Below, piece after piece: positions 1-64,000 of a stretch of DNA of 64,000 nucleotides. Position numbers and translations under genes: made by a program. The stretch spans positions 62,001 to 126,000 of the forward strand of contig NZ_PYFX01000004.1 of the NCBI RefSeq assembly GCF_003020115.1, given 5' to 3'. The notes under the pieces are model-generated. The model ran no database searches. It was not told where the DNA came from and worked only from the letters and a program-made list of their open reading frames with translations. This DNA comes from Bradyrhizobium sp. MOS002. GTDB lineage: Bacteria; Pseudomonadota; Alphaproteobacteria; Rhizobiales; Xanthobacteraceae. Within the stretch, counting starts at the first letter, position 1, and each line of letters starts with the position of its first letter.

Positions 1-663
1 GCCGCTGACGACGCTGTCGCCGTGCTCGATGCGCTCAAGCTCGAGAAGGCGCACATCGTCGGTCTCTCCATGGGCGGCTTCTGCACGGTGCATTTCGGTC
101 TGCGCACGCCGGAGCGCGCTTTGTCGCTCACGGTGGCGGGCGCCGGCTACGGCTGTGAAAAGGAGTTTGAGGAGTATTTTCGCGGTGTCTCGCTCGAAGT
201 CGCCGACAATTTCGAGAAGCAGGGCGCAAAGGAATTCTCCTCGGTCTACGCGCTCGGCGCGAGCCGGGTGCAGTTCCAGAACAAGGATCCGCGCGGCTGG
301 CAGGAATTTGCCGATCGCCTTGCCACCCATTCCGATCGCGGCGCCGCCAACACCATGCGCGGCGTCCAGGCGCGGCGACCGTCGTTCTACGACCTTGAAG
401 ACGGCCTGAAGACAATGATGGTGCCCACGCTGGTGGTTGTCGGAGACGAAGATGATCACTGTCTCCAGCCAGGCATCTTCCTGAAGAAGACCATTCCGGC
501 CTGCGGGCTCTCGGTCTTCCCCAAGACCGGCCACACCCTCAACCTCGAAGAGCCGGCGGCGTTTAACGCGCTGCTCGCCGAGTTCATCGCCCAGGTCGAG
601 GCCGGACGCTGGCTCCCGCGCGATCCGCGCGCGCTGCCGGGCCAGATCATGCGCACGAAGTAG
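1..663 (+). CDS. alpha/beta hydrolase, 5' end cut by window
   Basis: The open frame enters from the left edge, so the N-terminus is missing; 220 residues are visible. The nucleophile elbow GLSMGG has its Ser at visible residue 23, an acid lies in the VVGDEDDH stretch, and the His is in KTGHTLN near the C-terminus. This gives a complete Ser-Asp-His triad of the alpha/beta hydrolase fold. The substrate is unknown. It ends 7 bp before a hydantoinase/carbamoylase-type amidase, which overlaps a flavin reductase gene, so the three look like one catabolic operon. A RutD- or NicD-like amide or ester hydrolase role is possible but not shown by sequence alone. Confidence 0.85.
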   Translation, partial: AADDAVAVLDALKLEKAHIVGLSMGGFCTVHFGLRTPERALSLTVAGAGYGCEKEFEEYFRGVSLEVADNFEKQGAKEFSSVYALGASRVQFQNKDPRGWQEFADRLATHSDRGAANTMRGVQARRPSFYDLEDGLKTMMVPTLVVVGDEDDHCLQPGIFLKKTIPACGLSVFPKTGHTLNLEEPAAFNALLAEFIAQVEAGRWLPRDPRALPGQIMRTK

Positions 664-670
664 GGAATCG

Positions 671-1945
671 ATGACGACCCGACCTCTGATCGACGCCGAT
701 CGGCTCTGGACCCGTTTGATGGCGCTTGCCGAGATCGGGGCAACGCCCGCGGGCGGCGTCAACCGTCAGGCATTGAGCGACGGCGAGATTGCGGCATGGC
801 GTCGCGTTATCGGCTGGGGGTTAGAAGCGGGTTTGACGCCGTCGACGGATGCCGCGGGAAATCTGTTTCTGACGCTGGCCGGGCGCGACCGTGCCGCGCC
901 GCCGCTCCTGCTCGGCAGCCATCTCGACAGCCAGCCGACCGGAGGGAAATTCGACGGGGCGGCCGGCGTCATGGCGGCGCTCGAGGCGACGATCTCGTTG
1001 GCTGAACAAGGCGACACGCCGACGCGCGACGTCATCGTTGTTGCCTGGATGAACGAGGAGGGCTCGCGTTTCGCGCCGGGCATGATGGGTTCGGAGACTT
1101 TTACGGGCGAGCGTGACATGGCGGCGATTCGCGCCGCGCGTGATACAGGCGGCGTCAGCGTTGGCGAAGCGCTCGATCGGCTCCATCAGGCTTTTCCCGA
1201 TCTGCCACACCGGCCGCTCGGCTTCGCCGCCGAGAGCTATCTCGAACTGCACATCGAGCAGGGACCGGTGCTGGAGGCGGCCGCCTGCACGATCGGCGTC
1301 GTCACCGGCATCCAGGGCAAGAAGACCTTTCAGGTGGTCGTCGAGGGTGCGGAGGGACACGCAGGAACGCTTGCGCAGCAGGAGAGACGGGATGCGCTCG
1401 GGGCCTTCGCGCGCATCGCAACAGCGCTTCATGGTGAGATTGGCACCATCGACGCCGACATCAAGTTCACGATTGGCCGCCTCTCCGTTCAGCCCAACGC
1501 GCCTTCTGTGGTGCCGTCACGCGTCAGCTTCAGCATCGATCTGCGCCATCCGGACAATTCCGTGCTGGACGCGGCGGGTGCGCGCATCACCGCGCTGTGC
1601 GGCCAGCATGCACCGCCGTGCCTGGTGACGGTGACGCCGCTGGTCGACGCGCCTTCGAACGCGTTCGATCCGCGCTTGCGCGAGTTGATCGCGCAGGCCG
1701 CGCGCGACCAGGAGTTTCCGGCCATGAGCATCCTGTCGGCCGCCGGTCACGACGCGCGCCATTTGGCCAAAGTCTGTCCGGCGGCGATGATCTTCATTCC
1801 TTGCCGGGACGGTGCGAGCCATGTGGAGCACGAATGGGCCGAGCCGGCTGATGTCGTCGCCGGCGCGTCCGTCCTGGCGCAGGTGTTGCGAGAAGTTGCA
1901 TTCACCACCCGGTCTTTCGCCGCGGGAGGTGAGGTGGGGGGATGA
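671..1945 (+). CDS. Zn-dependent hydantoinase/carbamoylase family amidase (M20 fold)
   Basis: The 424-residue protein has the binuclear-metal M20 signature of allantoate amidohydrolases, N-carbamoyl-L-amino acid hydrolases and beta-ureidopropionases. His84 and Asp86 sit in GSHLDSQPTGG, Asp95 in KFDGAAGV, the Glu pair in MNEEGSRF around 128-134, and HIEQG follows further on. These enzymes hydrolyse ureido or carbamoyl amides to an amine, CO2 and ammonia in the cytoplasm. The exact substrate cannot be told. Its stop overlaps the next gene's ATG (ATGA at 1942-1945), indicating translational coupling. Together with the flanking genes it suggests N-heterocycle or pyrimidine-type breakdown; that is inference. 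Confidence 0.9.
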   Translation: MTTRPLIDADRLWTRLMALAEIGATPAGGVNRQALSDGEIAAWRRVIGWGLEAGLTPSTDAAGNLFLTLAGRDRAAPPLLLGSHLDSQPTGGKFDGAAGVMAALEATISLAEQGDTPTRDVIVVAWMNEEGSRFAPGMMGSETFTGERDMAAIRAARDTGGVSVGEALDRLHQAFPDLPHRPLGFAAESYLELHIEQGPVLEAAACTIGVVTGIQGKKTFQVVVEGAEGHAGTLAQQERRDALGAFARIATALHGEIGTIDADIKFTIGRLSVQPNAPSVVPSRVSFSIDLRHPDNSVLDAAGARITALCGQHAPPCLVTVTPLVDAPSNAFDPRLRELIAQAARDQEFPAMSILSAAGHDARHLAKVCPAAMIFIPCRDGASHVEHEWAEPADVVAGASVLAQVLREVAFTTRSFAAGGEVGG

Positions 1946-2435
1946 CGGAAATTGCCTCAGAGGACTATCGCGATGCGATGGCAGGTCTCGGCGCCGCGGT
2001 CAGCATTATCACGACCGATGGGCCGCAGGTCGCGCAGGCTTCACTGCGTCCGCCGTCTGTAGTGTGACCGACGATCCGCCGACGCTTCTGGTGTGCATGA
2101 ATCGTACATCCTCGGCGTATGCAAGCGTGGCCGGCAACAAATTGGTTTGTGTCAATGTGCTGTCAGCTCAGCAAGAGCCACTGTCACGGCTATTTGGCGG
2201 CAAGGTTCCCATCGCGGAACGGTTCGCTGCGGCGGTGTGGTCGACGCTCGAGACGGGTGCACCCGTTCTCAGCGACTGCGCGGTTGCCTTCGACTGCCAG
2301 ATTGCGAATGTCACCACGGTCGGCACGCACGATGTCTTGTTCTGCCGCGTTGTAGCGCTCCAGAGATCTGGCTTGACGGAAAACCTGATCTATTTAGGCC
2401 GCGCCTACCACTCTGTACGGGCGTGCTCCAGTTGA
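1942..2435 (+). pseudogene. flavin reductase (HpaC/RutF-like), single-base frameshift
   Basis: Reading from ATG 1942, the frame gives a normal N-terminus of a flavin reductase domain (about 28 residues, through SIITTDG) and then runs into TGA at 2065-2067. The rest of the domain (GFTASAVCSVTDDPPTLLVC, then VCVNVLS) continues in another frame to 2433-2435. One missing base at about 2027-2030, within gggccgcaggtcg, explains everything: with one extra G the reading would be GPAGRAGFTAS, as expected for the family. The repaired length of about 165 residues is normal. Such proteins supply reduced FMN/FAD to two-component monooxygenases. It could be a recent pseudogene or a sequencing error. Confidence 0.8.
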
Positions 2436-2713
2436 GGTTTTCCAGCCGGACTTCTCACTTCGGGATTTTGGTCCGCGGGTTTGTGCCGGCTAGCCCGATA
2501 TAGGCTGGATGCTCATCCTTTGTTGAAGGCTTGGACCAGCTGTGCGGACGCTGGACTCCGACTCCTCTCGGCTTACCATTTTTGAACTGGGGGGTTTTCT
2601 CTTCTCAGCCCTGATGTTTATTTCAATTGAATTGAAGGCCCGTTCAAGCGAAAGATAGGAGCGAACCGCTTTCCAATAGTCAGGATGCGCCTGCTGGCTC
2701 AAGAGATAATTCA

Positions 2714-3709
2714 TTGAAGTCACGAGATTACCGATTTTCCGTTGCACCCATGATGGACTGGACCGACCGGCATTGCCGGGTGTTCCACCGTCACCTGACG
2801 AAGCGGGCGCTGCTCTATACGGAGATGCTGATGACGGGTGCCATCATTCATGGAGACCGGCAGCGGCTGCTTGGCTTCGACGTGGTCGAGCACCCGGTCG
2901 CGCTTCAGCTCGGCGGGTCGAGTCCGCGCGAGCTGGCGCTGGCGGCGCGGATCGGCGAGGAGTTCGGTTATGACGAGATCAACCTCAACGTCGGCTGCCC
3001 CTCCGATCGCGTGAAGGACGGCCGTTTCGGCGCTTGCCTCATGGCAGAGCCTGATCTCGTCGCAAGGTGCGTCGAGGCGATGAAGGGTGCGGTTGCCGTG
3101 CCCGTCACCGTGAAGTGCCGCATCGGCATCGACGACCAGGATCCGGAAGTCGCGCTCGACAACCTTGCGCGCGCGGTCGTCGCCTCCGGCTGCGATGCGC
3201 TGATCGTGCATGCCCGGAAAGCATGGCTTAGCGGTTTGTCACCGAAGGAGAATCGCGACATCCCGCCGCTCGACTATGAGCGCGTCTATCGCCTCAAGCG
3301 CGCGATGGCCGATGTGCCTGTCATCATCAACGGTGGCATCCCCGGCATCGACGAGGCAAGAGCACATCTCGATCACGTTGATGGTGCGATGCTCGGACGG
3401 GCCGCCTATCAGGAGCCGTGGCGGCTGCTCTCGGTCGATACCGACATTTTCGGCGACGCGGCGCCGCATGCCTCGATGCAGGATGCCCTCGAGGCGATGA
3501 TGCCTTACATCGAACAGCAGCTCGCGCGCGGCACGCGGCTGCACTCCATGACGAGGCATTTCGTCGGCGCATTCCACGCCGTGCCCGGTGCGCGCGCCTT
3601 CCGCCGCCATCTTGCCGAGCAGGGGGTGAAGCCCGGCGCCGGCCTCGAGGTGCTGCGCGATGCGATTGCGCGTGTCGGTGCCCGCGCGCCGGCAGAGGCG
3701 GCGGCCTAG
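2714..3709 (+). CDS. dusA: tRNA-dihydrouridine(20/20a) synthase DusA
   Basis: The FMN enzyme reduces uridines 20/20a in the tRNA D-loop. The 331-residue protein has the DusA N-terminus APMMDWTDRHCR at residues 11-22, the catalytic Cys95 in NVGCPSDRV, and downstream VKCRIGID and HARKAWLSGLSPKENR, which are typical of the DusA subfamily. The start is a TTG at 2714; no ATG in frame lies near, and the first conserved residues begin 6 codons later, so a non-ATG start is required. It stands alone and ends 25 bp before a convergent protease gene. Confidence 0.95.
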   Translation: MKSRDYRFSVAPMMDWTDRHCRVFHRHLTKRALLYTEMLMTGAIIHGDRQRLLGFDVVEHPVALQLGGSSPRELALAARIGEEFGYDEINLNVGCPSDRVKDGRFGACLMAEPDLVARCVEAMKGAVAVPVTVKCRIGIDDQDPEVALDNLARAVVASGCDALIVHARKAWLSGLSPKENRDIPPLDYERVYRLKRAMADVPVIINGGIPGIDEARAHLDHVDGAMLGRAAYQEPWRLLSVDTDIFGDAAPHASMQDALEAMMPYIEQQLARGTRLHSMTRHFVGAFHAVPGARAFRRHLAEQGVKPGAGLEVLRDAIARVGARAPAEAAA

Positions 3710-3734
3710 CCGGAGGCAGCCGGATTGCAAAAGT

Positions 3735-4289
3735 CTAGTCGACTGCCAGGCGCGAGCGGCGGTGACTGGTCTGTAGCTCCGGATAACCGGTGAGCATCAG
3801 CTTGTCGGAGCGCACGCCCCAGCTCTCCAGTCGGTCCAGGAAGCTCATGCCGAGCAGGTTGGTCTTCATCTGCCCGCGCTGCACGACGAGGGCCGGCACC
3901 GATTTCTCGACGAGGTGGCCGACCGAGAGGCGGTCGATCGTGAGGCGGGCTGCCTTGGTGTGACCGCCCGCGGTTTCGAGATCGACGTCGTATTCGAGCA
4001 TCTCGAGCGGCAGCCCGATCGCTTTCGCGGTTTCCCAGGTCAGCACCACCGAAGTCGCGCCGGTGTCGATGACCATCGGTGCGGCCACGCCGTTGATCTT
4101 CGCGCGCAACGCGAATTCGCCGCCCTGGCCGCGCGGAATCTGCACGGCGGGAGCGGGCGCTGCGGTCTGCGTGCGAAAGATATGCGAGACCTTGCTGCTC
4201 GCGCGCGCGATCTGGTCTGAATCGCCATAGGCGACGACGGCACCGGCCGTGCAGGCGAGCATGACGAGAACGAGCAGGAAGCGGATCAT
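3735..4289 (-). CDS. retropepsin-like aspartic protease (TIGR02281-type), membrane anchored
   Basis: The protein has 184 residues from the ATG at 4289, beginning MIRFLLVLVML, a hydrophobic N-terminal segment that is a signal anchor or signal peptide. The clan AA active-site motif VIDTGATSVVL follows an inner strand in the middle of the protein, as in retropepsin-type periplasmic proteases of alphaproteobacteria. A longer reading from 4352 is open but adds Arg-rich sequence in front of the signal segment, so the shorter start is preferred. The next gene upstream (DUF1289) is on the same strand 28 bp away, suggesting co-transcription. The substrate is unknown. Confidence 0.85.
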   Translation of the reverse strand: MIRFLLVLVMLACTAGAVVAYGDSDQIARASSKVSHIFRTQTAAPAPAVQIPRGQGGEFALRAKINGVAAPMVIDTGATSVVLTWETAKAIGLPLEMLEYDVDLETAGGHTKAARLTIDRLSVGHLVEKSVPALVVQRGQMKTNLLGMSFLDRLESWGVRSDKLMLTGYPELQTSHRRSRLAVD

Positions 4290-4317
4290 TGCGCATCTCC
4301 AGATGCGCGCCGACCGG

Positions 4318-4521
4318 TCAGGTGCGTTCCGGCGATCCCGCGATGGGCGCAAGTCCAGCCTGATTCATGCGCGCCGGCAACAGCGCCATGACCGCGAGCC
4401 GTTCCGCGCTCTCCATGGCGTGCCAGCGCGCGATCTCCGGCAATGTGCGTCCACAGCCGAAGCACAGCCTGGTCTTGGGATCGATCATGCAGACGGCCAC
4501 GCACGGCGTTTCTTCGCTCAT
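4318..4521 (-). CDS. DUF1289 family small Cys-rich protein
   Basis: This 67-residue protein starts MSEETPCVAVC and continues with LCFGCGRTLPEIARW, the paired-cysteine pattern (C-x3-C, then C-x2-C) of DUF1289 proteins. The family's function is unknown; the four cysteines suggest Zn or Fe-S binding. ATG 4521 is chosen because the conserved part begins there; a TTG at 4557 would add 12 residues. It sits directly upstream of, and on the same strand as, the retropepsin-like protease. Confidence 0.85.
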   Translation of the reverse strand: MSEETPCVAVCMIDPKTRLCFGCGRTLPEIARWHAMESAERLAVMALLPARMNQAGLAPIAGSPERT

Positions 4522-4565
4522 TCGGACATAGTGGCGGATGGTCGGGCATGTCTGCAAGCATCTCG

Positions 4566-6161
4566 TTACGAGCCCGTACCTGCGCTCATGATCGGCTTGC
4601 GACGGGGCCGGCGCTTCTCGTCCGCTACCGCGGAACTCTCGGGTTGGAGCGGCGGAGAATCATCCGACATCGGCGCCAGCGCGCTCATCACGCGCTCGGG
4701 CGGGAAGGTGACGATCACTTCGGTGCCGATGCGCAGCTTCGATTTCAGCGTGAACGTACCGCCATGCAGGTCGATCAGATTCTTGGCGATCGGCAGGCCG
4801 AGACCGGCGCCCTGTTCGGCCGACTTGATCGAGTTGGAGCCTTGGCCGAACGAGGCCAGCACGACGGGGATCTCGTCCTCGGGAATTCCGGAGCCGGTAT
4901 CCTTCACCGAGAGATATTGTCCGCCTGAGGCCGTCCAGCCCGCCTTGAGCCAGATCTCGCCGCCTTGCGGAGTGAACTTGATCGAGTTGGAGAGCAGATT
5001 GAGCACGACCTGGCGGATCGCGCGCTCGTCGGCCCAGAGCCGCGGCATGGCCTGCTCGAACACCTCGTGGATGGTGATGCCACGGCTCGAAGCGCGCAGC
5101 TTCATCAGATGATGGCAGTCGGCGACAATGCCGACCAGCGAGACCGCTTCCTCGTTGAGCTCGTAACGGCCGGCCTCGATCCGCGACAGATCGAGGATCT
5201 CGTTGATGAGGTTGAGCAGGTGGACGCCGGAATTGTGGATGTCGGCCGAGTACTCCTTGTAGACCGGAACAGCATGCGCGCCGAAAATCTCGCTCTTCAT
5301 CACCTCGGAGAACCCGAGGATCGCGTTGAGCGGTGTCCGCAATTCGTGGCTCATCTGCGCCAGAAAGCGCGACTTGGCGACATTGGCGGATTCGGCGCGG
5401 TGGCGCGCCTCGTCCGAGATCGCCTTGGCCTGTTCGAGCTCGCCGATCAGCGCGTCCTTCTCGGCGCGCGCCTCGAGCGTGGCGAAGGTCGAAGAGTGCA
5501 GGCGATGCGCCAGCAGCACGAAATAGCCTTCGGCGGCAAGGGCGAGCGCGGCCAGGATGTAATTGTCCAGCGAGCCGGTCATCACGAAGCTCAGCGCCAT
5601 CGCGACCGCGACCGGCGCGGTGGCGGCGAGGGCGGCGATCGGCAGATTGGCGGCCAGCATGCTCGACACTGCGATCACCAGCAGCATCAGGAACATCATC
5701 AGCGATTCCGTGATCATATCGAGCACGGGATGGATCAGGATCGCCATCCAGCAAAGGCCATAGAGCAGGTCGAGCACGACGAAGCGCGTCTGCCATGCGC
5801 GCGTTGCCGCGGGCGAGGCGGGCTCGGCCAGGAAGCGGTGACAGCTGCGGATCATCGCGGCATGGATGCAAAGCATGCCGGCGGTCCAGGCCGCGGCCGG
5901 GATCGGCTGCATCCACAGCCCAAACAGAACGCCCGTCGCGACCACAAGCAGCATCACGACATAGGAGGCCGACAGCCGGGTCTGGGCGTAATGGCGCAGC
6001 ATTTCGGCGTCGAAAGCCGGGCGGGTTCCACTTGTCGACGTTAACTTGTCGCGCGCCTCGCGCACCCGCTGTGCCGCAGCCCGGCGATGGCTCGCCGACG
6101 GCACGCTCACCGGCTCGGCCGGAAGCTGCACAACCTCGGGCTTTTCAGCGGGTTTACTCAT
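4566..6161 (-). CDS. membrane sensor histidine kinase, PleC/DivJ/PdhS-like
   Basis: The 531-residue protein has an N-terminal cytoplasmic stretch, a block of several transmembrane helices (about residues 65-220) and a cytoplasmic kinase core. The H-box FLAQMSHELRTPLNAI carries His272. An N-box (LLSNSIKFTP), G1 (DTGSGIPEDE) and G2 (GAGLGLPIAKNL) follow. The H-box and the following LGFSEVMKSEIFG resemble the cell-cycle kinases PleC, DivJ and PdhS that act on DivK/PleD. Start ATG 6161 (MSKPAEKPEV) is preferred to an upstream ATG at 6221. A CtrA-type box lies about 100 bp upstream, consistent with cell-cycle control. Confidence 0.88.
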   Translation of the reverse strand: MSKPAEKPEVVQLPAEPVSVPSASHRRAAAQRVREARDKLTSTSGTRPAFDAEMLRHYAQTRLSASYVVMLLVVATGVLFGLWMQPIPAAAWTAGMLCIHAAMIRSCHRFLAEPASPAATRAWQTRFVVLDLLYGLCWMAILIHPVLDMITESLMMFLMLLVIAVSSMLAANLPIAALAATAPVAVAMALSFVMTGSLDNYILAALALAAEGYFVLLAHRLHSSTFATLEARAEKDALIGELEQAKAISDEARHRAESANVAKSRFLAQMSHELRTPLNAILGFSEVMKSEIFGAHAVPVYKEYSADIHNSGVHLLNLINEILDLSRIEAGRYELNEEAVSLVGIVADCHHLMKLRASSRGITIHEVFEQAMPRLWADERAIRQVVLNLLSNSIKFTPQGGEIWLKAGWTASGGQYLSVKDTGSGIPEDEIPVVLASFGQGSNSIKSAEQGAGLGLPIAKNLIDLHGGTFTLKSKLRIGTEVIVTFPPERVMSALAPMSDDSPPLQPESSAVADEKRRPRRKPIMSAGTGS

Positions 6162-6226
6162 CGCACAACAACAATTCCTGCCCGCGCGGGACGGGCCTTC
6201 TGCATTGTCTATCTCTGGCAAGAAAT

Positions 6227-6246
6227 CCTTAAGAGGTGACTTAAGG
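6227..6246. promoter_or_regulatory. 7-bp perfect inverted repeat upstream of the histidine kinase
   Basis: CCTTAAG, six bases, then CTTAAGG. It lies between the kinase start (6161) and the CtrA-type box at 6262-6276, so it falls where an operator or second regulator site would be expected. The regulator is unknown. Confidence 0.4.
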
Positions 6247-6261
6247 AGCTAAAGAATTACG

Positions 6262-6276
6262 TTAACCCGGCGTTAA
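6262..6276. promoter_or_regulatory. CtrA-type box TTAA-N7-TTAA
   Basis: The site reads TTAA, CCCGGCG, TTAA, an exact match to the full CtrA consensus of alphaproteobacteria. It is intergenic, about 100 bp upstream of the kinase at 4566-6161. The family (a PleC/DivJ-like kinase) makes CtrA control plausible. Binding is inferred, not shown. Confidence 0.55.
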
Positions 6277-6298
6277 TTTTGGATCCGGCGTGAGCCGC

Positions 6299-7576
6299 TC
6301 AATGCAGCGCCGCGTGCTGCGCGATGTATACCACGGCGCCCGCCAGATAGCCGGCGAGCGCGGGAACGGCGATGCGGCGGGCGTACCAGAGGAACTCGAT
6401 GCGCTCGAGCCCCATGGCGGCGACGCCCGCGGCCGAGCCGATGATCAGGATCGAGCCGCCGGTTCCGGCGCAATAGGCGATGAACTCCCAGAGGAAGCTG
6501 TCGGCCGGATAATGCGCCAGGTCGTACATGCCCATGGTCGCGGCGACCAGCGGCACGTTGTCGATGACAGCGCTGAGCAGGCCGAGCACGATCACGATGA
6601 TGTCCTGGCGGCCGATCGCGGTGTCCAGCCATTTGGCCAGCATGGAGAGCAGGCCGGCATGTTCGAGGCAGGCGACCGCGAGCAAGATGCCGAGGAAGAA
6701 CACGATCGAGCCCATGTCGATCCGCGTCAGCGCATTCGCGAGCGTGAGCGGACCGCGGACATGCTCATCCTTGTCGCGATGAACGATCTCGCCGACCAAC
6801 CACACGATGCCAAGCCCGAGCAGGACGCCCATGAAGGGCGGCAGGTGCGTGACCGTCTTGAAGGCGGGCACCGCGATCAGCACGCCTAGCCCGAGATAGA
6901 ACATCACGTTCCGCTCGAACGGATCGACGCCCTGCAATCCGTCCTCTTTCGGCGGCGGTGCGATGGTCTTGCCCTTGAGCGAAAAGCTGATGAACGCGAG
7001 CGGTACCAGCAGGTTGAGCAGGGAGGGCAGGAACACCCCGCCCATGATTTTCAGGGGTGAGATCTGTCCGCCGATCCACAGCATGGTCGTGGTGACGTCG
7101 CCGATCACGGTCCATGCGCCGCCGGCATTTGCGGCGATGACGATGAGGGAGGCGAACAGCAGCCGGTCGTCGCGCTTGGCGATCAGCCGCTGGATCAGCG
7201 AGATCATGACGATGGTGGTGGTCAGATTGTCGAGAATCGCACTGAGGAAGAAGGTCACGAAGCCAATCAGCCATATCAGACGGACCTGGCTGGTCGTGCT
7301 GATGCGGGAGGTGATGACTTCGAAACCGTCATGGGCGTCGATGACCTCGACGATGGTCATCGCGCCGATCAGGAAGAACACGATCTGCGCGGTGGAAGCG
7401 ACGGACTCATCTAGCTGACGGCCGACCAGCGTGTGGTCGCCGGTCGCGAGCGCGTAGATTGTCCAGAGCACGCCCGCGCCGAGGAGCGCAGACGCACTCT
7501 TGTTCACCCCGATGGGATGCTCGAGCGCGATCGCCGCATAGGCGAGGACGAAGATTGCGGCGAGTGCGATCAGCAA
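6299..7576 (-). CDS. nhaD: NhaD-type sodium:proton antiporter
   Basis: This polytopic inner-membrane protein of 425 residues has many hydrophobic helices and the ion transporter superfamily pattern of NhaD: ILDNLTTTIVM, NAGGAWTVIGDVTTTMLW and, near the end, VIDNVPLVAA with YCAGTGGSILIIGSAAG. It exchanges Na+/Li+ for H+. The start is a TTG at 7576, 22 bp after the stop of the upstream dehydrogenase gene on the same strand, so the two are probably co-transcribed. No better ATG start exists before the first helix. Confidence 0.9.
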   Translation of the reverse strand: MLIALAAIFVLAYAAIALEHPIGVNKSASALLGAGVLWTIYALATGDHTLVGRQLDESVASTAQIVFFLIGAMTIVEVIDAHDGFEVITSRISTTSQVRLIWLIGFVTFFLSAILDNLTTTIVMISLIQRLIAKRDDRLLFASLIVIAANAGGAWTVIGDVTTTMLWIGGQISPLKIMGGVFLPSLLNLLVPLAFISFSLKGKTIAPPPKEDGLQGVDPFERNVMFYLGLGVLIAVPAFKTVTHLPPFMGVLLGLGIVWLVGEIVHRDKDEHVRGPLTLANALTRIDMGSIVFFLGILLAVACLEHAGLLSMLAKWLDTAIGRQDIIVIVLGLLSAVIDNVPLVAATMGMYDLAHYPADSFLWEFIAYCAGTGGSILIIGSAAGVAAMGLERIEFLWYARRIAVPALAGYLAGAVVYIAQHAALH

Positions 7577-7598
7577 GGCAGGATCACTTCGTCAGGGG

Positions 7599-8471
7599 TC
7601 AGCGATTGAGGCGCGCGAGCAGGCTCGAGGTATCCCAACGCTTGCCGCCCATCTTCTCGACCTCGGCGTAGAACTGGTCGACCAGCGCGGTCACGGGCAA
7701 ATTGGCGCCGTTGCGGCGGGCTTCGGCCAGCGAGATCGAGAGATCCTTGCGCATCCATTCGACCGCGAAGCCGAAATCGTATTTGTCCTCGTTCATGGTC
7801 TTGTAGCGGTTCTCCATCTGCCAGGACTGCGCGGCGCCCTTTGAGATGGTTTCGATCACGGCCGCGACGTCGAGGCCACTTTTCTTGGCGAAGTGAATGC
7901 CCTCGGAGAGGCCCTGGACGAGGCCAGCGATGCAGATCTGATTGACCATCTTGGTCAGCTGGCCGGAGCCGGCGGGCCCGAGCAGTTTGCACATCCGCGC
8001 ATAGGCGCCTGTGATGATCGGCTCGGCGCCGGCATAGGCGTCCTGCGCGCCGCCGCACATCACCGTCAGCACGCCGTTCTCGGCGCCGGCCTGGCCGCCG
8101 GAGACCGGGGCGTCGATGAATTTGAAGCCGGCCTTGGTGGCGGCCGCATCGAGCTCACGCGCGACCTCGGCGGAAGCGGTGGTGTGGTCGACGAAGGTCG
8201 CACCCTTCTTCATGCCGGCAAACGCGCCGTCGGCACCGATCGTGACCGCGCGCAGATCGTTGTCGTTGCCGACGCAGCACATCACGAAGTCCTGGCCCTC
8301 GGCTGCAGCCTTCGGGGTCGCCGCGGTCTTGCCGCCGAACTTTTCCGCCCACTCCTTCGCCTTGGCCGCGGTGCGGTTGTAGACGGTGACCTCATGGCCC
8401 CCTTTTTTCACGAGGTGTCCGGCCATGGGGAAGCCCATCACGCCGAGACCGAGGAAAGCGACTTTAGCCAT
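7599..8471 (-). CDS. NAD(P)-dependent beta-hydroxyacid dehydrogenase (3-hydroxyisobutyrate dehydrogenase family)
   Basis: The 290-residue protein has the N-terminal Rossmann signature FLGLGVMGFPMAGHL, the substrate signature DAPVSGGQAGAENG, and the catalytic Lys in GSGQLTKMVNQI. Together these define the family that includes 3-hydroxyisobutyrate, tartronate-semialdehyde and glyoxylate/succinic-semialdehyde reductases. The exact substrate cannot be fixed from motifs. The start at 8471 (MAKVAFLGLG) is set by the nucleotide fold; the reading frame is open further upstream but without conservation. It lies upstream of nhaD. Confidence 0.92.
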   Translation of the reverse strand: MAKVAFLGLGVMGFPMAGHLVKKGGHEVTVYNRTAAKAKEWAEKFGGKTAATPKAAAEGQDFVMCCVGNDNDLRAVTIGADGAFAGMKKGATFVDHTTASAEVARELDAAATKAGFKFIDAPVSGGQAGAENGVLTVMCGGAQDAYAGAEPIITGAYARMCKLLGPAGSGQLTKMVNQICIAGLVQGLSEGIHFAKKSGLDVAAVIETISKGAAQSWQMENRYKTMNEDKYDFGFAVEWMRKDLSISLAEARRNGANLPVTALVDQFYAEVEKMGGKRWDTSSLLARLNR

Positions 8472-8653
8472 CTGTGGTGCCTTATCCGTAGTTTGGGTTT
8501 TACGGTTCTTGCCGGGCGAGGGGCGCCGGGTTCCGCCATTGCGGCAGATCGGGCGCACCATAAACCCTTGAGGCCGGAGGGCAACGGCTTCGTTTGGCCC
8601 CCGCCTGTGCTAGGATGGCGGACCCAAGGACTTCAAAAAAAGGGAGCGAAAGC

Positions 8654-9091
8654 ATGGGCGGCGTAAGCGTGGGCGTGCTCGATCATTTCAACATCCGGAC
8701 CCGGAATCTGGCCGAGACCGTCCGCTTCTATGAGGACGTGCTGGGCCTGGAAAAAGGCGCCCGGCCGAATTTCGCCTTCCCCGGCGCCTGGATGTACAGC
8801 GAGGGTAAGCCGGTGGTGCACCTCGTCGATATTTCTCCGACTGCCGAGCCACAAAAGCCGGATTCCGGCGTTGTCCACCACGTCGCCTTCGCCAGCCGCG
8901 GGTTTGACGGCATGAAGCAGCGGCTGGGCTCAAAGGGGATGAAGTTCGACTCCCGCCAGGTGCCCGGCGGCGAACTCTGGCAGATCTTCGTCCATGACCC
9001 CAACGGGGTCATGATCGAGCTGAATTACGAGGCGGCCCTGGAGCAGGGCGCGGCGCCCGCCGAGATGGCTGACGATATCGGCAGGCAGTAG
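8654..9091 (+). CDS. VOC family (glyoxalase/dioxygenase-fold) protein
   Basis: A single-domain protein of 145 residues with the paired beta-alpha-beta-beta-beta modules of the vicinal oxygen chelate fold. LDHFNIRTRNLAETVRFYED opens the first module, HHVAFASRGFDG the second, and FVHDPNGVMIELNY carries the C-terminal metal-ligand Glu. A good ribosome site (GGGAGCG) precedes ATG 8654. The substrate is not evident. The dehydrogenase at 7599-8471 is divergent from it. Confidence 0.88.
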   Translation: MGGVSVGVLDHFNIRTRNLAETVRFYEDVLGLEKGARPNFAFPGAWMYSEGKPVVHLVDISPTAEPQKPDSGVVHHVAFASRGFDGMKQRLGSKGMKFDSRQVPGGELWQIFVHDPNGVMIELNYEAALEQGAAPAEMADDIGRQ

Positions 9092-9144
9092 CCTTTTGGG
9101 CGTTTCCGCTCTAATGGGGCATCTTGAATTCTAGGAGATGCGCT

Positions 9145-10287
9145 TTGAGCGTGACGCAGCAACAGGTTCTCGACAGCCTCGCCAGGATCAAGTCGCCCCG
9201 CGGGGTCGCGCTCACCAATGCCAATGTGCTGAGCGCGATCAGCGCGGCCGACGGCAAGGTGTTCTTCTCGATCAATGTCGATGCCGCCGAGGCGCGAGCC
9301 TGGGAATCCGTCCGGGCCGAGGCCGAGGCCGCGGTGCGCGCCATTCCCGGCGTCACCACGGTCATGGTGGCTCTCACGGCTGAGCGCAAGGCCGGCGCGG
9401 CACCACCACCGCCGCCAACTCCCAGCCGCGGCACGCCGGGCGTGCAGCCGGTCCACGCCCACAAGCCGCCGCCGCAGGGCGGCGCCCAATCGCCGATGGC
9501 GCGGCAGTCCGAGATTCCGGGCGTCGCGGCCGTGATCGCGGTCGCCTCCGGCAAGGGCGGCGTCGGCAAGTCCACGACCGCGCTCAATCTTGCGCTGGGC
9601 CTGCGCGATCTCGGCCTCAAGGTCGGGCTGCTCGATGCCGACATCTACGGCCCCTCAGTGCCGCGGCTGACCGGCCTCCACCAGAAGCCGGAGCTGAACG
9701 ACGAGCGCAAGATGATTCCGCTCAAGCGTTTCGGCCTGGCCATCATGTCGATCGGCTTCCTGGTTGAGGAAGAGACCGCGATGATCTGGCGCGGGCCGAT
9801 GGTGATGTCGGCGGTGACGCAGATGCTGCGCGACGTCGCATGGGGAGAGCTCGACGTCCTCGTCGTTGACATGCCGCCAGGCACCGGCGATGCCCAGCTC
9901 ACGCTGGCGCAGAACGTCCCCTTGAAGGGCGCCGTGATCGTCTCGACCCCGCAGGACCTGTCCCTGATCGACGCAAGGCGGGGGCTTGCGATGTTCAAGA
10001 AGGTCAACGTGCCCGTGCTCGGCATCGTCGAGAACATGAGCTATTTCCAGTGCCCGCAATGCGGCACGAAATCCGACATTTTCGGCCATGGCGGCGCGCG
10101 CCACGAGGCCGAGAAGCTCGGGGTACCGTTCCTGGGCGAGGTCCCCCTGCACATGGCGATTCGTGCCACCTCGGATGCCGGCACGCCCGTGGTGGACAGC
10201 GAGCCGGACGGTCCCCATGCGGCGATCTACCGCGCCATTGCGGGACAGGTTCGGGACCAGCTCAAGGGCGTCATCGCCGCCGCCTGA
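9145..10287 (+). CDS. apbC: Mrp/ApbC (NBP35-type) iron-sulfur cluster carrier ATPase
   Basis: The protein has 380 residues. An N-terminal MIP18/DUF59 domain covers roughly residues 1-85, then a Pro-rich linker of about 40 residues. A P-loop ATPase follows with the deviant Walker A ASGKGGVGKST, Walker B VVDMPPGTGD and the C-terminal cluster-binding CPQC. It carries Fe-S clusters to apo-proteins in the cytoplasm. The start is taken as TTG 9145 (then SVTQQQVLDSL) because AGGAG at 9134-9138 is correctly spaced; an upstream TTG at 9124 would place the ribosome site inside the gene. Confidence 0.93.
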   Translation: MSVTQQQVLDSLARIKSPRGVALTNANVLSAISAADGKVFFSINVDAAEARAWESVRAEAEAAVRAIPGVTTVMVALTAERKAGAAPPPPPTPSRGTPGVQPVHAHKPPPQGGAQSPMARQSEIPGVAAVIAVASGKGGVGKSTTALNLALGLRDLGLKVGLLDADIYGPSVPRLTGLHQKPELNDERKMIPLKRFGLAIMSIGFLVEEETAMIWRGPMVMSAVTQMLRDVAWGELDVLVVDMPPGTGDAQLTLAQNVPLKGAVIVSTPQDLSLIDARRGLAMFKKVNVPVLGIVENMSYFQCPQCGTKSDIFGHGGARHEAEKLGVPFLGEVPLHMAIRATSDAGTPVVDSEPDGPHAAIYRAIAGQVRDQLKGVIAAA

Positions 10288-10475
10288 GCGGATCAAGCGA
10301 ATCCCTTTAAACCAATACCCTGGGGACATGCGACTTTCGTAGAGCCCTGTCATGCCAATGTCGCGTTTCGAAAGCGGGGCTTCCGTGTTAAAGGCCCACG
10401 GCAGTCAAGCCCCTTCGGTTCGACGCGGCCCAAGAACGCGTCGCCGGAAATGAGCGGCAGCAAAGAGGAAGTTAG

Positions 10476-11597
<1,122 letters not shown>

Positions 11598-11623
11598 TCT
11601 TCGAACAAGTCGCAAGACGACAC

Positions 11624-11658
11624 GCCCGGTCTCGTTCGCGAGGCCGGGCTTTTTCTTT
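11624..11658 (+). terminator. rho-independent terminator after TakP-like copy 1
   Basis: An 11-bp stem (GCCCGGTCTCG / CGAGGCCGGGC, one G-T pair) closed by a TTCG tetraloop is followed by TTTTTCTTT. It starts 26 bp after the stop codon. Confidence 0.9.
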
Positions 11659-12057
11659 GGGACGACGCCGCGGAGCGGCGTTGTCGCCGCGGTAGGGGCG
11701 GGGCGTCCAGCAAAAAATCTGAAAAACAACCCCATGCACAGTAGACGAGGGGTGAGAGGACAAGGCGCTGCGAGTGCAGCCAACAGCTTGATGCGATGGA
11801 GTTAATTGGCAGGCAGGCCCAGGCATCGCGCGGTCGGTAGGAACTTCGCATTTTGGAGCCAAAAGCGGGGTGGGTCAGGCGTACGAAGCGACTGCTTCAG
11901 CGGGACCGTTTGACTCGTCGGGCAAAACAGTGGCAGAAAGGCTTATCGAATAATCCGAAATTGGCGCCTCGGTGGTCAGCCTGGGGTGACGATGAGCTTC
12001 GATCCCGATGAGGTTCAAAGCGCGCTGCGCAAGTGGGCGCGGGAAATCAGCTGAACA
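11659..12057. other. intergenic region without recognised gene
   Basis: About 400 bp between the terminator and the 3' end of the HWE kinase gene. Some short frames are open, but none has a ribosome site, a conserved motif or gene-like codon use. I see no RNA gene here. Confidence 0.5.
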
Positions 12058-13059
12058 TCAATTCGCAAGACGGTCTTTGCTCATGCGCAGGATGACCACC
12101 AAACCCTCTTCCGACCAGTCAAAAGTTATAGCCCCTCCAAGCTGGGCGGCCATACTTCGGTGCACCAACTTGCTTCCAAAGCCTTCGAGCTTTGTTGGAG
12201 CGACAACGGGGGGACCACCCCGCTCCGTCCACTTGACCACGACCTCGTCCTCGTGGGCGTTGCACGATACGTCCAGGGTGCCACTTGAAAGCGACAGCGC
12301 ACCGTATTTCGCAGAGTTGGTTGCCAGTTCATGCATCACCAGGGCGAGTGCTGTGCTGGAAGTCTCTCCCACCTTCATCTTGGGGACCGAGACACGAATA
12401 CGAACGCTGGCTCCTTCCTCGTCGTACGGCGCAAGCAGAACAGAGATGAGGTCTCCAAGAAGCGTCCCCTCTCTATTTCGTCCTGGCACCGGGCGAACAA
12501 GGTCCTGCGCACGTCCAAGAGCGATCAGGCGACTGGTCAGTTCCTGGGCCATATCTTCTTTTGATGCTGCCGAGCGCGAGCTCATTTGAGTCAGCGCCGT
12601 TGCGACGGTGAGAAGGTTTTTCAACCGGTGGCTCATCTCGCCCGCCAGTAGCTCGTTGGCTTCCTCAGCTTGCTTGCGTTGGGTTACATCCAGGAAAATA
12701 CCGAACATAGTTCGATCCGCCATGTCGGCGTCGTCGCCTTGGCCCCGAGCGGAAATCCAGCGGATATCGCTTCCGGTCAGGATACGAAAATCGATCTCGT
12801 AAGAGCCCACGACTGCGCGAGTAGCCGCAAATGCCGATCTCACCCTCTCGAGATCGGCGGGGTGGATGTTTTTGGACAGTATCTCGAACGTAATTTTCTG
12901 CTGGCCCTTGGGCACCTCCCAAAGGTCGTACGCGGGCTCATCCATGGTGATGGCGTCGGTATCGACGTTCCAGGACCATAGAGCGACACCGGCGGCGCGA
13001 GTGGCAGCCCGGAGGTGCTTTTCGTGCCACAACGGCATCGTCACCTGGCTAGGAAACAT
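12058..13059 (-). CDS. PAS-domain HWE-family sensor histidine kinase
   Basis: A soluble kinase of about 333 residues with no membrane segment. A PAS/PAC region lies in the first 130 residues (ALWSWNVDTD at its start and IFLDVTQRKQAEE at its end). The HWE dimerisation box SHRLKNLLTVATALTQ follows. HELATNSAKYGALS and the WTE tripeptide of VKWTERGGPP then identify the HWE ATPase subtype. HWE kinases often feed the PhyR/EcfG general stress response, and a neighbouring gene has an EcfG-type promoter. The start is uncertain: ATG 13059 is taken, 13113 and 13038 are possible. Confidence 0.85.
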   Translation of the reverse strand: MFPSQVTMPLWHEKHLRAATRAAGVALWSWNVDTDAITMDEPAYDLWEVPKGQQKITFEILSKNIHPADLERVRSAFAATRAVVGSYEIDFRILTGSDIRWISARGQGDDADMADRTMFGIFLDVTQRKQAEEANELLAGEMSHRLKNLLTVATALTQMSSRSAASKEDMAQELTSRLIALGRAQDLVRPVPGRNREGTLLGDLISVLLAPYDEEGASVRIRVSVPKMKVGETSSTALALVMHELATNSAKYGALSLSSGTLDVSCNAHEDEVVVKWTERGGPPVVAPTKLEGFGSKLVHRSMAAQLGGAITFDWSEEGLVVILRMSKDRLAN

Positions 13060-13432
13060 CGCGCTTTGCTTTCCTGCTGATCGGACCAAATCGGCACCTC
13101 TGCCGAAGGGCAATCGACAGATACCATACCCGGTCGAAAAGGTCTTGGTTCGTTCGCAAGGCGGTCCCGCGCCGCAGTTGGCTTAGAAGCGATCCTCAAA
13201 CGAGCCATGCGGTTCGCCGACGGCCATCAGCGGCGTTGTTCGTCAGCGACTAGCATTGCTTCGCGAACCTTCATTCAGCAATTTTGAGGTGATCTCGATT
13301 TTGAGCATGTCTGCGCACTGGTAAGGCAGCGTCGCTGGACGATTGCCCTACGCCGGGTCACCGCGTCCTTTGGAGCACTCGGCTTCTTCTTCGGATAGTC
13401 CGGACAGCCGCTTTCTCGCCAACAATCTGCTG
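13060..13432. other. intergenic region, nothing recognised
   Basis: The region holds the upstream sequence of the HWE kinase and the downstream end of the alpha/beta hydrolase gene. I searched both strands for GGAAC-N16/17-CGTT and TTGACA-type promoters and for hairpins and found none convincing. Confidence 0.4.
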
Positions 13433-14497
13433 TCAGGCGCCGGAAGTCTCTCGGGGCTGTTGTGCGCGTGAGCCTTCCCTTCCGTGAGTCAACACGGCCT
13501 CGGCAGCAGCTTCGTCGATGGCCGCCATCACGTCAGCGGTTGCGGAATGATGAATCATGTGTCCCACGCCGTCGATGCGGCGCAATTTGCTCTGCTTGAT
13601 CTCGCCATGCAGCCTGACCGACTGCTTGATATCGATCAGACGATCGTCCTGGCCCGCGATAATGACCGTGGGCATCTTGAGTTCTGCATAGGTCTTCGAA
13701 CCTGAGAATGCGGCGGGGATCAACATCGTCGCTTCGGCCGCTGTGGCCCGCATCTGTGATGGACGGAGCGCCAGTTCTTTCGGAAAGCCCGCGAACTTGT
13801 TCGGGACCTGCCGGGGGCCGAACAGCTTCCGCAACATCGCGGGCCACATCATCCGACCGGCTAGCGGCGAAATCGTGGAGCTGATGATGTCCCCGACCAC
13901 CGGTAGGGCGGACAGCACCGACGCGGCGCTGTCTGCGCGGGAAGTGGGAAAATAATAGCCCGAGGCCAGCACGAGAGCCTGCACGAACGAAGGATGTCTT
14001 GTCGCCAGCGCAACCGCAACCGACGCTCCCCACGAATGGCCAAGCACAATCGCTTGAGAGACGCCCAGCTGATCGAACGCCTTCTTGAACAGGTCTGCTT
14101 GGGCCTCCGGGGTCCAGACGACGTGTCGCGGTCGCGAACTATGCCCAAAGCCGGGGCGATCGAACACCATGACCCTGTAGTTCTCGGCTGCGAGATCGAT
14201 CAATCCACTCGAGTCGAAATCCTGGACCATGCTGCCATTGCCGTGAAACAAAACCAGCGGCTTGCCGCTGCCGCGTTCCAAATAGTGCAGGCGGACCCCC
14301 TCGACGTCGATGAACCGCCCCTGCGGAGGATTATCGCGTTGCGCTTTGTTCGCGAGCTGCCGGTTGATGATTGCGGTAGCCGCGATGAGGGTGCCTGCGG
14401 CAGCAAACGCGGTGGCGCGCGGATGTCGCGTGAAGGCGGTCAGGCAGTCGGATAGAAGGGAGCTGGAGCGTGTTCGTCGTGCGAGCCGCATGTGCAT
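13433..14497 (-). CDS. alpha/beta hydrolase with N-terminal membrane anchor
   Basis: The 354-residue protein has a hydrophobic segment at about residues 27-45 (ATAFAAAGTLIAATAI), predicting a membrane-anchored enzyme facing the periplasm. The hydrolase domain shows the oxyanion motif FHGNGSM, the nucleophile elbow GHSWGAS (Ser155), an Asp in AGQDDRLID and the His in GVGHMIHH. The substrate is unknown; epoxide-hydrolase and haloperoxidase-like enzymes share this pattern. The start ATG 14497 is preceded by CTAAGG. A perfect EcfG-type promoter lies 57-81 bp upstream, indicating induction in the general stress response. The HWE kinase follows on the same strand. Confidence 0.87.
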   Translation of the reverse strand: MHMRLARRTRSSSLLSDCLTAFTRHPRATAFAAAGTLIAATAIINRQLANKAQRDNPPQGRFIDVEGVRLHYLERGSGKPLVLFHGNGSMVQDFDSSGLIDLAAENYRVMVFDRPGFGHSSRPRHVVWTPEAQADLFKKAFDQLGVSQAIVLGHSWGASVAVALATRHPSFVQALVLASGYYFPTSRADSAASVLSALPVVGDIISSTISPLAGRMMWPAMLRKLFGPRQVPNKFAGFPKELALRPSQMRATAAEATMLIPAAFSGSKTYAELKMPTVIIAGQDDRLIDIKQSVRLHGEIKQSKLRRIDGVGHMIHHSATADVMAAIDEAAAEAVLTHGREGSRAQQPRETSGA

Positions 14498-14553
14498 TGC
14501 CTTAGGTGGTCTGCACGACGCCCCATCAAATGAGAAATGTTGCAGCTGAGTTA

Positions 14554-14578
14554 AACGGTTCGCGGGGGTGTTCGTTCC
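14554..14578 (-). promoter_or_regulatory. EcfG-type promoter GGAAC-N16-CGTT
   Basis: Read on the minus strand, the -35 GGAAC is at 14578-14574, the spacer is 16 bp and the -10 CGTT is at 14557-14554. This matches exactly the consensus of the general-stress sigma factor EcfG in rhizobia. It points at the alpha/beta hydrolase starting at 14497, leaving a leader of about 50 nt. Confidence 0.65.
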
Positions 14579-14804
14579 TTGGGTGGGTCGATGGGGTGCC
14601 GGCAGCGGGGCCCAAGGGGGCAAACGTCCGCGCCATCCGCGACGTCATCCGCAAGTGCCCTGATTGGCTTACAGGAACCTGACTGAAGGAAGCGGCCGGC
14701 CAGCCGGGTGCTTTTTCGCTGGCCGAGATGCCCCGGATGGTGGAAGACAGCGACATGCGGCACGAGCCGTGCGGTGGGACCGGAACATCCCGCGGGACAA
14801 TGCG
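14579..14804. other. intergenic region between divergent hydrolase and response regulator
   Basis: It holds the upstream side of the EcfG-type promoter and the leader of the two-component operon. No protein-coding gene or terminator is evident. The promoter for the response regulator must be here but no clear -35/-10 pair is visible. Confidence 0.35.
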
Positions 14805-15479
14805 ATGCGCCTTCTGATCGTCGAGGATAATGCCGAGCTGTCGCGGCTCGTTGCCGGCGGGCTGTCGGCGGCCGGCTATGAGAGCGACATCGTCGGCAGC
14901 GCCGCCGAAGCGCGCGAGGCGGTCAGCAGCGTCAGCTATGCCGCGATGATCCTCGACCTCGGACTGCCCGACGGCGATGGCCTGTCGGTGCTGCGCGAGC
15001 TGCGCCGGCTGATGGAGCCGTTGCCGGTGCTGGTGCTGACCGCGCGCGGCGGCTTGCAGGACCGCGTCAGCGGCCTGCGCAGCGGCGCCGACGACTATCT
15101 GGCAAAACCGTTCGCGATGGAGGAGCTGGTGGCGCGGTTGGAGGCGATCATGCGCCGTCCGGGCCAGTTGCTCGGCCGCTCGCTGCGCCTCGCCAACCTC
15201 GTCTATGACACCGAGAGCCGCCAGATCTTCGTCAACGACCAGCCGCGCATCATCTCCGCGCGCGAGGCCTCGGTGCTCGAGATATTGCTGCGCCGGCAGG
15301 GGCGGGTGGTGCCGAAGAAGAACGTCGAGGATCACATCTTCGGCCTCGACGGCGAGGTCGCCTCCAACGCGGTCGAGGTCTACGTCTCGCGGTTGCGCAA
15401 GCAGCTCACCGAGCACGGCGCCAGGGTCGTGATCCACACCATCCGTGGCGTCGGCTATCTCATGGCCGAGGAGAAATAG
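14805..15479 (+). CDS. OmpR-family response regulator, TctD/QseB-like
   Basis: The 224-residue protein has an N-terminal receiver domain with Glu7-Asp8, phospho-acceptor Asp51 in ILDLGLPDGDG, Thr in LTARGG and Lys101 in YLAKPF. A C-terminal winged-helix domain ends IHTIRGVGYLMAEEK. ATG 14805 is set by the start of the first receiver strand (MRLLIVEDN). The partner kinase starts 2 bp after the stop. The TctD-like type commonly regulates carboxylate uptake, which fits the TRAP genes nearby; the target is inference. Confidence 0.93.
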   Translation: MRLLIVEDNAELSRLVAGGLSAAGYESDIVGSAAEAREAVSSVSYAAMILDLGLPDGDGLSVLRELRRLMEPLPVLVLTARGGLQDRVSGLRSGADDYLAKPFAMEELVARLEAIMRRPGQLLGRSLRLANLVYDTESRQIFVNDQPRIISAREASVLEILLRRQGRVVPKKNVEDHIFGLDGEVASNAVEVYVSRLRKQLTEHGARVVIHTIRGVGYLMAEEK

Positions 15480-15480
15480 C

Positions 15481-16890
15481 GTGGCCCGGATCGGACCTCA
15501 CGCCGGATTCCGCGCCGGGATCCATGCGAGGTCGCCGACATTCAAATCGCTGATCTGGCGCATCGTGTTCCTGCACATCGTGGCGGTCGCGGTGGTCGCG
15601 ATCTTCCTGCCGCTGGTGCTGTTCTGGCTGCTCAATTCCGAGATCGACCAGCTGCATCGCGATGCCATGCGCGCGCAGGCCGAGGTGCTGGCCGAGCGGA
15701 TCGTCGCCCAGCCCGACGGGCTCTTGACGTTCAACCTGCCTGACAGTCTCAAGGGTCTTTATTCGGAAGCCTATGGCCGCTACCAGTACGACATTCGCGA
15801 TGCCGAGGGGAATCTGCTGTTTTCGTCGCGGCGCAAGACCGGCACTGCCACGGCCGCGCCACCGCCGCTCTCCGAGACGATTTCCGGCGCCGGCGTCACC
15901 CGCACCATCGACGGCAAAGTGATGCGTATTCGCGTCGCGGAGGACCTCGGGCACCGCGACGTCATCATCGACGACATCGTGTCGAACTTCTTCCGGCGGG
16001 TCGGGTGGATCACCATTCCGATCCTGCTGATCCTGCTCGCCATCGACATCATCATCTTTCGCCGCGCTGTCGCGCCGCTGTGGAAGGCCTCCGAGGAGGC
16101 GAGCAATATCGGCCCGGCGCGCACCGACATCCGCTTGCCGACGGAGCAGATCCCGCGCGAGATCATGCCGCTCGTCACCGCCGTCAACCGGGCGCTCGAC
16201 CGACTCGAGGACGGCTTTCGGGTGCAACGGCAGTTCACCGCCGACGCCGCGCACCAATTGCGCACGCCGCTCGCGATCCTGCGCACGCGGATCGAGACGC
16301 TCAGCGACGGCGCTGCAAGGCAGGCGCTGCATGCCGATATCGAGGGCATGAGCCGCATCGTCGCCCAGCTGCTGGAGATCGCCGAACTCGACACGCTGGT
16401 GCTCGATCCCGGCGAGACCGCGGATTTGCGCGCGGTCTGCGCCGAGGTGGTCGGTTCGATCGCGCCGCTCGCGATCGCGCAGCACAAGGATATCGCGCTG
16501 AGGGGTAGCGAGGCGCCGGTCATGATCCACGGCAATTCCGTGATGCTCCAGCGCGCGATCTTCAACCTCGCCGAAAACGCCATCAAGTTCACGGCAAGGG
16601 ACACATCGGTCGATGTCGATGTGAGCGAGGACGGCGCCGTGCACGTGCGCGATTGCGGACCGGGAATTGCGGAAGCCGAGCGCGAGTTGATCTTCCAGCG
16701 CTTCTGGCGCGCCGACCGCCAGCGCAGCGACGGCGCCGGCCTCGGGCTCTCGATCGTGCGCGCGGTGGCGGATGACCACGCCGCGACGGTTGCGGTGGAG
16801 AATCTTCCGGGCGGCGGCGCGCAGTTCACGCTGCGGTTCAGGCTGGCGGAGAAGTCGGGCGACGTTGATTTGAACGGGGTGCGGCACTGA
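15481..16890 (+). CDS. sensor histidine kinase, TctE/QseC-like
   Basis: A membrane kinase of 469 residues starting at GTG 15481. Two transmembrane helices (about residues 27-52 and 175-195) flank a periplasmic sensor with features of the TctE N-terminal domain. HAMP-like sequence follows, then the H-box FTADAAHQLRTPLAIL with His near 258, the N-box NLAENAIKFTARD, G1 CGPGIAEAE and G2 GAGLGLSIVRAV. It phosphorylates the response regulator encoded just upstream. The signal is probably a small carboxylate, by family analogy only. Confidence 0.93.
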   Translation: MARIGPHAGFRAGIHARSPTFKSLIWRIVFLHIVAVAVVAIFLPLVLFWLLNSEIDQLHRDAMRAQAEVLAERIVAQPDGLLTFNLPDSLKGLYSEAYGRYQYDIRDAEGNLLFSSRRKTGTATAAPPPLSETISGAGVTRTIDGKVMRIRVAEDLGHRDVIIDDIVSNFFRRVGWITIPILLILLAIDIIIFRRAVAPLWKASEEASNIGPARTDIRLPTEQIPREIMPLVTAVNRALDRLEDGFRVQRQFTADAAHQLRTPLAILRTRIETLSDGAARQALHADIEGMSRIVAQLLEIAELDTLVLDPGETADLRAVCAEVVGSIAPLAIAQHKDIALRGSEAPVMIHGNSVMLQRAIFNLAENAIKFTARDTSVDVDVSEDGAVHVRDCGPGIAEAERELIFQRFWRADRQRSDGAGLGLSIVRAVADDHAATVAVENLPGGGAQFTLRFRLAEKSGDVDLNGVRH

Positions 16891-16909
16891 CGCTGCACCC
16901 TCGCGAGCA

Positions 16910-18211
16910 CTATTTCAGCTTGCCGGTGGAGAGGTCCATGATCATGCGCGTGGTCAGATAAAGCCGCGGCACGATGCTGTTGAGCTGCACGTATTCGGCA
17001 TCGTTGGAATGCGCACCGAAGCCCGACAGGCCCATACCTTCCACCACGGCTCCGTTGGTCTTGAGCGCGGCAAACGCCGCGTCGGTGCCGCCGCCGGTCG
17101 CCTTCTCGTCGACCTTGAGGGACAGTCCGAGCTCTTGATAGATCGTCTTGCCGTGGGCTGCGACGCGGCGTGAGGCCTCGTTGGCCTCCAGCGGCGGACG
17201 GCGCACTTCGAATTTCAGGTCGACCTTGGAGTCGGGCAGCAGGTGATTCTTGATCTTCTCCTGAAGCGTCTTCTCCAGCTGGTCGAAATCGGCGACCTTT
17301 AGCGCGCGCGCGTCGGCCTGGGCCGTGGCCTCCGCGGGGATCACGTTGCGGTTGGTGCCGGCCTTGGAGACCGTCCAGTTCAATTTCAGGCCCTGTTCTG
17401 GTTTGGACAGGTCCTTCATCTGGAGCAGCTGGTGCGAGAGTTCGTACAGCGCGTTGACGCCGCCCTCGGGCCGCGAGCCTGCATGCGACGACTTGCCCTG
17501 CACCGTGAGATAGGCCGAGCCGATGCCGCTGGTGGCCAGCCGCAGCGTACCGTCGGTGCCGCCGCCTTCAAACGAGAACACCACGTCCTGATCGGCGGCG
17601 AACCTGGTGATGGTGCTGCGCCAGCCCGGCGAGGAGATCTCTTCGTCGCCATTGGTGAGCACCGTGAGCGTGCCGTAATCCCTGAAGCTCAGCTTCTGCA
17701 GCAACGCCACGGTATGGAGAATGAGCGCGACGCCCTGCTTGTCGTCGGCAATGCCGAGGCCGTAGGCCTTGTCGCCGTCGATGCGGAACGGTTGATCCTT
17801 CAGCATGCCCTTCAGGTACACCGTGTCCATGTGGGCGATCAGCATGATCTTCCTGCTGCCTGTGCCCTTGAATACGGCGTGTACGGCCGGGCCGATCTTC
17901 TCGGGCGTGTCGTCCAGGCGATAGACGTCGGTGGGTTGCAGGATCTCTACCGTGCCGCCGAGCTGCTTGAGCTGGCCGGCAACGCGCTCGGCGATCTGGT
18001 TCAAGCCTTCGACATCCTTGCTGCCGGATTCGATGCTGACGAGATCGCGCAGTGTGTCGAGCAGCGGCTGCTGCTCCTTTTGCGCCAGCGCATGGATGTC
18101 GGCCACGACATTCGCACCGGGCTCCGCATGCGCCGTGGTTGCAGCACATGCCAGCCAGAGCGACGCGATCAACGGACCAACGAGCGATGGAGCAGGGTGC
18201 GATCGAGACAT
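16910..18211 (-). CDS. secreted M20 metallopeptidase, glutamate carboxypeptidase (CPG2)-like
   Basis: The 433-residue precursor has a signal peptide (LIASLWLACAATTAHA, cleavage near residue 30). M20 metal ligands are visible: His in LIAHMDTVYLKG, Asp in GIADDKQGVA, the Glu pair in NGDEEISSPG, and His in GFGAHSNDAEYV near the C-terminus. GGGTDAAFAAL is also typical. CPG2-like enzymes release C-terminal glutamate from folates or peptides in the periplasm. The start at 18211 is the ATG just before the signal sequence. It is convergent with the kinase gene and divergent from the second TakP-like gene, so glutamate or keto acid supply to the transporter is an attractive inference. Confidence 0.88.
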   Translation of the reverse strand: MSRSHPAPSLVGPLIASLWLACAATTAHAEPGANVVADIHALAQKEQQPLLDTLRDLVSIESGSKDVEGLNQIAERVAGQLKQLGGTVEILQPTDVYRLDDTPEKIGPAVHAVFKGTGSRKIMLIAHMDTVYLKGMLKDQPFRIDGDKAYGLGIADDKQGVALILHTVALLQKLSFRDYGTLTVLTNGDEEISSPGWRSTITRFAADQDVVFSFEGGGTDGTLRLATSGIGSAYLTVQGKSSHAGSRPEGGVNALYELSHQLLQMKDLSKPEQGLKLNWTVSKAGTNRNVIPAEATAQADARALKVADFDQLEKTLQEKIKNHLLPDSKVDLKFEVRRPPLEANEASRRVAAHGKTIYQELGLSLKVDEKATGGGTDAAFAALKTNGAVVEGMGLSGFGAHSNDAEYVQLNSIVPRLYLTTRMIMDLSTGKLK

Positions 18212-18380
18212 GCGCGACGGCCTTAGGTTGGGGGGATGACGCGGTATGCCCGTGTTTCCGGCGCTTGTCACGCGCCCGGCGCACTCGTCAGGCACCGCCC
18301 AGGCGGACATGATGTGGAGGGGCAGGGCCGCTGGCCGTCTAAGCCTAAAGTCGTAGGACCGGAGGGCGCTGGAGCTGGGC

Positions 18381-18413
18381 ATTTTCATCCCTCACGTCGT
18401 GAGGGATGGAAAT
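18381..18413. promoter_or_regulatory. 15-bp inverted repeat in the leader of TakP-like copy 2
   Basis: The inner arms CATCCCTCAC and GTGAGGGATG are separated by GTC and are perfect over 10 bp. The pairing continues outward for five more base pairs with one G-T. It ends 78 bp before ATG 18492. No U-tract follows, so it is not a simple terminator; an operator or an mRNA-stabilising hairpin is more likely. Confidence 0.6.
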
Positions 18414-18491
18414 CGGGCGACACATGTTCCATGCTGGCCTCCAAGCCTCAACAAGAAGGCCCACCGTCACAATCCATCAGGGTAGGAAATC

Positions 18492-19580
18492 ATGAAAAGA
18501 CGAGATTTCATCAAGGTCACCGGGCTTGGTGCGGCGGGTGTCGCCACGCTCGCCGCTCCAGCGATCGCGCAGACGACGCCCGAGATCAAATGGCGCATGC
18601 CGACGAGCTGGCCGAAATCACTCGATACGCTCTATGGCGGTGCCGAGATGATGGCCAAGATGGTCGCGGAAGCGACCGACAACAAATTCCAGATTCAGAC
18701 ATTTGCCGGCGGCGAGATCGTGCCGGGCCTGCAGGTGCTCGATGCCGTGCAGAACGGCACCTGCGAAATCGGCCACACCGCGTCCTACTATTATTTCGGC
18801 AAGGACCCGACCTTCACCTTCGGATCGTCGGTGCCGTTCGGACCGAACATGCGCATCAACCAGGCCTGGTACACACTGGGCGGCGGCAGGGAGATTCTCA
18901 ACGAATTCTACAAGAAGTACAACGTCGTCTCGCTGCTTGCCGGCAACACCGGCTGTCAGATGGGTGGCTGGTTCCGCAAGGAGGTCAAGACGCCCCAGGA
19001 CTTCAGCGGGTTGAAATTCCGCATCGGCGGCTTCGCCGGAAAAGTGATGGCCAAACTCGGCGCGGTGCCGCAGCAGATCGCCGGAGGCGACATTTATCCG
19101 GCGCTGGAGAAGGGCACCATCGACGCCGCGGAATGGGTCGGACCCTATGACGACGAGAAGCTCGGCTTCGTCAAGGTCGCGCCGCATTATTACTTCCCGG
19201 GCTGGTGGGAAGGCGGGCCCATGCTTCTAGCCTTCGTCAACCAGGACAAGTGGAATGCGCTGCCGAAGCACTACCAGAGCATCCTCGAGCAGGCGGGTCA
19301 TTATGCCAACAACTGGATGATGGCCAAGTACGACCAGTCCAATCCACCGGCGTTGCGGCGCCTGCTCGCCGCCGGCGCCAAGCTGCATCCGTTCTCGCCC
19401 GAGGTCATGCAGGCCTGCTTCAAGGCATCAAAGGAGCTGCACACCGAAGTCTCGGCCACCAATCCGGACTTCAAGAAGGTCTATGAATCGCTGACCGCGT
19501 TCTCGAACAACGGATATCAGTGGTTCCAGGTCGCCGAAGTCGGCTATGACAACTTCATGGCGCGCAATTCGCAGAGCTGA
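18492..19580 (+). CDS. TRAP transporter solute-binding protein, TakP-like (copy 2)
   Basis: The 362-residue protein is closely related to the one at 10506-11597. It has the same Tat signal form (MKRRDFIKVTGLGAAG), followed by [65 protein letters not shown] and YFPGWWEGGPM. It probably binds an alpha-keto acid or related carboxylate in the periplasm. It converges on the dctM-dctQ permease genes, so it is their likely partner. AGGAAATC precedes the ATG. Differences in the pocket region (FGPNMRINQAW versus [11 protein letters not shown]) suggest a different ligand from copy 1. Confidence 0.92.
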   Translation: MKRRDFIKVTGLGAAGVATLAAPAIAQTTPEIKWRMPTSWPKSLDTLYGGAEMMAKMVAEATDNKFQIQTFAGGEIVPGLQVLDAVQNGTCEIGHTASYYYFGKDPTFTFGSSVPFGPNMRINQAWYTLGGGREILNEFYKKYNVVSLLAGNTGCQMGGWFRKEVKTPQDFSGLKFRIGGFAGKVMAKLGAVPQQIAGGDIYPALEKGTIDAAEWVGPYDDEKLGFVKVAPHYYFPGWWEGGPMLLAFVNQDKWNALPKHYQSILEQAGHYANNWMMAKYDQSNPPALRRLLAAGAKLHPFSPEVMQACFKASKELHTEVSATNPDFKKVYESLTAFSNNGYQWFQVAEVGYDNFMARNSQS

Positions 19581-19604
19581 TCGGGCGCGATCGGCCCAAA
19601 CGAA

Positions 19605-19637
19605 AGAACCCGGAGCGAAAGCTCCGGGTTCTTTTTT
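19605..19637. terminator. rho-independent terminator between convergent TakP-like and dctM genes
   Basis: A perfect 12-bp stem (AGAACCCGGAGC / GCTCCGGGTTCT) with a GAAA tetraloop and six T on the plus strand. On the minus strand it is followed by TTCGTTT, so it may serve both convergent genes. Confidence 0.9.
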
Positions 19638-19653
19638 ACGGGCGGGCCGGGCG

Positions 19654-21309
19654 CTATTGCTTCGGCTGGCCGAAGTCGAGCGGCGGCAGATCGATCTGGG
19701 GAATGTCGATCTTGATGCTGTTGGGATCGACTGTGGACTGCACGCCCTTGTAGTGCATCACCATCGACGGGAACGTGATCACCAGCAGCACCATGATGAG
19801 CTGGATGACCACGAACGGCACCGCGCCCCAATAGATCTGTCCCGTCGTGACCGGCTCCATGCGTTTGCCGGTGACGCGATCGGTATAACGTTCCTTCGGC
19901 GCGACCGAGCGCAAATAGAACAGCGCAAATCCGAACGGCGGGTGCATGAACGACGTCTGCATGTTGACGCCGAGGATGACGCCGAACCAGATCAGGTCGA
20001 TGCCGAGATGCTCGGCAGCCGGCCCGAGCAGCGGGATCACGATGAAGGCGAGCTCGAAGAAGTCGAGGAAGAACGCCAGCACGAACACGAAGGCGTTGAC
20101 GAAGATCAGGAAGCCGATCTGGCCGCCAGGTAGCGAGGTCAGCAGGTGCTCGACCCAGACGTGGCCGCTGACGCCGTAAAAGGTGAGCGAGAACACGCGT
20201 GCCCCGACCAGGATGAAGACGACGAAGGCAGAGAGCTTTGCCGTCGATTCGGTGGCCTGACGAACGAGGTCCCAGGTCAGGCGCCGTTTCATGGCACCGA
20301 GAATGAGGGCGCCGGCTGCGCCCATCGCACCGCCTTCGGTGGGCGTCGCGACACCGATGAAGATCGTGCCCAGCACCAGGAAGATCAGGAACAGCGGCGG
20401 CACCATGACGAAGGTGGTCTGTTGCGCCATCTTCGAGAGGAAACGGAAGCCCGTCAGCTTGTCGAGGACCCAGTTCGCGATAGCGACGAAGAACGCGAAG
20501 AGGATGCCGAAGAACATGCTGAGCACGACGAAGTCGGCGCCGTGGGTCTCCGAATTCCGCATCATGAACCAGCCGAACACACAGCTCGCCAGGAACAGGA
20601 CGCCGAGCGACCTCAGGCCGCGGTCGCCGCTCTCCTCGCGGAAGCCGATGGCTTCCTTCGGCAGGCCCGGGGCGGCGTTCGGGAAAATCAGGGTCACGAG
20701 AAAGGCGTATCCCGCGTAGAGGCCCGCGAGCACGAGACCCGGAATGAACGCGCCCTCATACATGTCGCCGACCGACTTGCCGAGCTGGTCGGCCATCACG
20801 ATCAGGACGAGCGAGGGCGGAATGATCTGCGCCAGCGTGCCGGAGGCAGCGATGATGCCGGTCGCCATGCGGCGGTCATAGCCGTAGCGCAGCATGATCG
20901 GCAGCGAGATCAGGCCCATCGAGATCACCGAGGCCGCCACGACGCCGGTCGTCGCCGCGAGCAGGGCGCCGACGAACACCACCGCGTAGGCGAGGCCGCC
21001 GCGGATGGTGCCGAACAATTGGCCGATGGTGTCGAGCAGATCCTCCGCCATGCCGGAGCGCTCAAGCACCAGCCCCATGAAGGTGAAGAAGGGAATGGCA
21101 AGCAGCGTGTCGTTGTTCATCACGCCGTAGACGCGCTCCGGCAGGGCCTGGAGAAAGTCCGGGTGGAATTGTCCGAGCTCGACGCCGATGATGGCGAAGA
21201 ACAGGCCGACGGCGCCGAGCGAAAATGCCGCCGGGTAGCCGAGCAGCAACACGACGACGAGCGTCGCGAACATGATGGGCGCCAGATTGGCGATAATAAA
21301 CGCGGTCAT
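19654..21309 (-). CDS. dctM: TRAP transporter large permease subunit DctM
   Basis: This inner-membrane protein of 551 residues has the DctM pattern of about twelve helices. LLLGYPAAFSLGAVGL is near the N-terminus, FTFMGLVLERSGMAEDLL follows, then GVVAASVISMGLISLPIML and ATPTEGGAMGAAGALI. It is longer than the usual 425-450 residues because of a central insertion around residues 230-320 with extra hydrophobic segments, as seen in the TakM subgroup. It forms the Na+-driven channel of the TRAP system. A strong ribosome site (GGGGAAG) precedes ATG 21309; dctQ is 27 bp upstream. Confidence 0.93.
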   Translation of the reverse strand: MTAFIIANLAPIMFATLVVVLLLGYPAAFSLGAVGLFFAIIGVELGQFHPDFLQALPERVYGVMNNDTLLAIPFFTFMGLVLERSGMAEDLLDTIGQLFGTIRGGLAYAVVFVGALLAATTGVVAASVISMGLISLPIMLRYGYDRRMATGIIAASGTLAQIIPPSLVLIVMADQLGKSVGDMYEGAFIPGLVLAGLYAGYAFLVTLIFPNAAPGLPKEAIGFREESGDRGLRSLGVLFLASCVFGWFMMRNSETHGADFVVLSMFFGILFAFFVAIANWVLDKLTGFRFLSKMAQQTTFVMVPPLFLIFLVLGTIFIGVATPTEGGAMGAAGALILGAMKRRLTWDLVRQATESTAKLSAFVVFILVGARVFSLTFYGVSGHVWVEHLLTSLPGGQIGFLIFVNAFVFVLAFFLDFFELAFIVIPLLGPAAEHLGIDLIWFGVILGVNMQTSFMHPPFGFALFYLRSVAPKERYTDRVTGKRMEPVTTGQIYWGAVPFVVIQLIMVLLVITFPSMVMHYKGVQSTVDPNSIKIDIPQIDLPPLDFGQPKQ

Positions 21310-21336
21310 GACTTCCCCCTAAACCGTCGCCAACGG

Positions 21337-21918
21337 CTACTTCTTTTCGATCGCTTCGACGAGGTGCTCGACCTCGGCCTCCAGTGCGGACACCTGCGAC
21401 TCGTGTGGGTCCGGGATCATGCCGCGCATGATCGCGATTCGCTTGATCAGCTCGGAGATGCCTTGAACGAGCAGGAGGGCGAAGCCGATCATGATCAGCG
21501 ACTTGGCCGGCCATTGCGGCAGGCCGCCCGCATTGCCGGATTGCTCGTTGATCTGGAGTGAGCGCAGGAAGAACGGTACCCCGGTGACGATCATGACGAC
21601 GGTCAGCGGGATCAGGAAGAAGATGTGCCCGATGATGTCGATGATGTTGCGGACCCGCTTCGGCATCATGCTGTTGAAGATGTCGATCCGGATGTGCTCG
21701 TTGTCGAGCAGCGTCCAGGACGCGCACAGCAGGAACACGATGCTGAAAAGCACCCATTGCAGCTCGAGCCACGAGTTGGAGGACGTGTCCAACGTCTTTC
21801 GAACGATCGCATTCAGCGCCGAGATGACGACGGCGAGCAGGATCAGCCAAGCCAGACGCTTGCCCGTCCAACGTGTGAACGCGTCAATTCCATTGCTCAG
21901 CTTCAGGAGCGCTTGCAA
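21337..21918 (-). CDS. dctQ: TRAP transporter small permease subunit DctQ
   Basis: A four-helix membrane protein of 193 residues (LAWLILLAVVISALNAIV, LQWVLFSIVFLLCASWTLL, ILPLTVVM-type third helix, SLIMIGFALLLVQGISELI). W-TLLDNEHIRIDIF is the DctQ signature. The C-terminus is a charged tail ending AIEKK. The start is a TTG at 21918, chosen because a perfect GGAGGA ribosome site lies 6 nt upstream; the frame open to 22035 has none. It forms the membrane complex with DctM and is transcribed first of the pair. Confidence 0.9.
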   Translation of the reverse strand: MQALLKLSNGIDAFTRWTGKRLAWLILLAVVISALNAIVRKTLDTSSNSWLELQWVLFSIVFLLCASWTLLDNEHIRIDIFNSMMPKRVRNIIDIIGHIFFLIPLTVVMIVTGVPFFLRSLQINEQSGNAGGLPQWPAKSLIMIGFALLLVQGISELIKRIAIMRGMIPDPHESQVSALEAEVEHLVEAIEKK

Positions 21919-22087
21919 GATTGGTCCTCCCCGATTTGCCCCGGCCGTCTTGACTGCGCCGAGTGGCGCGTTGGCTTGTCTCGCCGCGCAGGCATGAGGC
22001 AGCCGCACCAAACCAGCGAGTTTGCCGCCAGTCAATCGGAAGTTTGTTGATAGTTAAGGGGAATAAGCCGCGGCCGGCCAGCCGATG

Positions 22088-23122
22088 CTAGCCGCCGGTG
22101 ACGCTCATGTGCCTGCTGACGCTGGGACGGTCGTGGCGGCGGTCGATGATGAAGTCGTGGCCCTTGGGCTTGAGCCCAATGGCGCGGTCGATCGCATCCG
22201 CAAGCAGCGAATCGTCGTCCGATGCACGCAAAGGTTTGCGCAAATCGGAGGCATCCTCGTGGCCGAGGCAGGTGTGCAGCGTTCCTGTGCAAGTCACGCG
22301 CACGCGATTGCAGGATTCGCAGAAATTATGAGTCATCGGGGTGATGAAGCCGAGCTTGCCGCCGGTCTCGGCGATGCTGACATAGCGCGCCGGCCCGCCA
22401 GTGCTCTCGGCCAGATCCGTCAACGTGAATTGCTGGGCGAGGCGCGCGCGCACCAGCGACAGCGGCAGGTATTGATCGATTCGTCCCGATCCGATCTCGC
22501 CCATCGGCATGACCTCGATCAGCGTCAGCCCCATGCCCTTGCCGTGGGCCCAGCGCATCAGGTCGGGAAGTTCGTCCTCGTTGAGGTTCTTCAGCGCAAC
22601 GGCATTGATCTTGACTGCGAGGCCCGCAGCGCGTGCCGCCTCGATGCCTTCCAGCACCTTGTCGATCTCGCCCCACCGGGTGATCTCGCGAAACTTTAAC
22701 GGGTCGAGCGTGTCGAGCGAGACGTTGATGCGGCGGACGCCGCAATCGGCGAGCTCGCTTGCGTATTTCGCAAGCTGGGTGCCGTTGGTGGTCAGCGTCA
22801 GCTCGCTCAGCGCGCCGCTCTTGAGATGCCGCGACAGCGAGCGCACCAGTGTCATCACGTTGCGGCGGACCAGCGGCTCGCCGCCGGTGAGCCGCAGCTT
22901 CTTCACGCCCTTGGCAATGAAGGCCGAGCAGAGCCGATCGAGTTCCTCCAGCGTCAGCAGGTCCGCCTTGGGCAGGAACGTCATGTCTTCCGACATGCAG
23001 TAGAAGCAGCGCAGGTCGCAGCGGTCGGTGACGGACACGCGCAAATACGAGATGGTCCGCCCGAACGGATCGGTCATCGCGCTCGACAGCGCGGTGCGGG
23101 GGCTCGCGGAAAGTCCGTTCAT
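22088..23122 (-). CDS. moaA: GTP 3',8-cyclase MoaA
   Basis: A radical SAM enzyme of 344 residues for the first step of molybdenum cofactor synthesis. The N-terminal 4Fe-4S cluster motif C-x3-C-x2-C is Cys35, Cys39 and Cys42 in [11 protein letters not shown] second cluster site is in [21 protein letters not shown], and the protein ends with the Gly-Gly tail (SVTGG) that MoaA needs for activity. [10 protein letters not shown] is the SAM-binding motif. ATG 23122 is preferred to 23212, which lies upstream of family similarity. No other moa gene is adjacent. Confidence 0.96.
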
Positions 23123-23230
23123 ACCAGATGCCTTGTCACTTGCGGCGACGGGAGCAGCTTTGCTTGCGCGGCGCCCTGGACGCAATCTAAGCATCGGCGG
23201 CGTCAGAGACAATTGGGGGGATAACGGAGA

Positions 23231-23731
23231 TCAGCGCTTGCCCGCGTTCGGATCGGGAAACGGCGAGCCCGCGGCCGGTGCGGCAGCAGCAGCCGGGGCA
23301 GCGGCGGGCGCCGCCGGTTTCGGCTTCTTCGGCCGGTGCGGCTTGCGGACCGGTCTTGGCGGAGTGCTCGGCTGAAGTTCCGCAAAAACCGGGTTGGGGT
23401 CAGTGGTGACCGAGGCGGGCGTAGTAAAATCGCCGGGATTCTTGATGACGTTCACCGGCACGCTCGCTGGCTGGTATTTTGGCAGCGCGAAAGCGACCGT
23501 GAAGGGGGCGTCGGGGGCGGGAACCGAGACGGAGCAGGGGGTCTTGCAGCTTGCACCTAGTGAAGTCGTGGCGTCAGCACCCGGGGGGTTGGATTCGAGC
23601 CGGACCTGGACGGTCGGCGGGGCCGATTTGAACATGTCCCAGGAAGTCGAAGACATCGAGGAGCAGCCGCCAAGACTTGTTGCTCCCAGGAGGCTTACCC
23701 CTGCTAACGCAATCGCGATGACACGACGCAT
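23231..23731 (-). CDS. putative lipoprotein with Pro/Ala-rich tail
   Basis: The 166-residue protein has a lipoprotein signal (MRRVIAIALAGVSLL, lipobox LGGC) placing it in a membrane facing the periplasm. The middle resembles a PEGA-type beta sandwich (VQVRLESNPPGADATTS, then YQPASVPVNV). The C-terminus is a Pro/Ala/Lys-rich stretch (RPKKPKPAAPAAAPAA) likely to be disordered. ATG 23731 is chosen; a GTG two codons earlier is possible. Upstream, a near CtrA box (TTAG-N7-TTAA at 23821-23835) is seen. The function is unknown. Confidence 0.8.
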   Translation of the reverse strand: MRRVIAIALAGVSLLGATSLGGCSSMSSTSWDMFKSAPPTVQVRLESNPPGADATTSLGASCKTPCSVSVPAPDAPFTVAFALPKYQPASVPVNVIKNPGDFTTPASVTTDPNPVFAELQPSTPPRPVRKPHRPKKPKPAAPAAAPAAAAAPAAGSPFPDPNAGKR

Positions 23732-23863
23732 GACCACCCACTCTTACTGCGACGAACCGCCACATCCCGCGCGAACTTAGGAGCGTCGTTCCATGCAAGC
23801 AATTGGCGGGCCGCGCATAGTTAGCAGATGGTTAATGCGGGTCTGCGAAATAGGCAAGTGATA

Positions 23864-24556
23864 TCAATTGCTTGAGGGGGGCTGCACAGTCATCAGGCTG
23901 AGGGCTGCGGCCGGCAGGTCGCGCATGTGATGGATCAGCCGGTCCGGCTTCAGCTCGGCGATCGGCACGTCCGTATAGCCGAAGCTGACGCCGATCACGG
24001 GAACTCCGGCGCGCCGGGCCACGCCGACATCGGGTCCGGCATCGCCGACCATGATGCTGGCTTTGACGTCGCCGCCGGCCCGCGCCACCGTTTCGCGGAA
24101 AATGGTCGGATCGGGCTTCTGGACGCCAAAAGTGTCGGCGCCGCAGATCGCTGCGAAGCGCCGGCTCAGGTCGAGCTGGTCCAGCAGGCGCTTCGACAGC
24201 CATTCCAGCTTGTTGGTGCAGACCGCGAGGCGATGGCCCTGGGCCGCAAAATGGTCGAGCGCGGCCTCCAGCCCCTCGAAGGGACGGGATTCGACGGCGA
24301 TATTGTCGGCGTAATAGGCGATGAAATCGGCCGTCATCCGGTCCATGTCGGCAACCGTGACGCTGCGGCCCTCGGCCTCCAGCCCCCGCTCGATCAGCTT
24401 GCGGGCGCCGGCGCCGATCATGTTACGGGCTGAGGCCATCGGCACGGGCGGCAGCCCTTCGCGGTCGAGCACGTAATTGAGCGCGGTGATCAGGTCGGGC
24501 GCCGTATCCACAAGGGTGCCGTCGAGATCGAAGACGATGGTGTGGGAGGAGGTCAT
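23864..24556 (-). CDS. gph: phosphoglycolate phosphatase (HAD family)
   Basis: The 230-residue HAD phosphatase has motif I FDLDGTLVDTAPDL (nucleophile Asp10, acid Asp12), the cap domain between, motif II VCTNK, a Lys in VQKPDPTIF and motif IV MVGDAGPDVGVARRAG. It hydrolyses 2-phosphoglycolate to glycolate, a salvage step after DNA repair or Rubisco oxygenation. It is divergent from rpiA, a sugar-phosphate gene, with 177 bp between. Confidence 0.9.
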   Translation of the reverse strand: MTSSHTIVFDLDGTLVDTAPDLITALNYVLDREGLPPVPMASARNMIGAGARKLIERGLEAEGRSVTVADMDRMTADFIAYYADNIAVESRPFEGLEAALDHFAAQGHRLAVCTNKLEWLSKRLLDQLDLSRRFAAICGADTFGVQKPDPTIFRETVARAGGDVKASIMVGDAGPDVGVARRAGVPVIGVSFGYTDVPIAELKPDRLIHHMRDLPAAALSLMTVQPPSSN

Positions 24557-24733
24557 GGTCCAGCGCTACCGGCCCGGCCCCGCCCGCGCAAGGGCCGAAG
24601 CCATAAGATCACCTTATAAGATCGGTCCGGAAGCCTGTTCCCCCAGACCCTGTTCTCCGAGGGAAAACGAGGCTACACAGGCCGCCGCGAGCCTATCCGG
24701 CAGCCACACTCATAATTCAGGGACGGCGCAAAC

Positions 24734-25447
24734 GTGAACATGGACCAGTTGAAGCGGCAGGCTGCGGCGCGCGCCCTCGAGGACGTCCGTGACGGCATGC
24801 AGCTCGGGCTCGGCACCGGCTCGACCGCCAAACATTTCGTCGAGCTGCTCGGCGAGCGGGTCCGCGCCGGACTGAAAGTGATCGGCGTGCCGACCTCCGA
24901 GGCGACGCGCCTCGATGCAATGCGCTGCGGCGTGCCGCTGACCACGCTGGACGAGATCGACCATCTCGACATCACCGTCGACGGCGCCGACGAGATCGAC
25001 CCCGAACTCAATCTGATCAAGGGCGGCGGCGGCGCGCTGTTGCGCGAGAAGATCGTGGCGGCCGCCTCGGATCGCATGATCGTGATTGCCGACGACACCA
25101 AATGGGTGCCGACGCTCGGCCGCTTTCCGCTGCCGGTCGAAGTCATCCCGTTCGGGCTCGGCGCAACGCGTCGCGCGATCGAGAAGGCGTTTGCGGAATG
25201 CGGCGTTTCCGGGCAGATGGCGGTCCGCAAGGGCAAGGACGGCCACGTTTTCGTCACTGATGGCGGCCACTGGATCGTCGATGCCCAGCTCGAAAAGATT
25301 GAGGATCCCGCCCGCCTCGCCACGGCGTTGAGCGCGATCCCCGGCGTTGTCGAGCATGGTTTGTTCATCGGCTTGGCCAGCTCGGCTGTTTTGGCGGGTG
25401 GCGATGGAATCCGCGTGATTGAACGGCGAAAGCCGAAAGGAGACTAG
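24734..25447 (+). CDS. rpiA: ribose-5-phosphate isomerase A
   Basis: This 237-residue enzyme interconverts ribose 5-phosphate and ribulose 5-phosphate in the pentose phosphate pathway. The family motifs are [42 protein letters not shown] and VVEHGLFIG. The GTG at 24734 fits the weak ribosome site GGGA at 24720-24723 better than the ATG at 24740. The DUF2059 gene begins 2 bp after its stop, so the two are co-transcribed. Confidence 0.96.
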
Positions 25448-25449
25448 GA

Positions 25450-25968
25450 ATGAAGAGCGTTTTGAAATTGTTGCCGGTCGCGACTCTCGCTGTGGGACTG
25501 GCCTTCTCGGTCGCCCCGGCCGCGGCCCAGCAGGCAGCGCCGCCGAAATCGTCACCGGCAGCCGTCGCGGCGGCCAAGGAGATCCTGACGATCAAGAACG
25601 CCAGTGCGATGTACGCCAACGCCGTGCCCGGCCTGGTCGATAAGACCAAGATCGCGCTGATCCAGCAGAACCTCAACTACCAGAAGGACCTCACCGAGGT
25701 CGCCCAGATCGTCGCCCAGCAGCTCAAGGGCCGCGAGAGCGAAATCGGTGATGGCATGGCGCAGGTCTATGCCAGCGAGTTCACCGAGCAGGAGCTGAAG
25801 GATCTCGTCACCTTCTACAAGTCGCCGCTGGGCAAGAAGCTGATCGAGGCCGAGCCGCGCGCCATCGGGCTGAGCATGGCCTTCATGAACTCCTGGGCCC
25901 AGAACTTCTCCGAGACCGTGATGGGCAACTTCCGCGCCGAGATGCGCAAGCGTGGCAAGGAAATCTGA
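25450..25968 (+). CDS. DUF2059 domain secreted protein
   Basis: A 172-residue precursor with a signal peptide (LLPVATLAVGLAFSVAPAAA, cleavage near residue 27). The DUF2059 domain is visible as YASEFTEQELKDLVTFYKSPLGKKLIEAEP. The family is periplasmic and of unknown function. It is placed 2 bp after rpiA and 55 bp before gor; this cluster recurs in related genomes as far as I recall. Confidence 0.88.
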   Translation: MKSVLKLLPVATLAVGLAFSVAPAAAQQAAPPKSSPAAVAAAKEILTIKNASAMYANAVPGLVDKTKIALIQQNLNYQKDLTEVAQIVAQQLKGRESEIGDGMAQVYASEFTEQELKDLVTFYKSPLGKKLIEAEPRAIGLSMAFMNSWAQNFSETVMGNFRAEMRKRGKEI

Positions 25969-26023
25969 CAGTCCCTATCTGATCAGAATCCGGATCATGT
26001 TCTGAAAGAGGTCGGAGTGGACA

Positions 26024-27412
26024 ATGGCTGAATTCGACGTCGACCTCTTTGTCATCGGTGGCGGTTCGGGCGGCGTGCGTGCCGCCCGCATCGCGGCCGG
26101 TTACGGCGCCCGCGTGATGATCGCGGAAGAGTACCGCATGGGCGGGACCTGCGTGATCCGCGGCTGCGTGCCGAAGAAGCTGTTCGTCATCGGCTCGCAT
26201 TTCCGCCATGAGATCGAGGACGCCGCCGGTTTTGGCTGGACCGTTCCGCCTGCGACCTTCGACTGGCCGACGCTGATCGCCAACAAGGACAAGGAGATCG
26301 CGCGTCTGGAGGCGGCTTATACCGCCAATGTCGAGAAGTCAGGCGCGCAAATCGTCAAGAGCCGCGCGGTGATCGAGGACAAGCACACCGTCCGCCTGCT
26401 CGAGAACGACAAGAAGATCACCGCAAAATACATTTTGATCGCTACCGGCGGCGCGCCCAATCATGGCGCTCCGATTCCCGGCATCGAGCACGTGATCTCC
26501 TCCAACGAGGCGTTTCACCTGACCAGGCTGCCGAAGCGGATCGTGATCCAGGGCGGCGGCTACATCGCGCTGGAGTTCGCCGGCATCTTCGCCGGCTTCG
26601 GCTCCGACGTCACGGTGATCTATCGCGGCGACAACATTCTTCGCGGTTTTGACGAGGATGTTCGCGCCCACGTCCGCGCCGAGATGGAGAAGCAGGGCAT
26701 CACCATCCTCACCGGCTGCACGGTGGCGAAGGTCGATCGCCACCGCGAGGAATTCACCACGCATCTGTCGAACGGATCGAGCCTCGCCTCCGACCAGGTG
26801 ATGTTCGCGATCGGCCGCCATCCCGCCGTCGCCAATCTCGGCCTGGAGAAGGCCGGCGTCGCCATCAACCCGCGGAACGGCGGCATCGCGGTCGACCATT
26901 TCTCGAAGAGCTCGGTCGACAGCATCTATGCGATCGGCGACGTCACCCATCGCTTCAACCTGACGCCGGTCGCGATCCGCGAGGGCCACGCGTTCGCCGA
27001 CACCGTGTTCGGCAAGCGCGAGGTGCAGGTGGATCACGCCAACATCCCGACCGCCGTGTTCTCGCAGCCGGAGGTCGGCACCGTCGGCCTCACCGAGACC
27101 GAGGCGCGCGCGCAATTCAGCCATGTCGACATTTACAAGACCACGTTCCGCCCCATCAAGGCGACGATGTCGGGCCGCGATACCCGCGTGCTGATGAAAC
27201 TCGTCGTCGACGGTTCAACCGATCGCGTGCTCGGCTGTCACATCGTCGGCGATGCCGCGGCTGAGATCACGCAGGCGGTCGCGATTGCAGTGAAAATGAA
27301 GGCGACCAAGGCCGATTTCGATGCGACGATCGCGTTGCATCCGACCGCGTCCGAAGAGCTCGTCACCATGCGCACACCGACCGCACGCCACGTCCGCCAG
27401 GCGGCGGAGTAA
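26024..27412 (+). CDS. gor: glutathione-disulfide reductase
   Basis: A flavoprotein disulfide reductase of 462 residues. The N-terminal FAD motif is VIGGGSGGVRAARIAA, the redox pair is Cys43 and Cys48 in GGTCVIRGCVPKK, the NADPH motif is GGGYIALEFAGIF, and the C-terminal active-site motif is HPTASEE. The first redox-site spacing C-x4-C and the absence of a mercury or lipoamide signature support Gor. It keeps glutathione reduced with NADPH. GGAG precedes ATG 26024 by a suitable distance. It ends 6 bp from the convergent bicupin gene. Confidence 0.94.
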   Translation: MAEFDVDLFVIGGGSGGVRAARIAAGYGARVMIAEEYRMGGTCVIRGCVPKKLFVIGSHFRHEIEDAAGFGWTVPPATFDWPTLIANKDKEIARLEAAYTANVEKSGAQIVKSRAVIEDKHTVRLLENDKKITAKYILIATGGAPNHGAPIPGIEHVISSNEAFHLTRLPKRIVIQGGGYIALEFAGIFAGFGSDVTVIYRGDNILRGFDEDVRAHVRAEMEKQGITILTGCTVAKVDRHREEFTTHLSNGSSLASDQVMFAIGRHPAVANLGLEKAGVAINPRNGGIAVDHFSKSSVDSIYAIGDVTHRFNLTPVAIREGHAFADTVFGKREVQVDHANIPTAVFSQPEVGTVGLTETEARAQFSHVDIYKTTFRPIKATMSGRDTRVLMKLVVDGSTDRVLGCHIVGDAAAEITQAVAIAVKMKATKADFDATIALHPTASEELVTMRTPTARHVRQAAE

Positions 27413-27418
27413 CTCCGC

Positions 27419-28558
27419 TCAGCCGTAGAGGTACCCGACCGGCTTGCCCTCGGTGCGCAGGGGACGGATGTCCTTCTGCGTGATGATCTGACCAGCGAGG
27501 CCGTCGATCTCGTCGCGTTGCGTCGGCGTCCAGCTGCGGAGGTCGTTCATGCCTTTGAGAAGGCCGAGCCGAAGGACCTGCGTGTTCTCACCGACACCGA
27601 CGAGGCTTGTGGCGTTCTTGCCTGCCGTCACCACGTCTCCGGCCGTGAGCTCAAAGCTCTCGCCAGACTTGTTCCTGAATTCGGCCGTGCCGCGGATCAC
27701 GCGGTAGATCACGACCTCGCCCTTGGCGAAACATGTGGTGTCCGCTGCCGCCGATGTGCTCTTGGGCAAGAGCGATTGGCCGCGCGGATCGGTCGCGATG
27801 ATGTGGCCGGTGACGAGATGGCCGCTCGGGACTTCGATCCCGATATCGCGCACGTAAACCGGCATGGCCGATTTGACCGGGCTGTCGGTGAGAGGCTTGA
27901 ACAGCGCATCCAGCGCCAACGGGTCCTGGAGCCAGAAGCCTGCGTTCGCAGGGCGATCGTGCAGAGAGTGGCTCCAGGCCACCCGTGGCGTCTCGTCTTC
28001 GTTGATCTGATCCGGGCCGACAATAGTCGGGTTTGGAAAGGTCGTCGGATCGGTGATGAAGGCTTCGAGGAATTTGCCGGAATAGCCCATCGAAATCGGA
28101 TCCGGCGCCACCGTTTGTGGTGTCTTCAAATTCTCTTCGGTCGACAGTCCCGACCAGGTGTAGAACAGCTGGCGGTGCACGATCGCGCTTTGCAGCATCA
28201 CCGCGCCGGGGCCAACATTGTAGAAGCGCCCATCATAGTCGAAGGTGAACGCGCCCGAGGTGACCAGTACGAGCTGAAAGCCGCCCGGCGGCAGATGAAG
28301 ATGGAAGTCGGTCGGGCCAGTGTCGGGAAGGTAGATCGGCAGATTGGTCGCGACCTCGTGCAGCAGGAAGGTTTCGTTGTTGGCGTGAAAGCCTTCGTTG
28401 GCGCGATTGTAGAGGGCCTGCGGCCGGTACGTCGCCTCGAACTTCGCATTCCGGTCGCGGTCGATCGCCACAAAATCCTGAGCGTTGAGGCGGAGAGGCG
28501 CGCCGTCCGGACGGGTGAGGCCGGTGATTTTGAGATCGCCGGCGGCATGCACGTTCAT
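27419..28558 (-). CDS. bicupin protein of unknown function
   Basis: The 379-residue cytoplasmic protein has two cupin-like halves. The first is around residues 90-150 (TDFHLHLPPGGFQLVLVTSG, then NVGPGAVMLQSAIVH). The second is around 280-340 (VIYRVIRGTAEFRNKSG, then LTAGDVVTAG). The N-terminal His-x-His could bind metal, but the full cupin motif is degenerate. Resemblance to homogentisate or quercetin dioxygenases is only architectural. The start ATG 28558 has a GGAGAA site just upstream; an upstream ATG at 28750 is not supported. Confidence 0.75.
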   Translation of the reverse strand: MNVHAAGDLKITGLTRPDGAPLRLNAQDFVAIDRDRNAKFEATYRPQALYNRANEGFHANNETFLLHEVATNLPIYLPDTGPTDFHLHLPPGGFQLVLVTSGAFTFDYDGRFYNVGPGAVMLQSAIVHRQLFYTWSGLSTEENLKTPQTVAPDPISMGYSGKFLEAFITDPTTFPNPTIVGPDQINEDETPRVAWSHSLHDRPANAGFWLQDPLALDALFKPLTDSPVKSAMPVYVRDIGIEVPSGHLVTGHIIATDPRGQSLLPKSTSAAADTTCFAKGEVVIYRVIRGTAEFRNKSGESFELTAGDVVTAGKNATSLVGVGENTQVLRLGLLKGMNDLRSWTPTQRDEIDGLAGQIITQKDIRPLRTEGKPVGYLYG

Positions 28559-28891
28559 GGCATTCTCCGATCTGGCCCGCTCACCCTCTCTCGGCGCACG
28601 CATCTTGCCGCTCCAATCGGGAGCGCAGGGGATCAGGACTGATGCTGCCTTGCGAATTTTGGGCCAATCGAGGTGCTGCGCGGTACGGACGCTTTGCGAC
28701 TCGCCGCCACGCGAAGAAAAATTGAGGTTGCACCTGAGGTTAGATGACACGCTTCACCGGCCTGCATGGCCATGTTCGCCCAGTCTGCGAACCTGGCGGC
28801 GAGACGTGTCTTGTCTAATTTGTCGGCATTCTGGCGCGAACGTGCAGCTGCGCCGATCAGGAGAAGTCGGCGGCCGGGTGTCTGAAGCCGT
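28559..28891. other. intergenic region, nothing recognised
   Basis: It lies between the bicupin start and the end of the small zinc-ribbon gene, both on the minus strand. It must hold the bicupin promoter, but I see no match to EcfG, CtrA or clear sigma-70 signals, and no hairpin. Confidence 0.4.
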
Positions 28892-29077
28892 TCATTCGAA
28901 AGATCGACGGACGGTCCGCTCGGGCTTGCCGTACGGGCTGTCAGCCCACTTCGCCATGTCCACTGCACGCGCCTCGATGAGCTCGCACCACAGGCAGCTG
29001 AGCTCCGCGCGCCCTTTGGCCGAGAGCATCGGAATGAGGCCATGGCCACAGCCGGCGCAACATTTGACGCGATTCAT
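28892..29077 (-). CDS. small zinc-ribbon-like protein
   Basis: A 61-residue protein with two Cys pairs, CCAGCGHG near the start and CLWC near the middle, the arrangement of a treble-clef or zinc-ribbon finger. The rest is charged (ARAVDMAKWADSPYGKPER). The ribosome site CGGAGAG stands 6 nt before ATG 29077, which supports a real gene. Its function is unknown. It lies 63 bp downstream of the GCS2-type ligase gene on the same strand. Confidence 0.6.
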   Translation of the reverse strand: MNRVKCCAGCGHGLIPMLSAKGRAELSCLWCELIEARAVDMAKWADSPYGKPERTVRRSFE

Positions 29078-29140
29078 GGTTCTCTCCGCGACCTTCCGCA
29101 TTCAGGAGCGGCATTGTTGCTCCCGAAGCTTGCGCGGGCG

Positions 29141-30367
29141 CTATGAGGGCGCTGCGACGCCAACGGCCGGGGCGCTCGTCCCCGAGATCGTCGAGTCTGC
29201 GATCCAGCGCGACACGGCGGCGATGTCTTCCGCATTGTCGCGGAAGGCACGAAGCTGGAATTCAGCCGAGCTGCCGCGCTCGACGATGGTGCGGCAGTGT
29301 TCGACCTCGGCGGCGCAGTTCAGCGCGGCGGCGTCTTCGGCGATGTCCTCGATCACGCGGGAGAGCAGCTCGGAGATCTCGACCGGCCCGTCCTTGGAGG
29401 CAAAGATGCAATCGGTGCCGTAGCGCTGGGCGCGCCATTTGTTCTCAACCGCAATCGCGCGTTCGACCGCGGTGACCTCTTTCGACAGATGAGGTCGCAG
29501 GTAGAGATAGCGGGTCAGGCAGCGATACAGCGAGGCAATGGCAACGGCGTCGTCGACGAAGGTGCAGGTATCGGGTGCACGCAGCTCAAGGGTCGGGTGC
29601 TTCATCGAGGGGCGCATGGCCCACCAGATGTGACTTTCATCGGGGATCACGCCCGATCGCTGCAACGCGCCGACATAGTCGTCGTAGTCCCGCCTGCTCT
29701 CGAACAATTCGGGCAGGCCGGTGCGCGGCAGCTCGGAATAGGCGGCCAGCCGATAGCCCTTCAGTCCGGTCTTGTGTGAATTCCAGAACGGGGAAGAGGC
29801 CGACAAGGCGATGAACAGCGGCAGATGCGGCAGCATCGCTCGCATCACCGCCATGCGTTTTTCGGGATCGGGCAGCTGGACGTGTACATGCATGCCGCAC
29901 ATCAGGTTGCGGTGGCCGATGCTGCGCAGATCCTCGATCATCTCCTCGTAGCGCGGCTTCGGGCTCGGTTGCGACATGCGCCAGACCGCGGTTGGATGCG
30001 TGCCACATGCCATGATCACGAAGCCGTATTGTGCCGCGACATTCGCGACTTCCCGGCGCAGGAAGCGAAGCTCTTCGCGCGCGTCGTTGACATCCACGTG
30101 AACGTTAGTGGCGACCTCGAGCTGGGACTGCAGCATCTCCCGCATCGCCTGGCCGCCGGTGGACCAGTTCGCCGATTCGAACAGGGCATTTGGAGTTTCG
30201 ATCGCAACGTCCAAGGTTTGCCGATCGGCGAGGAAATATTCCTCCTCGATGCCGAACGAATATTCCGCGGCCTTGCCGCGTCCGCCGGCCGAGCGAATCA
30301 CGAGGTGCTGACTGTCCTCGGAGGAATCGAGCCGCAGCAGCTTCAAGACGTCTGATGCAAATGTCAT
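29141..30367 (-). CDS. carboxylate-amine ligase, glutamate-cysteine ligase 2 (GCS2/YbdK) family
   Basis: The protein has 408 residues. The ATP/Mg-binding entry motif FGIEEEYFLAD is at about 42-52. MACGTHPTAVW and LMCGMHVHVQLPDP are hallmark stretches of the YbdK/GCS2 fold, and PSMKHPTLELRAPDTC follows. The family makes gamma-glutamyl amides such as gamma-glutamylcysteine, but many members have unknown substrates. ATG 30367 is set by the family start; the frame remains open upstream. Its gene begins 19 bp after the stop of the class II amidotransferase gene, forming a two-gene operon behind an EcfG-type promoter. Confidence 0.88.
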   Translation of the reverse strand: MTFASDVLKLLRLDSSEDSQHLVIRSAGGRGKAAEYSFGIEEEYFLADRQTLDVAIETPNALFESANWSTGGQAMREMLQSQLEVATNVHVDVNDAREELRFLRREVANVAAQYGFVIMACGTHPTAVWRMSQPSPKPRYEEMIEDLRSIGHRNLMCGMHVHVQLPDPEKRMAVMRAMLPHLPLFIALSASSPFWNSHKTGLKGYRLAAYSELPRTGLPELFESRRDYDDYVGALQRSGVIPDESHIWWAMRPSMKHPTLELRAPDTCTFVDDAVAIASLYRCLTRYLYLRPHLSKEVTAVERAIAVENKWRAQRYGTDCIFASKDGPVEISELLSRVIEDIAEDAAALNCAAEVEHCRTIVERGSSAEFQLRAFRDNAEDIAAVSRWIADSTISGTSAPAVGVAAPS

Positions 30368-30386
30368 CGTGCCACCCGGCCAAGTA

Positions 30387-31214
30387 TTACCCGCGGGCGA
30401 TAATCCTTCTGATAGGGGCGGGTTCCGCGTCGGACCCACTGGAAATTGCAAGGTCGAACGGAACAATTTTCGCGCTTTCGGACGCACGTGCGACCAGTGC
30501 GTGATTCGGGGGCACTTCCGTCCAGTCCGTTTCCTTGTCGAAAGGCTCGGACACGACGATAACCTCGCCGCCAGCCTCGCGGAAATAGAGCGTATTGGCG
30601 GCATCGTTGACCGCAACCCGGAAGGCATAGAGATCCCGGCCGTTGGCGATGGCGCTGGTGAAGCGTAACCGCTCACGAAGCTCGCCTTCATTGACGAGGC
30701 CGACGAGGGCTCGCAGCACGCGGTGCGTTGCGCCGAGCGGATCGACGTCGAGCCCCGCGCCCATCATGGCGAGAAACACGGCTTCCGAATCGGTCGTGCC
30801 TGTCCGCGAGGGATAATAGGCATCGGGGATCAGCGCCTCGACCTTGCGCCGCAGGCGGTTCCAGCTGCCGACAAAGCCGTTGTGCATGAACATCCACTGG
30901 CCGCAGGCAAAGGGATGACAGTTCTGCCGCGTCACCGCCGTGCCGGTGGCGGCGCGCACATGGGCGAAGAACAAATGCGAGCGCAGATGGCGGCAGAGGT
31001 AGCGGAGATTCTCGTCCGACCAGGCTGGGCGTGTTTCACGATAAAGACCGGGCTCCGGATGCTCGCCGTACCAGCCGAGTCCAAAGCCGTCGCCATTAGA
31101 GCCCGCCGTCGACTGGAGCGAGCGAATGCTTTGCGCGATCAGCGAATGCTCGGGCTCGGTGACGTAGGGTTCGAAAGACGTGGTCTCGCCCCGGTATGCG
31201 ATCCAGCGGCACAT
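30387..31214 (-). CDS. class II glutamine amidotransferase (EgtC/YafJ-like)
   Basis: The 275-residue protein has an N-terminal nucleophile domain. Met-Cys2 (MCRWIAYRG) exposes Cys as the catalytic residue after Met removal. SNGDGFGLGWYG, HVRAATGTAV and MHNGFVGSW are the conserved glutaminase loops. It hydrolyses a gamma-glutamyl amide bond; YafJ- and EgtC-type proteins act on non-glutamine substrates. ATG 31214 is fixed by the Cys2 requirement. It is the first gene of an operon with the GCS2-type ligase, and its promoter matches EcfG perfectly, suggesting a stress-induced gamma-glutamyl pathway. Confidence 0.9.
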   Translation of the reverse strand: MCRWIAYRGETTSFEPYVTEPEHSLIAQSIRSLQSTAGSNGDGFGLGWYGEHPEPGLYRETRPAWSDENLRYLCRHLRSHLFFAHVRAATGTAVTRQNCHPFACGQWMFMHNGFVGSWNRLRRKVEALIPDAYYPSRTGTTDSEAVFLAMMGAGLDVDPLGATHRVLRALVGLVNEGELRERLRFTSAIANGRDLYAFRVAVNDAANTLYFREAGGEVIVVSEPFDKETDWTEVPPNHALVARASESAKIVPFDLAISSGSDAEPAPIRRIIARG

Positions 31215-31250
31215 AGGAATCCTGTCAGGAGATGCTTGCTGAAATGTATC

Positions 31251-31276
31251 AACGAACCTGACAGGACGATGGTTCC
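31251..31276 (-). promoter_or_regulatory. EcfG-type promoter GGAAC-N17-CGTT
   Basis: On the minus strand, GGAAC is at 31276-31272, the spacer is 17 bp and CGTT is at 31254-31251. It lies entirely between the PaiB-like stop (31307) and the amidotransferase start (31214), leaving a leader of about 30 nt. Confidence 0.68.
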
Positions 31277-31306
31277 CGACAGCGAAAGTCGGGAACCAGG
31301 TGGCCA

Positions 31307-31933
31307 CTACACCGGAACCGGAATCAACAGCGCAACCTCGCGATCAGCTGCATTCTCGCTCGCTGCGAGACCTCGTCCGACGCCGACGCGGTCGGCCTCG
31401 GGACGGTTCTGGCTCATTTTGCGCTTGCCTTCAAACCGCACGACTGGAATGCGCACGCCGACGATTCCGCGCAGCTGCGCCGCGATGAAATCGGCGGGGG
31501 CATCCGTAACGGCCCACGGCTTGGCCCGCGATCCTTCGTGCCTGTTCGTGAGCCGCGTTACGACGTCGAGCAGGCGCTCGGGCTGCTGGAAAAATTCGAC
31601 GGGGCCGTAGGCATGCACCGCGACGTAGTTCCAGGTCGGCACGACCTTTTCGGTCTCCTGCTTGGTCGCGTACCAGGATGGCGTCACATAAGCGTCGGGA
31701 CCGCTGAAGATCGCCAGCGCATCTCCGATCGGCGGCAGCTTCCATTGCGGGTTGGCCTTCGCCACATGTCCGTACAGCACGCCAGGCTCGCCTTCGCTCT
31801 CATCGAGAAGGAGCGGCAGCGGCGTGGCGACCGGGCCTTCGGTGGTAGCCGTGACCAGACTGGCGAGGCGGGCGCCGTGGATAGTCGCCCGGATGCTCTC
31901 GATGTCGTCTTTGAAGGCGGGAGGGATGTACAT
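31307..31933 (-). CDS. PaiB-like FMN-binding negative regulator family protein
   Basis: A 208-residue split-barrel protein of the PaiB family: MYIPPAFK at the N-terminus, ASLVTATTEGPVATPLPLLLD, LYGHVAKANPQWK, YVTPSWYATK and VPTWNYVAVHAYG are family motifs. Members bind FMN or haem-like ligands and some repress protease or sporulation genes. An 8-bp inverted repeat lies at its own start, which would fit autoregulation. The MocR-type regulator gene is 75 bp upstream on the same strand. Confidence 0.88.
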   Translation of the reverse strand: MYIPPAFKDDIESIRATIHGARLASLVTATTEGPVATPLPLLLDESEGEPGVLYGHVAKANPQWKLPPIGDALAIFSGPDAYVTPSWYATKQETEKVVPTWNYVAVHAYGPVEFFQQPERLLDVVTRLTNRHEGSRAKPWAVTDAPADFIAAQLRGIVGVRIPVVRFEGKRKMSQNRPEADRVGVGRGLAASENAADREVALLIPVPV

Positions 31934-31936
31934 GGT

Positions 31937-31963
31937 CTATCTCCGGTGTTGGTCTGGAGATAG
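31937..31963. promoter_or_regulatory. inverted repeat just upstream of the PaiB-like gene
   Basis: CTATCTCC, 11 bases, then GGAGATAG, an 8-bp perfect repeat ending 4 bp before the start codon. The same GGAGATAG arm includes the ribosome-site sequence, so pairing in mRNA could also hide it. Confidence 0.4.
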
Positions 31964-32007
31964 CCGGAATCTGGTCTGCAAAAAACTGCCAGTTAGCGTC
32001 TATTTGA

Positions 32008-33480
32008 TCAGTCCAGTTCGGCGACGGCCTGTGCGAGAAGCCTGCAGCCGCGCTCGATCTGTGCGACCTCCAGTGCCGAATAGCCCATGACGAGGCCGAC
32101 CGTCTTCCGCGGTCGACGAGGTCCGACGAACAGTGCCGAGACGGCATAGATGCCAACGCCCTTTGCATGGGCCGCCTTGATCAACGCGTCCTCACGCTTC
32201 TGCGGCAGGTCATCGAACCACGCCACGATGTGCAGGCCGGCGGCCGTGCCCTCGATCCGGACGCGATCCCCGAACCGGCGGCGAAGCGCGTCGAGCAGCG
32301 CCCGCTGGCGTTCGGCGTTGCGCCGACGCACGCGCCTGATGTGGCCGTCATAGGCGCCGCTTTCGAGCATCGACGCGAGAGCGTGCTGTTCGATCAGCGG
32401 CGTGTGCCGGTCCATGATCTGCTTGGCGGCGGCGAACAGGGATCGCAGGGCGGCGGGCGCCACCAGATAGCCGATCCGCAAGGTCGGGGAGAGCGTCTTG
32501 GAGACGGTGCCGAGATAGATCACGTTGCCGCCGCCGTCGAGCGCGTGCAGCGGCGGGATCGGCCTGGTGTCATACCGATACTCGCTGTCGTAATCGTCCT
32601 CGATCACGAAGGCGTCGTTTGCCCTGGCCCAGGCCAGCAATTGGTGCCGGCGTCCGATCGGCATGACGCCGCCGAGCGGATATTGGTGCGACGGCGTGAC
32701 ATAGGCGAGGCGGGCTTCGACGCCATCGAGCCGCGCTGTCTCCAGTCCATCCACGTCAACGGGAATCGGGATCGTCTCGGCGCCCGTCGCCGCAAAAGTA
32801 TGCCGCGCCATCTGATAGCCTGGATCCTCCATCACGAAGCGGTCGCGGGCGTCGAGCAGCAGGCGCGCGCAGATGTCGAGGCCCTGCTGCGAGCCGTTCA
32901 CGACGACGATCTGATCGACCTCACAGCGGACGCTACGCGATCGCCAGAGATAGCCCTGAAGCGCAGTCCGCAGCCGCAGAGCGCCGCAGGGATCGTCATA
33001 AGCCAGCCGCTCGGGCTTGCGGGCCATCGCAGCGGTCACGGCCTTTTTCCATGCCTGCACCGGGAAATCCGACGGCGCGAGCTCGCCATAGCGGAAGTTC
33101 GCGACGAGGCCGCGCGGCGGCTCGGTCCAGCGCGGCGGGTCCTGAAGCAACCGGTCCCCGAAGGCCGACAGCCGCATTTTCCGCGCCGACGGCTGCGACG
33201 CGACGCGCTTGCGTCCCCGTTCGACGACGGCGCGAGCCACACGCGGCCGCGCGCCACGGCGTGTCTCGATGAAGCCTTCGGCGGTGAGCTGTTCGTAGGC
33301 CACGGTGACGGTCGAGCGCGCCACGCCCATCTCACCGGCCAGCGCGCGCGAGGACGGCAGCAAGCCGTCGATCCCGTACACCCGCGTCATGATCTGATCC
33401 CGCAGGGCTTCGTAAATCTGGCGCGCACCCATGCGGTCGGCACGGGGAACGGGTTTGCTCTTCATCTGGATCATCCACAT
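32008..33480 (-). CDS. MocR/PdxR-type GntR regulator with aminotransferase domain
   Basis: The 490-residue protein has an N-terminal GntR winged helix (ARQIYEALRDQIM, LLPSSRALAGEMGVARSTVTVAYEQL at about residues 18-65). It is fused to a class I aminotransferase fold (VVNGSQQGLDICARLL, EDPGYQMARH, the region around EDDYDSEYRYD, and the PLP Lys in LGTVSKTLSPTLRIGY). Such proteins sense PLP or amino acids and regulate vitamin B6, GABA or taurine genes. The target is unknown here; the PaiB-like gene downstream is a candidate. ATG 33480 is one of three nearby starts (33474 and 33465 also fit). Confidence 0.9.
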   Translation of the reverse strand: MWMIQMKSKPVPRADRMGARQIYEALRDQIMTRVYGIDGLLPSSRALAGEMGVARSTVTVAYEQLTAEGFIETRRGARPRVARAVVERGRKRVASQPSARKMRLSAFGDRLLQDPPRWTEPPRGLVANFRYGELAPSDFPVQAWKKAVTAAMARKPERLAYDDPCGALRLRTALQGYLWRSRSVRCEVDQIVVVNGSQQGLDICARLLLDARDRFVMEDPGYQMARHTFAATGAETIPIPVDVDGLETARLDGVEARLAYVTPSHQYPLGGVMPIGRRHQLLAWARANDAFVIEDDYDSEYRYDTRPIPPLHALDGGGNVIYLGTVSKTLSPTLRIGYLVAPAALRSLFAAAKQIMDRHTPLIEQHALASMLESGAYDGHIRRVRRRNAERQRALLDALRRRFGDRVRIEGTAAGLHIVAWFDDLPQKREDALIKAAHAKGVGIYAVSALFVGPRRPRKTVGLVMGYSALEVAQIERGCRLLAQAVAELD

Positions 33481-33643
33481 TGCACGCTGGCATTCGCCCG
33501 AGCGGACGATGTCGGAAGTGGTTCTAATCCCGTTCGCCGATCGTTTCGAGTAAGCCTTGCCGTAGGGATGAAATGCTGCTTGCGGCCCTGGTCTCACAGC
33601 GCCCTGAGGCCGGCGCACTGTCTCGCATCATGAGTCTCCACTT

Positions 33644-35392
33644 TCACAGATCAATCACGACATCGCTTTGGGGCCGTGAGCAGCAGATCAGGACGTTGCC
33701 GTCCGCCGGTGGATCGAGGGGATCCGGCGCATAATTGACCGCCCCCGCGATCAGCCCGCTCTCGCAATTGTGGCAGACGCCGGTCCGGCACGACCAGCGC
33801 ACGGGAACGTCGCACGCCTCGGCCAGCTCCAGCAGGCTGGCATAGGATGGTCCCCAGCAGACATTGAGGCCACTGCGGGTGAACGAAACCATCGGTCCGG
33901 GGCCGGGGGCGCCGACCGGCGCATGCGCGCGCGTCGGAGGCGCAGCAGCGATGCCCGGTGTCAGCGATGGCTTGCTGCCGAACAGCTCGGTGTGGATGCG
34001 ATCGGGCGGGACGCCCAATGCAGCGAGGCCGGCGGCGAGATCGCTCATGAAGGCGGCGGGGCCGCAGAGATAGAAATCACCGTCACGCGGTACATCGAGC
34101 TGTTCGAGCAGGCGCCGGTCCAGATGTCCGGCGGTGTCGAAATCGACGCCGAGACGATCGGCCGGATCAGGCACGCTGAAGCAGACGTGGCTGTGATGGT
34201 GAGCGAGCCCCGCCAACAGCCCGCGCGCCTCGGCGGCGAACGGATGCTCGCGGCCGTTGCGGGTGCCGTGCAGCCACCAGACGTCTTGCGTTGCGCCTTG
34301 CGCAGCGAGCGCGTGGAGCATGGCGAGCACCGGGGTGACGCCGATGCCCGCGCTTAGCAGGACGACGGGCCTGGCCGCCGGTCGTAGCGTGAAACTGCCG
34401 CGTGGCGCGCCGAGCTCGATGACGTTGCCAGTCTTGAGCTCATCGGCGACATAGACGCTGGCCGCGCCGTGCGTCTCCCGCTTGATGCTGATGCGGTAGG
34501 ACGCGGCGTCGGTGCGGCGCGACAGCGAATAGCTGCGCGTCATCGCAGACGGGCCGAGCCGTACGACCACGAACTGACCGGGCAGGGCGGCCGCTGCGGG
34601 CTGTCCATCGGCGGGTTCGAGGATCAGCGACGTCACGTTGCCGCTTTCCGCGATCTTGCGCGTCACGCGAAAGGAGCGGAATCCGCGCCAGGCGGGAGCT
34701 GGGCTCGCCGACGGTCCAAGCCCGGCGTTTCCCGCGGTCTTGTTGTCCTTCTGCTGCTCGAGCAGCGCCTCGAAGGATCGCTGCCAGCCGCGGCTCAGCG
34801 CCGGAATTCGCAGCGCGCGCTCAAGGCGGTCGCGCGGATGCGGCGGCATGTAGAGCAGCGCATTGATCTCGAACACGCTCATACGCTCGGGCCCGGCTGC
34901 GACCTGATTGATCTCGTCACCGGCCTCGACGTCGCCCTCCTCGATCACACGGAAATAGAATCCGGGCCGGCCGTGCCTGACGAGCAGGGCCGCCATGTCC
35001 GGCTCGTCCATGCGAATGCCGAGCCGGTAGCAGGTGACGCGCGGCTGCGTCACTTCGAACAGGGCAGAGCCGATCCTGTAGCGGTCTCCGATGCACACGT
35101 TGGTGTCGGCGAGGCCCTCGACCGTAAAGTTTTCACCGAATTGGCCATGGACGAGGTTCGATCGACCGAGATGCTCCTGCCAGTATCGATAGGATTCGTC
35201 CTGATAGACGAATACGGCACGATGTTCGCCGCCATGACCGGCCGTATCGCCCTGGCCGTCGCCATCGATGTTGAGCCGGCGCACCCTGCGCGGACCTGTG
35301 ACCTGTGCCTTCCAGATGCCGGTGTGGATGGTCCGGCCCTGCCAGGCGACGTCGCGCGGCAGGCCGACATTGACCGAAAGCAGACGTGCCAT
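33644..35392 (-). CDS. MOSC - ferredoxin reductase - [2Fe-2S] ferredoxin fusion protein
   Basis: A cytoplasmic protein of 582 residues in three parts. Residues 1-165 are a MOSC domain (GENFTVEGL, with the conserved Cys121 in PRVTCYRLG). Residues about 235-475 are a flavin reductase with RSYSLS (286-291), GIGVTPVLAML (349-359) and YLCGPAAFM (441-449). Residues 500-582 are a plant-type ferredoxin with Cys535, Cys540, Cys543 and Cys570 or Cys571. MOSC domains handle sulfur bound to molybdenum cofactor or reduce N-hydroxylated compounds (YiiM type). The fusion suggests a self-contained NAD(P)H-driven MOSC reductase. The substrate is unknown. Confidence 0.9.
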   Translation of the reverse strand: MARLLSVNVGLPRDVAWQGRTIHTGIWKAQVTGPRRVRRLNIDGDGQGDTAGHGGEHRAVFVYQDESYRYWQEHLGRSNLVHGQFGENFTVEGLADTNVCIGDRYRIGSALFEVTQPRVTCYRLGIRMDEPDMAALLVRHGRPGFYFRVIEEGDVEAGDEINQVAAGPERMSVFEINALLYMPPHPRDRLERALRIPALSRGWQRSFEALLEQQKDNKTAGNAGLGPSASPAPAWRGFRSFRVTRKIAESGNVTSLILEPADGQPAAAALPGQFVVVRLGPSAMTRSYSLSRRTDAASYRISIKRETHGAASVYVADELKTGNVIELGAPRGSFTLRPAARPVVLLSAGIGVTPVLAMLHALAAQGATQDVWWLHGTRNGREHPFAAEARGLLAGLAHHHSHVCFSVPDPADRLGVDFDTAGHLDRRLLEQLDVPRDGDFYLCGPAAFMSDLAAGLAALGVPPDRIHTELFGSKPSLTPGIAAAPPTRAHAPVGAPGPGPMVSFTRSGLNVCWGPSYASLLELAEACDVPVRWSCRTGVCHNCESGLIAGAVNYAPDPLDPPADGNVLICCSRPQSDVVIDL

Positions 35393-35559
35393 TGCGTGTT
35401 CCCAATCTCTCTGCGCGGCTCTGCAACATCTTGCATCCGGAGGGCGTTTTTGGCTCGTTAGTCGTTGTTAGAGGTTGCGAGCAAGTCTTGTCACCGGCGG
35501 CCTGCACGCCGATCTGAAATGGCGTAACGAGAACGCAGTCGGGAACACGGGAGATCACG

Positions 35560-35940
35560 ATGGATGATCAGGGCAAGCTGGCCGCGCTCCAGCGCCATTG
35601 GGACGCTTCGGATGCGAACGATTTCGAGGCCGAGCACGACATCTATCGCGAGGACGCGGTGCTCGACTATCCGCAATCCGGCGAGCGCCTCCGCGGTCGC
35701 AGCAACATCCAGCAGAGCCGGTTCGTGCAGCCGAACAAGAAGCGCTTCACGGTTCGGCGAATCGTCGGCGGCAACGATCTCTGGGTGAGCGAATTCGTGC
35801 TGACCTATGACGGGGTGCCGTCTTACGTGGTGAGCATCATGGAATTCCGCGACGGCCTGGTGGCGCACGAGACGCAGTATTTCGGCGACAAGTTCGAGCC
35901 GTCGCCCTCGCGGGCGCATCTTGTCGAGCGGGTGGGGTAA
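35560..35940 (+). CDS. SnoaL-like / NTF2-fold protein
   Basis: The 126-residue single-domain protein has the NTF2 cone-fold pattern: ALQRHWDASDANDFEAEHDIYREDAVLDYPQSGERLRGRSNIQ at its N-terminus, then mixed beta strands ending EFRDGLVAHETQYF. The family includes ketosteroid isomerase-like enzymes and binding proteins; no catalytic pair can be assigned. ATG 35560 follows GGGAGATCACG. It is divergent from the MOSC fusion gene. Confidence 0.82.
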   Translation: MDDQGKLAALQRHWDASDANDFEAEHDIYREDAVLDYPQSGERLRGRSNIQQSRFVQPNKKRFTVRRIVGGNDLWVSEFVLTYDGVPSYVVSIMEFRDGLVAHETQYFGDKFEPSPSRAHLVERVG

Positions 35941-36201
35941 TACACGGAACCCGATGCGGCGGCTGGTCGCAGTCTCGTCGCCTTGATTCCGACGGCCCCA
36001 CCTTTATGTGTGGAAGGAACAAGAATCCGGGCCCCTCTGGCGAGGACGCCGACGCTGTCGGCAAAACCTCGTGATGTCGGATGACCTGTCCCGCGCGAAT
36101 GCGATGGATCGGCCGATCGTCGGGCCTTCTTGAGAGTCTCTCCGACCCAATCGTCCCCATCGCAGCTCCGTGCGGTCATTTCGCAAGATAAGGGAGCAAC
36201 G

Positions 36202-36675
36202 ATGTCTGACGCCAAGCATTCAAATCCGATCGCAATCGAGATCACCGAGCCGTCCAGCCTGAACGAGCAGGCTGCGGTGGCGCTGGTGATCGTCGGCGCG
36301 CTGGTTGCGGTTGCCGACCGCCAAGTTTCGCCGGTCGAACGGGACGAGGTCGTCCGGTTCATCCGGGATCGCAAGCTGGCACCGCACATCCCGGACGACC
36401 GGCTCTACGCGATGTTCGACGAGCTTGCCGAACGACTTGAGGAGCCGGATTTCGCCAATGTGGTGATCGACCATTTGCGCCCGGTTTCGGACCTGCCGCT
36501 GTCGTCTCACCTCATCGAACTGTCGGAGCGTGTCGCGGCCGCGGACGAGGACGTGCATCCCCACGAAGTGCAGGCGATCAAGCTGTTGCGCCTGCTGACG
36601 CTGGTGCTGCCGCGCGCAAAGCAGGTGGCGCCGCGTGCAGTGCGCGCCGAACAGCGCATCGCCGCCGAGGAGTAA
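36202..36675 (+). CDS. TerB-like helical protein
   Basis: An all-helical protein of 157 residues. AAVALVIVGALVAVADRQVSPVERDEVVRFI and a second stretch, LIELSERVAAADEDVHPHEVQAIKLL, form an internal repeat with the acidic turns seen in TerB (tellurite resistance) metal sites. ATAAGGGAGCAACG precedes ATG 36202, a strong ribosome site. It starts an operon with two membrane proteins, including a TerC/YjbE family member, so a role tied to the envelope or metal stress is plausible. Identity to true TerB is unproven. Confidence 0.75.
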   Translation: MSDAKHSNPIAIEITEPSSLNEQAAVALVIVGALVAVADRQVSPVERDEVVRFIRDRKLAPHIPDDRLYAMFDELAERLEEPDFANVVIDHLRPVSDLPLSSHLIELSERVAAADEDVHPHEVQAIKLLRLLTLVLPRAKQVAPRAVRAEQRIAAEE

Positions 36676-36677
36676 GC

Positions 36678-37040
36678 ATGAGCGCAGTTTCGGACGAGGA
36701 TAAGACAGGGACTGCGGGCGCCGCCGGCCAGATGGCCGGCGGCGACCCGCGCCTCGACAAGCTCGTCCGCCGCCTGCCGCCGCGCATGGGCGACACCGTC
36801 ACCTATCTGCTCAAGCCGTCCAGCCGCTGGGTGAGAATCCCTTCGGGCGCGCTGCTCATTGTCGGCGGCGTGCTCTCCTTTCTGCCGGTGCTCGGCGTCT
36901 GGATGCTCCCGCTCGGCCTCGCTTTGCTCGCGGAAGACGTGCCCGCGCTGCGCTCCTCGCGCGGCAAGGTTCTCGATTGGGTCGAGCGGAAGAAGCCGCA
37001 ATGGCTCGATCCGTCCGCACCGAAAAATGATCAATCATGA
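36678..37040 (+). CDS. small membrane protein, PGPGW-like
   Basis: The 120-residue protein has a soluble N-terminus and one hydrophobic hairpin, SGALLIVGGVLSFLPVLGVW then MLPLGLALLAEDVP, similar in layout to the PGPGW transmembrane family but with PVLGVW in place of the motif. A charged tail follows. The stop overlaps the start of the TerC-like gene (ATGA at 37037-37040), showing translational coupling. The function is unknown. Confidence 0.75.
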   Translation: MSAVSDEDKTGTAGAAGQMAGGDPRLDKLVRRLPPRMGDTVTYLLKPSSRWVRIPSGALLIVGGVLSFLPVLGVWMLPLGLALLAEDVPALRSSRGKVLDWVERKKPQWLDPSAPKNDQS

Positions 37041-37675
37041 CTGAATTCATCACCACCGAAGCGCTGACCGCGCTGCTTCAGGTCGTCCTGATCGACCTCG
37101 TGCTCGCCGGCGACAACGCCGTCGTCATCGGCCTTGCCGCAGCCGGCCTCCCGGCAGAGCAGCGCCGGCGCGCCATCGTCGTCGGCATCATTGCCGCCAC
37201 CGCCCTGCGCATCGTCTTTGCCGGCGTCGCGACCCAGCTTCTGCAAGTGATCGGGCTGTTGCTCGCCGGCGGCGTGTTGCTGCTCTGGGTGTGCTGGAAG
37301 ATGTGGCGGGAGCTGCGCGAGCAGGCCGCGCATGCGAACGAGCTTGCGTTCAGCCATGGCGGCGGCGGAAGCGCTGCTTCTGCCTCCCGAAAGACCTTCA
37401 GGCAGGCGGCCGTGCAGATCGTCGCCGCCGACGTCTCGATGTCGCTCGACAACGTGCTCGCGGTCGCGGGCGCCGCGCGCGAGCATCCCTACATCCTCGC
37501 CTTCGGCCTGTTATTGTCGGTCGCGCTGATGGGCGTCGCCGCCGATTTGCTCGGCCGCGTGCTCCAGAAGCAGCGCTGGATCGGCTATGTCGGCCTCGCC
37601 ATCATCGTTTACGTCGCCTTCGAGATGATCTATCGCGGGTCGCTCGAGCTCGCGCCTGTGATCGCGAGTCTCTGA
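37037..37675 (+). CDS. TerC/YjbE family integral membrane protein
   Basis: The 212-residue protein has about seven helices. The two acidic family signatures, LIDLVLAGDNAVVIGLA and ADVSMSLDNVLAVAG, place Asp residues in the membrane, as expected for a metal (Mn2+ or related) transporter of the TerC family. A hydrophilic loop separates the halves. It is translationally coupled to the PGPGW-like gene and followed 33 bp later by a UPF0114 protein. Confidence 0.87.
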   Translation: MTEFITTEALTALLQVVLIDLVLAGDNAVVIGLAAAGLPAEQRRRAIVVGIIAATALRIVFAGVATQLLQVIGLLLAGGVLLLWVCWKMWRELREQAAHANELAFSHGGGGSAASASRKTFRQAAVQIVAADVSMSLDNVLAVAGAAREHPYILAFGLLLSVALMGVAADLLGRVLQKQRWIGYVGLAIIVYVAFEMIYRGSLELAPVIASL

Positions 37676-37708
37676 GGCAACGTGCCTGTCCATCATCCGG
37701 AGTAATCA

Positions 37709-38293
37709 ATGACGTCCGAACCCAAAGCACCTTCGGCGGTTTCCGTGCCGGCGCCGCAAATCGGCGCGTTCGCCCAGCTCATCTTTGGCTCGCGCTGGCT
37801 GCAGGTTCCGCTTTATGTCGGCCTGATCGTCGCGCAGGCCGTCTATGTGCTGCTGTTCCTGAAGGAGCTCTGGCACCTGGTCGTGCACTCGTTCGACGCC
37901 AGCGAGCAGCAGATCATGCTGGTCGTGCTCGGGCTGATCGACGTCGTGATGATCTCGAACCTGCTGGTGATGGTGATCGTCGGCGGTTACGAGACCTTCG
38001 TCTCGCGCCTGAACCTCAGCGGTCATCCGGACGAGCCGGAATGGCTTAGCCACGTCAATGCCAGCGTGCTCAAGATCAAGCTTGCGATGGCGATCATCGG
38101 CATCTCCTCGATCTCGCTGCTGCGGACCTTCATCGAGGCGGGCAATCTCGGCACGACGCGCAGCAATTTCACCGAGAGCGGCGTGATGTGGCAGGTGCTC
38201 ATCCACCTGACCTTCATCATCTCCGCGATCGGCATCGCCTGGGTCGACCGCCTCAGCGATAGCGGCCAGCGCAAGGGAGCCGGCCACGGCTGA
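37709..38293 (+). CDS. UPF0114 (YqhA, TIGR00645) membrane protein
   Basis: A membrane protein of 194 residues with three to four helices. FGSRWLQVPLYVGLIVAQ, FLKELWHLV, VLGLIDVVMISNLLVMVIVGGYE and HLTFIISAIGIAW are characteristic of the UPF0114 family, whose function is unknown. It is the last gene of the TerB-like cluster. A short C-rich hairpin (38304-38320) follows without a good T-run. Confidence 0.88.
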   Translation: MTSEPKAPSAVSVPAPQIGAFAQLIFGSRWLQVPLYVGLIVAQAVYVLLFLKELWHLVVHSFDASEQQIMLVVLGLIDVVMISNLLVMVIVGGYETFVSRLNLSGHPDEPEWLSHVNASVLKIKLAMAIIGISSISLLRTFIEAGNLGTTRSNFTESGVMWQVLIHLTFIISAIGIAWVDRLSDSGQRKGAGHG

Positions 38294-38330
38294 GCGTGAC
38301 CGACGGCCTTTCAAAGGCCGAAAGCCGCGC

Positions 38331-39278
38331 TCAGGGACGTCGGCCCCGCGCCAGCGTCTCGGAGGGTGTCTCGCCGAACGCCAATCTGTAGCCGCGCGAG
38401 AAGTCACCAAGATGCCAGAAGCCGTTGCCGAGTGCTGCGGCCTTGACGCTCATGCCGCCGCCTCCGACCATGAGCTGGATGCGGGCGGACCACAGCCGCT
38501 TGAGACGCAGATAGTGGTGCAGGCTTACGCCGTGCACTGCATGCGCGGCGGTCTGGAGCGTACGCACCGATACGCCGAGCGCAGAGGCGAGGTCGTCACT
38601 GTAGAGTGCCCTGCTGCCGGACCACACGACCATTTCGTCGAGGCGCGCGATCAGCTTGCGGTGCTTGGCGAGCGATCCGTGTGGCGCGGCCAGCCCGCCT
38701 GCCGGCGCCAGGGCGTCGTCGAGACAGGCGAGCAGCGTCTCCTGGATCGGTCGGTTGAGCCCCTCGAACTGCCGGGGATCGTTGCACGCCGAGGCCAGCG
38801 AGAACATCTCCAGGATGGCGGTGCGCAAGCGCGTCATCGGATCGTCCTGCGCGCGAACATATGCGAGGCCCGTGTCGAAATCGGTCCAGCCGCGATGACG
38901 CATGTCAGAATTGAAGCGCAGCATCAGGTAAGTGTTGGGATGATGCTCGATCGCGTTGACGGGGGCTTTGCCGCGCATGACGGCAATCGTTGAACTATCG
39001 ACCTCGCGGCCATTGGCTATGGAATGAAAGGTGAAGGGGACAACGAGGCCGACGCCGTTGTCCGTACCGATCTCGGCCTCAAGCAGCCGCGCAAAGGAAC
39101 GTTGGAGCACCAAGAGCCCGTCCTGAAGTGGCAGGATGGCGCGCGACAGCGAGAATTCCCGCGGACGGAGCGGCGTGCTGGTGCTGAGGCCGAGCACCTC
39201 GTTGGCGCGAAATTCGCCGAAGTCCGAGAAACGCTCGATGCCGAGGACTCGCGAAGGCTTCAGCCGACATAGCGGCAT
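38331..39278 (-). CDS. AraC family transcriptional regulator
   Basis: The 315-residue protein has an N-terminal ligand-binding half resembling AraC_binding_2 proteins (RPREFSLSRAILPLQDGLLVLQ) and a C-terminal double helix-turn-helix (LASALGVSVRTLQTAAHAVHGVSLHHYLRLKR, then GNGFWHLGDFSRGYRLAFGETPSETL). The regulon is unknown; it is convergent with the UPF0114 gene. ATG 39278 (MPLCRLKPS) is preferred to 39317. The second helix pair keeps the GF-H-GFSR-like core. Confidence 0.88.
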   Translation of the reverse strand: MPLCRLKPSRVLGIERFSDFGEFRANEVLGLSTSTPLRPREFSLSRAILPLQDGLLVLQRSFARLLEAEIGTDNGVGLVVPFTFHSIANGREVDSSTIAVMRGKAPVNAIEHHPNTYLMLRFNSDMRHRGWTDFDTGLAYVRAQDDPMTRLRTAILEMFSLASACNDPRQFEGLNRPIQETLLACLDDALAPAGGLAAPHGSLAKHRKLIARLDEMVVWSGSRALYSDDLASALGVSVRTLQTAAHAVHGVSLHHYLRLKRLWSARIQLMVGGGGMSVKAAALGNGFWHLGDFSRGYRLAFGETPSETLARGRRP

Positions 39279-39370
39279 TTCGGGATCCTGGCGTGAGGGA
39301 TGAGCCGCTGAATGCAAAGGGTACCAGATGGTCGACCATCGGCCCTATTCCGGGAGACTACTGCGACGCT

Positions 39371-40312
39371 TCATCGCGCAACTTGCGGATAGGCCGCATT
39401 TTCCCGCCGCTCGCGCTCGCCCAATTCGCGCACCAGCTCCTGGAGGAAGGATTCCGTGTAAGCGGGCAGGGTGCGCTCGGCGCGAACGTAGATGCCGAGG
39501 TCGGACCATACCGGGCTGCCGGCATTGTCGAGCGGCAGGAAGACGAGCCGGCTGTCGCGTGACAGCCTTCCGATGCCGAGCTGGGTCTGGAACGCGACGC
39601 CGACGCCGCGCGCGGCGAGCTCGCGCATCAGGTCGATCGAGTTGGCCTGGATCGCCGGCTCCGGCGTCTCGGACAGCTGCGCGATCAGCGGCTGGAGCAG
39701 ATGGTAGATCGACAGCTCCGGCAGCGCGTGGATGACGGGAAAGGCGAGACATTGGGTCAGCGTGACCGTCTTGCCGCGCGCCAGCGGATGATCGCCCGCC
39801 ACGACCGCGCCGAGGCGAAACCGTTTCAAGGCGACCTGGCGCAGATCCGGCGGATGGCGAAGCGCCATGGCGATGCCGATGTCGGCCTCGCCGCGGCTCA
39901 GGGCCTCCAGCACATCCGACGATCCCTTCACCTCGGTGGTGAAGCTGACGCGCCGGGCCCGGCCGCGATGGGAGGCGATCAGGTCGGGCAGCACCGACTC
40001 CGTGAGCGACTCGATGCAGGCAATGCTGACGGTGCCGTGCCAGGTCCCCGACAGGGACGCGACGTCCGAGCGGAACCGGTCGAGGTCCTGGAGCACGTTC
40101 ATGACGTGCCGGGCCAGCATCTCCCCGACGGTCGTCAGTGTCAGGCCGCGCGCATTGCGCTCGAACAATGGTGACCCAACCTCTTGTTCAAGCTTGAGAA
40201 TCTGACGGCTTACGGCCGACGAGGCAACGTTCAACAGGCGCGCAGCGGCGCGGATCGAGCCGGTGCGGCGGACGGCGTGGAAGTACTGGATGGCCGGTGA
40301 GTGAAAGCGCAT
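39371..40312 (-). CDS. LysR family transcriptional regulator
   Basis: The 313-residue protein has an N-terminal winged helix-turn-helix (FHAVRRTGSIRAAARLLNVASSAVSRQILKLEQEVG) and an effector domain with WHGTVSIACIES and LVVFL-type strands typical of LysR proteins. A 5-bp dyad with T-N11-A spacing lies at 40339-40351, 27 bp before its start, and probably serves autoregulation. The gene beyond, at 40471-41046, is divergent and may be the target. Confidence 0.93.
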   Translation of the reverse strand: MRFHSPAIQYFHAVRRTGSIRAAARLLNVASSAVSRQILKLEQEVGSPLFERNARGLTLTTVGEMLARHVMNVLQDLDRFRSDVASLSGTWHGTVSIACIESLTESVLPDLIASHRGRARRVSFTTEVKGSSDVLEALSRGEADIGIAMALRHPPDLRQVALKRFRLGAVVAGDHPLARGKTVTLTQCLAFPVIHALPELSIYHLLQPLIAQLSETPEPAIQANSIDLMRELAARGVGVAFQTQLGIGRLSRDSRLVFLPLDNAGSPVWSDLGIYVRAERTLPAYTESFLQELVRELGERERRENAAYPQVAR

Positions 40313-40338
40313 GGGACCTCCGGCTGGACTATAGCTGT

Positions 40339-40351
40339 TGCCGAAACGGCA
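40339..40351. promoter_or_regulatory. LysR-type operator candidate (T-N11-A dyad)
   Basis: TGCCG, AAA, CGGCA: a perfect 5-bp dyad with T at 40339 and A at 40351, in the divergent interval between the LysR gene and the two-part HTH protein gene. Confidence 0.45.
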
Positions 40352-40470
40352 TCAACATGTACGAAACTCTGTGCTTTTCGAGCACGCTCCTGCCGCCTAG
40401 GTTCGCAGCCGGCTTGGCCGGTCCCGCCGGACCGTCATGCCATGCGCAACGAGGCGCCAGGGGATCCGGG

Positions 40471-41046
40471 GTGGACGAGAACATTGTTTGCGAGGTCGCG
40501 CGGGAGACCGGCCTGGTCGATCGCCGTCGCGCGGCGGCCTATGTCGGCGTGACCGCCGGACGCTTCGAGCAGCTGGTGCGCGACAACGTCGTGCCTGCGC
40601 CTGTCATGGTGGACAACAAGCGGCGCTGGCCGCTCGCGTTGCTCGACGTCGCGAAGGACGCGGTTGTCAGCAGCAGCATGCCCTGCCTGCCGCAGCTGAC
40701 GGTCGAGATTGCGCAGGACGCGCGTCCCTGCGAACGGGCCCCGGCACCGGCCTCGCACGAACTGCCGGACCAGGCCTGGTTCGAGCAGCGCGCGCGGTTC
40801 GTTCAGCGCGTGCGCCGGTCGCTGCTGTCGGGCAACGAGATCCGTCTCTTACGCGAGTTCAAGCTGCTCAGGCAGAACCAGATCAGCATGTTCGGCTATT
40901 ACGGCAGCTTCGAAGCCCTGATGGTGCGCGGCTACATCGTCGAGCTCGCGCGAAAGCCGCCGTCGAGCCGTCCGCTGGTGACGTATCGCCTGACCGCGCA
41001 GGGCGAGCGGGTCCTGTCGGCGCTGAAGGACGAGCCGGCGATCTGA
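40471..41046 (+). CDS. uncharacterised protein with HTH and winged-helix-like parts
   Basis: About 191 residues from GTG 40471, which AGGGG at 40459-40463 supports; the frame is open back to 40297. Residues 10-55 (DRRRAAAYVGVTAGRFEQLVRDN, then RRWPLALLD) look like an excisionase/AlpA-type helix-turn-helix. The C-terminal part (NEIRLLREFKLLRQNQISMF, then VTYRLTAQGERVLSAL) resembles the winged helix of MarR/PadR-type readers, including their wing strand. A regulator is likely, but I recognise no family. It sits between two regulators, LysR divergent and a ModE-like one convergent. Confidence 0.65.
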   Translation: MDENIVCEVARETGLVDRRRAAAYVGVTAGRFEQLVRDNVVPAPVMVDNKRRWPLALLDVAKDAVVSSSMPCLPQLTVEIAQDARPCERAPAPASHELPDQAWFEQRARFVQRVRRSLLSGNEIRLLREFKLLRQNQISMFGYYGSFEALMVRGYIVELARKPPSSRPLVTYRLTAQGERVLSALKDEPAI

Positions 41047-41079
41047 CCGGCCCGGACAAGGCGACGGCATCCTTCGGCA

Positions 41080-42162
41080 TCATCGCACGGCATGCATCTC
41101 CAGAAACGCCTTCACGCCGGTGACGGTGCCCGTGTCCGACGGCACATAGCCGGGTAGCGTCGCGACAGCCGCGCGAAAATCGGCGCTGCGGATGATCTCC
41201 AGGATGCGCTGCATCGGCCCGGTGTCCAGGAACGCGCGCTTGCAGACGAAGAAATAATCCTCGGTCAGGAGCCGGATGAAATCGAGGCCGAAATGCCGGG
41301 CGGCGGCTTCGACGCCGAAACTCGCATCAGCCATGCCGCTCGCGACATAGGCTGCGACCGCGGCGTGGGTGAATTCGATCTGTTGCGCGCCGTTGATGCG
41401 GCTCTCGTCAATTCCGCTTGCCGCGAGCAGTTGGTCGAACAGAAGCCGCGTGCCGGAATCGTGGTCGCGGTTGACGAAGCGGACTTTTGGTCCGGTGAGA
41501 TCATCAAGCGAAGAGATGCGCAGCGGATTGCCGCGCGCGACCATCAATCCCATTTCGCGTGTGACGAAGCTGATGATGCGATCCTCGCGCGGATCGAGCC
41601 ATTCGCGCGCAGCCTTGATGCCCTGGGCGCGTAGCGCGCCGTGCGGCAGGTGCAGGCCGGAGAGATCGCAGGCCCCCTGCGCCAGCGAGACCAGCGAATG
41701 CTGGTTGCTGACATAGCGCAGATCGACGCCGATGCCCGGCTCGCGGTCGAGGAATTCGCGCAGTTTTGCGACCGCAAAGCCGTGGCTGGCATGCACGCGG
41801 ATCACGGACGGGCGCTGCTCGAGGAACGGCTTGATCTCGCTCGCCAGCTCTTGCGCCAGATTCTCCAGCTGAGGTCCGAGCCGGGCCTGCATGCGCTCGC
41901 CAGCCCACACCAGTCGCTCGCCGAACGGCGTGAGTTTCGAGCCCTTGCCGCGCTGGGTTTCCACCAGCGGCGTGCCGAAGAACTCCGACCATTGCTCGAT
42001 CAGATTCCAGACGTGACGATAGGAGAGATGCGCGTCCTTCGCCGCGCTGGTGATCTTCCCGGTTCTCCTGATCTCGTTGAGGACGCCGAGCATGATGATG
42101 GCGGTGCGCGGATTGCCCGCGCGGCGAAACCGCCAGACGGTCTCGATCTCGATCTGAAGCAT
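41080..42162 (-). CDS. ModE-like HTH plus periplasmic-binding-domain regulator
   Basis: The 360-residue protein joins a ModE/LysR-type winged helix (ITSAAKDAHLSYRHVWNLIEQW, LVETQRGKGSKLTPFGERLV at about residues 30-80) to a type 2 periplasmic-binding domain. That domain contains VRFVNRDHDSGTRLLFDQLL and ASGMADASFGVEAAARHFG, as in molybdate/tungstate-like sensors and FdsR-type regulators of formate dehydrogenase. ATG 42162 is the start of the conserved part. It is divergent from an aldehyde dehydrogenase gene, and the 109-bp interval holds two dyads, so it likely controls that gene. Confidence 0.88.
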   Translation of the reverse strand: MLQIEIETVWRFRRAGNPRTAIIMLGVLNEIRRTGKITSAAKDAHLSYRHVWNLIEQWSEFFGTPLVETQRGKGSKLTPFGERLVWAGERMQARLGPQLENLAQELASEIKPFLEQRPSVIRVHASHGFAVAKLREFLDREPGIGVDLRYVSNQHSLVSLAQGACDLSGLHLPHGALRAQGIKAAREWLDPREDRIISFVTREMGLMVARGNPLRISSLDDLTGPKVRFVNRDHDSGTRLLFDQLLAASGIDESRINGAQQIEFTHAAVAAYVASGMADASFGVEAAARHFGLDFIRLLTEDYFFVCKRAFLDTGPMQRILEIIRSADFRAAVATLPGYVPSDTGTVTGVKAFLEMHAVR

Positions 42163-42186
42163 TGGTATCCTTATGAACTGTACTTC

Positions 42187-42259
42187 ATATGGTAGCCGTC
42201 CATTTGCAGTCCATATCATATTTACTCCGGCCAATCGACGCCTAGTCTGGCATACCAGA
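42187..42259. promoter_or_regulatory. two dyads in the regulator/aldehyde dehydrogenase interval
   Basis: ATATGG (42187-42192) and CCATAT (42211-42216) are inverted with 24-bp centre spacing. TCTGG-CATA-CCAGA (42246-42259) is a second dyad just before the ribosome site of the dehydrogenase. Both could bind the divergent ModE-like regulator. Confidence 0.4.
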
Positions 42260-42271
42260 ACTGGAGGAAAT

Positions 42272-43759
42272 ATGATGTCTGTTGCATATGACTTTGCACA
42301 CTCGCCGGCCACTGAGTTCATGTCCCGGCCACAGCATCTGCTGATCGACGGCCGCCGCATCCCCGCGGGCTCCGGACGCACCTTCAAGTCGCTCAATCCG
42401 GCCACCGGGCAGGTCATCGCCGTCGTCGCCGAAGGCAACGAGACCGACGTCGAGCATGCCGTCGCGGCCGCGCGCCGGGCTTTCGAAGGCCCCTGGCGCA
42501 CGATGCGGGCGTCCGAGCGCGGCCAGATCCTGCTGCGCTGGGCAGATCTGCTCAAGGCTCACGCCGAGGAGATCATCGAACTCGAGTCGATCGATGCGGG
42601 CAAGCCGATCACCGCGACATCGCGGCAGGATTTTCCGGCCGCGGTCGACACGCTGATCTACTACGCCGGTTGGGCCGACAAGATCAGCGGCGACGTCGTG
42701 CCCGTGCGGGATGATGCCCTGACCTACACCGTGCGCGAGCCGGTCGGCGTGGTCGCGGCGATCGTGCCCTGGAATTTCCCGCTGATGATCGGGATGTGGA
42801 AGCTCGCGCCGGCGCTGGCCTGCGGCTGCACCATCGTGATGAAGCCGGCTGAGCTGACCTCGCTGTCGGCGCTGCGCATCGCCGAGCTCGCGCTTGAGGC
42901 CGGCCTGCCGGCGGGCGTCTTCAATGTCGTCACTGGCCCCGGCCGCGTCGTAGGCGACGCGCTGGTCAATCACCCCGATGTCGACAAGGTCACCTTCACC
43001 GGCTCTCCCGGTGTGGGGCGGGGTATCATGAAGGGCGCCGCAAGCAACTTCAAGCGCGTCTCGCTCGAGCTGGGCGGCAAGTCGGCCAACGTCATTTTCG
43101 ACGATGCCGATCTCGAAGCTGCATCGAAAGCTGCCGCTTCCGGCATCTTCTTCAATGCTGGCCAGGTCTGCTCGGCCGGCTCTCGCGTGCTGGTGCAGGA
43201 GAAGGCCTATGACGAGGTCGTCGAGCGACTGGCGGCGCGCGCAAAGTCACTCAGGATCGGCGACCCGCTCGACCGCAGGACGACGCTCGGCCCCGTCATA
43301 TCCGAAAAGCAGATGAAGTCGGTGCTCGACTATGTCGACATCGGCCGGAAGGAGGGAGCGACCCTCGTCACCGGTGGCGAGAAGGTGGGCGATCGCGGCT
43401 ACTTCATCAGCCCCGCCGTGTTCGCGAATGTCGCCCACGAGATGCGAATCTCGCAGGAGGAGATCTTTGGTCCCGTCGTCAGCGTCATCAAGTTCAAGGA
43501 CGAGGCCGACGCTTTGCGGATTGCCAACGGCACGGCTTACAGCCTCGCCGCCGGCGTCTGGAGCCGCGACATCGGCAAGCTGCAGCGCTTTGCCAAGCGG
43601 GCGCGCGCGGGCACGGTCTGGATGAACACCTATGGCTATACCGACGTGCGCCTGCCCTGGGGCGGCGAGCGCGACTCCGGCCTCGGCCGCGAGCACGGCA
43701 CCGCCGCGCTCGACAATTTCACGGAGCCCAAGGCTGTCTGGATGAATCTGGCCGTTTGA
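42272..43759 (+). CDS. NAD(P)-dependent aldehyde dehydrogenase
   Basis: The 495-residue enzyme has VPWNFPLMIGMWKLAPALACG, the cofactor loop FTGSPGVGRGIMKGA, the general-base Glu in LELGGKSANVIFDDAD, the nucleophile Cys in FFNAGQVCSAGSRVLV and the C-terminal VSVIKFKDE. It oxidises an unknown aldehyde to its acid in the cytoplasm. GGAGGAAAT precedes ATG 42272 (MMSVAYDF). The divergent ModE-like regulator suggests induction by a small ligand. A strong terminator follows. Confidence 0.93.
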   Translation: MMSVAYDFAHSPATEFMSRPQHLLIDGRRIPAGSGRTFKSLNPATGQVIAVVAEGNETDVEHAVAAARRAFEGPWRTMRASERGQILLRWADLLKAHAEEIIELESIDAGKPITATSRQDFPAAVDTLIYYAGWADKISGDVVPVRDDALTYTVREPVGVVAAIVPWNFPLMIGMWKLAPALACGCTIVMKPAELTSLSALRIAELALEAGLPAGVFNVVTGPGRVVGDALVNHPDVDKVTFTGSPGVGRGIMKGAASNFKRVSLELGGKSANVIFDDADLEAASKAAASGIFFNAGQVCSAGSRVLVQEKAYDEVVERLAARAKSLRIGDPLDRRTTLGPVISEKQMKSVLDYVDIGRKEGATLVTGGEKVGDRGYFISPAVFANVAHEMRISQEEIFGPVVSVIKFKDEADALRIANGTAYSLAAGVWSRDIGKLQRFAKRARAGTVWMNTYGYTDVRLPWGGERDSGLGREHGTAALDNFTEPKAVWMNLAV

Positions 43760-43782
43760 TACCTCCCGAGCGGCCAAGCCTG

Positions 43783-43820
43783 GAGCCCGCCTGACCACCC
43801 GTGCAGGCGGGCTCTTTTTT
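43783..43820 (+). terminator. rho-independent terminator after aldehyde dehydrogenase
   Basis: An 11-bp perfect stem (GAGCCCGCCTG / CAGGCGGGCTC) with a 10-nt loop and six T, beginning 24 bp after the stop codon. Confidence 0.92.
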
Positions 43821-43946
43821 CAAGATCGATAAAATTGTCTGCATTCCGCTCAGCGACGGCAAACCCTGCGGACAAGAACCATGCGGCCTTAAACCCCGGC
43901 TTTGGAACCGGCGTGCATTCTGCCTGCAACAGGGTGGGGCATCAGC

Positions 43947-44210
43947 ATGTCAGTTCTCAGGGAGGTCGTCGTCGCGGTCGCGGGAGTCTACGCACTTCTG
44001 TTCGCGTGCGACGCAATGTTCGGGATCGGCGAGGCGCGCTTCGACGACGCCTATTACAGCGCCAGCTTCTACGCGCCGCGGCCGAAGGAGTTTCGTTTCG
44101 CCGGCGATACACCGCCGGCCGTCCGCGTCAGCGAGGCGTTTGCGCAATTCGCGGCGGGCCAAGCCAAGCCGAACAAGCGCTATTCGTCGCTGACCACGAT
44201 CCTCCGGTAA
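43947..44210 (+). CDS. small hypothetical protein with N-terminal hydrophobic segment
   Basis: The 87-residue protein begins MSVLREVVVAVAGVYALLFACDAMF, a signal peptide or membrane anchor. The rest is polar with several Tyr (FDDAYYSASFYAPRPKEFRF). A weak site (AGGGTGGGG) precedes ATG 43947; an earlier in-frame ATG at 43902 is less likely. Function is unknown. It converges on the alpha/beta hydrolase with only 7 bp between the stops. Confidence 0.65.
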   Translation: MSVLREVVVAVAGVYALLFACDAMFGIGEARFDDAYYSASFYAPRPKEFRFAGDTPPAVRVSEAFAQFAAGQAKPNKRYSSLTTILR

Positions 44211-44217
44211 GCGCCGT

Positions 44218-45114
44218 CTACTCTCCCTGGATCCATTCCGCGACGCCGCGCCACAATGTGTCGCGGTGGTCGGGGCGGAAGAAGCCGAAATGGCCGATCG
44301 CCTTGGCGCCGACGTCGGACGGCTTCACGTTGAGCACCTCCGGCTTGATCGCGGTGAATCCGCTCGCAAGCAGCTCGACCGCGGGCCGCGTTGCCCAGGG
44401 ATCGTCGGAGAAGCAGAGTGTGCGCAACTCACCCTTGAACCTGGCGAAATTCTCCAGCGCCGGCAGCTTTGAATCGAAGAGATAACGGGGGCTCGAGACC
44501 CACTCGGCCCATTGCAGGAAGACGCCCTTGGGCAAATCCTCGCCGATGCCGGCCCAGCCCGGTGCGTAACCGAGCGCGTGGACGAGCGGCACGCCGACAA
44601 AATTCATGAAGGCGAAGACGCGGTATTTTTCCGGCGACGTCATCAGCCGCCAGGTCGCCGCCTGCGAGGCCACGAACGCGGCGCGCGAAATGTCCGTGTT
44701 GTTCGCGATCAGCCCTAGGGCCTGGCCGCCGAAGGAATGCCCGACATAGGCCAAGGGCAGGGTATTGTAGCGCTCGCGCATCCAGTGCACTGCGGCGGTG
44801 ACGTCGAGCGCGGCCCAGTCCGACATCGAAGCCTTGAAGCCGACCAGAGATTTCGGCTGGTTGTAGCCGACCATGGCCGGCAGCCGGGAGTCGCCGATGC
44901 CGCGATAGTCGTAGGTCAGGACCGCGCAGCCGCGATGGGCGAGATAGGAGGCAAAGCCGCGATAGATTTTTCGCGGGACGGCGGTCGCCGAATTGACCAA
45001 CACGGCATGACGTTTGGTGCCGCGCGGCAGGAATAGCGTGCCGGTCAGCGCATACCCGTCGGTCGCCGGGAAGCTGATCTCGTCGATGAAAACGTCGTCC
45101 AGTGCCACGTCCAT
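44218..45114 (-). CDS. alpha/beta fold hydrolase
   Basis: A soluble 298-residue protein. [21 protein letters not shown] starts the fold; the elbow [11 protein letters not shown] carries the nucleophile Ser; the region [15 protein letters not shown] near the C-terminus has the His. A Gly-Ile-Gly-Asp-Ser stretch ([11 protein letters not shown]) is conserved in this subgroup of dienelactone/serine-aminopeptidase-like hydrolases. The substrate is unknown. ATG 45114 is the first Met in front of conserved sequence. It is divergent from the class II DAHP synthase gene. Confidence 0.87.
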
Positions 45115-45298
45115 GGGCCGAAGGTATTTTGCCAATTTCCAAGCCGTTCCCAGCAAATGCGAATTTGGCTTTCCCCGCAAGGCTTTGCAGTGCCAGACGG
45201 ATTTACAACTGGCGGCCGGTGGCCAGCCTGTGTATAAGGCGACCCTCGCAACCCATGCACAGATCAGGTTGTGCTTTTTGCTTCACGGAGAGATTGCG

Positions 45299-46687
45299 AT
45301 GTCCGAGCGGTGGACGCCCGAGTCCTGGCGCAGCAAGCCGGTGCTACAGGTGCCCGATTATCCCGACGCCAAGGCCTTGGCCGACGTCGAGGCGCAGCTT
45401 GCGACCTTTCCGCCGCTGGTGTTCGCGGGCGAGGCGCGCAATCTGAAGAAGGCCTTAGCGCGGGTCGCGGCCGGTGAGGCCTTCCTGCTGCAGGGCGGCG
45501 ACTGCGCCGAGAGCTTTGCCGAGCACGGCGCCAACAACATCCGCGACTTCTTTCGCGTGCTGCTTCAGATGGCGGTGGTGCTGACCTATGCCGGCGCCGT
45601 CCCGGTGGTGAAGGTCGGGCGCGTCGCCGGCCAGTTCGCAAAACCCCGGTCCTCGCCGATGGAGAAGATCGACGGTGTCGAGCTGCCGAGCTATCGCGGC
45701 GACATCGTCAACGACATCGCCTTCACCAAGCAAGCGCGCGTCCCTGATCCGCAGCGTCAACTGATGGCCTATCGCCAGTCGGCCGCGACGCTGAACCTGC
45801 TGCGTGCGTTCGCCACCGGCGGCTACGCCAATCTCGGCAGCGTGCATCAGTGGATGCTCGGCTTCCTCAAGGATAGTCCGCAGTCCCGCCGCTACAAGGA
45901 ATTGGCCGACCGCATCTCCGATGCGCTCAATTTCATGCGCGCCTGCGGCCTCGATCTCGAGGCCCATCCCGAGCTGCGCGCCACCGATTTCTACACCAGC
46001 CACGAGGCCCTGCTGCTCGGCTACGAGCAGGCCATGACCCGCGTCGATTCCACGACTGGCGACTGGTACGCGACCTCGGGCCACATGATCTGGATCGGCG
46101 ACCGCACCCGCCAGCTCGACCACGGCCATATCGAATATTTCCGCGGCATCAAGAATCCGATCGGGCTCAAATGCGGCCCGTCGCTCAAGCCAGACGAGCT
46201 GCTGAAGCTGATCGACGTGCTCAATCCCGACAACGAGCCGGGCCGGCTGACGCTGATCGGCCGCTTCGGCTCCGACAAGATCGGCGAGCACCTGCCGAAC
46301 ATGATCCGCGCCGTGAAGCGCGAGGGCAAAGTGGTGGTCTGGTCGTGCGATCCCATGCACGGCAACACCATCACCTCGACGTCGGGCTACAAGACGCGGC
46401 CGTTCGACCGCATCCTGTCCGAGGTGAAGTCGTTCTTCGCGATCCACGCCGCGGAAGGCACCCATGCCGGCGGCGTGCATCTGGAGATGACCGGCCAGGA
46501 CGTCACCGAGTGCCTCGGCGGCGCCCGTGCGATCACCGACGAGGATCTCAACGACCGCTATCACACGGTCTGTGATCCCCGGCTCAACGCCGAGCAATCC
46601 ATCGACATGGCTTTCTTGGTCGCAGAACTGCTCAAGCAGGAACGTGCCGGCAAGGTCAGGCCGATGCCGGCCGCAGCGGGGCTCTGA
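45299..46687 (+). CDS. aroG: class II 3-deoxy-7-phosphoheptulonate (DAHP) synthase
   Basis: The 462-residue plant-type enzyme condenses phosphoenolpyruvate and erythrose 4-phosphate, the first step of the shikimate pathway. Diagnostic stretches are [86 protein letters not shown] and [13 protein letters not shown]. Its Cys, His, Glu and Asp metal ligands fall in these motifs. GGAGAGATTGCG precedes ATG 45299. dgkA starts 4 bp after its stop. The symbol aroG is used in the general sense. Confidence 0.95.
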
Positions 46688-46691
46688 GACC

Positions 46692-47045
46692 TTGCTGCGA
46701 ATCTGGAAGGCCACGATCAATTCCCGTAACGGTCTGGCCTTTGCGTTCCGCTCGGAGCAGGCCGTCCGCGAGGAGATCGTTGCGCTCCTCTTGTCGTTGC
46801 CGCTTGCGTGGTTCGTCGGCGCGACCGCGATGCGCGCGGTCGAGCTGATCTGCGCGGTCGCGTTCGTGCTGGTAGTCGAGCTGCTCAATACTGCGATCGA
46901 GAAGCTTGCCGACCGGCTGACCATGGATCACGACAAGCAGATCGGACGGGTCAAGGACATGGGGTCGGCCGCGGTCGGTGTTGCGCTCCTGATGGCCGGC
47001 GCGTTCTGGATCATCGCCATCATCGAGCGATTGGGATTTCTCTAG
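46692..47045 (+). CDS. dgkA: diacylglycerol kinase DgkA
   Basis: A three-helix inner-membrane kinase of 117 residues. SRNGLAFAFRSEQAVREEI is the amphipathic N-terminal motif, and VVELLNTAIEKLADRLT carries the catalytic Glu and Asn. It phosphorylates diacylglycerol in lipid recycling. The start is a TTG at 46692, 4 bp after the DAHP synthase stop; no ATG precedes the conserved region, and it is therefore probably translated by coupling. The length matches the family. Confidence 0.88.
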   Translation: MLRIWKATINSRNGLAFAFRSEQAVREEIVALLLSLPLAWFVGATAMRAVELICAVAFVLVVELLNTAIEKLADRLTMDHDKQIGRVKDMGSAAVGVALLMAGAFWIIAIIERLGFL

Positions 47046-47075
47046 AGCGCTGATCGCGCTTTAGGTTGTTGTTTT

Positions 47076-47124
47076 GAGCATGATCTTTTCGGAAAACCGC
47101 TTCACACTTTTCCGGATCATGCTC
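47076..47124. repeat. intergenic palindromic repeat
   Basis: The outer arms GAGCATGATC and GATCATGCTC flank TTTTCGGAAAACCGCTTCACACTTTTCCG, giving a 49-bp palindromic unit. I recall this sequence type as widespread in Bradyrhizobium/Rhodopseudomonas intergenic DNA. Here it lies between dgkA and nadE and could form a hairpin in mRNA. Confidence 0.75.
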
Positions 47125-47143
47125 TGATCGGAGCGCGGTGGCC

Positions 47144-48901
47144 ATGACCGAACGTCTCAACGCATTCGCGGTCACACTGGCCCAGCTCAATCCGACCATG
47201 GGCGACATCGAGGGCAATGCCGTGAAAGCGCGCGCGGCGCGCGTGCAGGCCGCCGCCGACGGGGCCGATCTCGTGCTGTTTCCGGAATTGTTCATCGCCG
47301 GTTACCCGCCGGAAGATCTCGTGCAGAAGCCTTCCTTTCAGGCCGCCTGCCGCGCTGCGATCGAAGCGTTGGCGCGCGAGACCGCCGATGGCGGGCCGGC
47401 CATGCTGATCGGCACGCCCTGGATCGAGGAGGGCAGGCTCTACAATGCCTGCGCGCTGCTCGACGGCGGCCGTATCGCTGGCTTGCGCTTCAAATGCAAT
47501 CTGCCGAATTACGGCGTGTTCGACGAGAAGCGGCTGTTTTCGCGTGGCCCTGCGTCCGGCCCCGTCACCGTGCGCGGCGTGCGCATCGGTGTGCCGATCT
47601 GCGAGGACATCTGGCTGGAGGAGTCCGAAGACTACGAGAACGTGGTCGAGACGCTGGCCGAGACCGGCGCCGAGATCATCCTTGTGCCGAACGGATCTCC
47701 TTACGCCCGCAACAAGGCCGACGTGCGTTTGTCGGTCGCGGTTGCGCGCGTCACCGAGAGCGGCCTGCCGCTGGTCTATCTCAACCAGGTTTGCGGCCAG
47801 GACGAGCTGGTGTTCGACGGTGCTTCCTTCGCGCTCAATGGCGACCTTTCGCTCGCGGCGCAATTGCCGGCGTTCGCGGAGAGCGTCACCACACTGCGGT
47901 TCACGAGGAACGGCGACGATTGGCGCTGCACCGGTCCGATCGCCGCGCAGCCCGAGGGTGACCACGCCGACTACGCCGCCTGCGTGCTGGGTCTGCGGGA
48001 CTACGTCGCCAAGAATGGCTTTCCCGGCGTTCTGCTCGGGATTTCCGGCGGCATCGACTCTGCTCTCTGCGCAGCGATTGCGGTCGATGCGCTGGGTGCC
48101 GATCAGGTGCACGGCGTGATGCTGCCTTATCGCTACACTGCGGCAAGCTCGATTGCGGACGCCGGCGAGCTCGCCGGCCATCTCGGCATCCGCTATGAGG
48201 TGCTGCCGATCGCGGAAGCGGTCAACGGGTTCGAGACCATCCTGTCCGGCGTCTTCAAGAATCTACCGCCCGATGTCACCGAGGAAAATCTCCAGGCCCG
48301 GACCCGCGGCACGCTGCTGATGGCGATCTCCAACAAGACCGGCCTGATGGTGGTGACCACCGGCAACAAGTCGGAAATGTCGGTCGGCTACGCCACGCTG
48401 TACGGCGACATGAACGGCGGCTTCAATCCGATCAAGGACATCTACAAGACGCAGGTGTTTCGGCTGGCAAGCTTGCGAAATTCGTGGAAGCCCGACGGGG
48501 CGCTGGGGCCGGCCGGCGAGGTGATCCCGCCCGACATCATCACGCGTCCGCCGACCGCGGAGCTGCGCGAGAACCAGGCCGACCAGGATTCGTTGCCGCC
48601 TTACGACGTGCTCGATAGCATCCTGGAGCGTCTGATCGAGCGCGAAGAGCCGCTCGACACGATCATCACCGCCGGCTTCGACCGCGAGACGGTGACCCGC
48701 ATCGACCATCTCCTCAACGTCGCCGAATACAAGCGCCGCCAGGCGGCGCCCGGCGTCAAGGTCACGGCCAGGAATTTCGGCCGCGACCGCCGCTATCCCA
48801 TCACCAACCGTTTTCGCGACAGGGGCGAGCAGCTGGCCGCCCCCGACGAGACGCTGGTGTCGCGTGGGAGCAAAGCCTCGATCGACGCGTTCGAGGGGTG
48901 A
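47144..48901 (+). CDS. nadE: glutamine-dependent NAD+ synthetase
   Basis: The 585-residue protein has an N-terminal nitrilase-type glutaminase (Glu in LVLFPELFIAGYPPEDL, Lys in LRFKCNLPNYGVFDEKR, Cys in GVPICEDIW) and a C-terminal NAD synthetase with the PP-loop LGISGGIDSALCAAIAVDAL. It converts nicotinate adenine dinucleotide to NAD+ with glutamine as ammonia donor. ATG 47144 is chosen over the GTG at 47138. The stop is at 48899-48901. A palindromic repeat precedes the gene. Confidence 0.95.
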   Translation: MTERLNAFAVTLAQLNPTMGDIEGNAVKARAARVQAAADGADLVLFPELFIAGYPPEDLVQKPSFQAACRAAIEALARETADGGPAMLIGTPWIEEGRLYNACALLDGGRIAGLRFKCNLPNYGVFDEKRLFSRGPASGPVTVRGVRIGVPICEDIWLEESEDYENVVETLAETGAEIILVPNGSPYARNKADVRLSVAVARVTESGLPLVYLNQVCGQDELVFDGASFALNGDLSLAAQLPAFAESVTTLRFTRNGDDWRCTGPIAAQPEGDHADYAACVLGLRDYVAKNGFPGVLLGISGGIDSALCAAIAVDALGADQVHGVMLPYRYTAASSIADAGELAGHLGIRYEVLPIAEAVNGFETILSGVFKNLPPDVTEENLQARTRGTLLMAISNKTGLMVVTTGNKSEMSVGYATLYGDMNGGFNPIKDIYKTQVFRLASLRNSWKPDGALGPAGEVIPPDIITRPPTAELRENQADQDSLPPYDVLDSILERLIEREEPLDTIITAGFDRETVTRIDHLLNVAEYKRRQAAPGVKVTARNFGRDRRYPITNRFRDRGEQLAAPDETLVSRGSKASIDAFEG

Positions 48902-48949
48902 GGCTGGCGCGCTTGTTGAGAGACGCTGTCACCACGCATCCCAGTGTCA

Positions 48950-48969
48950 TCATCCGCGAAGGCGGGTGA
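48950..48969. repeat. short hairpin in the nadE-DUF2865 interval
   Basis: TCATCCGC, GAAG, GCGGGTGA: 8-bp arms with one G-T pair. It is followed by ATCCAGTACGCCGCGG, a tail I recall from Bradyrhizobium intergenic repeats. Confidence 0.55.
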
Positions 48970-49019
48970 TCCAGTACGCCGCGGCGGGCGTTGTCGAAAA
49001 CAAGTGATGACACGGAGTA

Positions 49020-49051
49020 CTGTCATGCCCCGCCTGCGCGGGGCATGACAG
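49020..49051. repeat. 14-bp perfect inverted repeat, possible terminator
   Basis: CTGTCATGCCCCGC, CTGC, GCGGGGCATGACAG. The 14-bp perfect stem lies between the convergent nadE and DUF2865 genes. No T-run follows on either strand, so it may be an intergenic repeat that acts as an RNA end-stabiliser rather than a true terminator. Confidence 0.7.
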
Positions 49052-49065
49052 TTGTGCGTGGCGAC

Positions 49066-50262
49066 CTACTTCTGCTGTTGCGGCAGGAAGCTCGGGCCGA
49101 CCGAACGGATCGGCTTGTTCTCGGAAGGCGTCGCAGGGGTGCCCGTTTCCGCCGGCGGCGTCGCTGCCGGGGCGCCAGCAGTCGTCGTCGCCGGAGCCGC
49201 ACCCTTCTTGCCATTGGCGGCAGGCGTGCCCTTGTTGAGCTGCCGCTGCTGCATCTTCTTGGCGCTCTCCTCGGTGACGATGATGTCACCCTGCTGCTCG
49301 GCTGACGCCTTGTCGTCGGCGGATTTGAGCGCGTCGGCCCAGGTCTGGCCCGCGGCCTTGCAGGAGCAGGACGGGTTGAACTCGCTGCGGAATTTGAACG
49401 CGGTCGGCAGCGCCGTGTAGGGCTGGCCGCTGGTGGAGACCGCGGAGTTCATGTCTTCCCCGGGATTGCGATGGGTGTAGAGCACGGCTTCGGCGGCCGG
49501 GCACAGCGCCTTGCAGGTCTTCTCGTCGTCGGGGAAGCGTGCCGGCACGGTCGCAAACGAGACCGGGAAGTAAGCGCCGTCGCAGGTGCGCACGCACACG
49601 GTGCGATAGGTGCCTGATTGCGGGCCGAGATCGGAAGGCGGCACGCCTTGCGGATTGTTGGGGTTGTTGCCGCCGAACAGATTGCTCAGGAAGTTGCCGC
49701 CGCCCTGCGACTGCGCGGCGTTGGCATATTGCGCCCCGCAATTGTTCTGTGCCAGCGCCGCCAGCACCGAGCGGCGCTGGTTGTCGCGCTCGGGGCTGAA
49801 GCCGCCGGGGCCGCCGCCGCGCAGACGTTCGAGATTGCCGGTGATCTGGTCCAGATTGGCGCGCATCTGCTGGATCTGGGTGTTGACCGGACCGCATTGC
49901 GCCGACTGGCCGCTGAACAGCGAGAAGAAGCCGGAGGAATCGCAACCCATGCGCTTGGCCTGCATGGTGACGCGGTCGAGCTCGGCCTGCTGCTTGGTCT
50001 GGGATTCCTGATAGCGGCGGATCTGGTCTTCGCGCGCGGGATCACCACCGCCGCCGCCACGATCGAGACCGGCGAGCTGGCCTTCCAGGCGCGCGCACAT
50101 CGGGTTGGGGCCGAGCCCGTTCTGGCCGGGCTGAGGCGGCGGTCCCGGCGGGCCGGCCTGTGCGTACGCACCATTGGCGAGCACGACCGTGCTCAAGAGC
50201 ACGGCGCAGGCAAGGATCGAGCGAGCACGGGAGAGAGACAAAAATTCAGGCATATCCGCCAT
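49066..50262 (-). CDS. DUF2865 domain secreted protein
   Basis: The 398-residue precursor has a signal peptide (ILACAVLLSTVVLANGAYA). A coiled-coil-rich part follows (QESQTKQQAELDRVTMQAKRMGC), then the Cys-rich DUF2865 domain: VCVRTCDGAYFPVSFATVP, CKALCPAAEAVLYTHRNPG, FNPSCSCKAAGQTWADAL. The long tail is low-complexity (Ala/Pro/Thr-rich). The family is periplasmic and uncharacterised. ATG 50262 or 50253 are both possible. It is the dominant secreted protein in this part of the window. Confidence 0.88.
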   Translation of the reverse strand: MADMPEFLSLSRARSILACAVLLSTVVLANGAYAQAGPPGPPPQPGQNGLGPNPMCARLEGQLAGLDRGGGGGDPAREDQIRRYQESQTKQQAELDRVTMQAKRMGCDSSGFFSLFSGQSAQCGPVNTQIQQMRANLDQITGNLERLRGGGPGGFSPERDNQRRSVLAALAQNNCGAQYANAAQSQGGGNFLSNLFGGNNPNNPQGVPPSDLGPQSGTYRTVCVRTCDGAYFPVSFATVPARFPDDEKTCKALCPAAEAVLYTHRNPGEDMNSAVSTSGQPYTALPTAFKFRSEFNPSCSCKAAGQTWADALKSADDKASAEQQGDIIVTEESAKKMQQRQLNKGTPAANGKKGAAPATTTAGAPAATPPAETGTPATPSENKPIRSVGPSFLPQQQK

Positions 50263-50392
50263 TCTAGCGAGGTCACGGCCACGCGTGATGTGGGGGGCCG
50301 AAGCGCGCCCTCCCATAGCCGCTTCCTGCGGCATCGTCACGTCGTTTCAGAGGCCAGCGATTGGGCCTAAAGTACGCCAGTTCCGAGCGAAT

Positions 50393-50698
50393 TCAGCGCT
50401 GGCAGGTGATTGCGACATATTCGTCGCAATGGCCATGGGAGCAGTTTGCGCCGGATTTGGGGACAGAGCCGGTAATTTCGTCGGGATCGACCCGGCGATA
50501 GGCCGAAGCCTGGGCAAAATCGCGTGACTGGCAGTAGGTGCGGGCGACCTGCGCGCCGCATTTGTCGCTCTTGGCCAGACACTGGTCGACGCCGTAGCCG
50601 TCCGCCTGGTTGGGGATGATGAAGACGCGGGTCTCGGCGAGAGCGCTGGATGCGGCAAGGATGGAGGCGCAGGAAATGAGAGCGAGCAATGATCGCAT
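50393..50698 (-). CDS. small secreted Cys-rich protein
   Basis: A precursor of 101 residues beginning MRSLLALISCASILAASSALA, a clear signal peptide. The mature part (about 80 residues) has six Cys (CLAKSDKCG, YCQSRDFA, NCSHGHC, CQR) likely to form disulfides in the periplasm. It is related in feel to the DUF2865 neighbour but shares no recognised domain. A perfect GAACT-GCC-AGTTC dyad is at 50725-50737, just upstream of the start. Confidence 0.75.
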   Translation of the reverse strand: MRSLLALISCASILAASSALAETRVFIIPNQADGYGVDQCLAKSDKCGAQVARTYCQSRDFAQASAYRRVDPDEITGSVPKSGANCSHGHCDEYVAITCQR

Positions 50699-50825
50699 GA
50701 AAACACCGGGGGCAAAAAAATGGGAACTGCCAGTTCTAGAATGGGCTCAAATGGTTAAGGATGATGAACCATCTATGCGTGGCAGCTGCGCATTGCGGAG
50801 ATAGAACGGCATTTTCGCGGCTCTC

Positions 50826-50855
50826 TTGACGCGGGGCCGCCTCATAGCCCATATG
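50826..50855 (+). promoter_or_regulatory. possible sigma-70 promoter for cysS
   Basis: TTGACG at 50826-50831 and CATATG at 50850-50855 are separated by 18 bp, 138 bp upstream of the cysS start. The -10 match is poor. Confidence 0.25.
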
Positions 50856-50992
50856 TTCCGCCATGAACGGTCTCCTCGTCATTTGCGCCATTTGCCGCGA
50901 GATTACGAGCTAGCGATTCGCTGGCTGGAGCCGTCTTTTCTCAAAACCATTGAGAGCACTGGACGCCCGGCCAACAGCCGACGGGTATCCTT

Positions 50993-52375
50993 ATGGAATT
51001 GCGCCTTTACGATACGCTGAGCCGGGACAAGCGCATCTTCGTGCCGCTCGATGCGAAGGACGTCCGCATGTATGTCTGCGGACCGACCGTCTACGACTTC
51101 GCCCATATCGGCAACGCCCGGCCGGTGATCGTGTTCGACGTGCTGTTCCGACTGCTGCGCCATCTCTATGGTGCGGCCCACGTCAAATATGTCCGCAACA
51201 TCACCGACGTCGACGACAAGATCAACGACCGCGCCGCGCGTGATTTCCCCGGCCTGCCGCTGAACGAGGCGATCCGGAAAGTCACCGAGCAGACCGGCAA
51301 GCAGTTTCACGCCGACGTCGACGCACTCGGCGCACTGCGGCCGAGCGTGGAGCCGCGTGCGACCGAACACATCGGCGAGATGCGCGAGATCATCGAACGG
51401 CTGGTTGCCGGCGGCTTTGCCTACGTTGCCGAGGATCACGTGCTGTTCTCGCCGCAGGCGATGAACGCGGCCGATTCCGGGCTGCCGCGCTATGGCGCGC
51501 TGTCCAATCGTTCGCTGGACGAGATGGTCGCCGGCGCCCGCGTCGATATCGCGCCCTACAAGAAGGGCAACACCGACTTCGTGCTGTGGAAGCCGTCCAA
51601 GCCCGGCGAGCCGTCATGGCCGTCACCGGCCGGCATCGCCGCGCAGGGGCGCCCGGGCTGGCACGTCGAGTGCTCGGCGATGGCCTGGAAGCATCTCGGC
51701 GAGTACTTCGACATCCATGGCGGCGGCATCGATCTCGTGTTTCCGCATCACGAGAACGAAGTCGCGCAGACCTGCTGCGCCTTCCACCGGGAGCGCATGG
51801 CGAACTACTGGATGCACAATGGCTTCCTGCAGGTCGAAAGCGAGAAGATGTCGAAGTCGCTCGGCAACTTCGTCACGATTCACGAGCTGCTCGCGGACTG
51901 GCCGGGCGAAGTGCTGCGCCTGAATATGCTCAAGACGCATTACCGCTCGCCGATCGACTGGACGATGAAGTCGCTGGAGGAGAGCGCCAAGACGCTCGAC
52001 GACTGGTATCGGGTTGCGGCTGACGTCGCGCCCGGCAAGCCCGCCCCGTCAGTGGTCGAGCCGCTGCTCGACGACCTCAACACGCCGCTGGCGATTGCGG
52101 CGCTGCATGGCCTGCGCGGCAGCGATGTTGGTGCCCTCGCGGGTTCGTTGCGGCTGCTCGGCTTTCTCTCCGAGAGTGCTGCGCAGTGGGAAGGACGCAA
52201 GCAGCAGGCGAGCGGCGTCGATGCCAAGGAAGTCGAGCGCCTGCTCTCGGAGCGGACGGCGGCGCGTGCACGCAAGGACTTTGCGGAGTCCGATCGTATC
52301 CGCGATCTGCTTGCCGCGATGGGCGTTGCGATCAAAGACTCCAAGGCAGGGACGACGTGGGAGGTCGCACGATGA
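50993..52375 (+). CDS. cysS: cysteinyl-tRNA synthetase
   Basis: The 460-residue class I enzyme charges tRNA-Cys. The HIGH-type motif is HIGN in [14 protein letters not shown] (38-41); zinc ligand Cys29 lies in [17 protein letters not shown] carries KMSKS near 285. The catalytic Zn cluster continues in [28 protein letters not shown]. The stop overlaps the ATG of the next gene (ATGA at 52372-52375). It is the first gene of a tight operon running to cimA. Confidence 0.96.
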
Positions 52376-52485
52376 AGCGGCCCGACACGCCGTTTCCGCG
52401 GCACTGGTTCTATTACATCGCGCTGAAAATCCTGCTGCTTGCTGCCGCCGTGGCGCTGGCGCTGAAACTCTATGGGATGTGGTGA
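52372..52485 (+). CDS. 37-aa single-pass membrane protein coupled to cysS
   Basis: The small protein has a basic and aromatic N-terminus ([15 protein letters not shown]) and a hydrophobic helix ([20 protein letters not shown]). Its ATG overlaps the cysS stop (ATGA), so it would be translated by coupling. It is followed 5 bp later by the GNAT gene. It is too short for most gene callers. The gene-like charge and helix pattern and the coupling are the support. Function is unknown. Confidence 0.6.
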
Positions 52486-52490
52486 AGACG

Positions 52491-53000
52491 ATGGCACAAG
52501 CACTCCCAAAGCCTGGCTTGCGGCCTTTCCTGCCCGAGGACGTGCCGGTTCTCGCCGCGATCTTCACGGCCAGCATCGAAGAGCTGACCGGCGACGACTA
52601 TAACGAGGCGCAGCAGCAGGCCTGGATGGCGGCTGCGGAAAGCGAAGAGTTCGGCAATCGACTCGCCTCCGACCTGACGCTGATCGCAACGTTGGAGGGA
52701 TCGCCGGTGGGCTTTGCGTCGTTGCGCGGCAAGGATCATATCCGCATGCTCTATGTGCATCCGGCCGTGGCCGGGCAGGGCCTCGCGACGATGCTGGTCG
52801 ATGCGCTGGAAAAGCTTGCGGGCGGCCGCGGCGCCGACAAGCTGACGGTCGATGCCAGCGACAACGCGCAGGGCTTTTTCGCCAAGCGCGGCTATGTCGC
52901 CATGCAGCGCAACAGCATCACCGTGAACGACGAGTGGCTGGCCAACACCACCATGCAGAAGACGCTCGGCAGCGGACCCGCGTCGGGAGCCCTGCAATGA
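52491..53000 (+). CDS. GNAT family N-acetyltransferase
   Basis: A GNAT-fold protein of 169 residues: LRPFLPEDVPVLAAIFTASIEEL at the N-terminus, GFASLRGKDHIRMLYVHPAVAGQGLATMLVDALEKLA with the acetyl-CoA loop (VAGQGLAT), and QGFFAKRGYVAMQRNSI at the C-terminal motif. It acetylates an unknown small molecule or protein. Its stop overlaps the cimA start (ATGA at 52997-53000). ATG 52491 starts 5 bp after the preceding small gene. Confidence 0.88.
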   Translation: MAQALPKPGLRPFLPEDVPVLAAIFTASIEELTGDDYNEAQQQAWMAAAESEEFGNRLASDLTLIATLEGSPVGFASLRGKDHIRMLYVHPAVAGQGLATMLVDALEKLAGGRGADKLTVDASDNAQGFFAKRGYVAMQRNSITVNDEWLANTTMQKTLGSGPASGALQ

Positions 53001-54595
53001 GCAAGGAGCGTCTCTATCTGTTCGACACCACGCTGCGTGACGGCGCGCAGACCAATGGCGTCGATTTCACGCTGAAGGACAAGCAAGTCATCGCGGCGAT
53101 GCTCGATGAACTCGGCATCGACTATGTCGAGGGCGGCTATCCCGGCGCCAATCCGACCGACACCGAGTTTTTCGGCACCAAGCCGAAGCTCGCGCATGCG
53201 CGCTTCACTGCGTTCGGCATGACGCGCCGGGCGGGGCGCTCGGTCTCCAACGATCCTGGTGTGGCCGGGCTGCTGGAAGCCAAAGCCGACGCGATCTGCT
53301 TCGTGGCGAAGGCGTCGGCCTATCAGGTGCGCGTTGCGCTCGAGACGACGAAGGAGGAGAACCTCGCCTCGATCCGCGACAGCGTCGCAGCAGCCAAGGC
53401 CGCCGGCCGCGAGGTGATGCTCGACTGCGAGCATTTCTTCGACGGTTACAAGGAAGATTCCAGTTTCGCGCTCGCCTGCGCGAAAGCCGCCTATGAAGCC
53501 GGCGCGCGCTGGGTGGTGCTGTGCGACACCAACGGCGGCACCATGCCTGATGAGGTCGAGGCCATCGTCACCGAGGTGACGAAGCACATCCCCGGCGATC
53601 ATCTCGGCATCCACGCCCATAACGATACCGAGCAGGCGGTGGCGAATTCGCTCGCCGCGGTGCGCGCCGGGGCGCGGCAGATCCAGGGTACGCTGAACGG
53701 CCTCGGCGAGCGCTGCGGCAATGCCAATCTCTGCTCGCTGATCCCGACCTTGAAGCTGAAGGCCGCGTTTGCCGACGCCTTCGAGATCGGCGTCACGGCA
53801 GAGAAGCTCGCAACCCTGGTCAAGGTGTCGCGCACGCTCGACGACATGCTCAACCGCGTGCCGAACCGGCATGCATCCTATGTCGGCGAGAGCGCCTTCG
53901 TCACCAAGACCGGCATCCATGCCTCCGCGGTGCTGAAGGATCCGCAGACCTACGAGCATGTCTTGCCGGAGCTGGTCGGCAATCACCGCAAGGTGTTGGT
54001 GTCCGACCAGGCCGGCCGCTCCAATGTCATTGCAGAGCTCGACCGCGCCGGCATCGCCTATGAGAAGAGCGATCCGAAGCTGTCGCGGCTGGTCGAGGAG
54101 TTGAAGGAGCGGGAGGCGCAAGGCTACGCCTACGAATCCGCCAATGCCTCGTTCGAGCTGCTGGCGCGGCGCACGCTCGGCAAGGTGCCGCATTATTTCG
54201 AGGTCGAGCAGTTCGACGTCAATGTCGAGCAGCGTTACAATTCGCATGGCGAGCGCGTCACCGTGGCGCTGGCGGTGGTCAAGGTCGACGTCGCCGGCGA
54301 GCATCTGATCTCGGCGGCCGAAGGCAACGGTCCCGTCAACGCGCTCGACGTTGCTTTGCGAAAAGATCTCGGCAAGTACCAGAAATATATCGAAGGCCTG
54401 ACGCTGATCGACTATCGCGTGCGTATCCTCAACGGCGGCACCGGCGCGGTCACGCGCGTCCTGATCGAGAGCGAGGACGAGAACGGCGACAGCTGGACCA
54501 CGGTCGGGGTTTCCCCCAACATCATCGACGCCTCGTTCCAGGCTTTGATGGATTCGGTGATCTACAAGCTGGTGAAGTCGGGGGCGCCGGCGTAG
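52997..54595 (+). CDS. cimA: citramalate synthase CimA
   Basis: The 532-residue protein has the acetyl-CoA condensing TIM barrel (FDTTLRDGAQTNGVDF, VMLDCEHFFDGYKEDSS, HAHNDTEQAVANSLAAVRAGARQIQGTLNGLGERCGNANL) and a C-terminal regulatory domain as in LeuA-type enzymes. YVGGYPGANPTDTEFF distinguishes the CimA/LeuA2 branch. It makes citramalate from pyruvate and acetyl-CoA, a threonine-independent route to isoleucine. It is translationally coupled to the GNAT gene. Confidence 0.93.
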   Translation: MSKERLYLFDTTLRDGAQTNGVDFTLKDKQVIAAMLDELGIDYVEGGYPGANPTDTEFFGTKPKLAHARFTAFGMTRRAGRSVSNDPGVAGLLEAKADAICFVAKASAYQVRVALETTKEENLASIRDSVAAAKAAGREVMLDCEHFFDGYKEDSSFALACAKAAYEAGARWVVLCDTNGGTMPDEVEAIVTEVTKHIPGDHLGIHAHNDTEQAVANSLAAVRAGARQIQGTLNGLGERCGNANLCSLIPTLKLKAAFADAFEIGVTAEKLATLVKVSRTLDDMLNRVPNRHASYVGESAFVTKTGIHASAVLKDPQTYEHVLPELVGNHRKVLVSDQAGRSNVIAELDRAGIAYEKSDPKLSRLVEELKEREAQGYAYESANASFELLARRTLGKVPHYFEVEQFDVNVEQRYNSHGERVTVALAVVKVDVAGEHLISAAEGNGPVNALDVALRKDLGKYQKYIEGLTLIDYRVRILNGGTGAVTRVLIESEDENGDSWTTVGVSPNIIDASFQALMDSVIYKLVKSGAPA

Positions 54596-54617
54596 GCAAC
54601 GGCGCCGCCACGATCGC

Positions 54618-54697
54618 CGTCATTGCGAGCGCAGCGAAGCAATCCAGAATCTCTCCGCGGACGCAGTCTGGATTGCTTCGCTACGCTCGCAATGACG
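54618..54697. repeat. long inverted repeat (REP-like) after cimA
   Basis: CGTCATTGCGAGCGCAGCGA opens the left arm, which continues to AATCCAGA. The right arm TCTGGATT... ends CTCGCAATGACG. The arms are about 30 bp with one mismatch, 80 bp in total, in the interval before the VOC gene. Such units are familiar from Bradyrhizobium intergenic DNA. Confidence 0.8.
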
Positions 54698-54721
54698 AGG
54701 AGGAGAGAGGAAGCGCGGCCC

Positions 54722-55099
54722 ATGATCGACCACATCTCCGTCGGCGTCAGCGATCTCCAACGCTCGGCGACATTTTACGAGGCGACACTCGCCGCGCTCG
54801 GTCTCGCTCGCCTCGTCACGCGACCGCGGACGGTCGGCTTCGGCAAGGCCTATCCGGAGTTCTGGATCAATCTGCGCGAGAGCGTGCCGCACGTCACGCC
54901 GGAGAGCGGCGTGCATATTTGCCTGCGGGCCAGGACGACCGCCGAGGTCGATGCATTTCACGCTGCAGCGCTGTCCGCCGGCGGAGCGTCCGACGGCGCG
55001 CCGGGTATCCGCCCGCACGATCGCGTGCGTTATTACGCTGCTTTCGTCGTCGACCCCGATGGCAACCGGATCGAGGCGGTGACGTTTCCCGCGGACTAA
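54722..55099 (+). CDS. VOC family protein
   Basis: A single-domain 125-residue VOC protein: MIDHISVGVSDLQRSATFYE opens the first module, SGVHICLRARTTAEVDAFHAAAL the second, and YYAAFVVDPDGNRIEAVTF carries the C-terminal Glu ligand. It may be a glyoxalase-type enzyme or a resistance protein; the substrate is unknown. It follows a repeat element and converges on the LOG-family gene with overlapping stops (55096-55099). Confidence 0.86.
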   Translation: MIDHISVGVSDLQRSATFYEATLAALGLARLVTRPRTVGFGKAYPEFWINLRESVPHVTPESGVHICLRARTTAEVDAFHAAALSAGGASDGAPGIRPHDRVRYYAAFVVDPDGNRIEAVTFPAD

Positions 55100-55701
55100 A
55101 GCTTGCGCGCGACTTCCGGGGCGAGCTGCTTTTCCGCGTCAGCGAGCTGTGCCACGGCGGCCTTCAGCTTCGGCAAGATCTCCTCGATGCGATCGGCCTT
55201 GAGGATGTCGACCGAGAGGCCGGCGCGGATGAACTCGGTCTGGCGCATGTGCGACAGCAGCGAGAACAGCGGCTCCCAGAAATTATCGATGTTGGCCAGC
55301 AGCACCGGCTTGGCGTGACGGCCCAGCTGTTTCCAGGTCAGCTGCTCCACCAGCTCCTCCAGCGTGCCGACGCCGCCCGGCAGCGCCACGAAGGCGTCGG
55401 AACGCTCGAACATCAGCCGCTTGCGCTCGTGCATGTCGGGAGTGACGATCATCTCCTGCACGCGGGTCAGCGCGTTCTCGCGCTTCCGGAGGAATTCGGG
55501 AATGATGCCGGTGACGGTGCCGCCGTGATCGAGCACGGAGGTCGCGACCGAGCCCATCAGGCCGAGCGAGCCGCCGCCGTAGACGAGGCGGATGTTGTTC
55601 TCGGCGAGCGCCTTGCCGAAGGCCTTGGCGCCTTCGGTGAAACGGGGATTGGTTCCTGGGCCGGAGCCGCAATAGACACAGACGGTTTTGATCGTGCTCA
55701 T
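55096..55701 (-). CDS. LOG family protein (cytokinin riboside 5'-monophosphate phosphoribohydrolase-like)
   Basis: The 201-residue protein of the TIGR00730/LOG family has VCVYCGSGPGTNPRF at the N-terminus, LVYGGGSLGLMGSVA and the active-site motif ALPGGVGTLEELVEQLTW. The family cleaves nucleoside 5'-monophosphates, releasing free base (cytokinin in plant-associated bacteria and plants), or AMP and ribose 5-phosphate. ATG 55701 is preferred; ATG 55710 is three codons upstream. Confidence 0.92.
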   Translation of the reverse strand: MSTIKTVCVYCGSGPGTNPRFTEGAKAFGKALAENNIRLVYGGGSLGLMGSVATSVLDHGGTVTGIIPEFLRKRENALTRVQEMIVTPDMHERKRLMFERSDAFVALPGGVGTLEELVEQLTWKQLGRHAKPVLLANIDNFWEPLFSLLSHMRQTEFIRAGLSVDILKADRIEEILPKLKAAVAQLADAEKQLAPEVARKL

Positions 55702-55818
55702 TGGTGCCATGATGCATTGCAGCGAAGAGGCGTCAAGCCCAATCGGTGATTCGGGACTTCCGGAAATCTACCGGTAAACGACGGCGAACAATCGAAGATT
55801 CGCCATCTGGCGGGGTGC

Positions 55819-57858
55819 ATGGGCATCGGTAAGGCTCTATATGACAAACGAAAATCCTTAATGGCAACGCAGCCCGATCCCGCGGGCTTTTCAGGCTTCT
55901 TGATGGACCAAGCTCAATCGCCCGCCGGCCCCAACGTTCCTGATCCCGCCGGAGGGCCGCTGGAGCGGGCCACGCTGATGGGCACGCTGGCGCATCTGTG
56001 GCCTTATATCTGGCCGGGCGACCGTTTCGACCTGAAGATGCGCGTAGTCTGGTCGATGGTCCTGCTGCTCGCCGCCAAGCTAATCACGCTGACGGTTCCT
56101 TTCAGCTTCAAATGGGCGACCGACGCGCTGACCGGCGCCAACACGGCGCCGGTGCAGGCCGACAATTGGCACCTCTGGGTGATCGCCTCGCCGCTGCTGC
56201 TGACCGCCAGCTACGGCGTGATGCGCATCGTGATGGCGGTGCTGACGCAGTGGCGCGACGGCATTTTCGCGCGCGTTGCCATGCACGCGGTGCGCAAGCT
56301 CGCGACCATCACCTTCATCCACATGCACGAGCTGTCGCTGCGCTTCCACCTGGAGCGCAAGACCGGCGGCCTGACGCGTGTGCTCGAGCGCGGCCGCGAG
56401 GGCATCGAGGTCATCGTGCGCATGGTGATCCTGCAGCTGATCCCGACCATCGTCGAGGTCTCGCTGCTGATGGCCGTGCTGCTGTGGCAATTCGATTGGC
56501 GCTACGTGCTCGCGACCCTCGTCACTGTCGCGGTCTACATGTACTATACCTACATCGCGACCGAGTGGCGGATCGGCATCCGCCGCAAGATGAACGATGC
56601 CGACACCGAGGCGAACACCAAGGCGATCGACTCGCTGCTCAACTATGAGACCGTCAAATATTTCAGCGCCGAGACCCGTGAGTCGCAGCGCTACGACCGA
56701 TCGGTCGCGCGTTACGAGGAGTCGAGCGTGCAGGCTTATACTTCGCTTGCCGTGCTCAACACCGGGCAGGCCGTGATCTTCACGCTGGGGCTGACCGCGA
56801 CCATGCTGATGTGCGCGATCGGCGTGCGCAACGGCACCAATACGGTTGGCGATTTCGTGCTGGTCAACGCCATGATGATCCAGCTCTACCAGCCCTTGAA
56901 CTTCATGGGCATGGTTTATCGCGAGATCAAGCAGGCGATCATCGACATCGAGAAGATGTTCAACGTGCTGGGGCGCGAGGCCGAGATCAAGGACGTGCCG
57001 GGCGCGAAGCCGCTGGTGGTCTCCGCGGGGAATGTGCGTTTCGAGGACGTGCGCTTTGCCTATGAGCCTGCGCGCCCGATTCTGAAGGGCATCAGCTTCG
57101 AGGTGCCGGCCGGCAAGACGGTCGCGATCGTCGGCCCGTCAGGTGCGGGCAAGTCGACCATCTCGCGCCTTTTGTTTCGCCTCTACGACATCTCCGGCGG
57201 CAAGATCCTGATCGACGGCCAAGACATTCGCGAAGTCACGCAGGCGAGCTTGCGCGCGTCCATCGGCATGGTGCCGCAGGACACCGTGCTGTTCAACGAC
57301 ACCATCCGCTACAACATCCGCTATGGTCGCTGGGACGCCAGCGATGCCGAGGTCGAGCAGGCGGCGCAGCTGGCGCAGATCGATCGTTTCATCCGGATGG
57401 CGCCGAAGGGTTACGAGACTCAGGTCGGCGAGCGCGGCCTGAAACTGTCCGGTGGCGAAAAACAGCGCGTCGCGATCGCGCGCACCGTGTTGAAGGCGCC
57501 GCCGATCCTGGTGCTGGACGAGGCGACCTCCGCACTGGACACCCACACCGAGCATGAAATCCAGGGCGCGCTCGAGCGCGTGGCGAAGAACCGAACCTCG
57601 CTGGTGATCGCCCATCGGCTCTCGACCATCGTCGGCGCCGACGAGATCATCGTGCTGGACCAGGGCCGCATCGCTGAACGCGGCACCCACGCAAAACTGC
57701 TCGCGGAGGGGGGACTTTACGCCAGCATGTGGAACAGGCAGCGCGAGGCCGAGGCGGCCCGCGAGAAACTGGCCAGGATGGCCGATTCCGGGGAGGCGCC
57801 CAACCGGGAGCCACCGCCGGTTGCCGATGTCCTGACGACGCCTGCGGCGGCGGAGTGA
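55819..57858 (+). CDS. Atm1/HMT1-type ABC exporter (fused permease-ATPase)
   Basis: The 679-residue half-transporter has a membrane domain (about residues 60-365) and an ATPase with Walker A GPSGAGKST (near 438), signature LSGGEKQRVAIAR (near 543), Walker B ILVLDEATSALD and switch His in IAHRLSTIVG. TRVLERGREGIEVIVRM and YNYETVKYF-like stretches match the Atm1 group, which exports glutathione-based metal or Fe-S precursors. ATG 55819 has GGCGGGG upstream; ATG 55861 (MATQPDP) is an alternative. Confidence 0.92.
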   Translation: MGIGKALYDKRKSLMATQPDPAGFSGFLMDQAQSPAGPNVPDPAGGPLERATLMGTLAHLWPYIWPGDRFDLKMRVVWSMVLLLAAKLITLTVPFSFKWATDALTGANTAPVQADNWHLWVIASPLLLTASYGVMRIVMAVLTQWRDGIFARVAMHAVRKLATITFIHMHELSLRFHLERKTGGLTRVLERGREGIEVIVRMVILQLIPTIVEVSLLMAVLLWQFDWRYVLATLVTVAVYMYYTYIATEWRIGIRRKMNDADTEANTKAIDSLLNYETVKYFSAETRESQRYDRSVARYEESSVQAYTSLAVLNTGQAVIFTLGLTATMLMCAIGVRNGTNTVGDFVLVNAMMIQLYQPLNFMGMVYREIKQAIIDIEKMFNVLGREAEIKDVPGAKPLVVSAGNVRFEDVRFAYEPARPILKGISFEVPAGKTVAIVGPSGAGKSTISRLLFRLYDISGGKILIDGQDIREVTQASLRASIGMVPQDTVLFNDTIRYNIRYGRWDASDAEVEQAAQLAQIDRFIRMAPKGYETQVGERGLKLSGGEKQRVAIARTVLKAPPILVLDEATSALDTHTEHEIQGALERVAKNRTSLVIAHRLSTIVGADEIIVLDQGRIAERGTHAKLLAEGGLYASMWNRQREAEAAREKLARMADSGEAPNREPPPVADVLTTPAAAE

Positions 57859-57941
57859 CCTTGTCTCCGGTCCCAACTCTGGCCTAAACAACACCACCGC
57901 GCGGGACGACCTGCGCCATCAACCCTGAGCGGCAGATAGCG

Positions 57942-58640
57942 ATGTCCATTCTCGATTCGATCCAGCGTCAGATCCCGCCGATCCACAAGGAGGGTTACCC
58001 CTTCATCGGCGGCTTTGCGCTGGCAAGCCTCATCCTGTTCTGGTTGTGGTCGCCATTGGGGTGGATCGGCACCATCTTGACCGTGTGGTGCGCGCTGTTC
58101 TTCCGCGACCCGGTGCGCGTGACCCCGGTGCGCGAGGGGCTCGTGGTGTCGCCGGCCGACGGCCGCGTCTCGATGATCACCATGGCGCTGCCGCCGGCCG
58201 AACTCGGGCTCGGCGACCGGCCGCTACCGCGCGTCTCGGTGTTCATGAGCGTGTTCAACTGCCATGTGAACCGCAGCCCGATCGCGGGCAGGGTGGACCG
58301 TATCGCCTACCGGCCCGGCCTGTTCATCAATGCCGAGCTGGACAAGGCGAGCGAGGACAATGAGCGCAATTCGCTGGTGATCACGACGCCGACGGCGCGG
58401 ATCGGCGTGATCCAGATCGCAGGCCTGGTCGCCAAGCGCATCGTCTGCTTCGTCAAAGAGGGGCAGGCGATCGGCGCCGGTGAGCGCTTCGGTCTGATCC
58501 GCTTCGGCTCGCGGCTCGACGTCTATCTGCCGCTGGGCACCAAGGCGCTGGTCTCGGAAGGCCAGACCGCGATCGCCGGCGAGACGATTTTGGCCGATCT
58601 CGCCGGAGACGACCCGAGTCGCGCCTACCGCGCCAATTAA
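57942..58640 (+). CDS. psd: phosphatidylserine decarboxylase (short, archaetidylserine-type)
   Basis: The 232-residue proenzyme is cleaved at Gly189-Ser190 ([11 protein letters not shown]) to form the pyruvoyl group. It has N-terminal hydrophobic helices ([26 protein letters not shown]), FRDPVRV and the region [13 protein letters not shown]. It makes phosphatidylethanolamine in the inner membrane. Together with the pssA gene 86 bp downstream it forms the complete PS-to-PE pathway. Confidence 0.93.
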
Positions 58641-58726
58641 CCAATAAGCCGGCCTGAGGGGCCTTCCGCCGCAATGGCGGAGGGGAACGCGGCTTGCTAT
58701 ATCTCGCCCCAAGGTGAGGACGAGCC

Positions 58727-59608
58727 ATGACGCCCTACGACTCCAGAGATCCTGACGTGCGCCGGCGGCGGTTCCGCCCGATCCCGGTGCGCATGCTGGT
58801 GCCCAACGTCATCACGCTGCTGGCGATCTGCGCCGGCCTGACCTCGATCCGGCTCTCGATCGAGGGGCGGATGTCGCTCGCGGTCTACGCCATCGTGTTC
58901 GCGGCGGCACTCGACGGCATCGACGGCCGCATCGCGCGCATGATCAAGGGGCAGTCCAAGTTCGGCGCCGAACTCGACAGCCTCGCCGACTTCGTCAATT
59001 TCGGCGTCGCGCCCGGCCTGATGCTTTATTTCTGGCAGCTGCACGAACTCGGCAATGCCGGCTGGATCGCCGCCATGGTGTTCGCGATCTCCGGTGGCCT
59101 CAGGCTGGCGCGCTTCAATGCCACCATGGACGATCCCAACAAGCCGGCCTTTGCCGCGAATTTCTTCACCGGCGTGCCGGCGCCGGCCGGCGCGATCACG
59201 GTGCTGCTGCCGATCTATGTCGCGTTCCTCGATCTCGGCCGGCTGCCTGCGGCGGTAACGGCTGCTTATACGCTGCTGATCGCCTTCCTGATGGTGTCGC
59301 GCCTGCCGGTGTTCTCCGGCAAGACCAAGCGCATGCGCGTGCCGCCCGAACTGGTGCTGCCTGCGTTCGTCGCGGTGATCGTCTTCATCGCGATCCTGAT
59401 CGCCTATCCCTGGCACGTGCTGTCGATCGGCACGGTGCTGTATCTCCTCGCTTTACCGCTCGGCTACAAATCCTATCGCGACCAGGCGCGCGCGTTGGAA
59501 ACCACCGCGCCCGCCGGCGGGGAGGTCCCGTCGCCGCCGTCGGCACCGACGCTGACAAACCTGTCGGAGCCGCCGCGCGACGACGACCGGCCCGACCGGC
59601 TGCACTGA
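58727..59608 (+). CDS. pssA: CDP-diacylglycerol-serine O-phosphatidyltransferase
   Basis: A membrane enzyme of 293 residues with the CDP-alcohol phosphotransferase motif D66-G67, A70-R71, G80, D84, D88 (GIDGRIARM, GAELDSLAD). Six to eight helices follow. It makes phosphatidylserine from CDP-diacylglycerol and serine. The C-terminal tail is hydrophilic and Pro-rich. It follows psd, giving the substrate of that enzyme. Confidence 0.94.
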   Translation: MTPYDSRDPDVRRRRFRPIPVRMLVPNVITLLAICAGLTSIRLSIEGRMSLAVYAIVFAAALDGIDGRIARMIKGQSKFGAELDSLADFVNFGVAPGLMLYFWQLHELGNAGWIAAMVFAISGGLRLARFNATMDDPNKPAFAANFFTGVPAPAGAITVLLPIYVAFLDLGRLPAAVTAAYTLLIAFLMVSRLPVFSGKTKRMRVPPELVLPAFVAVIVFIAILIAYPWHVLSIGTVLYLLALPLGYKSYRDQARALETTAPAGGEVPSPPSAPTLTNLSEPPRDDDRPDRLH

Positions 59609-59670
59609 ACGGCAAGGCGCTGATTACCAAGAGCACCAAGACTTGGATATCTGCCATGAGGCGCTCTGAG

Positions 59671-59699
59671 TTGGGTTGAGACCCGATCTCGGCTATATC
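59671..59699 (+). promoter_or_regulatory. possible sigma-70 promoter for the RraA-like gene
   Basis: TTGGGT at 59671-59676 and TATATC at 59694-59699 with 17-bp spacing, 55 bp before GTG 59755. Confidence 0.35.
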
Positions 59700-59754
59700 G
59701 CCTGGTGCCGGCGGCACCGCGCCAACAGCGGCCGCCAATCTGGGAGAGAACGCC

Positions 59755-60474
59755 GTGACTGATACCGCGACCGGGCCGCTGCCCGCTTCCGTCATTGAAG
59801 CGCTGGGCCGCTATGACACCCCGACAATCTGCAATGCCATGGAGATCGTGGCGCCCGAGCGCCGGCTGATCGGCTACACCACCAAGCCACTGGTCTGCCC
59901 ATTCCCCGATCTGCCGCCGATCGTCGGCTACGCCCGTACGGTCGCGATCCGCTCGGTGCTGAAAAATTCGCTGCCGCCGGAAGAGCAGTCCAAGCGCCGC
60001 ATCGCATATTACGAATATGTCGGGACCGGCCACGGTCCGCGCATCTCGGTGATCCAGGACATCGACGGTCCCGACGTCGGCTACGGCGCGTTCTGGGGCG
60101 AGGTGCAGAGCAACGTGCACAAGGCGCTCGGTTGTCTCGGCGTCATCACCGACGGCTCGATCCGCGACATTCCGCAATGGGCGCCGGGCTTCCAGGCACT
60201 GGCCGGCTCGATCGGCCCGTCGCATGCCTGGGTGCATGCCGAGAGCTTTGGCGGCGAAGTGCGAGTCGCCGGCATGACCGTGAAGTCGGACGACCTGATC
60301 CATGCCGACCAGCATGGTGCCATCGTGATTCCGCACGATATCGCCGCAAAGCTGCCCGAGGCCGCCGAGCTCTGCGGCCGCCGCGAGACGCCGATCCTCG
60401 AGATCGCCCGCAGCCCCGACTTCTCGCTGGAGAAGCTGAAGGCCGCACTGAAGCGCTCGGCGGAGATCCACTAA
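59755..60474 (+). CDS. RraA-like / 4-carboxy-4-hydroxy-2-oxoadipate aldolase family protein
   Basis: The 239-residue protein has the RraA/HMG aldolase core GEVQSNVHKALGCLGVITDGSIRD with the Arg-Asp pair, and the upstream ALGRYDTPTICNAME. Members either inhibit RNase E or are retro-aldolases. The presence of GDGSIRD-type catalytic pattern and the length favour an aldolase. The start is a GTG with GGGAGAGAACGCC upstream. Confidence 0.85.
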   Translation: MTDTATGPLPASVIEALGRYDTPTICNAMEIVAPERRLIGYTTKPLVCPFPDLPPIVGYARTVAIRSVLKNSLPPEEQSKRRIAYYEYVGTGHGPRISVIQDIDGPDVGYGAFWGEVQSNVHKALGCLGVITDGSIRDIPQWAPGFQALAGSIGPSHAWVHAESFGGEVRVAGMTVKSDDLIHADQHGAIVIPHDIAAKLPEAAELCGRRETPILEIARSPDFSLEKLKAALKRSAEIH

Positions 60475-60492
60475 CGGCGGGACCGGAACGAT

Positions 60493-60804
60493 CTATGGCT
60501 GCGACGTCGCTCGCAGGCTGCTCTGTTCTGTCAGGAACAGGGCGGCCTGATCCGGCTCGCCGAACACCGCGGCAGCGCATCCGATCAAGGTGAAGCCGCC
60601 GGCAAGATCCCACAGGGTGACATCGTCCCCATTGTCCGGGATGTGAATCAGGCGCGCTGCGATCACGGCCAGGGCTGCCTCGATAAAGAGCAGCACGCTG
60701 AAGGCCGGCAGCACGAGCTCGGGTTCGAGCATGTGGAGCGCCAGCACTGCGGGAAGCGCGGTGAGAAGACTGAACAGCGTCACCATTGCGATGCCTTCCG
60801 CCAT
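60493..60804 (-). CDS. small membrane protein, uncharacterised
   Basis: The 103-residue protein has three likely helices (VTLFSLLTALPAVLALHML, VLPAFSVLLFIEAALAVIAARL, LAGGFTLIGCAAAVFG) and a short polar tail (EPDQAALFLTEQSS). It begins MAEGIAMVTLF at ATG 60804; a longer open frame upstream is not supported. Function is unknown. The 313-bp interval to motA is divergent. Confidence 0.65.
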   Translation of the reverse strand: MAEGIAMVTLFSLLTALPAVLALHMLEPELVLPAFSVLLFIEAALAVIAARLIHIPDNGDDVTLWDLAGGFTLIGCAAAVFGEPDQAALFLTEQSSLRATSQP

Positions 60805-61117
60805 GAGGTGCCGGCCCGGTCCAGAATACCAATTGATCGGTGGCCCCCGATGTGGCGCAGGGCCGCAGCCGAAGGGCACGCGCACGGCCTTGAGTGCTGG
60901 GTACGCGCGACGCCCTATGGTTAGCGAAATGTTGAAATCCCTGTCGGCAGTCGGCAAAAGCCGGCGCCTTTCGGCGCGCTGCGGCCGCGAGGCGCGTCGG
61001 CTCAACTTAACCTTTACGCGTCTTTAATCGCGGCTCACTAGGGTTTCCGATGCGGTTCGGGGTTGGGCCGCGCCATCGGCCAGGACGGCCGTTGTTGCGT
61101 TCGCGTTGGAGTCTCCC
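60805..61117. other. divergent intergenic region before motA
   Basis: It must hold promoters for both the membrane protein and motA. Two TTAA elements (61007-61010 and 61024-61027) lie 100 bp upstream of motA but 13 bp apart, not the 7 bp of a CtrA box. No RNA or other gene is seen. Confidence 0.4.
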
Positions 61118-61891
61118 ATGGATATCATGACGAGCATCGGGCTCGTGGCGGGCATTGTCGTCATCGCGACGATGATGCTGCTGGGCGGCGATCTCCACAT
61201 GTTCGTTTCCGAGCATGCGATGATCATCATCTTCGGCGGCTCGACGGCTGCGACCATGATCCGCTTTCCGCTCTCGACGCTGATCCACGGCCTGCCGCTC
61301 GGCGCCAAGTTTGCCTTCACGATGAGCCGTCTGTCGGCGCACGATCTGGTCGACGAACTCGCCCGCATCGCCGAGATCGCCCGCAAGCAGGGCCCGGTGG
61401 GACTGGAAAAGGTCGAGACCGACGAGCCGTTCCTCGCCAAGGGCATCCGCTACGTCGCCGACGGCTACGACCTCGATTTCATTCGCGACAATCTCGAGCG
61501 CGACCGCGACAATTTCTTGATGCATCTGGACGAAGGCAGCAAGATCTACCGCGCCATCGGTGACTGCGCCCCGGCCTTCGGCATGGTCGGCACGCTGATC
61601 GGCATGGTGCAGATGTTCGCCAACATGACCGATCCGTCAAAGCTCGGGCCGTTCATGGCGACCGCGCTGCTCGCGACTCTCTATGGCGCGCTGGTCGCCA
61701 ACCTGTTCTGTACCCCGATCGCCGACAAGCTGCATGGCAAGCTCCTGGACGAAGAGACCAACCGCACGCTGATCATCGACGGCATCCTGATGATCCGCGA
61801 CTCCAAGAGCCCCACGCTGGTCCGCGAAATGCTGCTGGCCTATCTGCCCGAGAAGCACCGCCACGCTGAAGGCGAGCCGGTTCCGGCCTGA
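61118..61891 (+). CDS. motA: flagellar motor stator protein MotA
   Basis: The 257-residue membrane protein of the MotA/PomA type has four helices. GIVVIATMMLLGGDLHMF is the first; the channel-lining helices include CAPAFGMVGTLIGMVQMF (with the conserved Pro) and ATALLATLYGALVANLFCTPIADKL. A large cytoplasmic loop lies between helices 2 and 3. It forms the proton channel of the flagellar stator. ATG 61118 follows TTGGAG. motB starts 23 bp downstream. Confidence 0.9.
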   Translation: MDIMTSIGLVAGIVVIATMMLLGGDLHMFVSEHAMIIIFGGSTAATMIRFPLSTLIHGLPLGAKFAFTMSRLSAHDLVDELARIAEIARKQGPVGLEKVETDEPFLAKGIRYVADGYDLDFIRDNLERDRDNFLMHLDEGSKIYRAIGDCAPAFGMVGTLIGMVQMFANMTDPSKLGPFMATALLATLYGALVANLFCTPIADKLHGKLLDEETNRTLIIDGILMIRDSKSPTLVREMLLAYLPEKHRHAEGEPVPA

Positions 61892-61914
61892 TGCCGCCCG
61901 CCGGGATTTGAGAT

Positions 61915-62745
61915 ATGGCCAAGAAGAAGCGCGGCGATTCACACGGAGGCGGTCACGGCTGGTTCGTGACCTTCGCCGACCTGATGGGCCTGATGATGAG
62001 CTTCTTCGTGATGCTCGTCGCGTTTTCGACGCAGGATGCCAACAAGCTGAAGGTCGTCGCGGGCTCCATGCGCGACGCCTTCGGTGTCCAGACCGAAGCG
62101 CGCTATTCCGGCATTGTCGAGTCCGACGGCCTGCCGACCCGTCCTCGGCTGAAGAACGTCGATCACATTCAGCCTGAGGACTCCTCCAACACGCCGACGC
62201 CGGACCAGGAGGATCGTGACCGCACGTCGGGCGCGAAGATCAAGGTCGACCGGAATTTTGCGCTGGCGGCGGCCTCGCTGCGTCAGGCGTTGCAGGACAT
62301 GCCGGAGCTGACCGAGATGTCCAAGCACATCATGTTCGAGGAGACCAAGCAGGGCCTCAACCTCGAGATTGTGGACCAGGACGGCCGCTCGATGTTCGCC
62401 GACGGCTCCAAGGTGCCCTATGACCGCACCCGCCGCCTGATCGAGAAGCTCGCTGTCCCGCTCAAGGCAACGCCGCTGCGCGTCTCCATCGCCGGCCACA
62501 CCGCGGCCGGATTCGTGCCGACCCGCAGCGACTACGGCGCGTTCGATCTGTCGGCCGACCGCGCCAATGCCGTGCGTCAGATCCTCGAACGTGAGGGCCT
62601 GCCGGCCGCCCATGTCTTCGCCGTCGCCGGCAAGGCGGACACCCAGCCGCTGTTTCCGGACGATCCCTCGCTGGCGGCCAACCGGCGCGTGACCATCACC
62701 CTGATGCGTGAAGATCCGCCGCTGCCGCCAAATCTGAAGCCTTAA
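61915..62745 (+). CDS. motB: flagellar motor stator protein MotB (OmpA-type C-terminus)
   Basis: The 276-residue protein has an N-terminal membrane helix with the proton-binding Asp22 in WFVTFADLMGLMMSFFVMLVAFS. A periplasmic linker and a peptidoglycan-binding OmpA domain follow (VSIAGHTAAG, LSADRANAVRQILEREGLPA, GKADTQPLFPDDPSLAANRRVTI). It anchors the stator to the cell wall. No other flagellar gene is in the window. Confidence 0.9.
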   Translation: MAKKKRGDSHGGGHGWFVTFADLMGLMMSFFVMLVAFSTQDANKLKVVAGSMRDAFGVQTEARYSGIVESDGLPTRPRLKNVDHIQPEDSSNTPTPDQEDRDRTSGAKIKVDRNFALAAASLRQALQDMPELTEMSKHIMFEETKQGLNLEIVDQDGRSMFADGSKVPYDRTRRLIEKLAVPLKATPLRVSIAGHTAAGFVPTRSDYGAFDLSADRANAVRQILEREGLPAAHVFAVAGKADTQPLFPDDPSLAANRRVTITLMREDPPLPPNLKP

Positions 62746-62754
62746 GGCGTCTTC

Positions 62755-62843
62755 GAGCGAAGTGAACGCCGTTTCGCGCGAAGAAAACGCGACAAAACAA
62801 GAATGTAGAGCCCGTTTCGCTTCAATCGGAACGGAAAGGCCCG
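62755..62843. repeat. intergenic repeat region before kup
   Basis: TCGAGCGAAGTGAACGCC, GCGAAGAAAACGCGACAAAA and a nearly palindromic CCGTTTCGCTTCAATCGGAACGG form a composite of elements I recall from Bradyrhizobium intergenic DNA. The last part could fold into a hairpin after motB. Confidence 0.55.
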
Positions 62844-63012
62844 GGGCTATTGCGCTACCACTTTACCTGAGGCATGTCGTCGCGTGAGCGGCGACCGTTG
62901 CTGCGCCGTTACAGCATCTGCCCCGGCGCCTGCTATGGTGCCAATTGACAGGGGCGCCGGAACCGTCAAAAGGCGCCGGATCAATTCTCGGGCAGAAGCG
63001 TTCCAGTTTCAT

Positions 63013-64000
63013 ATGACGGCGAGCATCACATCGACCGAAGCTCCGGACGGGCCGGTCACCTCTGGTTTCTGGGGCCTGACGCTCGGGAGCATCGGCGTCG
63101 TCTTCGGCGACATCGGCACGTCGCCGCTCTACGCATTCCATGAAGCAGTCAGGGGCGCGGCCCATGGCCAGCCGGTCTCGCGGGTCATGGTGCTCGGCGT
63201 GCTCTCGCTGATCCTCTGGGCGCTGCTGATCGTCGTCACCGCCAAATACGTCCTGCTGCTGCTGCGCGCCGACAATAACGGGGAGGGCGGCACGCTTTCC
63301 CTCATGGCGCTCGGTCAGCGCGCGCTCGGGCGGCGGAGCTGGTTCCTGATGGCGCTCGGCGTGGTCGGCGCCTCCATGTTCATCGGCGATTCCATGATCA
63401 CACCCGCGATCTCGGTGCTGTCGGCGGTCGAGGGTCTGAAGCTCGCAACGCCCGCCTTCGAGCACTATGTCGTTCCCCTGACCGTGCTCATCCTGGCGCT
63501 GCTGTTCGCGGTCCAGAGCAAGGGGACGGCGCTGGTCGCCTCGGCCTTCGGGCCGGTGATGGTCGTCTGGTTCACCGTTCTTGCCGTATTGGGCGCCGTT
63601 CACATCGCCGACGATCCGTCGGTGCTAGCAGCGATCAATCCCTATTACGCGCTGCAATTCCTGCTGTCGCACGGCACGATTGGCCTGGTGACACTGGGCG
63701 CGGTGTTCCTCGCGGTGACCGGCGGCGAGGCGCTCTACGCAGATCTGGGCCATTTCGGCCGCAAGCCGATCCAGTCGGCCTGGATGTTCTTCGTGCTGCC
63801 CTCGCTCCTAATCAACTATTTCGGGCAGGGCGCACTGGTGCTGTCCGATCCCAGCGCAATCGAACACTCCTTCTACCGCATGGTGCCCGAGCACTTCGTG
63901 CTGCCGCTGGTTGGGCTTGCGACCGCGGCGACCGTGATCGCGAGCCAGGCGGTGATCACCGGGGCCTATTCGCTGGTCTATCAGGCTGTGCAGCTCGGCC
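63013..64000 (+). CDS. kup: KUP-type potassium transporter, 3' end cut by window
   Basis: The gene runs off the right edge; 329 residues are visible. The protein begins [15 protein letters not shown] and then shows [21 protein letters not shown], the KUP N-terminal signature. [38 protein letters not shown] and [15 protein letters not shown] are also typical. It imports K+ with H+ at low K+. Full-length KUP proteins have about 620-650 residues, so about half is missing here. ATG 63013 is the first Met in front of conserved sequence. Confidence 0.95.

Follow-up and report, generated by a model that had tools for sequence, protein, structure and literature searches.

A Bradyrhizobium amidotransferase-ligase gene pair related to GATII-asnO-ybdK operons: a candidate gamma-glutamyl stress pathway

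What do a class II glutamine amidotransferase (GATII) and a GCS2-type carboxylate-amine ligase make when they are encoded side by side behind a stress-type promoter? The question is raised by a locus in the window analysed here, that is, the whole stretch of 64,000 nucleotides (G000:C34:62001-126000) taken from a Bradyrhizobium genome of 7.58 Mb. Members of the GCS2 family couple the gamma-carboxyl of glutamate to amines, and YbdK of E. coli displays weak glutamate-cysteine ligase activity; to our knowledge, YbdK-family ligases have no settled role so far. Amidoligases are said to have been treated by Iyer in 2009, and N-acetylglutaminylglutamine amide (NAGGN), an osmolyte whose system comprises asnO, ngs/ngg and an M42 peptidase, reportedly by Sagot in 2010. 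A first-pass annotation of the sequence had suggested that the pair, an operon with no egtB or egtD in sight, may produce and process a gamma-glutamyl stress metabolite.

The gene pair and its promoter

Both families were recovered over their Pfam cut-offs, with 65.8 bits for the amidotransferase against GATase_4 (cut-off 23) and 191.6 bits for the ligase against GCS2 (cut-off 21). The amidotransferase begins with MCRW, placing Cys2 right behind Met1 as originally noted, and the coordinates confirm the short distance then given between the two genes, which lie on the same strand (Table 1). Its residues C2, R87, H111, N112, G113 and D142 were invariant in an alignment of 15 rows, one of them an EgtC; we take R, HNG and D to be the gamma-glutamyl site and C2 to be the nucleophile of class II amidotransferases. 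Among PDB sequences, 3mdn matched best with 232.8 bits, under the name 'glutamine aminotransferase class-II domain protein', followed by EgtC at 74.3 bits. The ligase exceeded the cut-offs of the YbdK family, with 532.6 bits for NF010039 (cut-off 371), its best model rather than NF010040, and 288.5 bits for TIGR02050 (176.4), and its PDB matches comprised 1tt4 and 1r8g (YbdK; E 1.2e-26 for the latter).

Table 1. Features of the locus, in window coordinates
Feature	Position	Strand	Size	Family or remark
GATII, EgtC-like class II glutamine amidotransferase / gamma-glutamyl amidohydrolase	30387..31214	-	275 aa	GATase_4
GCS2 / YbdK-family carboxylate-amine ligase	29141..30367	-	408 aa	GCS2, TIGR02050, NF010039
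GATII/GCS2 gap	30368..30386	-	19 bp	asnO (~1.77 kb) position in related GATII-asnO-GCS2 operons
EcfG-type promoter GGAAC-N17-CGTT	31251..31276	-		exact pattern match

The superfamilies of the pair, a GCS2 ligase and a class II gamma-glutamyl amidohydrolase, are also those of EgtA and EgtC, and the two genes could be accessories of ergothioneine synthesis, the ligase being EgtA and giving gamma-glutamylcysteine and the amidotransferase being EgtC and cleaving off the gamma-glutamyl group once EgtB has acted. EgtC (TIGR03442) is indeed the best NCBIfam match of the amidotransferase, and the invariant residues are shared with an EgtC; the score of 189.9 bits nevertheless falls under the cut-off of 218.65, four scanned relatives (L062, L115, L108 and L268) scored 153-202 bits against the same model, and no EgtA-named model appeared among the matches of the ligase in an NCBIfam profile search at E 0.01. 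The absence of egtB and egtD claimed at first holds for the window itself but not for the genome, in which both were found, as this reading would expect. However, EgtD occurs in 146/146 genomes of the genus and intact GATII orthologues in 40/146, so that the two distributions are uncoupled, and EgtD and the operon lie on different contigs in G261 and G293, the two genomes with the complete three-gene operon described below. Distance alone does not exclude the ergothioneine reading, since Methylobacterium, according to passages of one report, produces ergothioneine via egtBD with scattered homologues of egtA, C and E, egtC and egtA being far from egtBD (PMC4621440). Taken together, the EgtD and EgtB searches and the model cut-offs disfavour such a side-path, which we regard as very unlikely.

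The promoter conforms to what we take to be the EcfG consensus, GGAAC-N16/17-CGTT, and its GGAAC begins 62 bp upstream of the GATII ATG. The bare exact pattern is within chance in the window (2 found, 1.41 expected); the second match, GGAAC-N16-CGTT at 14554-14578 on the minus strand, is an occurrence for which the chance expectation is about equal. Across orthologous loci, the form GGAAC-N16-18-[CT]GTT was found at most 300 bp upstream of the pair in 32/39 window-type loci as compared to 0.23 expected, and in at most 2 loci in 100 dinucleotide shuffles, although these loci share ancestry and are thus not independent trials. The strict CGTT form was present in 13/39. In 31/39 loci, the distance from the start of the pattern to the ATG is 58-86 bp and the spacer sequence differs; in one more (L070) this distance is 163 bp, and seven of the 39 lack the pattern. 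The EcfG-type promoter first read from the window alone is thus borne out by its relatives. Between 28600 and 32200, a sigma-70 promoter scan found none, and terminator-like sites were no more frequent than in shuffles. Expression of the pair is probably stress-controlled, and the conserved motif suggests that it may depend on EcfG. In B. diazoefficiens, as passages of a previous study state, EcfG controls trehalose synthesis, and an EcfG-controlled compatible solute matters for symbiosis (PMC8092242).

Conservation of the pair and kinship with asnO operons

A full-length window-type GCS2 was identified in 44/146 genomes of the genus, 38 of which carry an intact GATII next to it. With the addition of G349 to these 38, 39 loci were available for measurement, and in all of them (39/39) the two genes adjoin, share a strand and are 16-21 bp apart; the operon is therefore real and conserved in part of the genus. 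The wider expectation, that the genes would be conserved neighbours in Rhizobiales, failed: among the matches listed for 199 genomes, with coordinates compared by eye, adjacency was seen only in the window's genus, and the closest case outside it among these matches (G037) has the two genes ~6 kb apart on opposite strands. Unlinked GATII relatives (L076-L078, L207, L208) had no common neighbour in contexts inspected by eye. Among them, a second, unlinked GATII type (~47-49% identical) lies in two genomes of the genus, G334 and G112 (L207, L208), beside a gene that by eye resembles an Lrp-like regulator. A second YbdK-type ligase, ~43% identical (L204:4636-5823), occurs in six genomes of the genus and in part in a seventh; the single complete locus inspected had no GATII or AsnO in its vicinity. 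Upstream of the window pair are genes for an FMN-binding protein (FMN_bind_2, 31307-31933) and a MocR/PdxR-type regulator (32008-33618), which stay beside the pair in some relatives, not all, and a further gene (33644-35392) fuses MOSC, YiiM 3-alpha, FAD/NAD reductase and 2Fe-2S ferredoxin domains.

Elsewhere in Bradyrhizobium, and in Rhodopseudomonas, the same two families flank a third gene in a GATII-asnO-GCS2 operon. In G261 and G293 the ~1.8 kb between GATII and GCS2 is filled by a 590-aa AsnO, which in the two Bradyrhizobium scanned scored 963.6 and 952.4 bits against TIGR03104, the N-acetylglutaminylglutamine amidotransferase model (cut-off 570.1). These are the only 2/146 genus genomes with AsnO over cut-off; in a third asnO-type locus (G254), only GCS2 is intact, GATII and AsnO both being broken. 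At E <= 1e-100, AsnO was not found in the window's genome, whose own AsnB-like genes (L001, L002) fall short of this limit, and an amide product is therefore unlikely there.

Phylogenetic analysis placed the window pair within this group. In a GCS2 tree of 60 rows, the 21 window-type rows formed one clade (support 100/100) nested in a clade of 33 rows (100/100), the remaining 12 of which all adjoin AsnO or its remains; the GCS2 of L115 joined outside the larger clade (100/95). The GATII tree agreed with weaker support, the window GATII grouping with those of the operons (89/90). Since the window ligase is nested among asnO-linked ones, the simplest and most likely reading, on grounds of parsimony, would be that the window lineage has lost asnO. 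In Bradyrhizobium sp. 199, a window-type pair set among the same neighbours as in the window coexists with a separate AsnO-GCS2 locus, so that loss could also have come after an early duplication or transfer. The kinship of the window pair with the asnO operon is held with high confidence, and in the most likely reading the pair descends from a version of the NAGGN-type pathway that does without Ngs.

If asnO was lost, what is left could be a decaying remnant on its way to disappearance, with a product of no note. GATII is lost or broken in 6/44 window-type loci, with no match at E 1e-20 in G212, G233 and G258 and with remnants in G276, G309 and G329, and two further genomes (G207 and G211) hold GCS2 fragments only; the ligase is thus able to outlive GATII. 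On the other hand, the median pairwise dN/dS over the 39 loci (Nei-Gojobori, 741 pairs for each gene) was 0.089 for GATII and 0.095 for GCS2, indicating that the pair is kept under purifying selection, and the promoter elements are retained while the spacer varies. We consider decay distinctly unlikely.

AsnO loci without Ngs

In a scan of named genomes with the operon AsnO, 311 relatives were found and the best 80 analysed, among which Ngs lies beside AsnO in 54 and not in 26. Of the latter, 24 are alphaproteobacterial; the flanking sequence available for them, brief at some loci, contains GCS2 in 13, GATII in 16, at least one of the two in 18 and neither in 6. In this set, L102 and L120 are duplicates of G293 and G261. 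Within these best 80, the 24 Ngs-less alphaproteobacterial AsnO sequences constituted a single clade (SH-aLRT 99) in a tree built by a quick method. A search for Ngs (TIGR03103) at genome scale yielded a match over cut-off in 0/21 genomes with Ngs-less AsnO (19 alphaproteobacterial and two Pseudonocardia, the window's own genome standing outside the set) vs 4/4 controls; sub-cut-off matches appeared in 4/21, the best of 186 bits in a long frame vs a cut-off of 569.

The promoter pattern was distributed unevenly over the loci drawn from these best 80 of 311. It was present in 5/10 GATII-first operons (0.08 expected) and 5/14 AsnO-first loci without Ngs (0.13 expected), being missing in the other 5/10 and 9/14. 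Canonical asnO-ngs loci had it in 3/29 cases in Rhizobiales, above the 0.18 expected, and in 0/25 in other taxa (0.11 expected).

Some GCS2, 31-100% identical to the operon type, occurred in 20/21 of the genomes with Ngs-less AsnO, and among the six loci with neither GCS2 nor GATII, 4/5 searched genomes had a GCS2 elsewhere. Some of the unlinked copies (~50% identical) adjoin an apparent gshA, so that co-occurrence of AsnO and GCS2 is by itself weak evidence, and alignment columns specific to the operon-type GCS2 were few and uninformative. In four loci (L080, L240, L242 and L244) a YbdK-type GCS2 adjoins an apparent classic glutamate-cysteine ligase, recognized by eye from the protein start in the last three and by a weak adjoining match in G077 for L080.

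Such neighbours are among the points for placing the pair in thiol metabolism, where the ligase would make gamma-glutamylcysteine and GATII would trim gamma-glutamyl thiols under stress. The ligase is of YbdK type by sequence, and a glutathione reductase gene (26024-27412, TIGR01424 over cut-off) lies two genes off on the opposite strand, with counterparts in 9/9 window-type loci with long flanks. It was not found, however, in the four asnO-linked loci searched (L062-L064 and L237), and the recurrent partner of the ligase is an amidotransferase whose substrate is the carboxylate of a dipeptide. We therefore consider a side-path of thiol or glutathione metabolism unlikely.

Beyond this group, combinations of the ligase with AsnO recur. 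AsnO was present in 21/385 alphaproteobacterial genomes, and of 20 loci read, 19 had Ngs and one (L268) had GATII-AsnO-GCS2, making Ngs the rule in the class and the variant an exception. The L268 proteins are 38, 49 and 28% identical to the query GATII, AsnO and GCS2, respectively; its ligase scored 284.9 bits against TIGR02050 (cut-off 176.4) and 396.6 bits against its best model, NF010043, slightly under the cut-off of 409. The order of L268, a second alphaproteobacterial order, has AsnO in 5/174 genomes, that of L268 included: two of the five loci are GATII-AsnO-GCS2, one is GATII-AsnO, one has Ngs and one has neither nearby. The actinomycetes Nonomuraea gerenzanensis, Streptomyces fungicidicus, Embleya and two Pseudonocardia carry GCS2 immediately upstream of AsnO, with no Ngs in the flanking stretches available (~5 kb each side for plasmid records). 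One Pseudonocardia protein (L166:4332-6908, 858 aa) is a fusion, by Pfam, of GCS2 to a circularly permuted ATP-grasp directly upstream of AsnO, and alignment to it identified the same fusion in the same place in L172. The two actinomycete ligases scanned, those of S. fungicidicus and L166, were over the cut-off of NF010041. In Streptomyces NBC_01276, AsnO had neither GCS2 nor Ngs nearby, and a Nitriliruptorales AsnO locus has Ngs. AsnO matches occurred in 88 plasmid records; among the five of these examined, that of Haematobacter carries the canonical trio.

A candidate route to a gamma-glutamyl compound

In NAGGN synthesis, as described in passages of previous reports, Ngs makes N-acetylglutaminylglutamine and AsnO then amidates it (PMC8070244; PMC5563000). 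Where Ngs is missing, the YbdK-type ligase is a plausible source of the dipeptide. The gamma-carboxyl ligation expected of GCS2 and the gamma-glutamyl residues of GATII led us to propose a route of three steps. The ligase would first join an amino acid, for instance glutamine, to glutamate through the gamma-carboxyl of the latter; AsnO would then amidate the free carboxylate of the dipeptide as it does for NAGGN; and GATII, as an EgtC-like gamma-glutamyl amidohydrolase, would strip or recycle the gamma-glutamyl group. In the window lineage, with asnO gone, ligase and hydrolase would make and turn over a non-amidated gamma-glutamyl compound under stress. Our confidence in this chemistry is moderate, as substrates, product and the direction of the GATII reaction are predicted from protein families and gene context. 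We give an even chance to the reading of the pair as a two-gene derivative of a GATII-asnO-ybdK stress operon making a gamma-glutamyl-type dipeptide amide that serves as a compatible solute, the ligase having taken the place of Ngs. The gamma-glutamyl stress operon first envisaged is supported in its ligase-amidotransferase pair, which is under purifying selection, and in its promoter, which is conserved; its egtB/egtD-free setting is not supported.

Like the NAGGN system, the related operons contain AsnO, which exceeded the TIGR03104 cut-off in those scanned, and bring together ligase, amidotransferase and putative hydrolase genes; they also probably serve in stress protection. They differ from it in having a YbdK-type GCS2, an EgtC-like GATII and the EcfG-type pattern with no Ngs over cut-off, and the window lineage differs further in being without asnO. 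As for E. coli YbdK (PDB 1r8g), the window ligase belongs to the same family by sequence, but fits NF010039 best and comes from a context of GATII and AsnO. More tentatively, with somewhat less than an even chance in our judgement, dipeptide-amide osmolytes could be made by a second family of pathways independent of Ngs, in which a YbdK-family ligase forms the dipeptide, AsnO is its partner and GATII serves as the gamma-glutamyl hydrolase. Such pathways would have come together on several occasions, in Rhizobiales, in another alphaproteobacterial order and in actinomycetes; the window would then represent a step of asnO loss leaving a non-amidated gamma-glutamyl stress metabolite. No published link between YbdK/GCS2 and AsnO was found in the titles, abstract openings and passages searched, and an earlier description is possible.

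The proposed pathway would give the YbdK family a role that experiments can probe. It could also account for orphan asnO genes in genomes lacking ngs, such as that of an Aquabacter strain in which, according to an excerpt of its description, asnO is reported although the NAGGN synthesis genes are absent (PMC11059613). Separately, the SigF regulon genes tabulated for Mycobacterium smegmatis include MSMEG_2594, an asparagine synthase, and MSMEG_5590, a carboxylate-amine ligase, which may or may not be relatives of AsnO and GCS2 (PMC4694148). Finally, the pathway suggests a candidate stress solute in nitrogen-fixing and phototrophic bacteria. In excerpts of a phototroph survey, the synthesis of ectoine and betaine has only 'o' entries, taken here to mean absence, for B. 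oligotrophicum and R. pseudopalustris, and dipeptide amides are counted among the solutes that such bacteria might use (PMC7824335).
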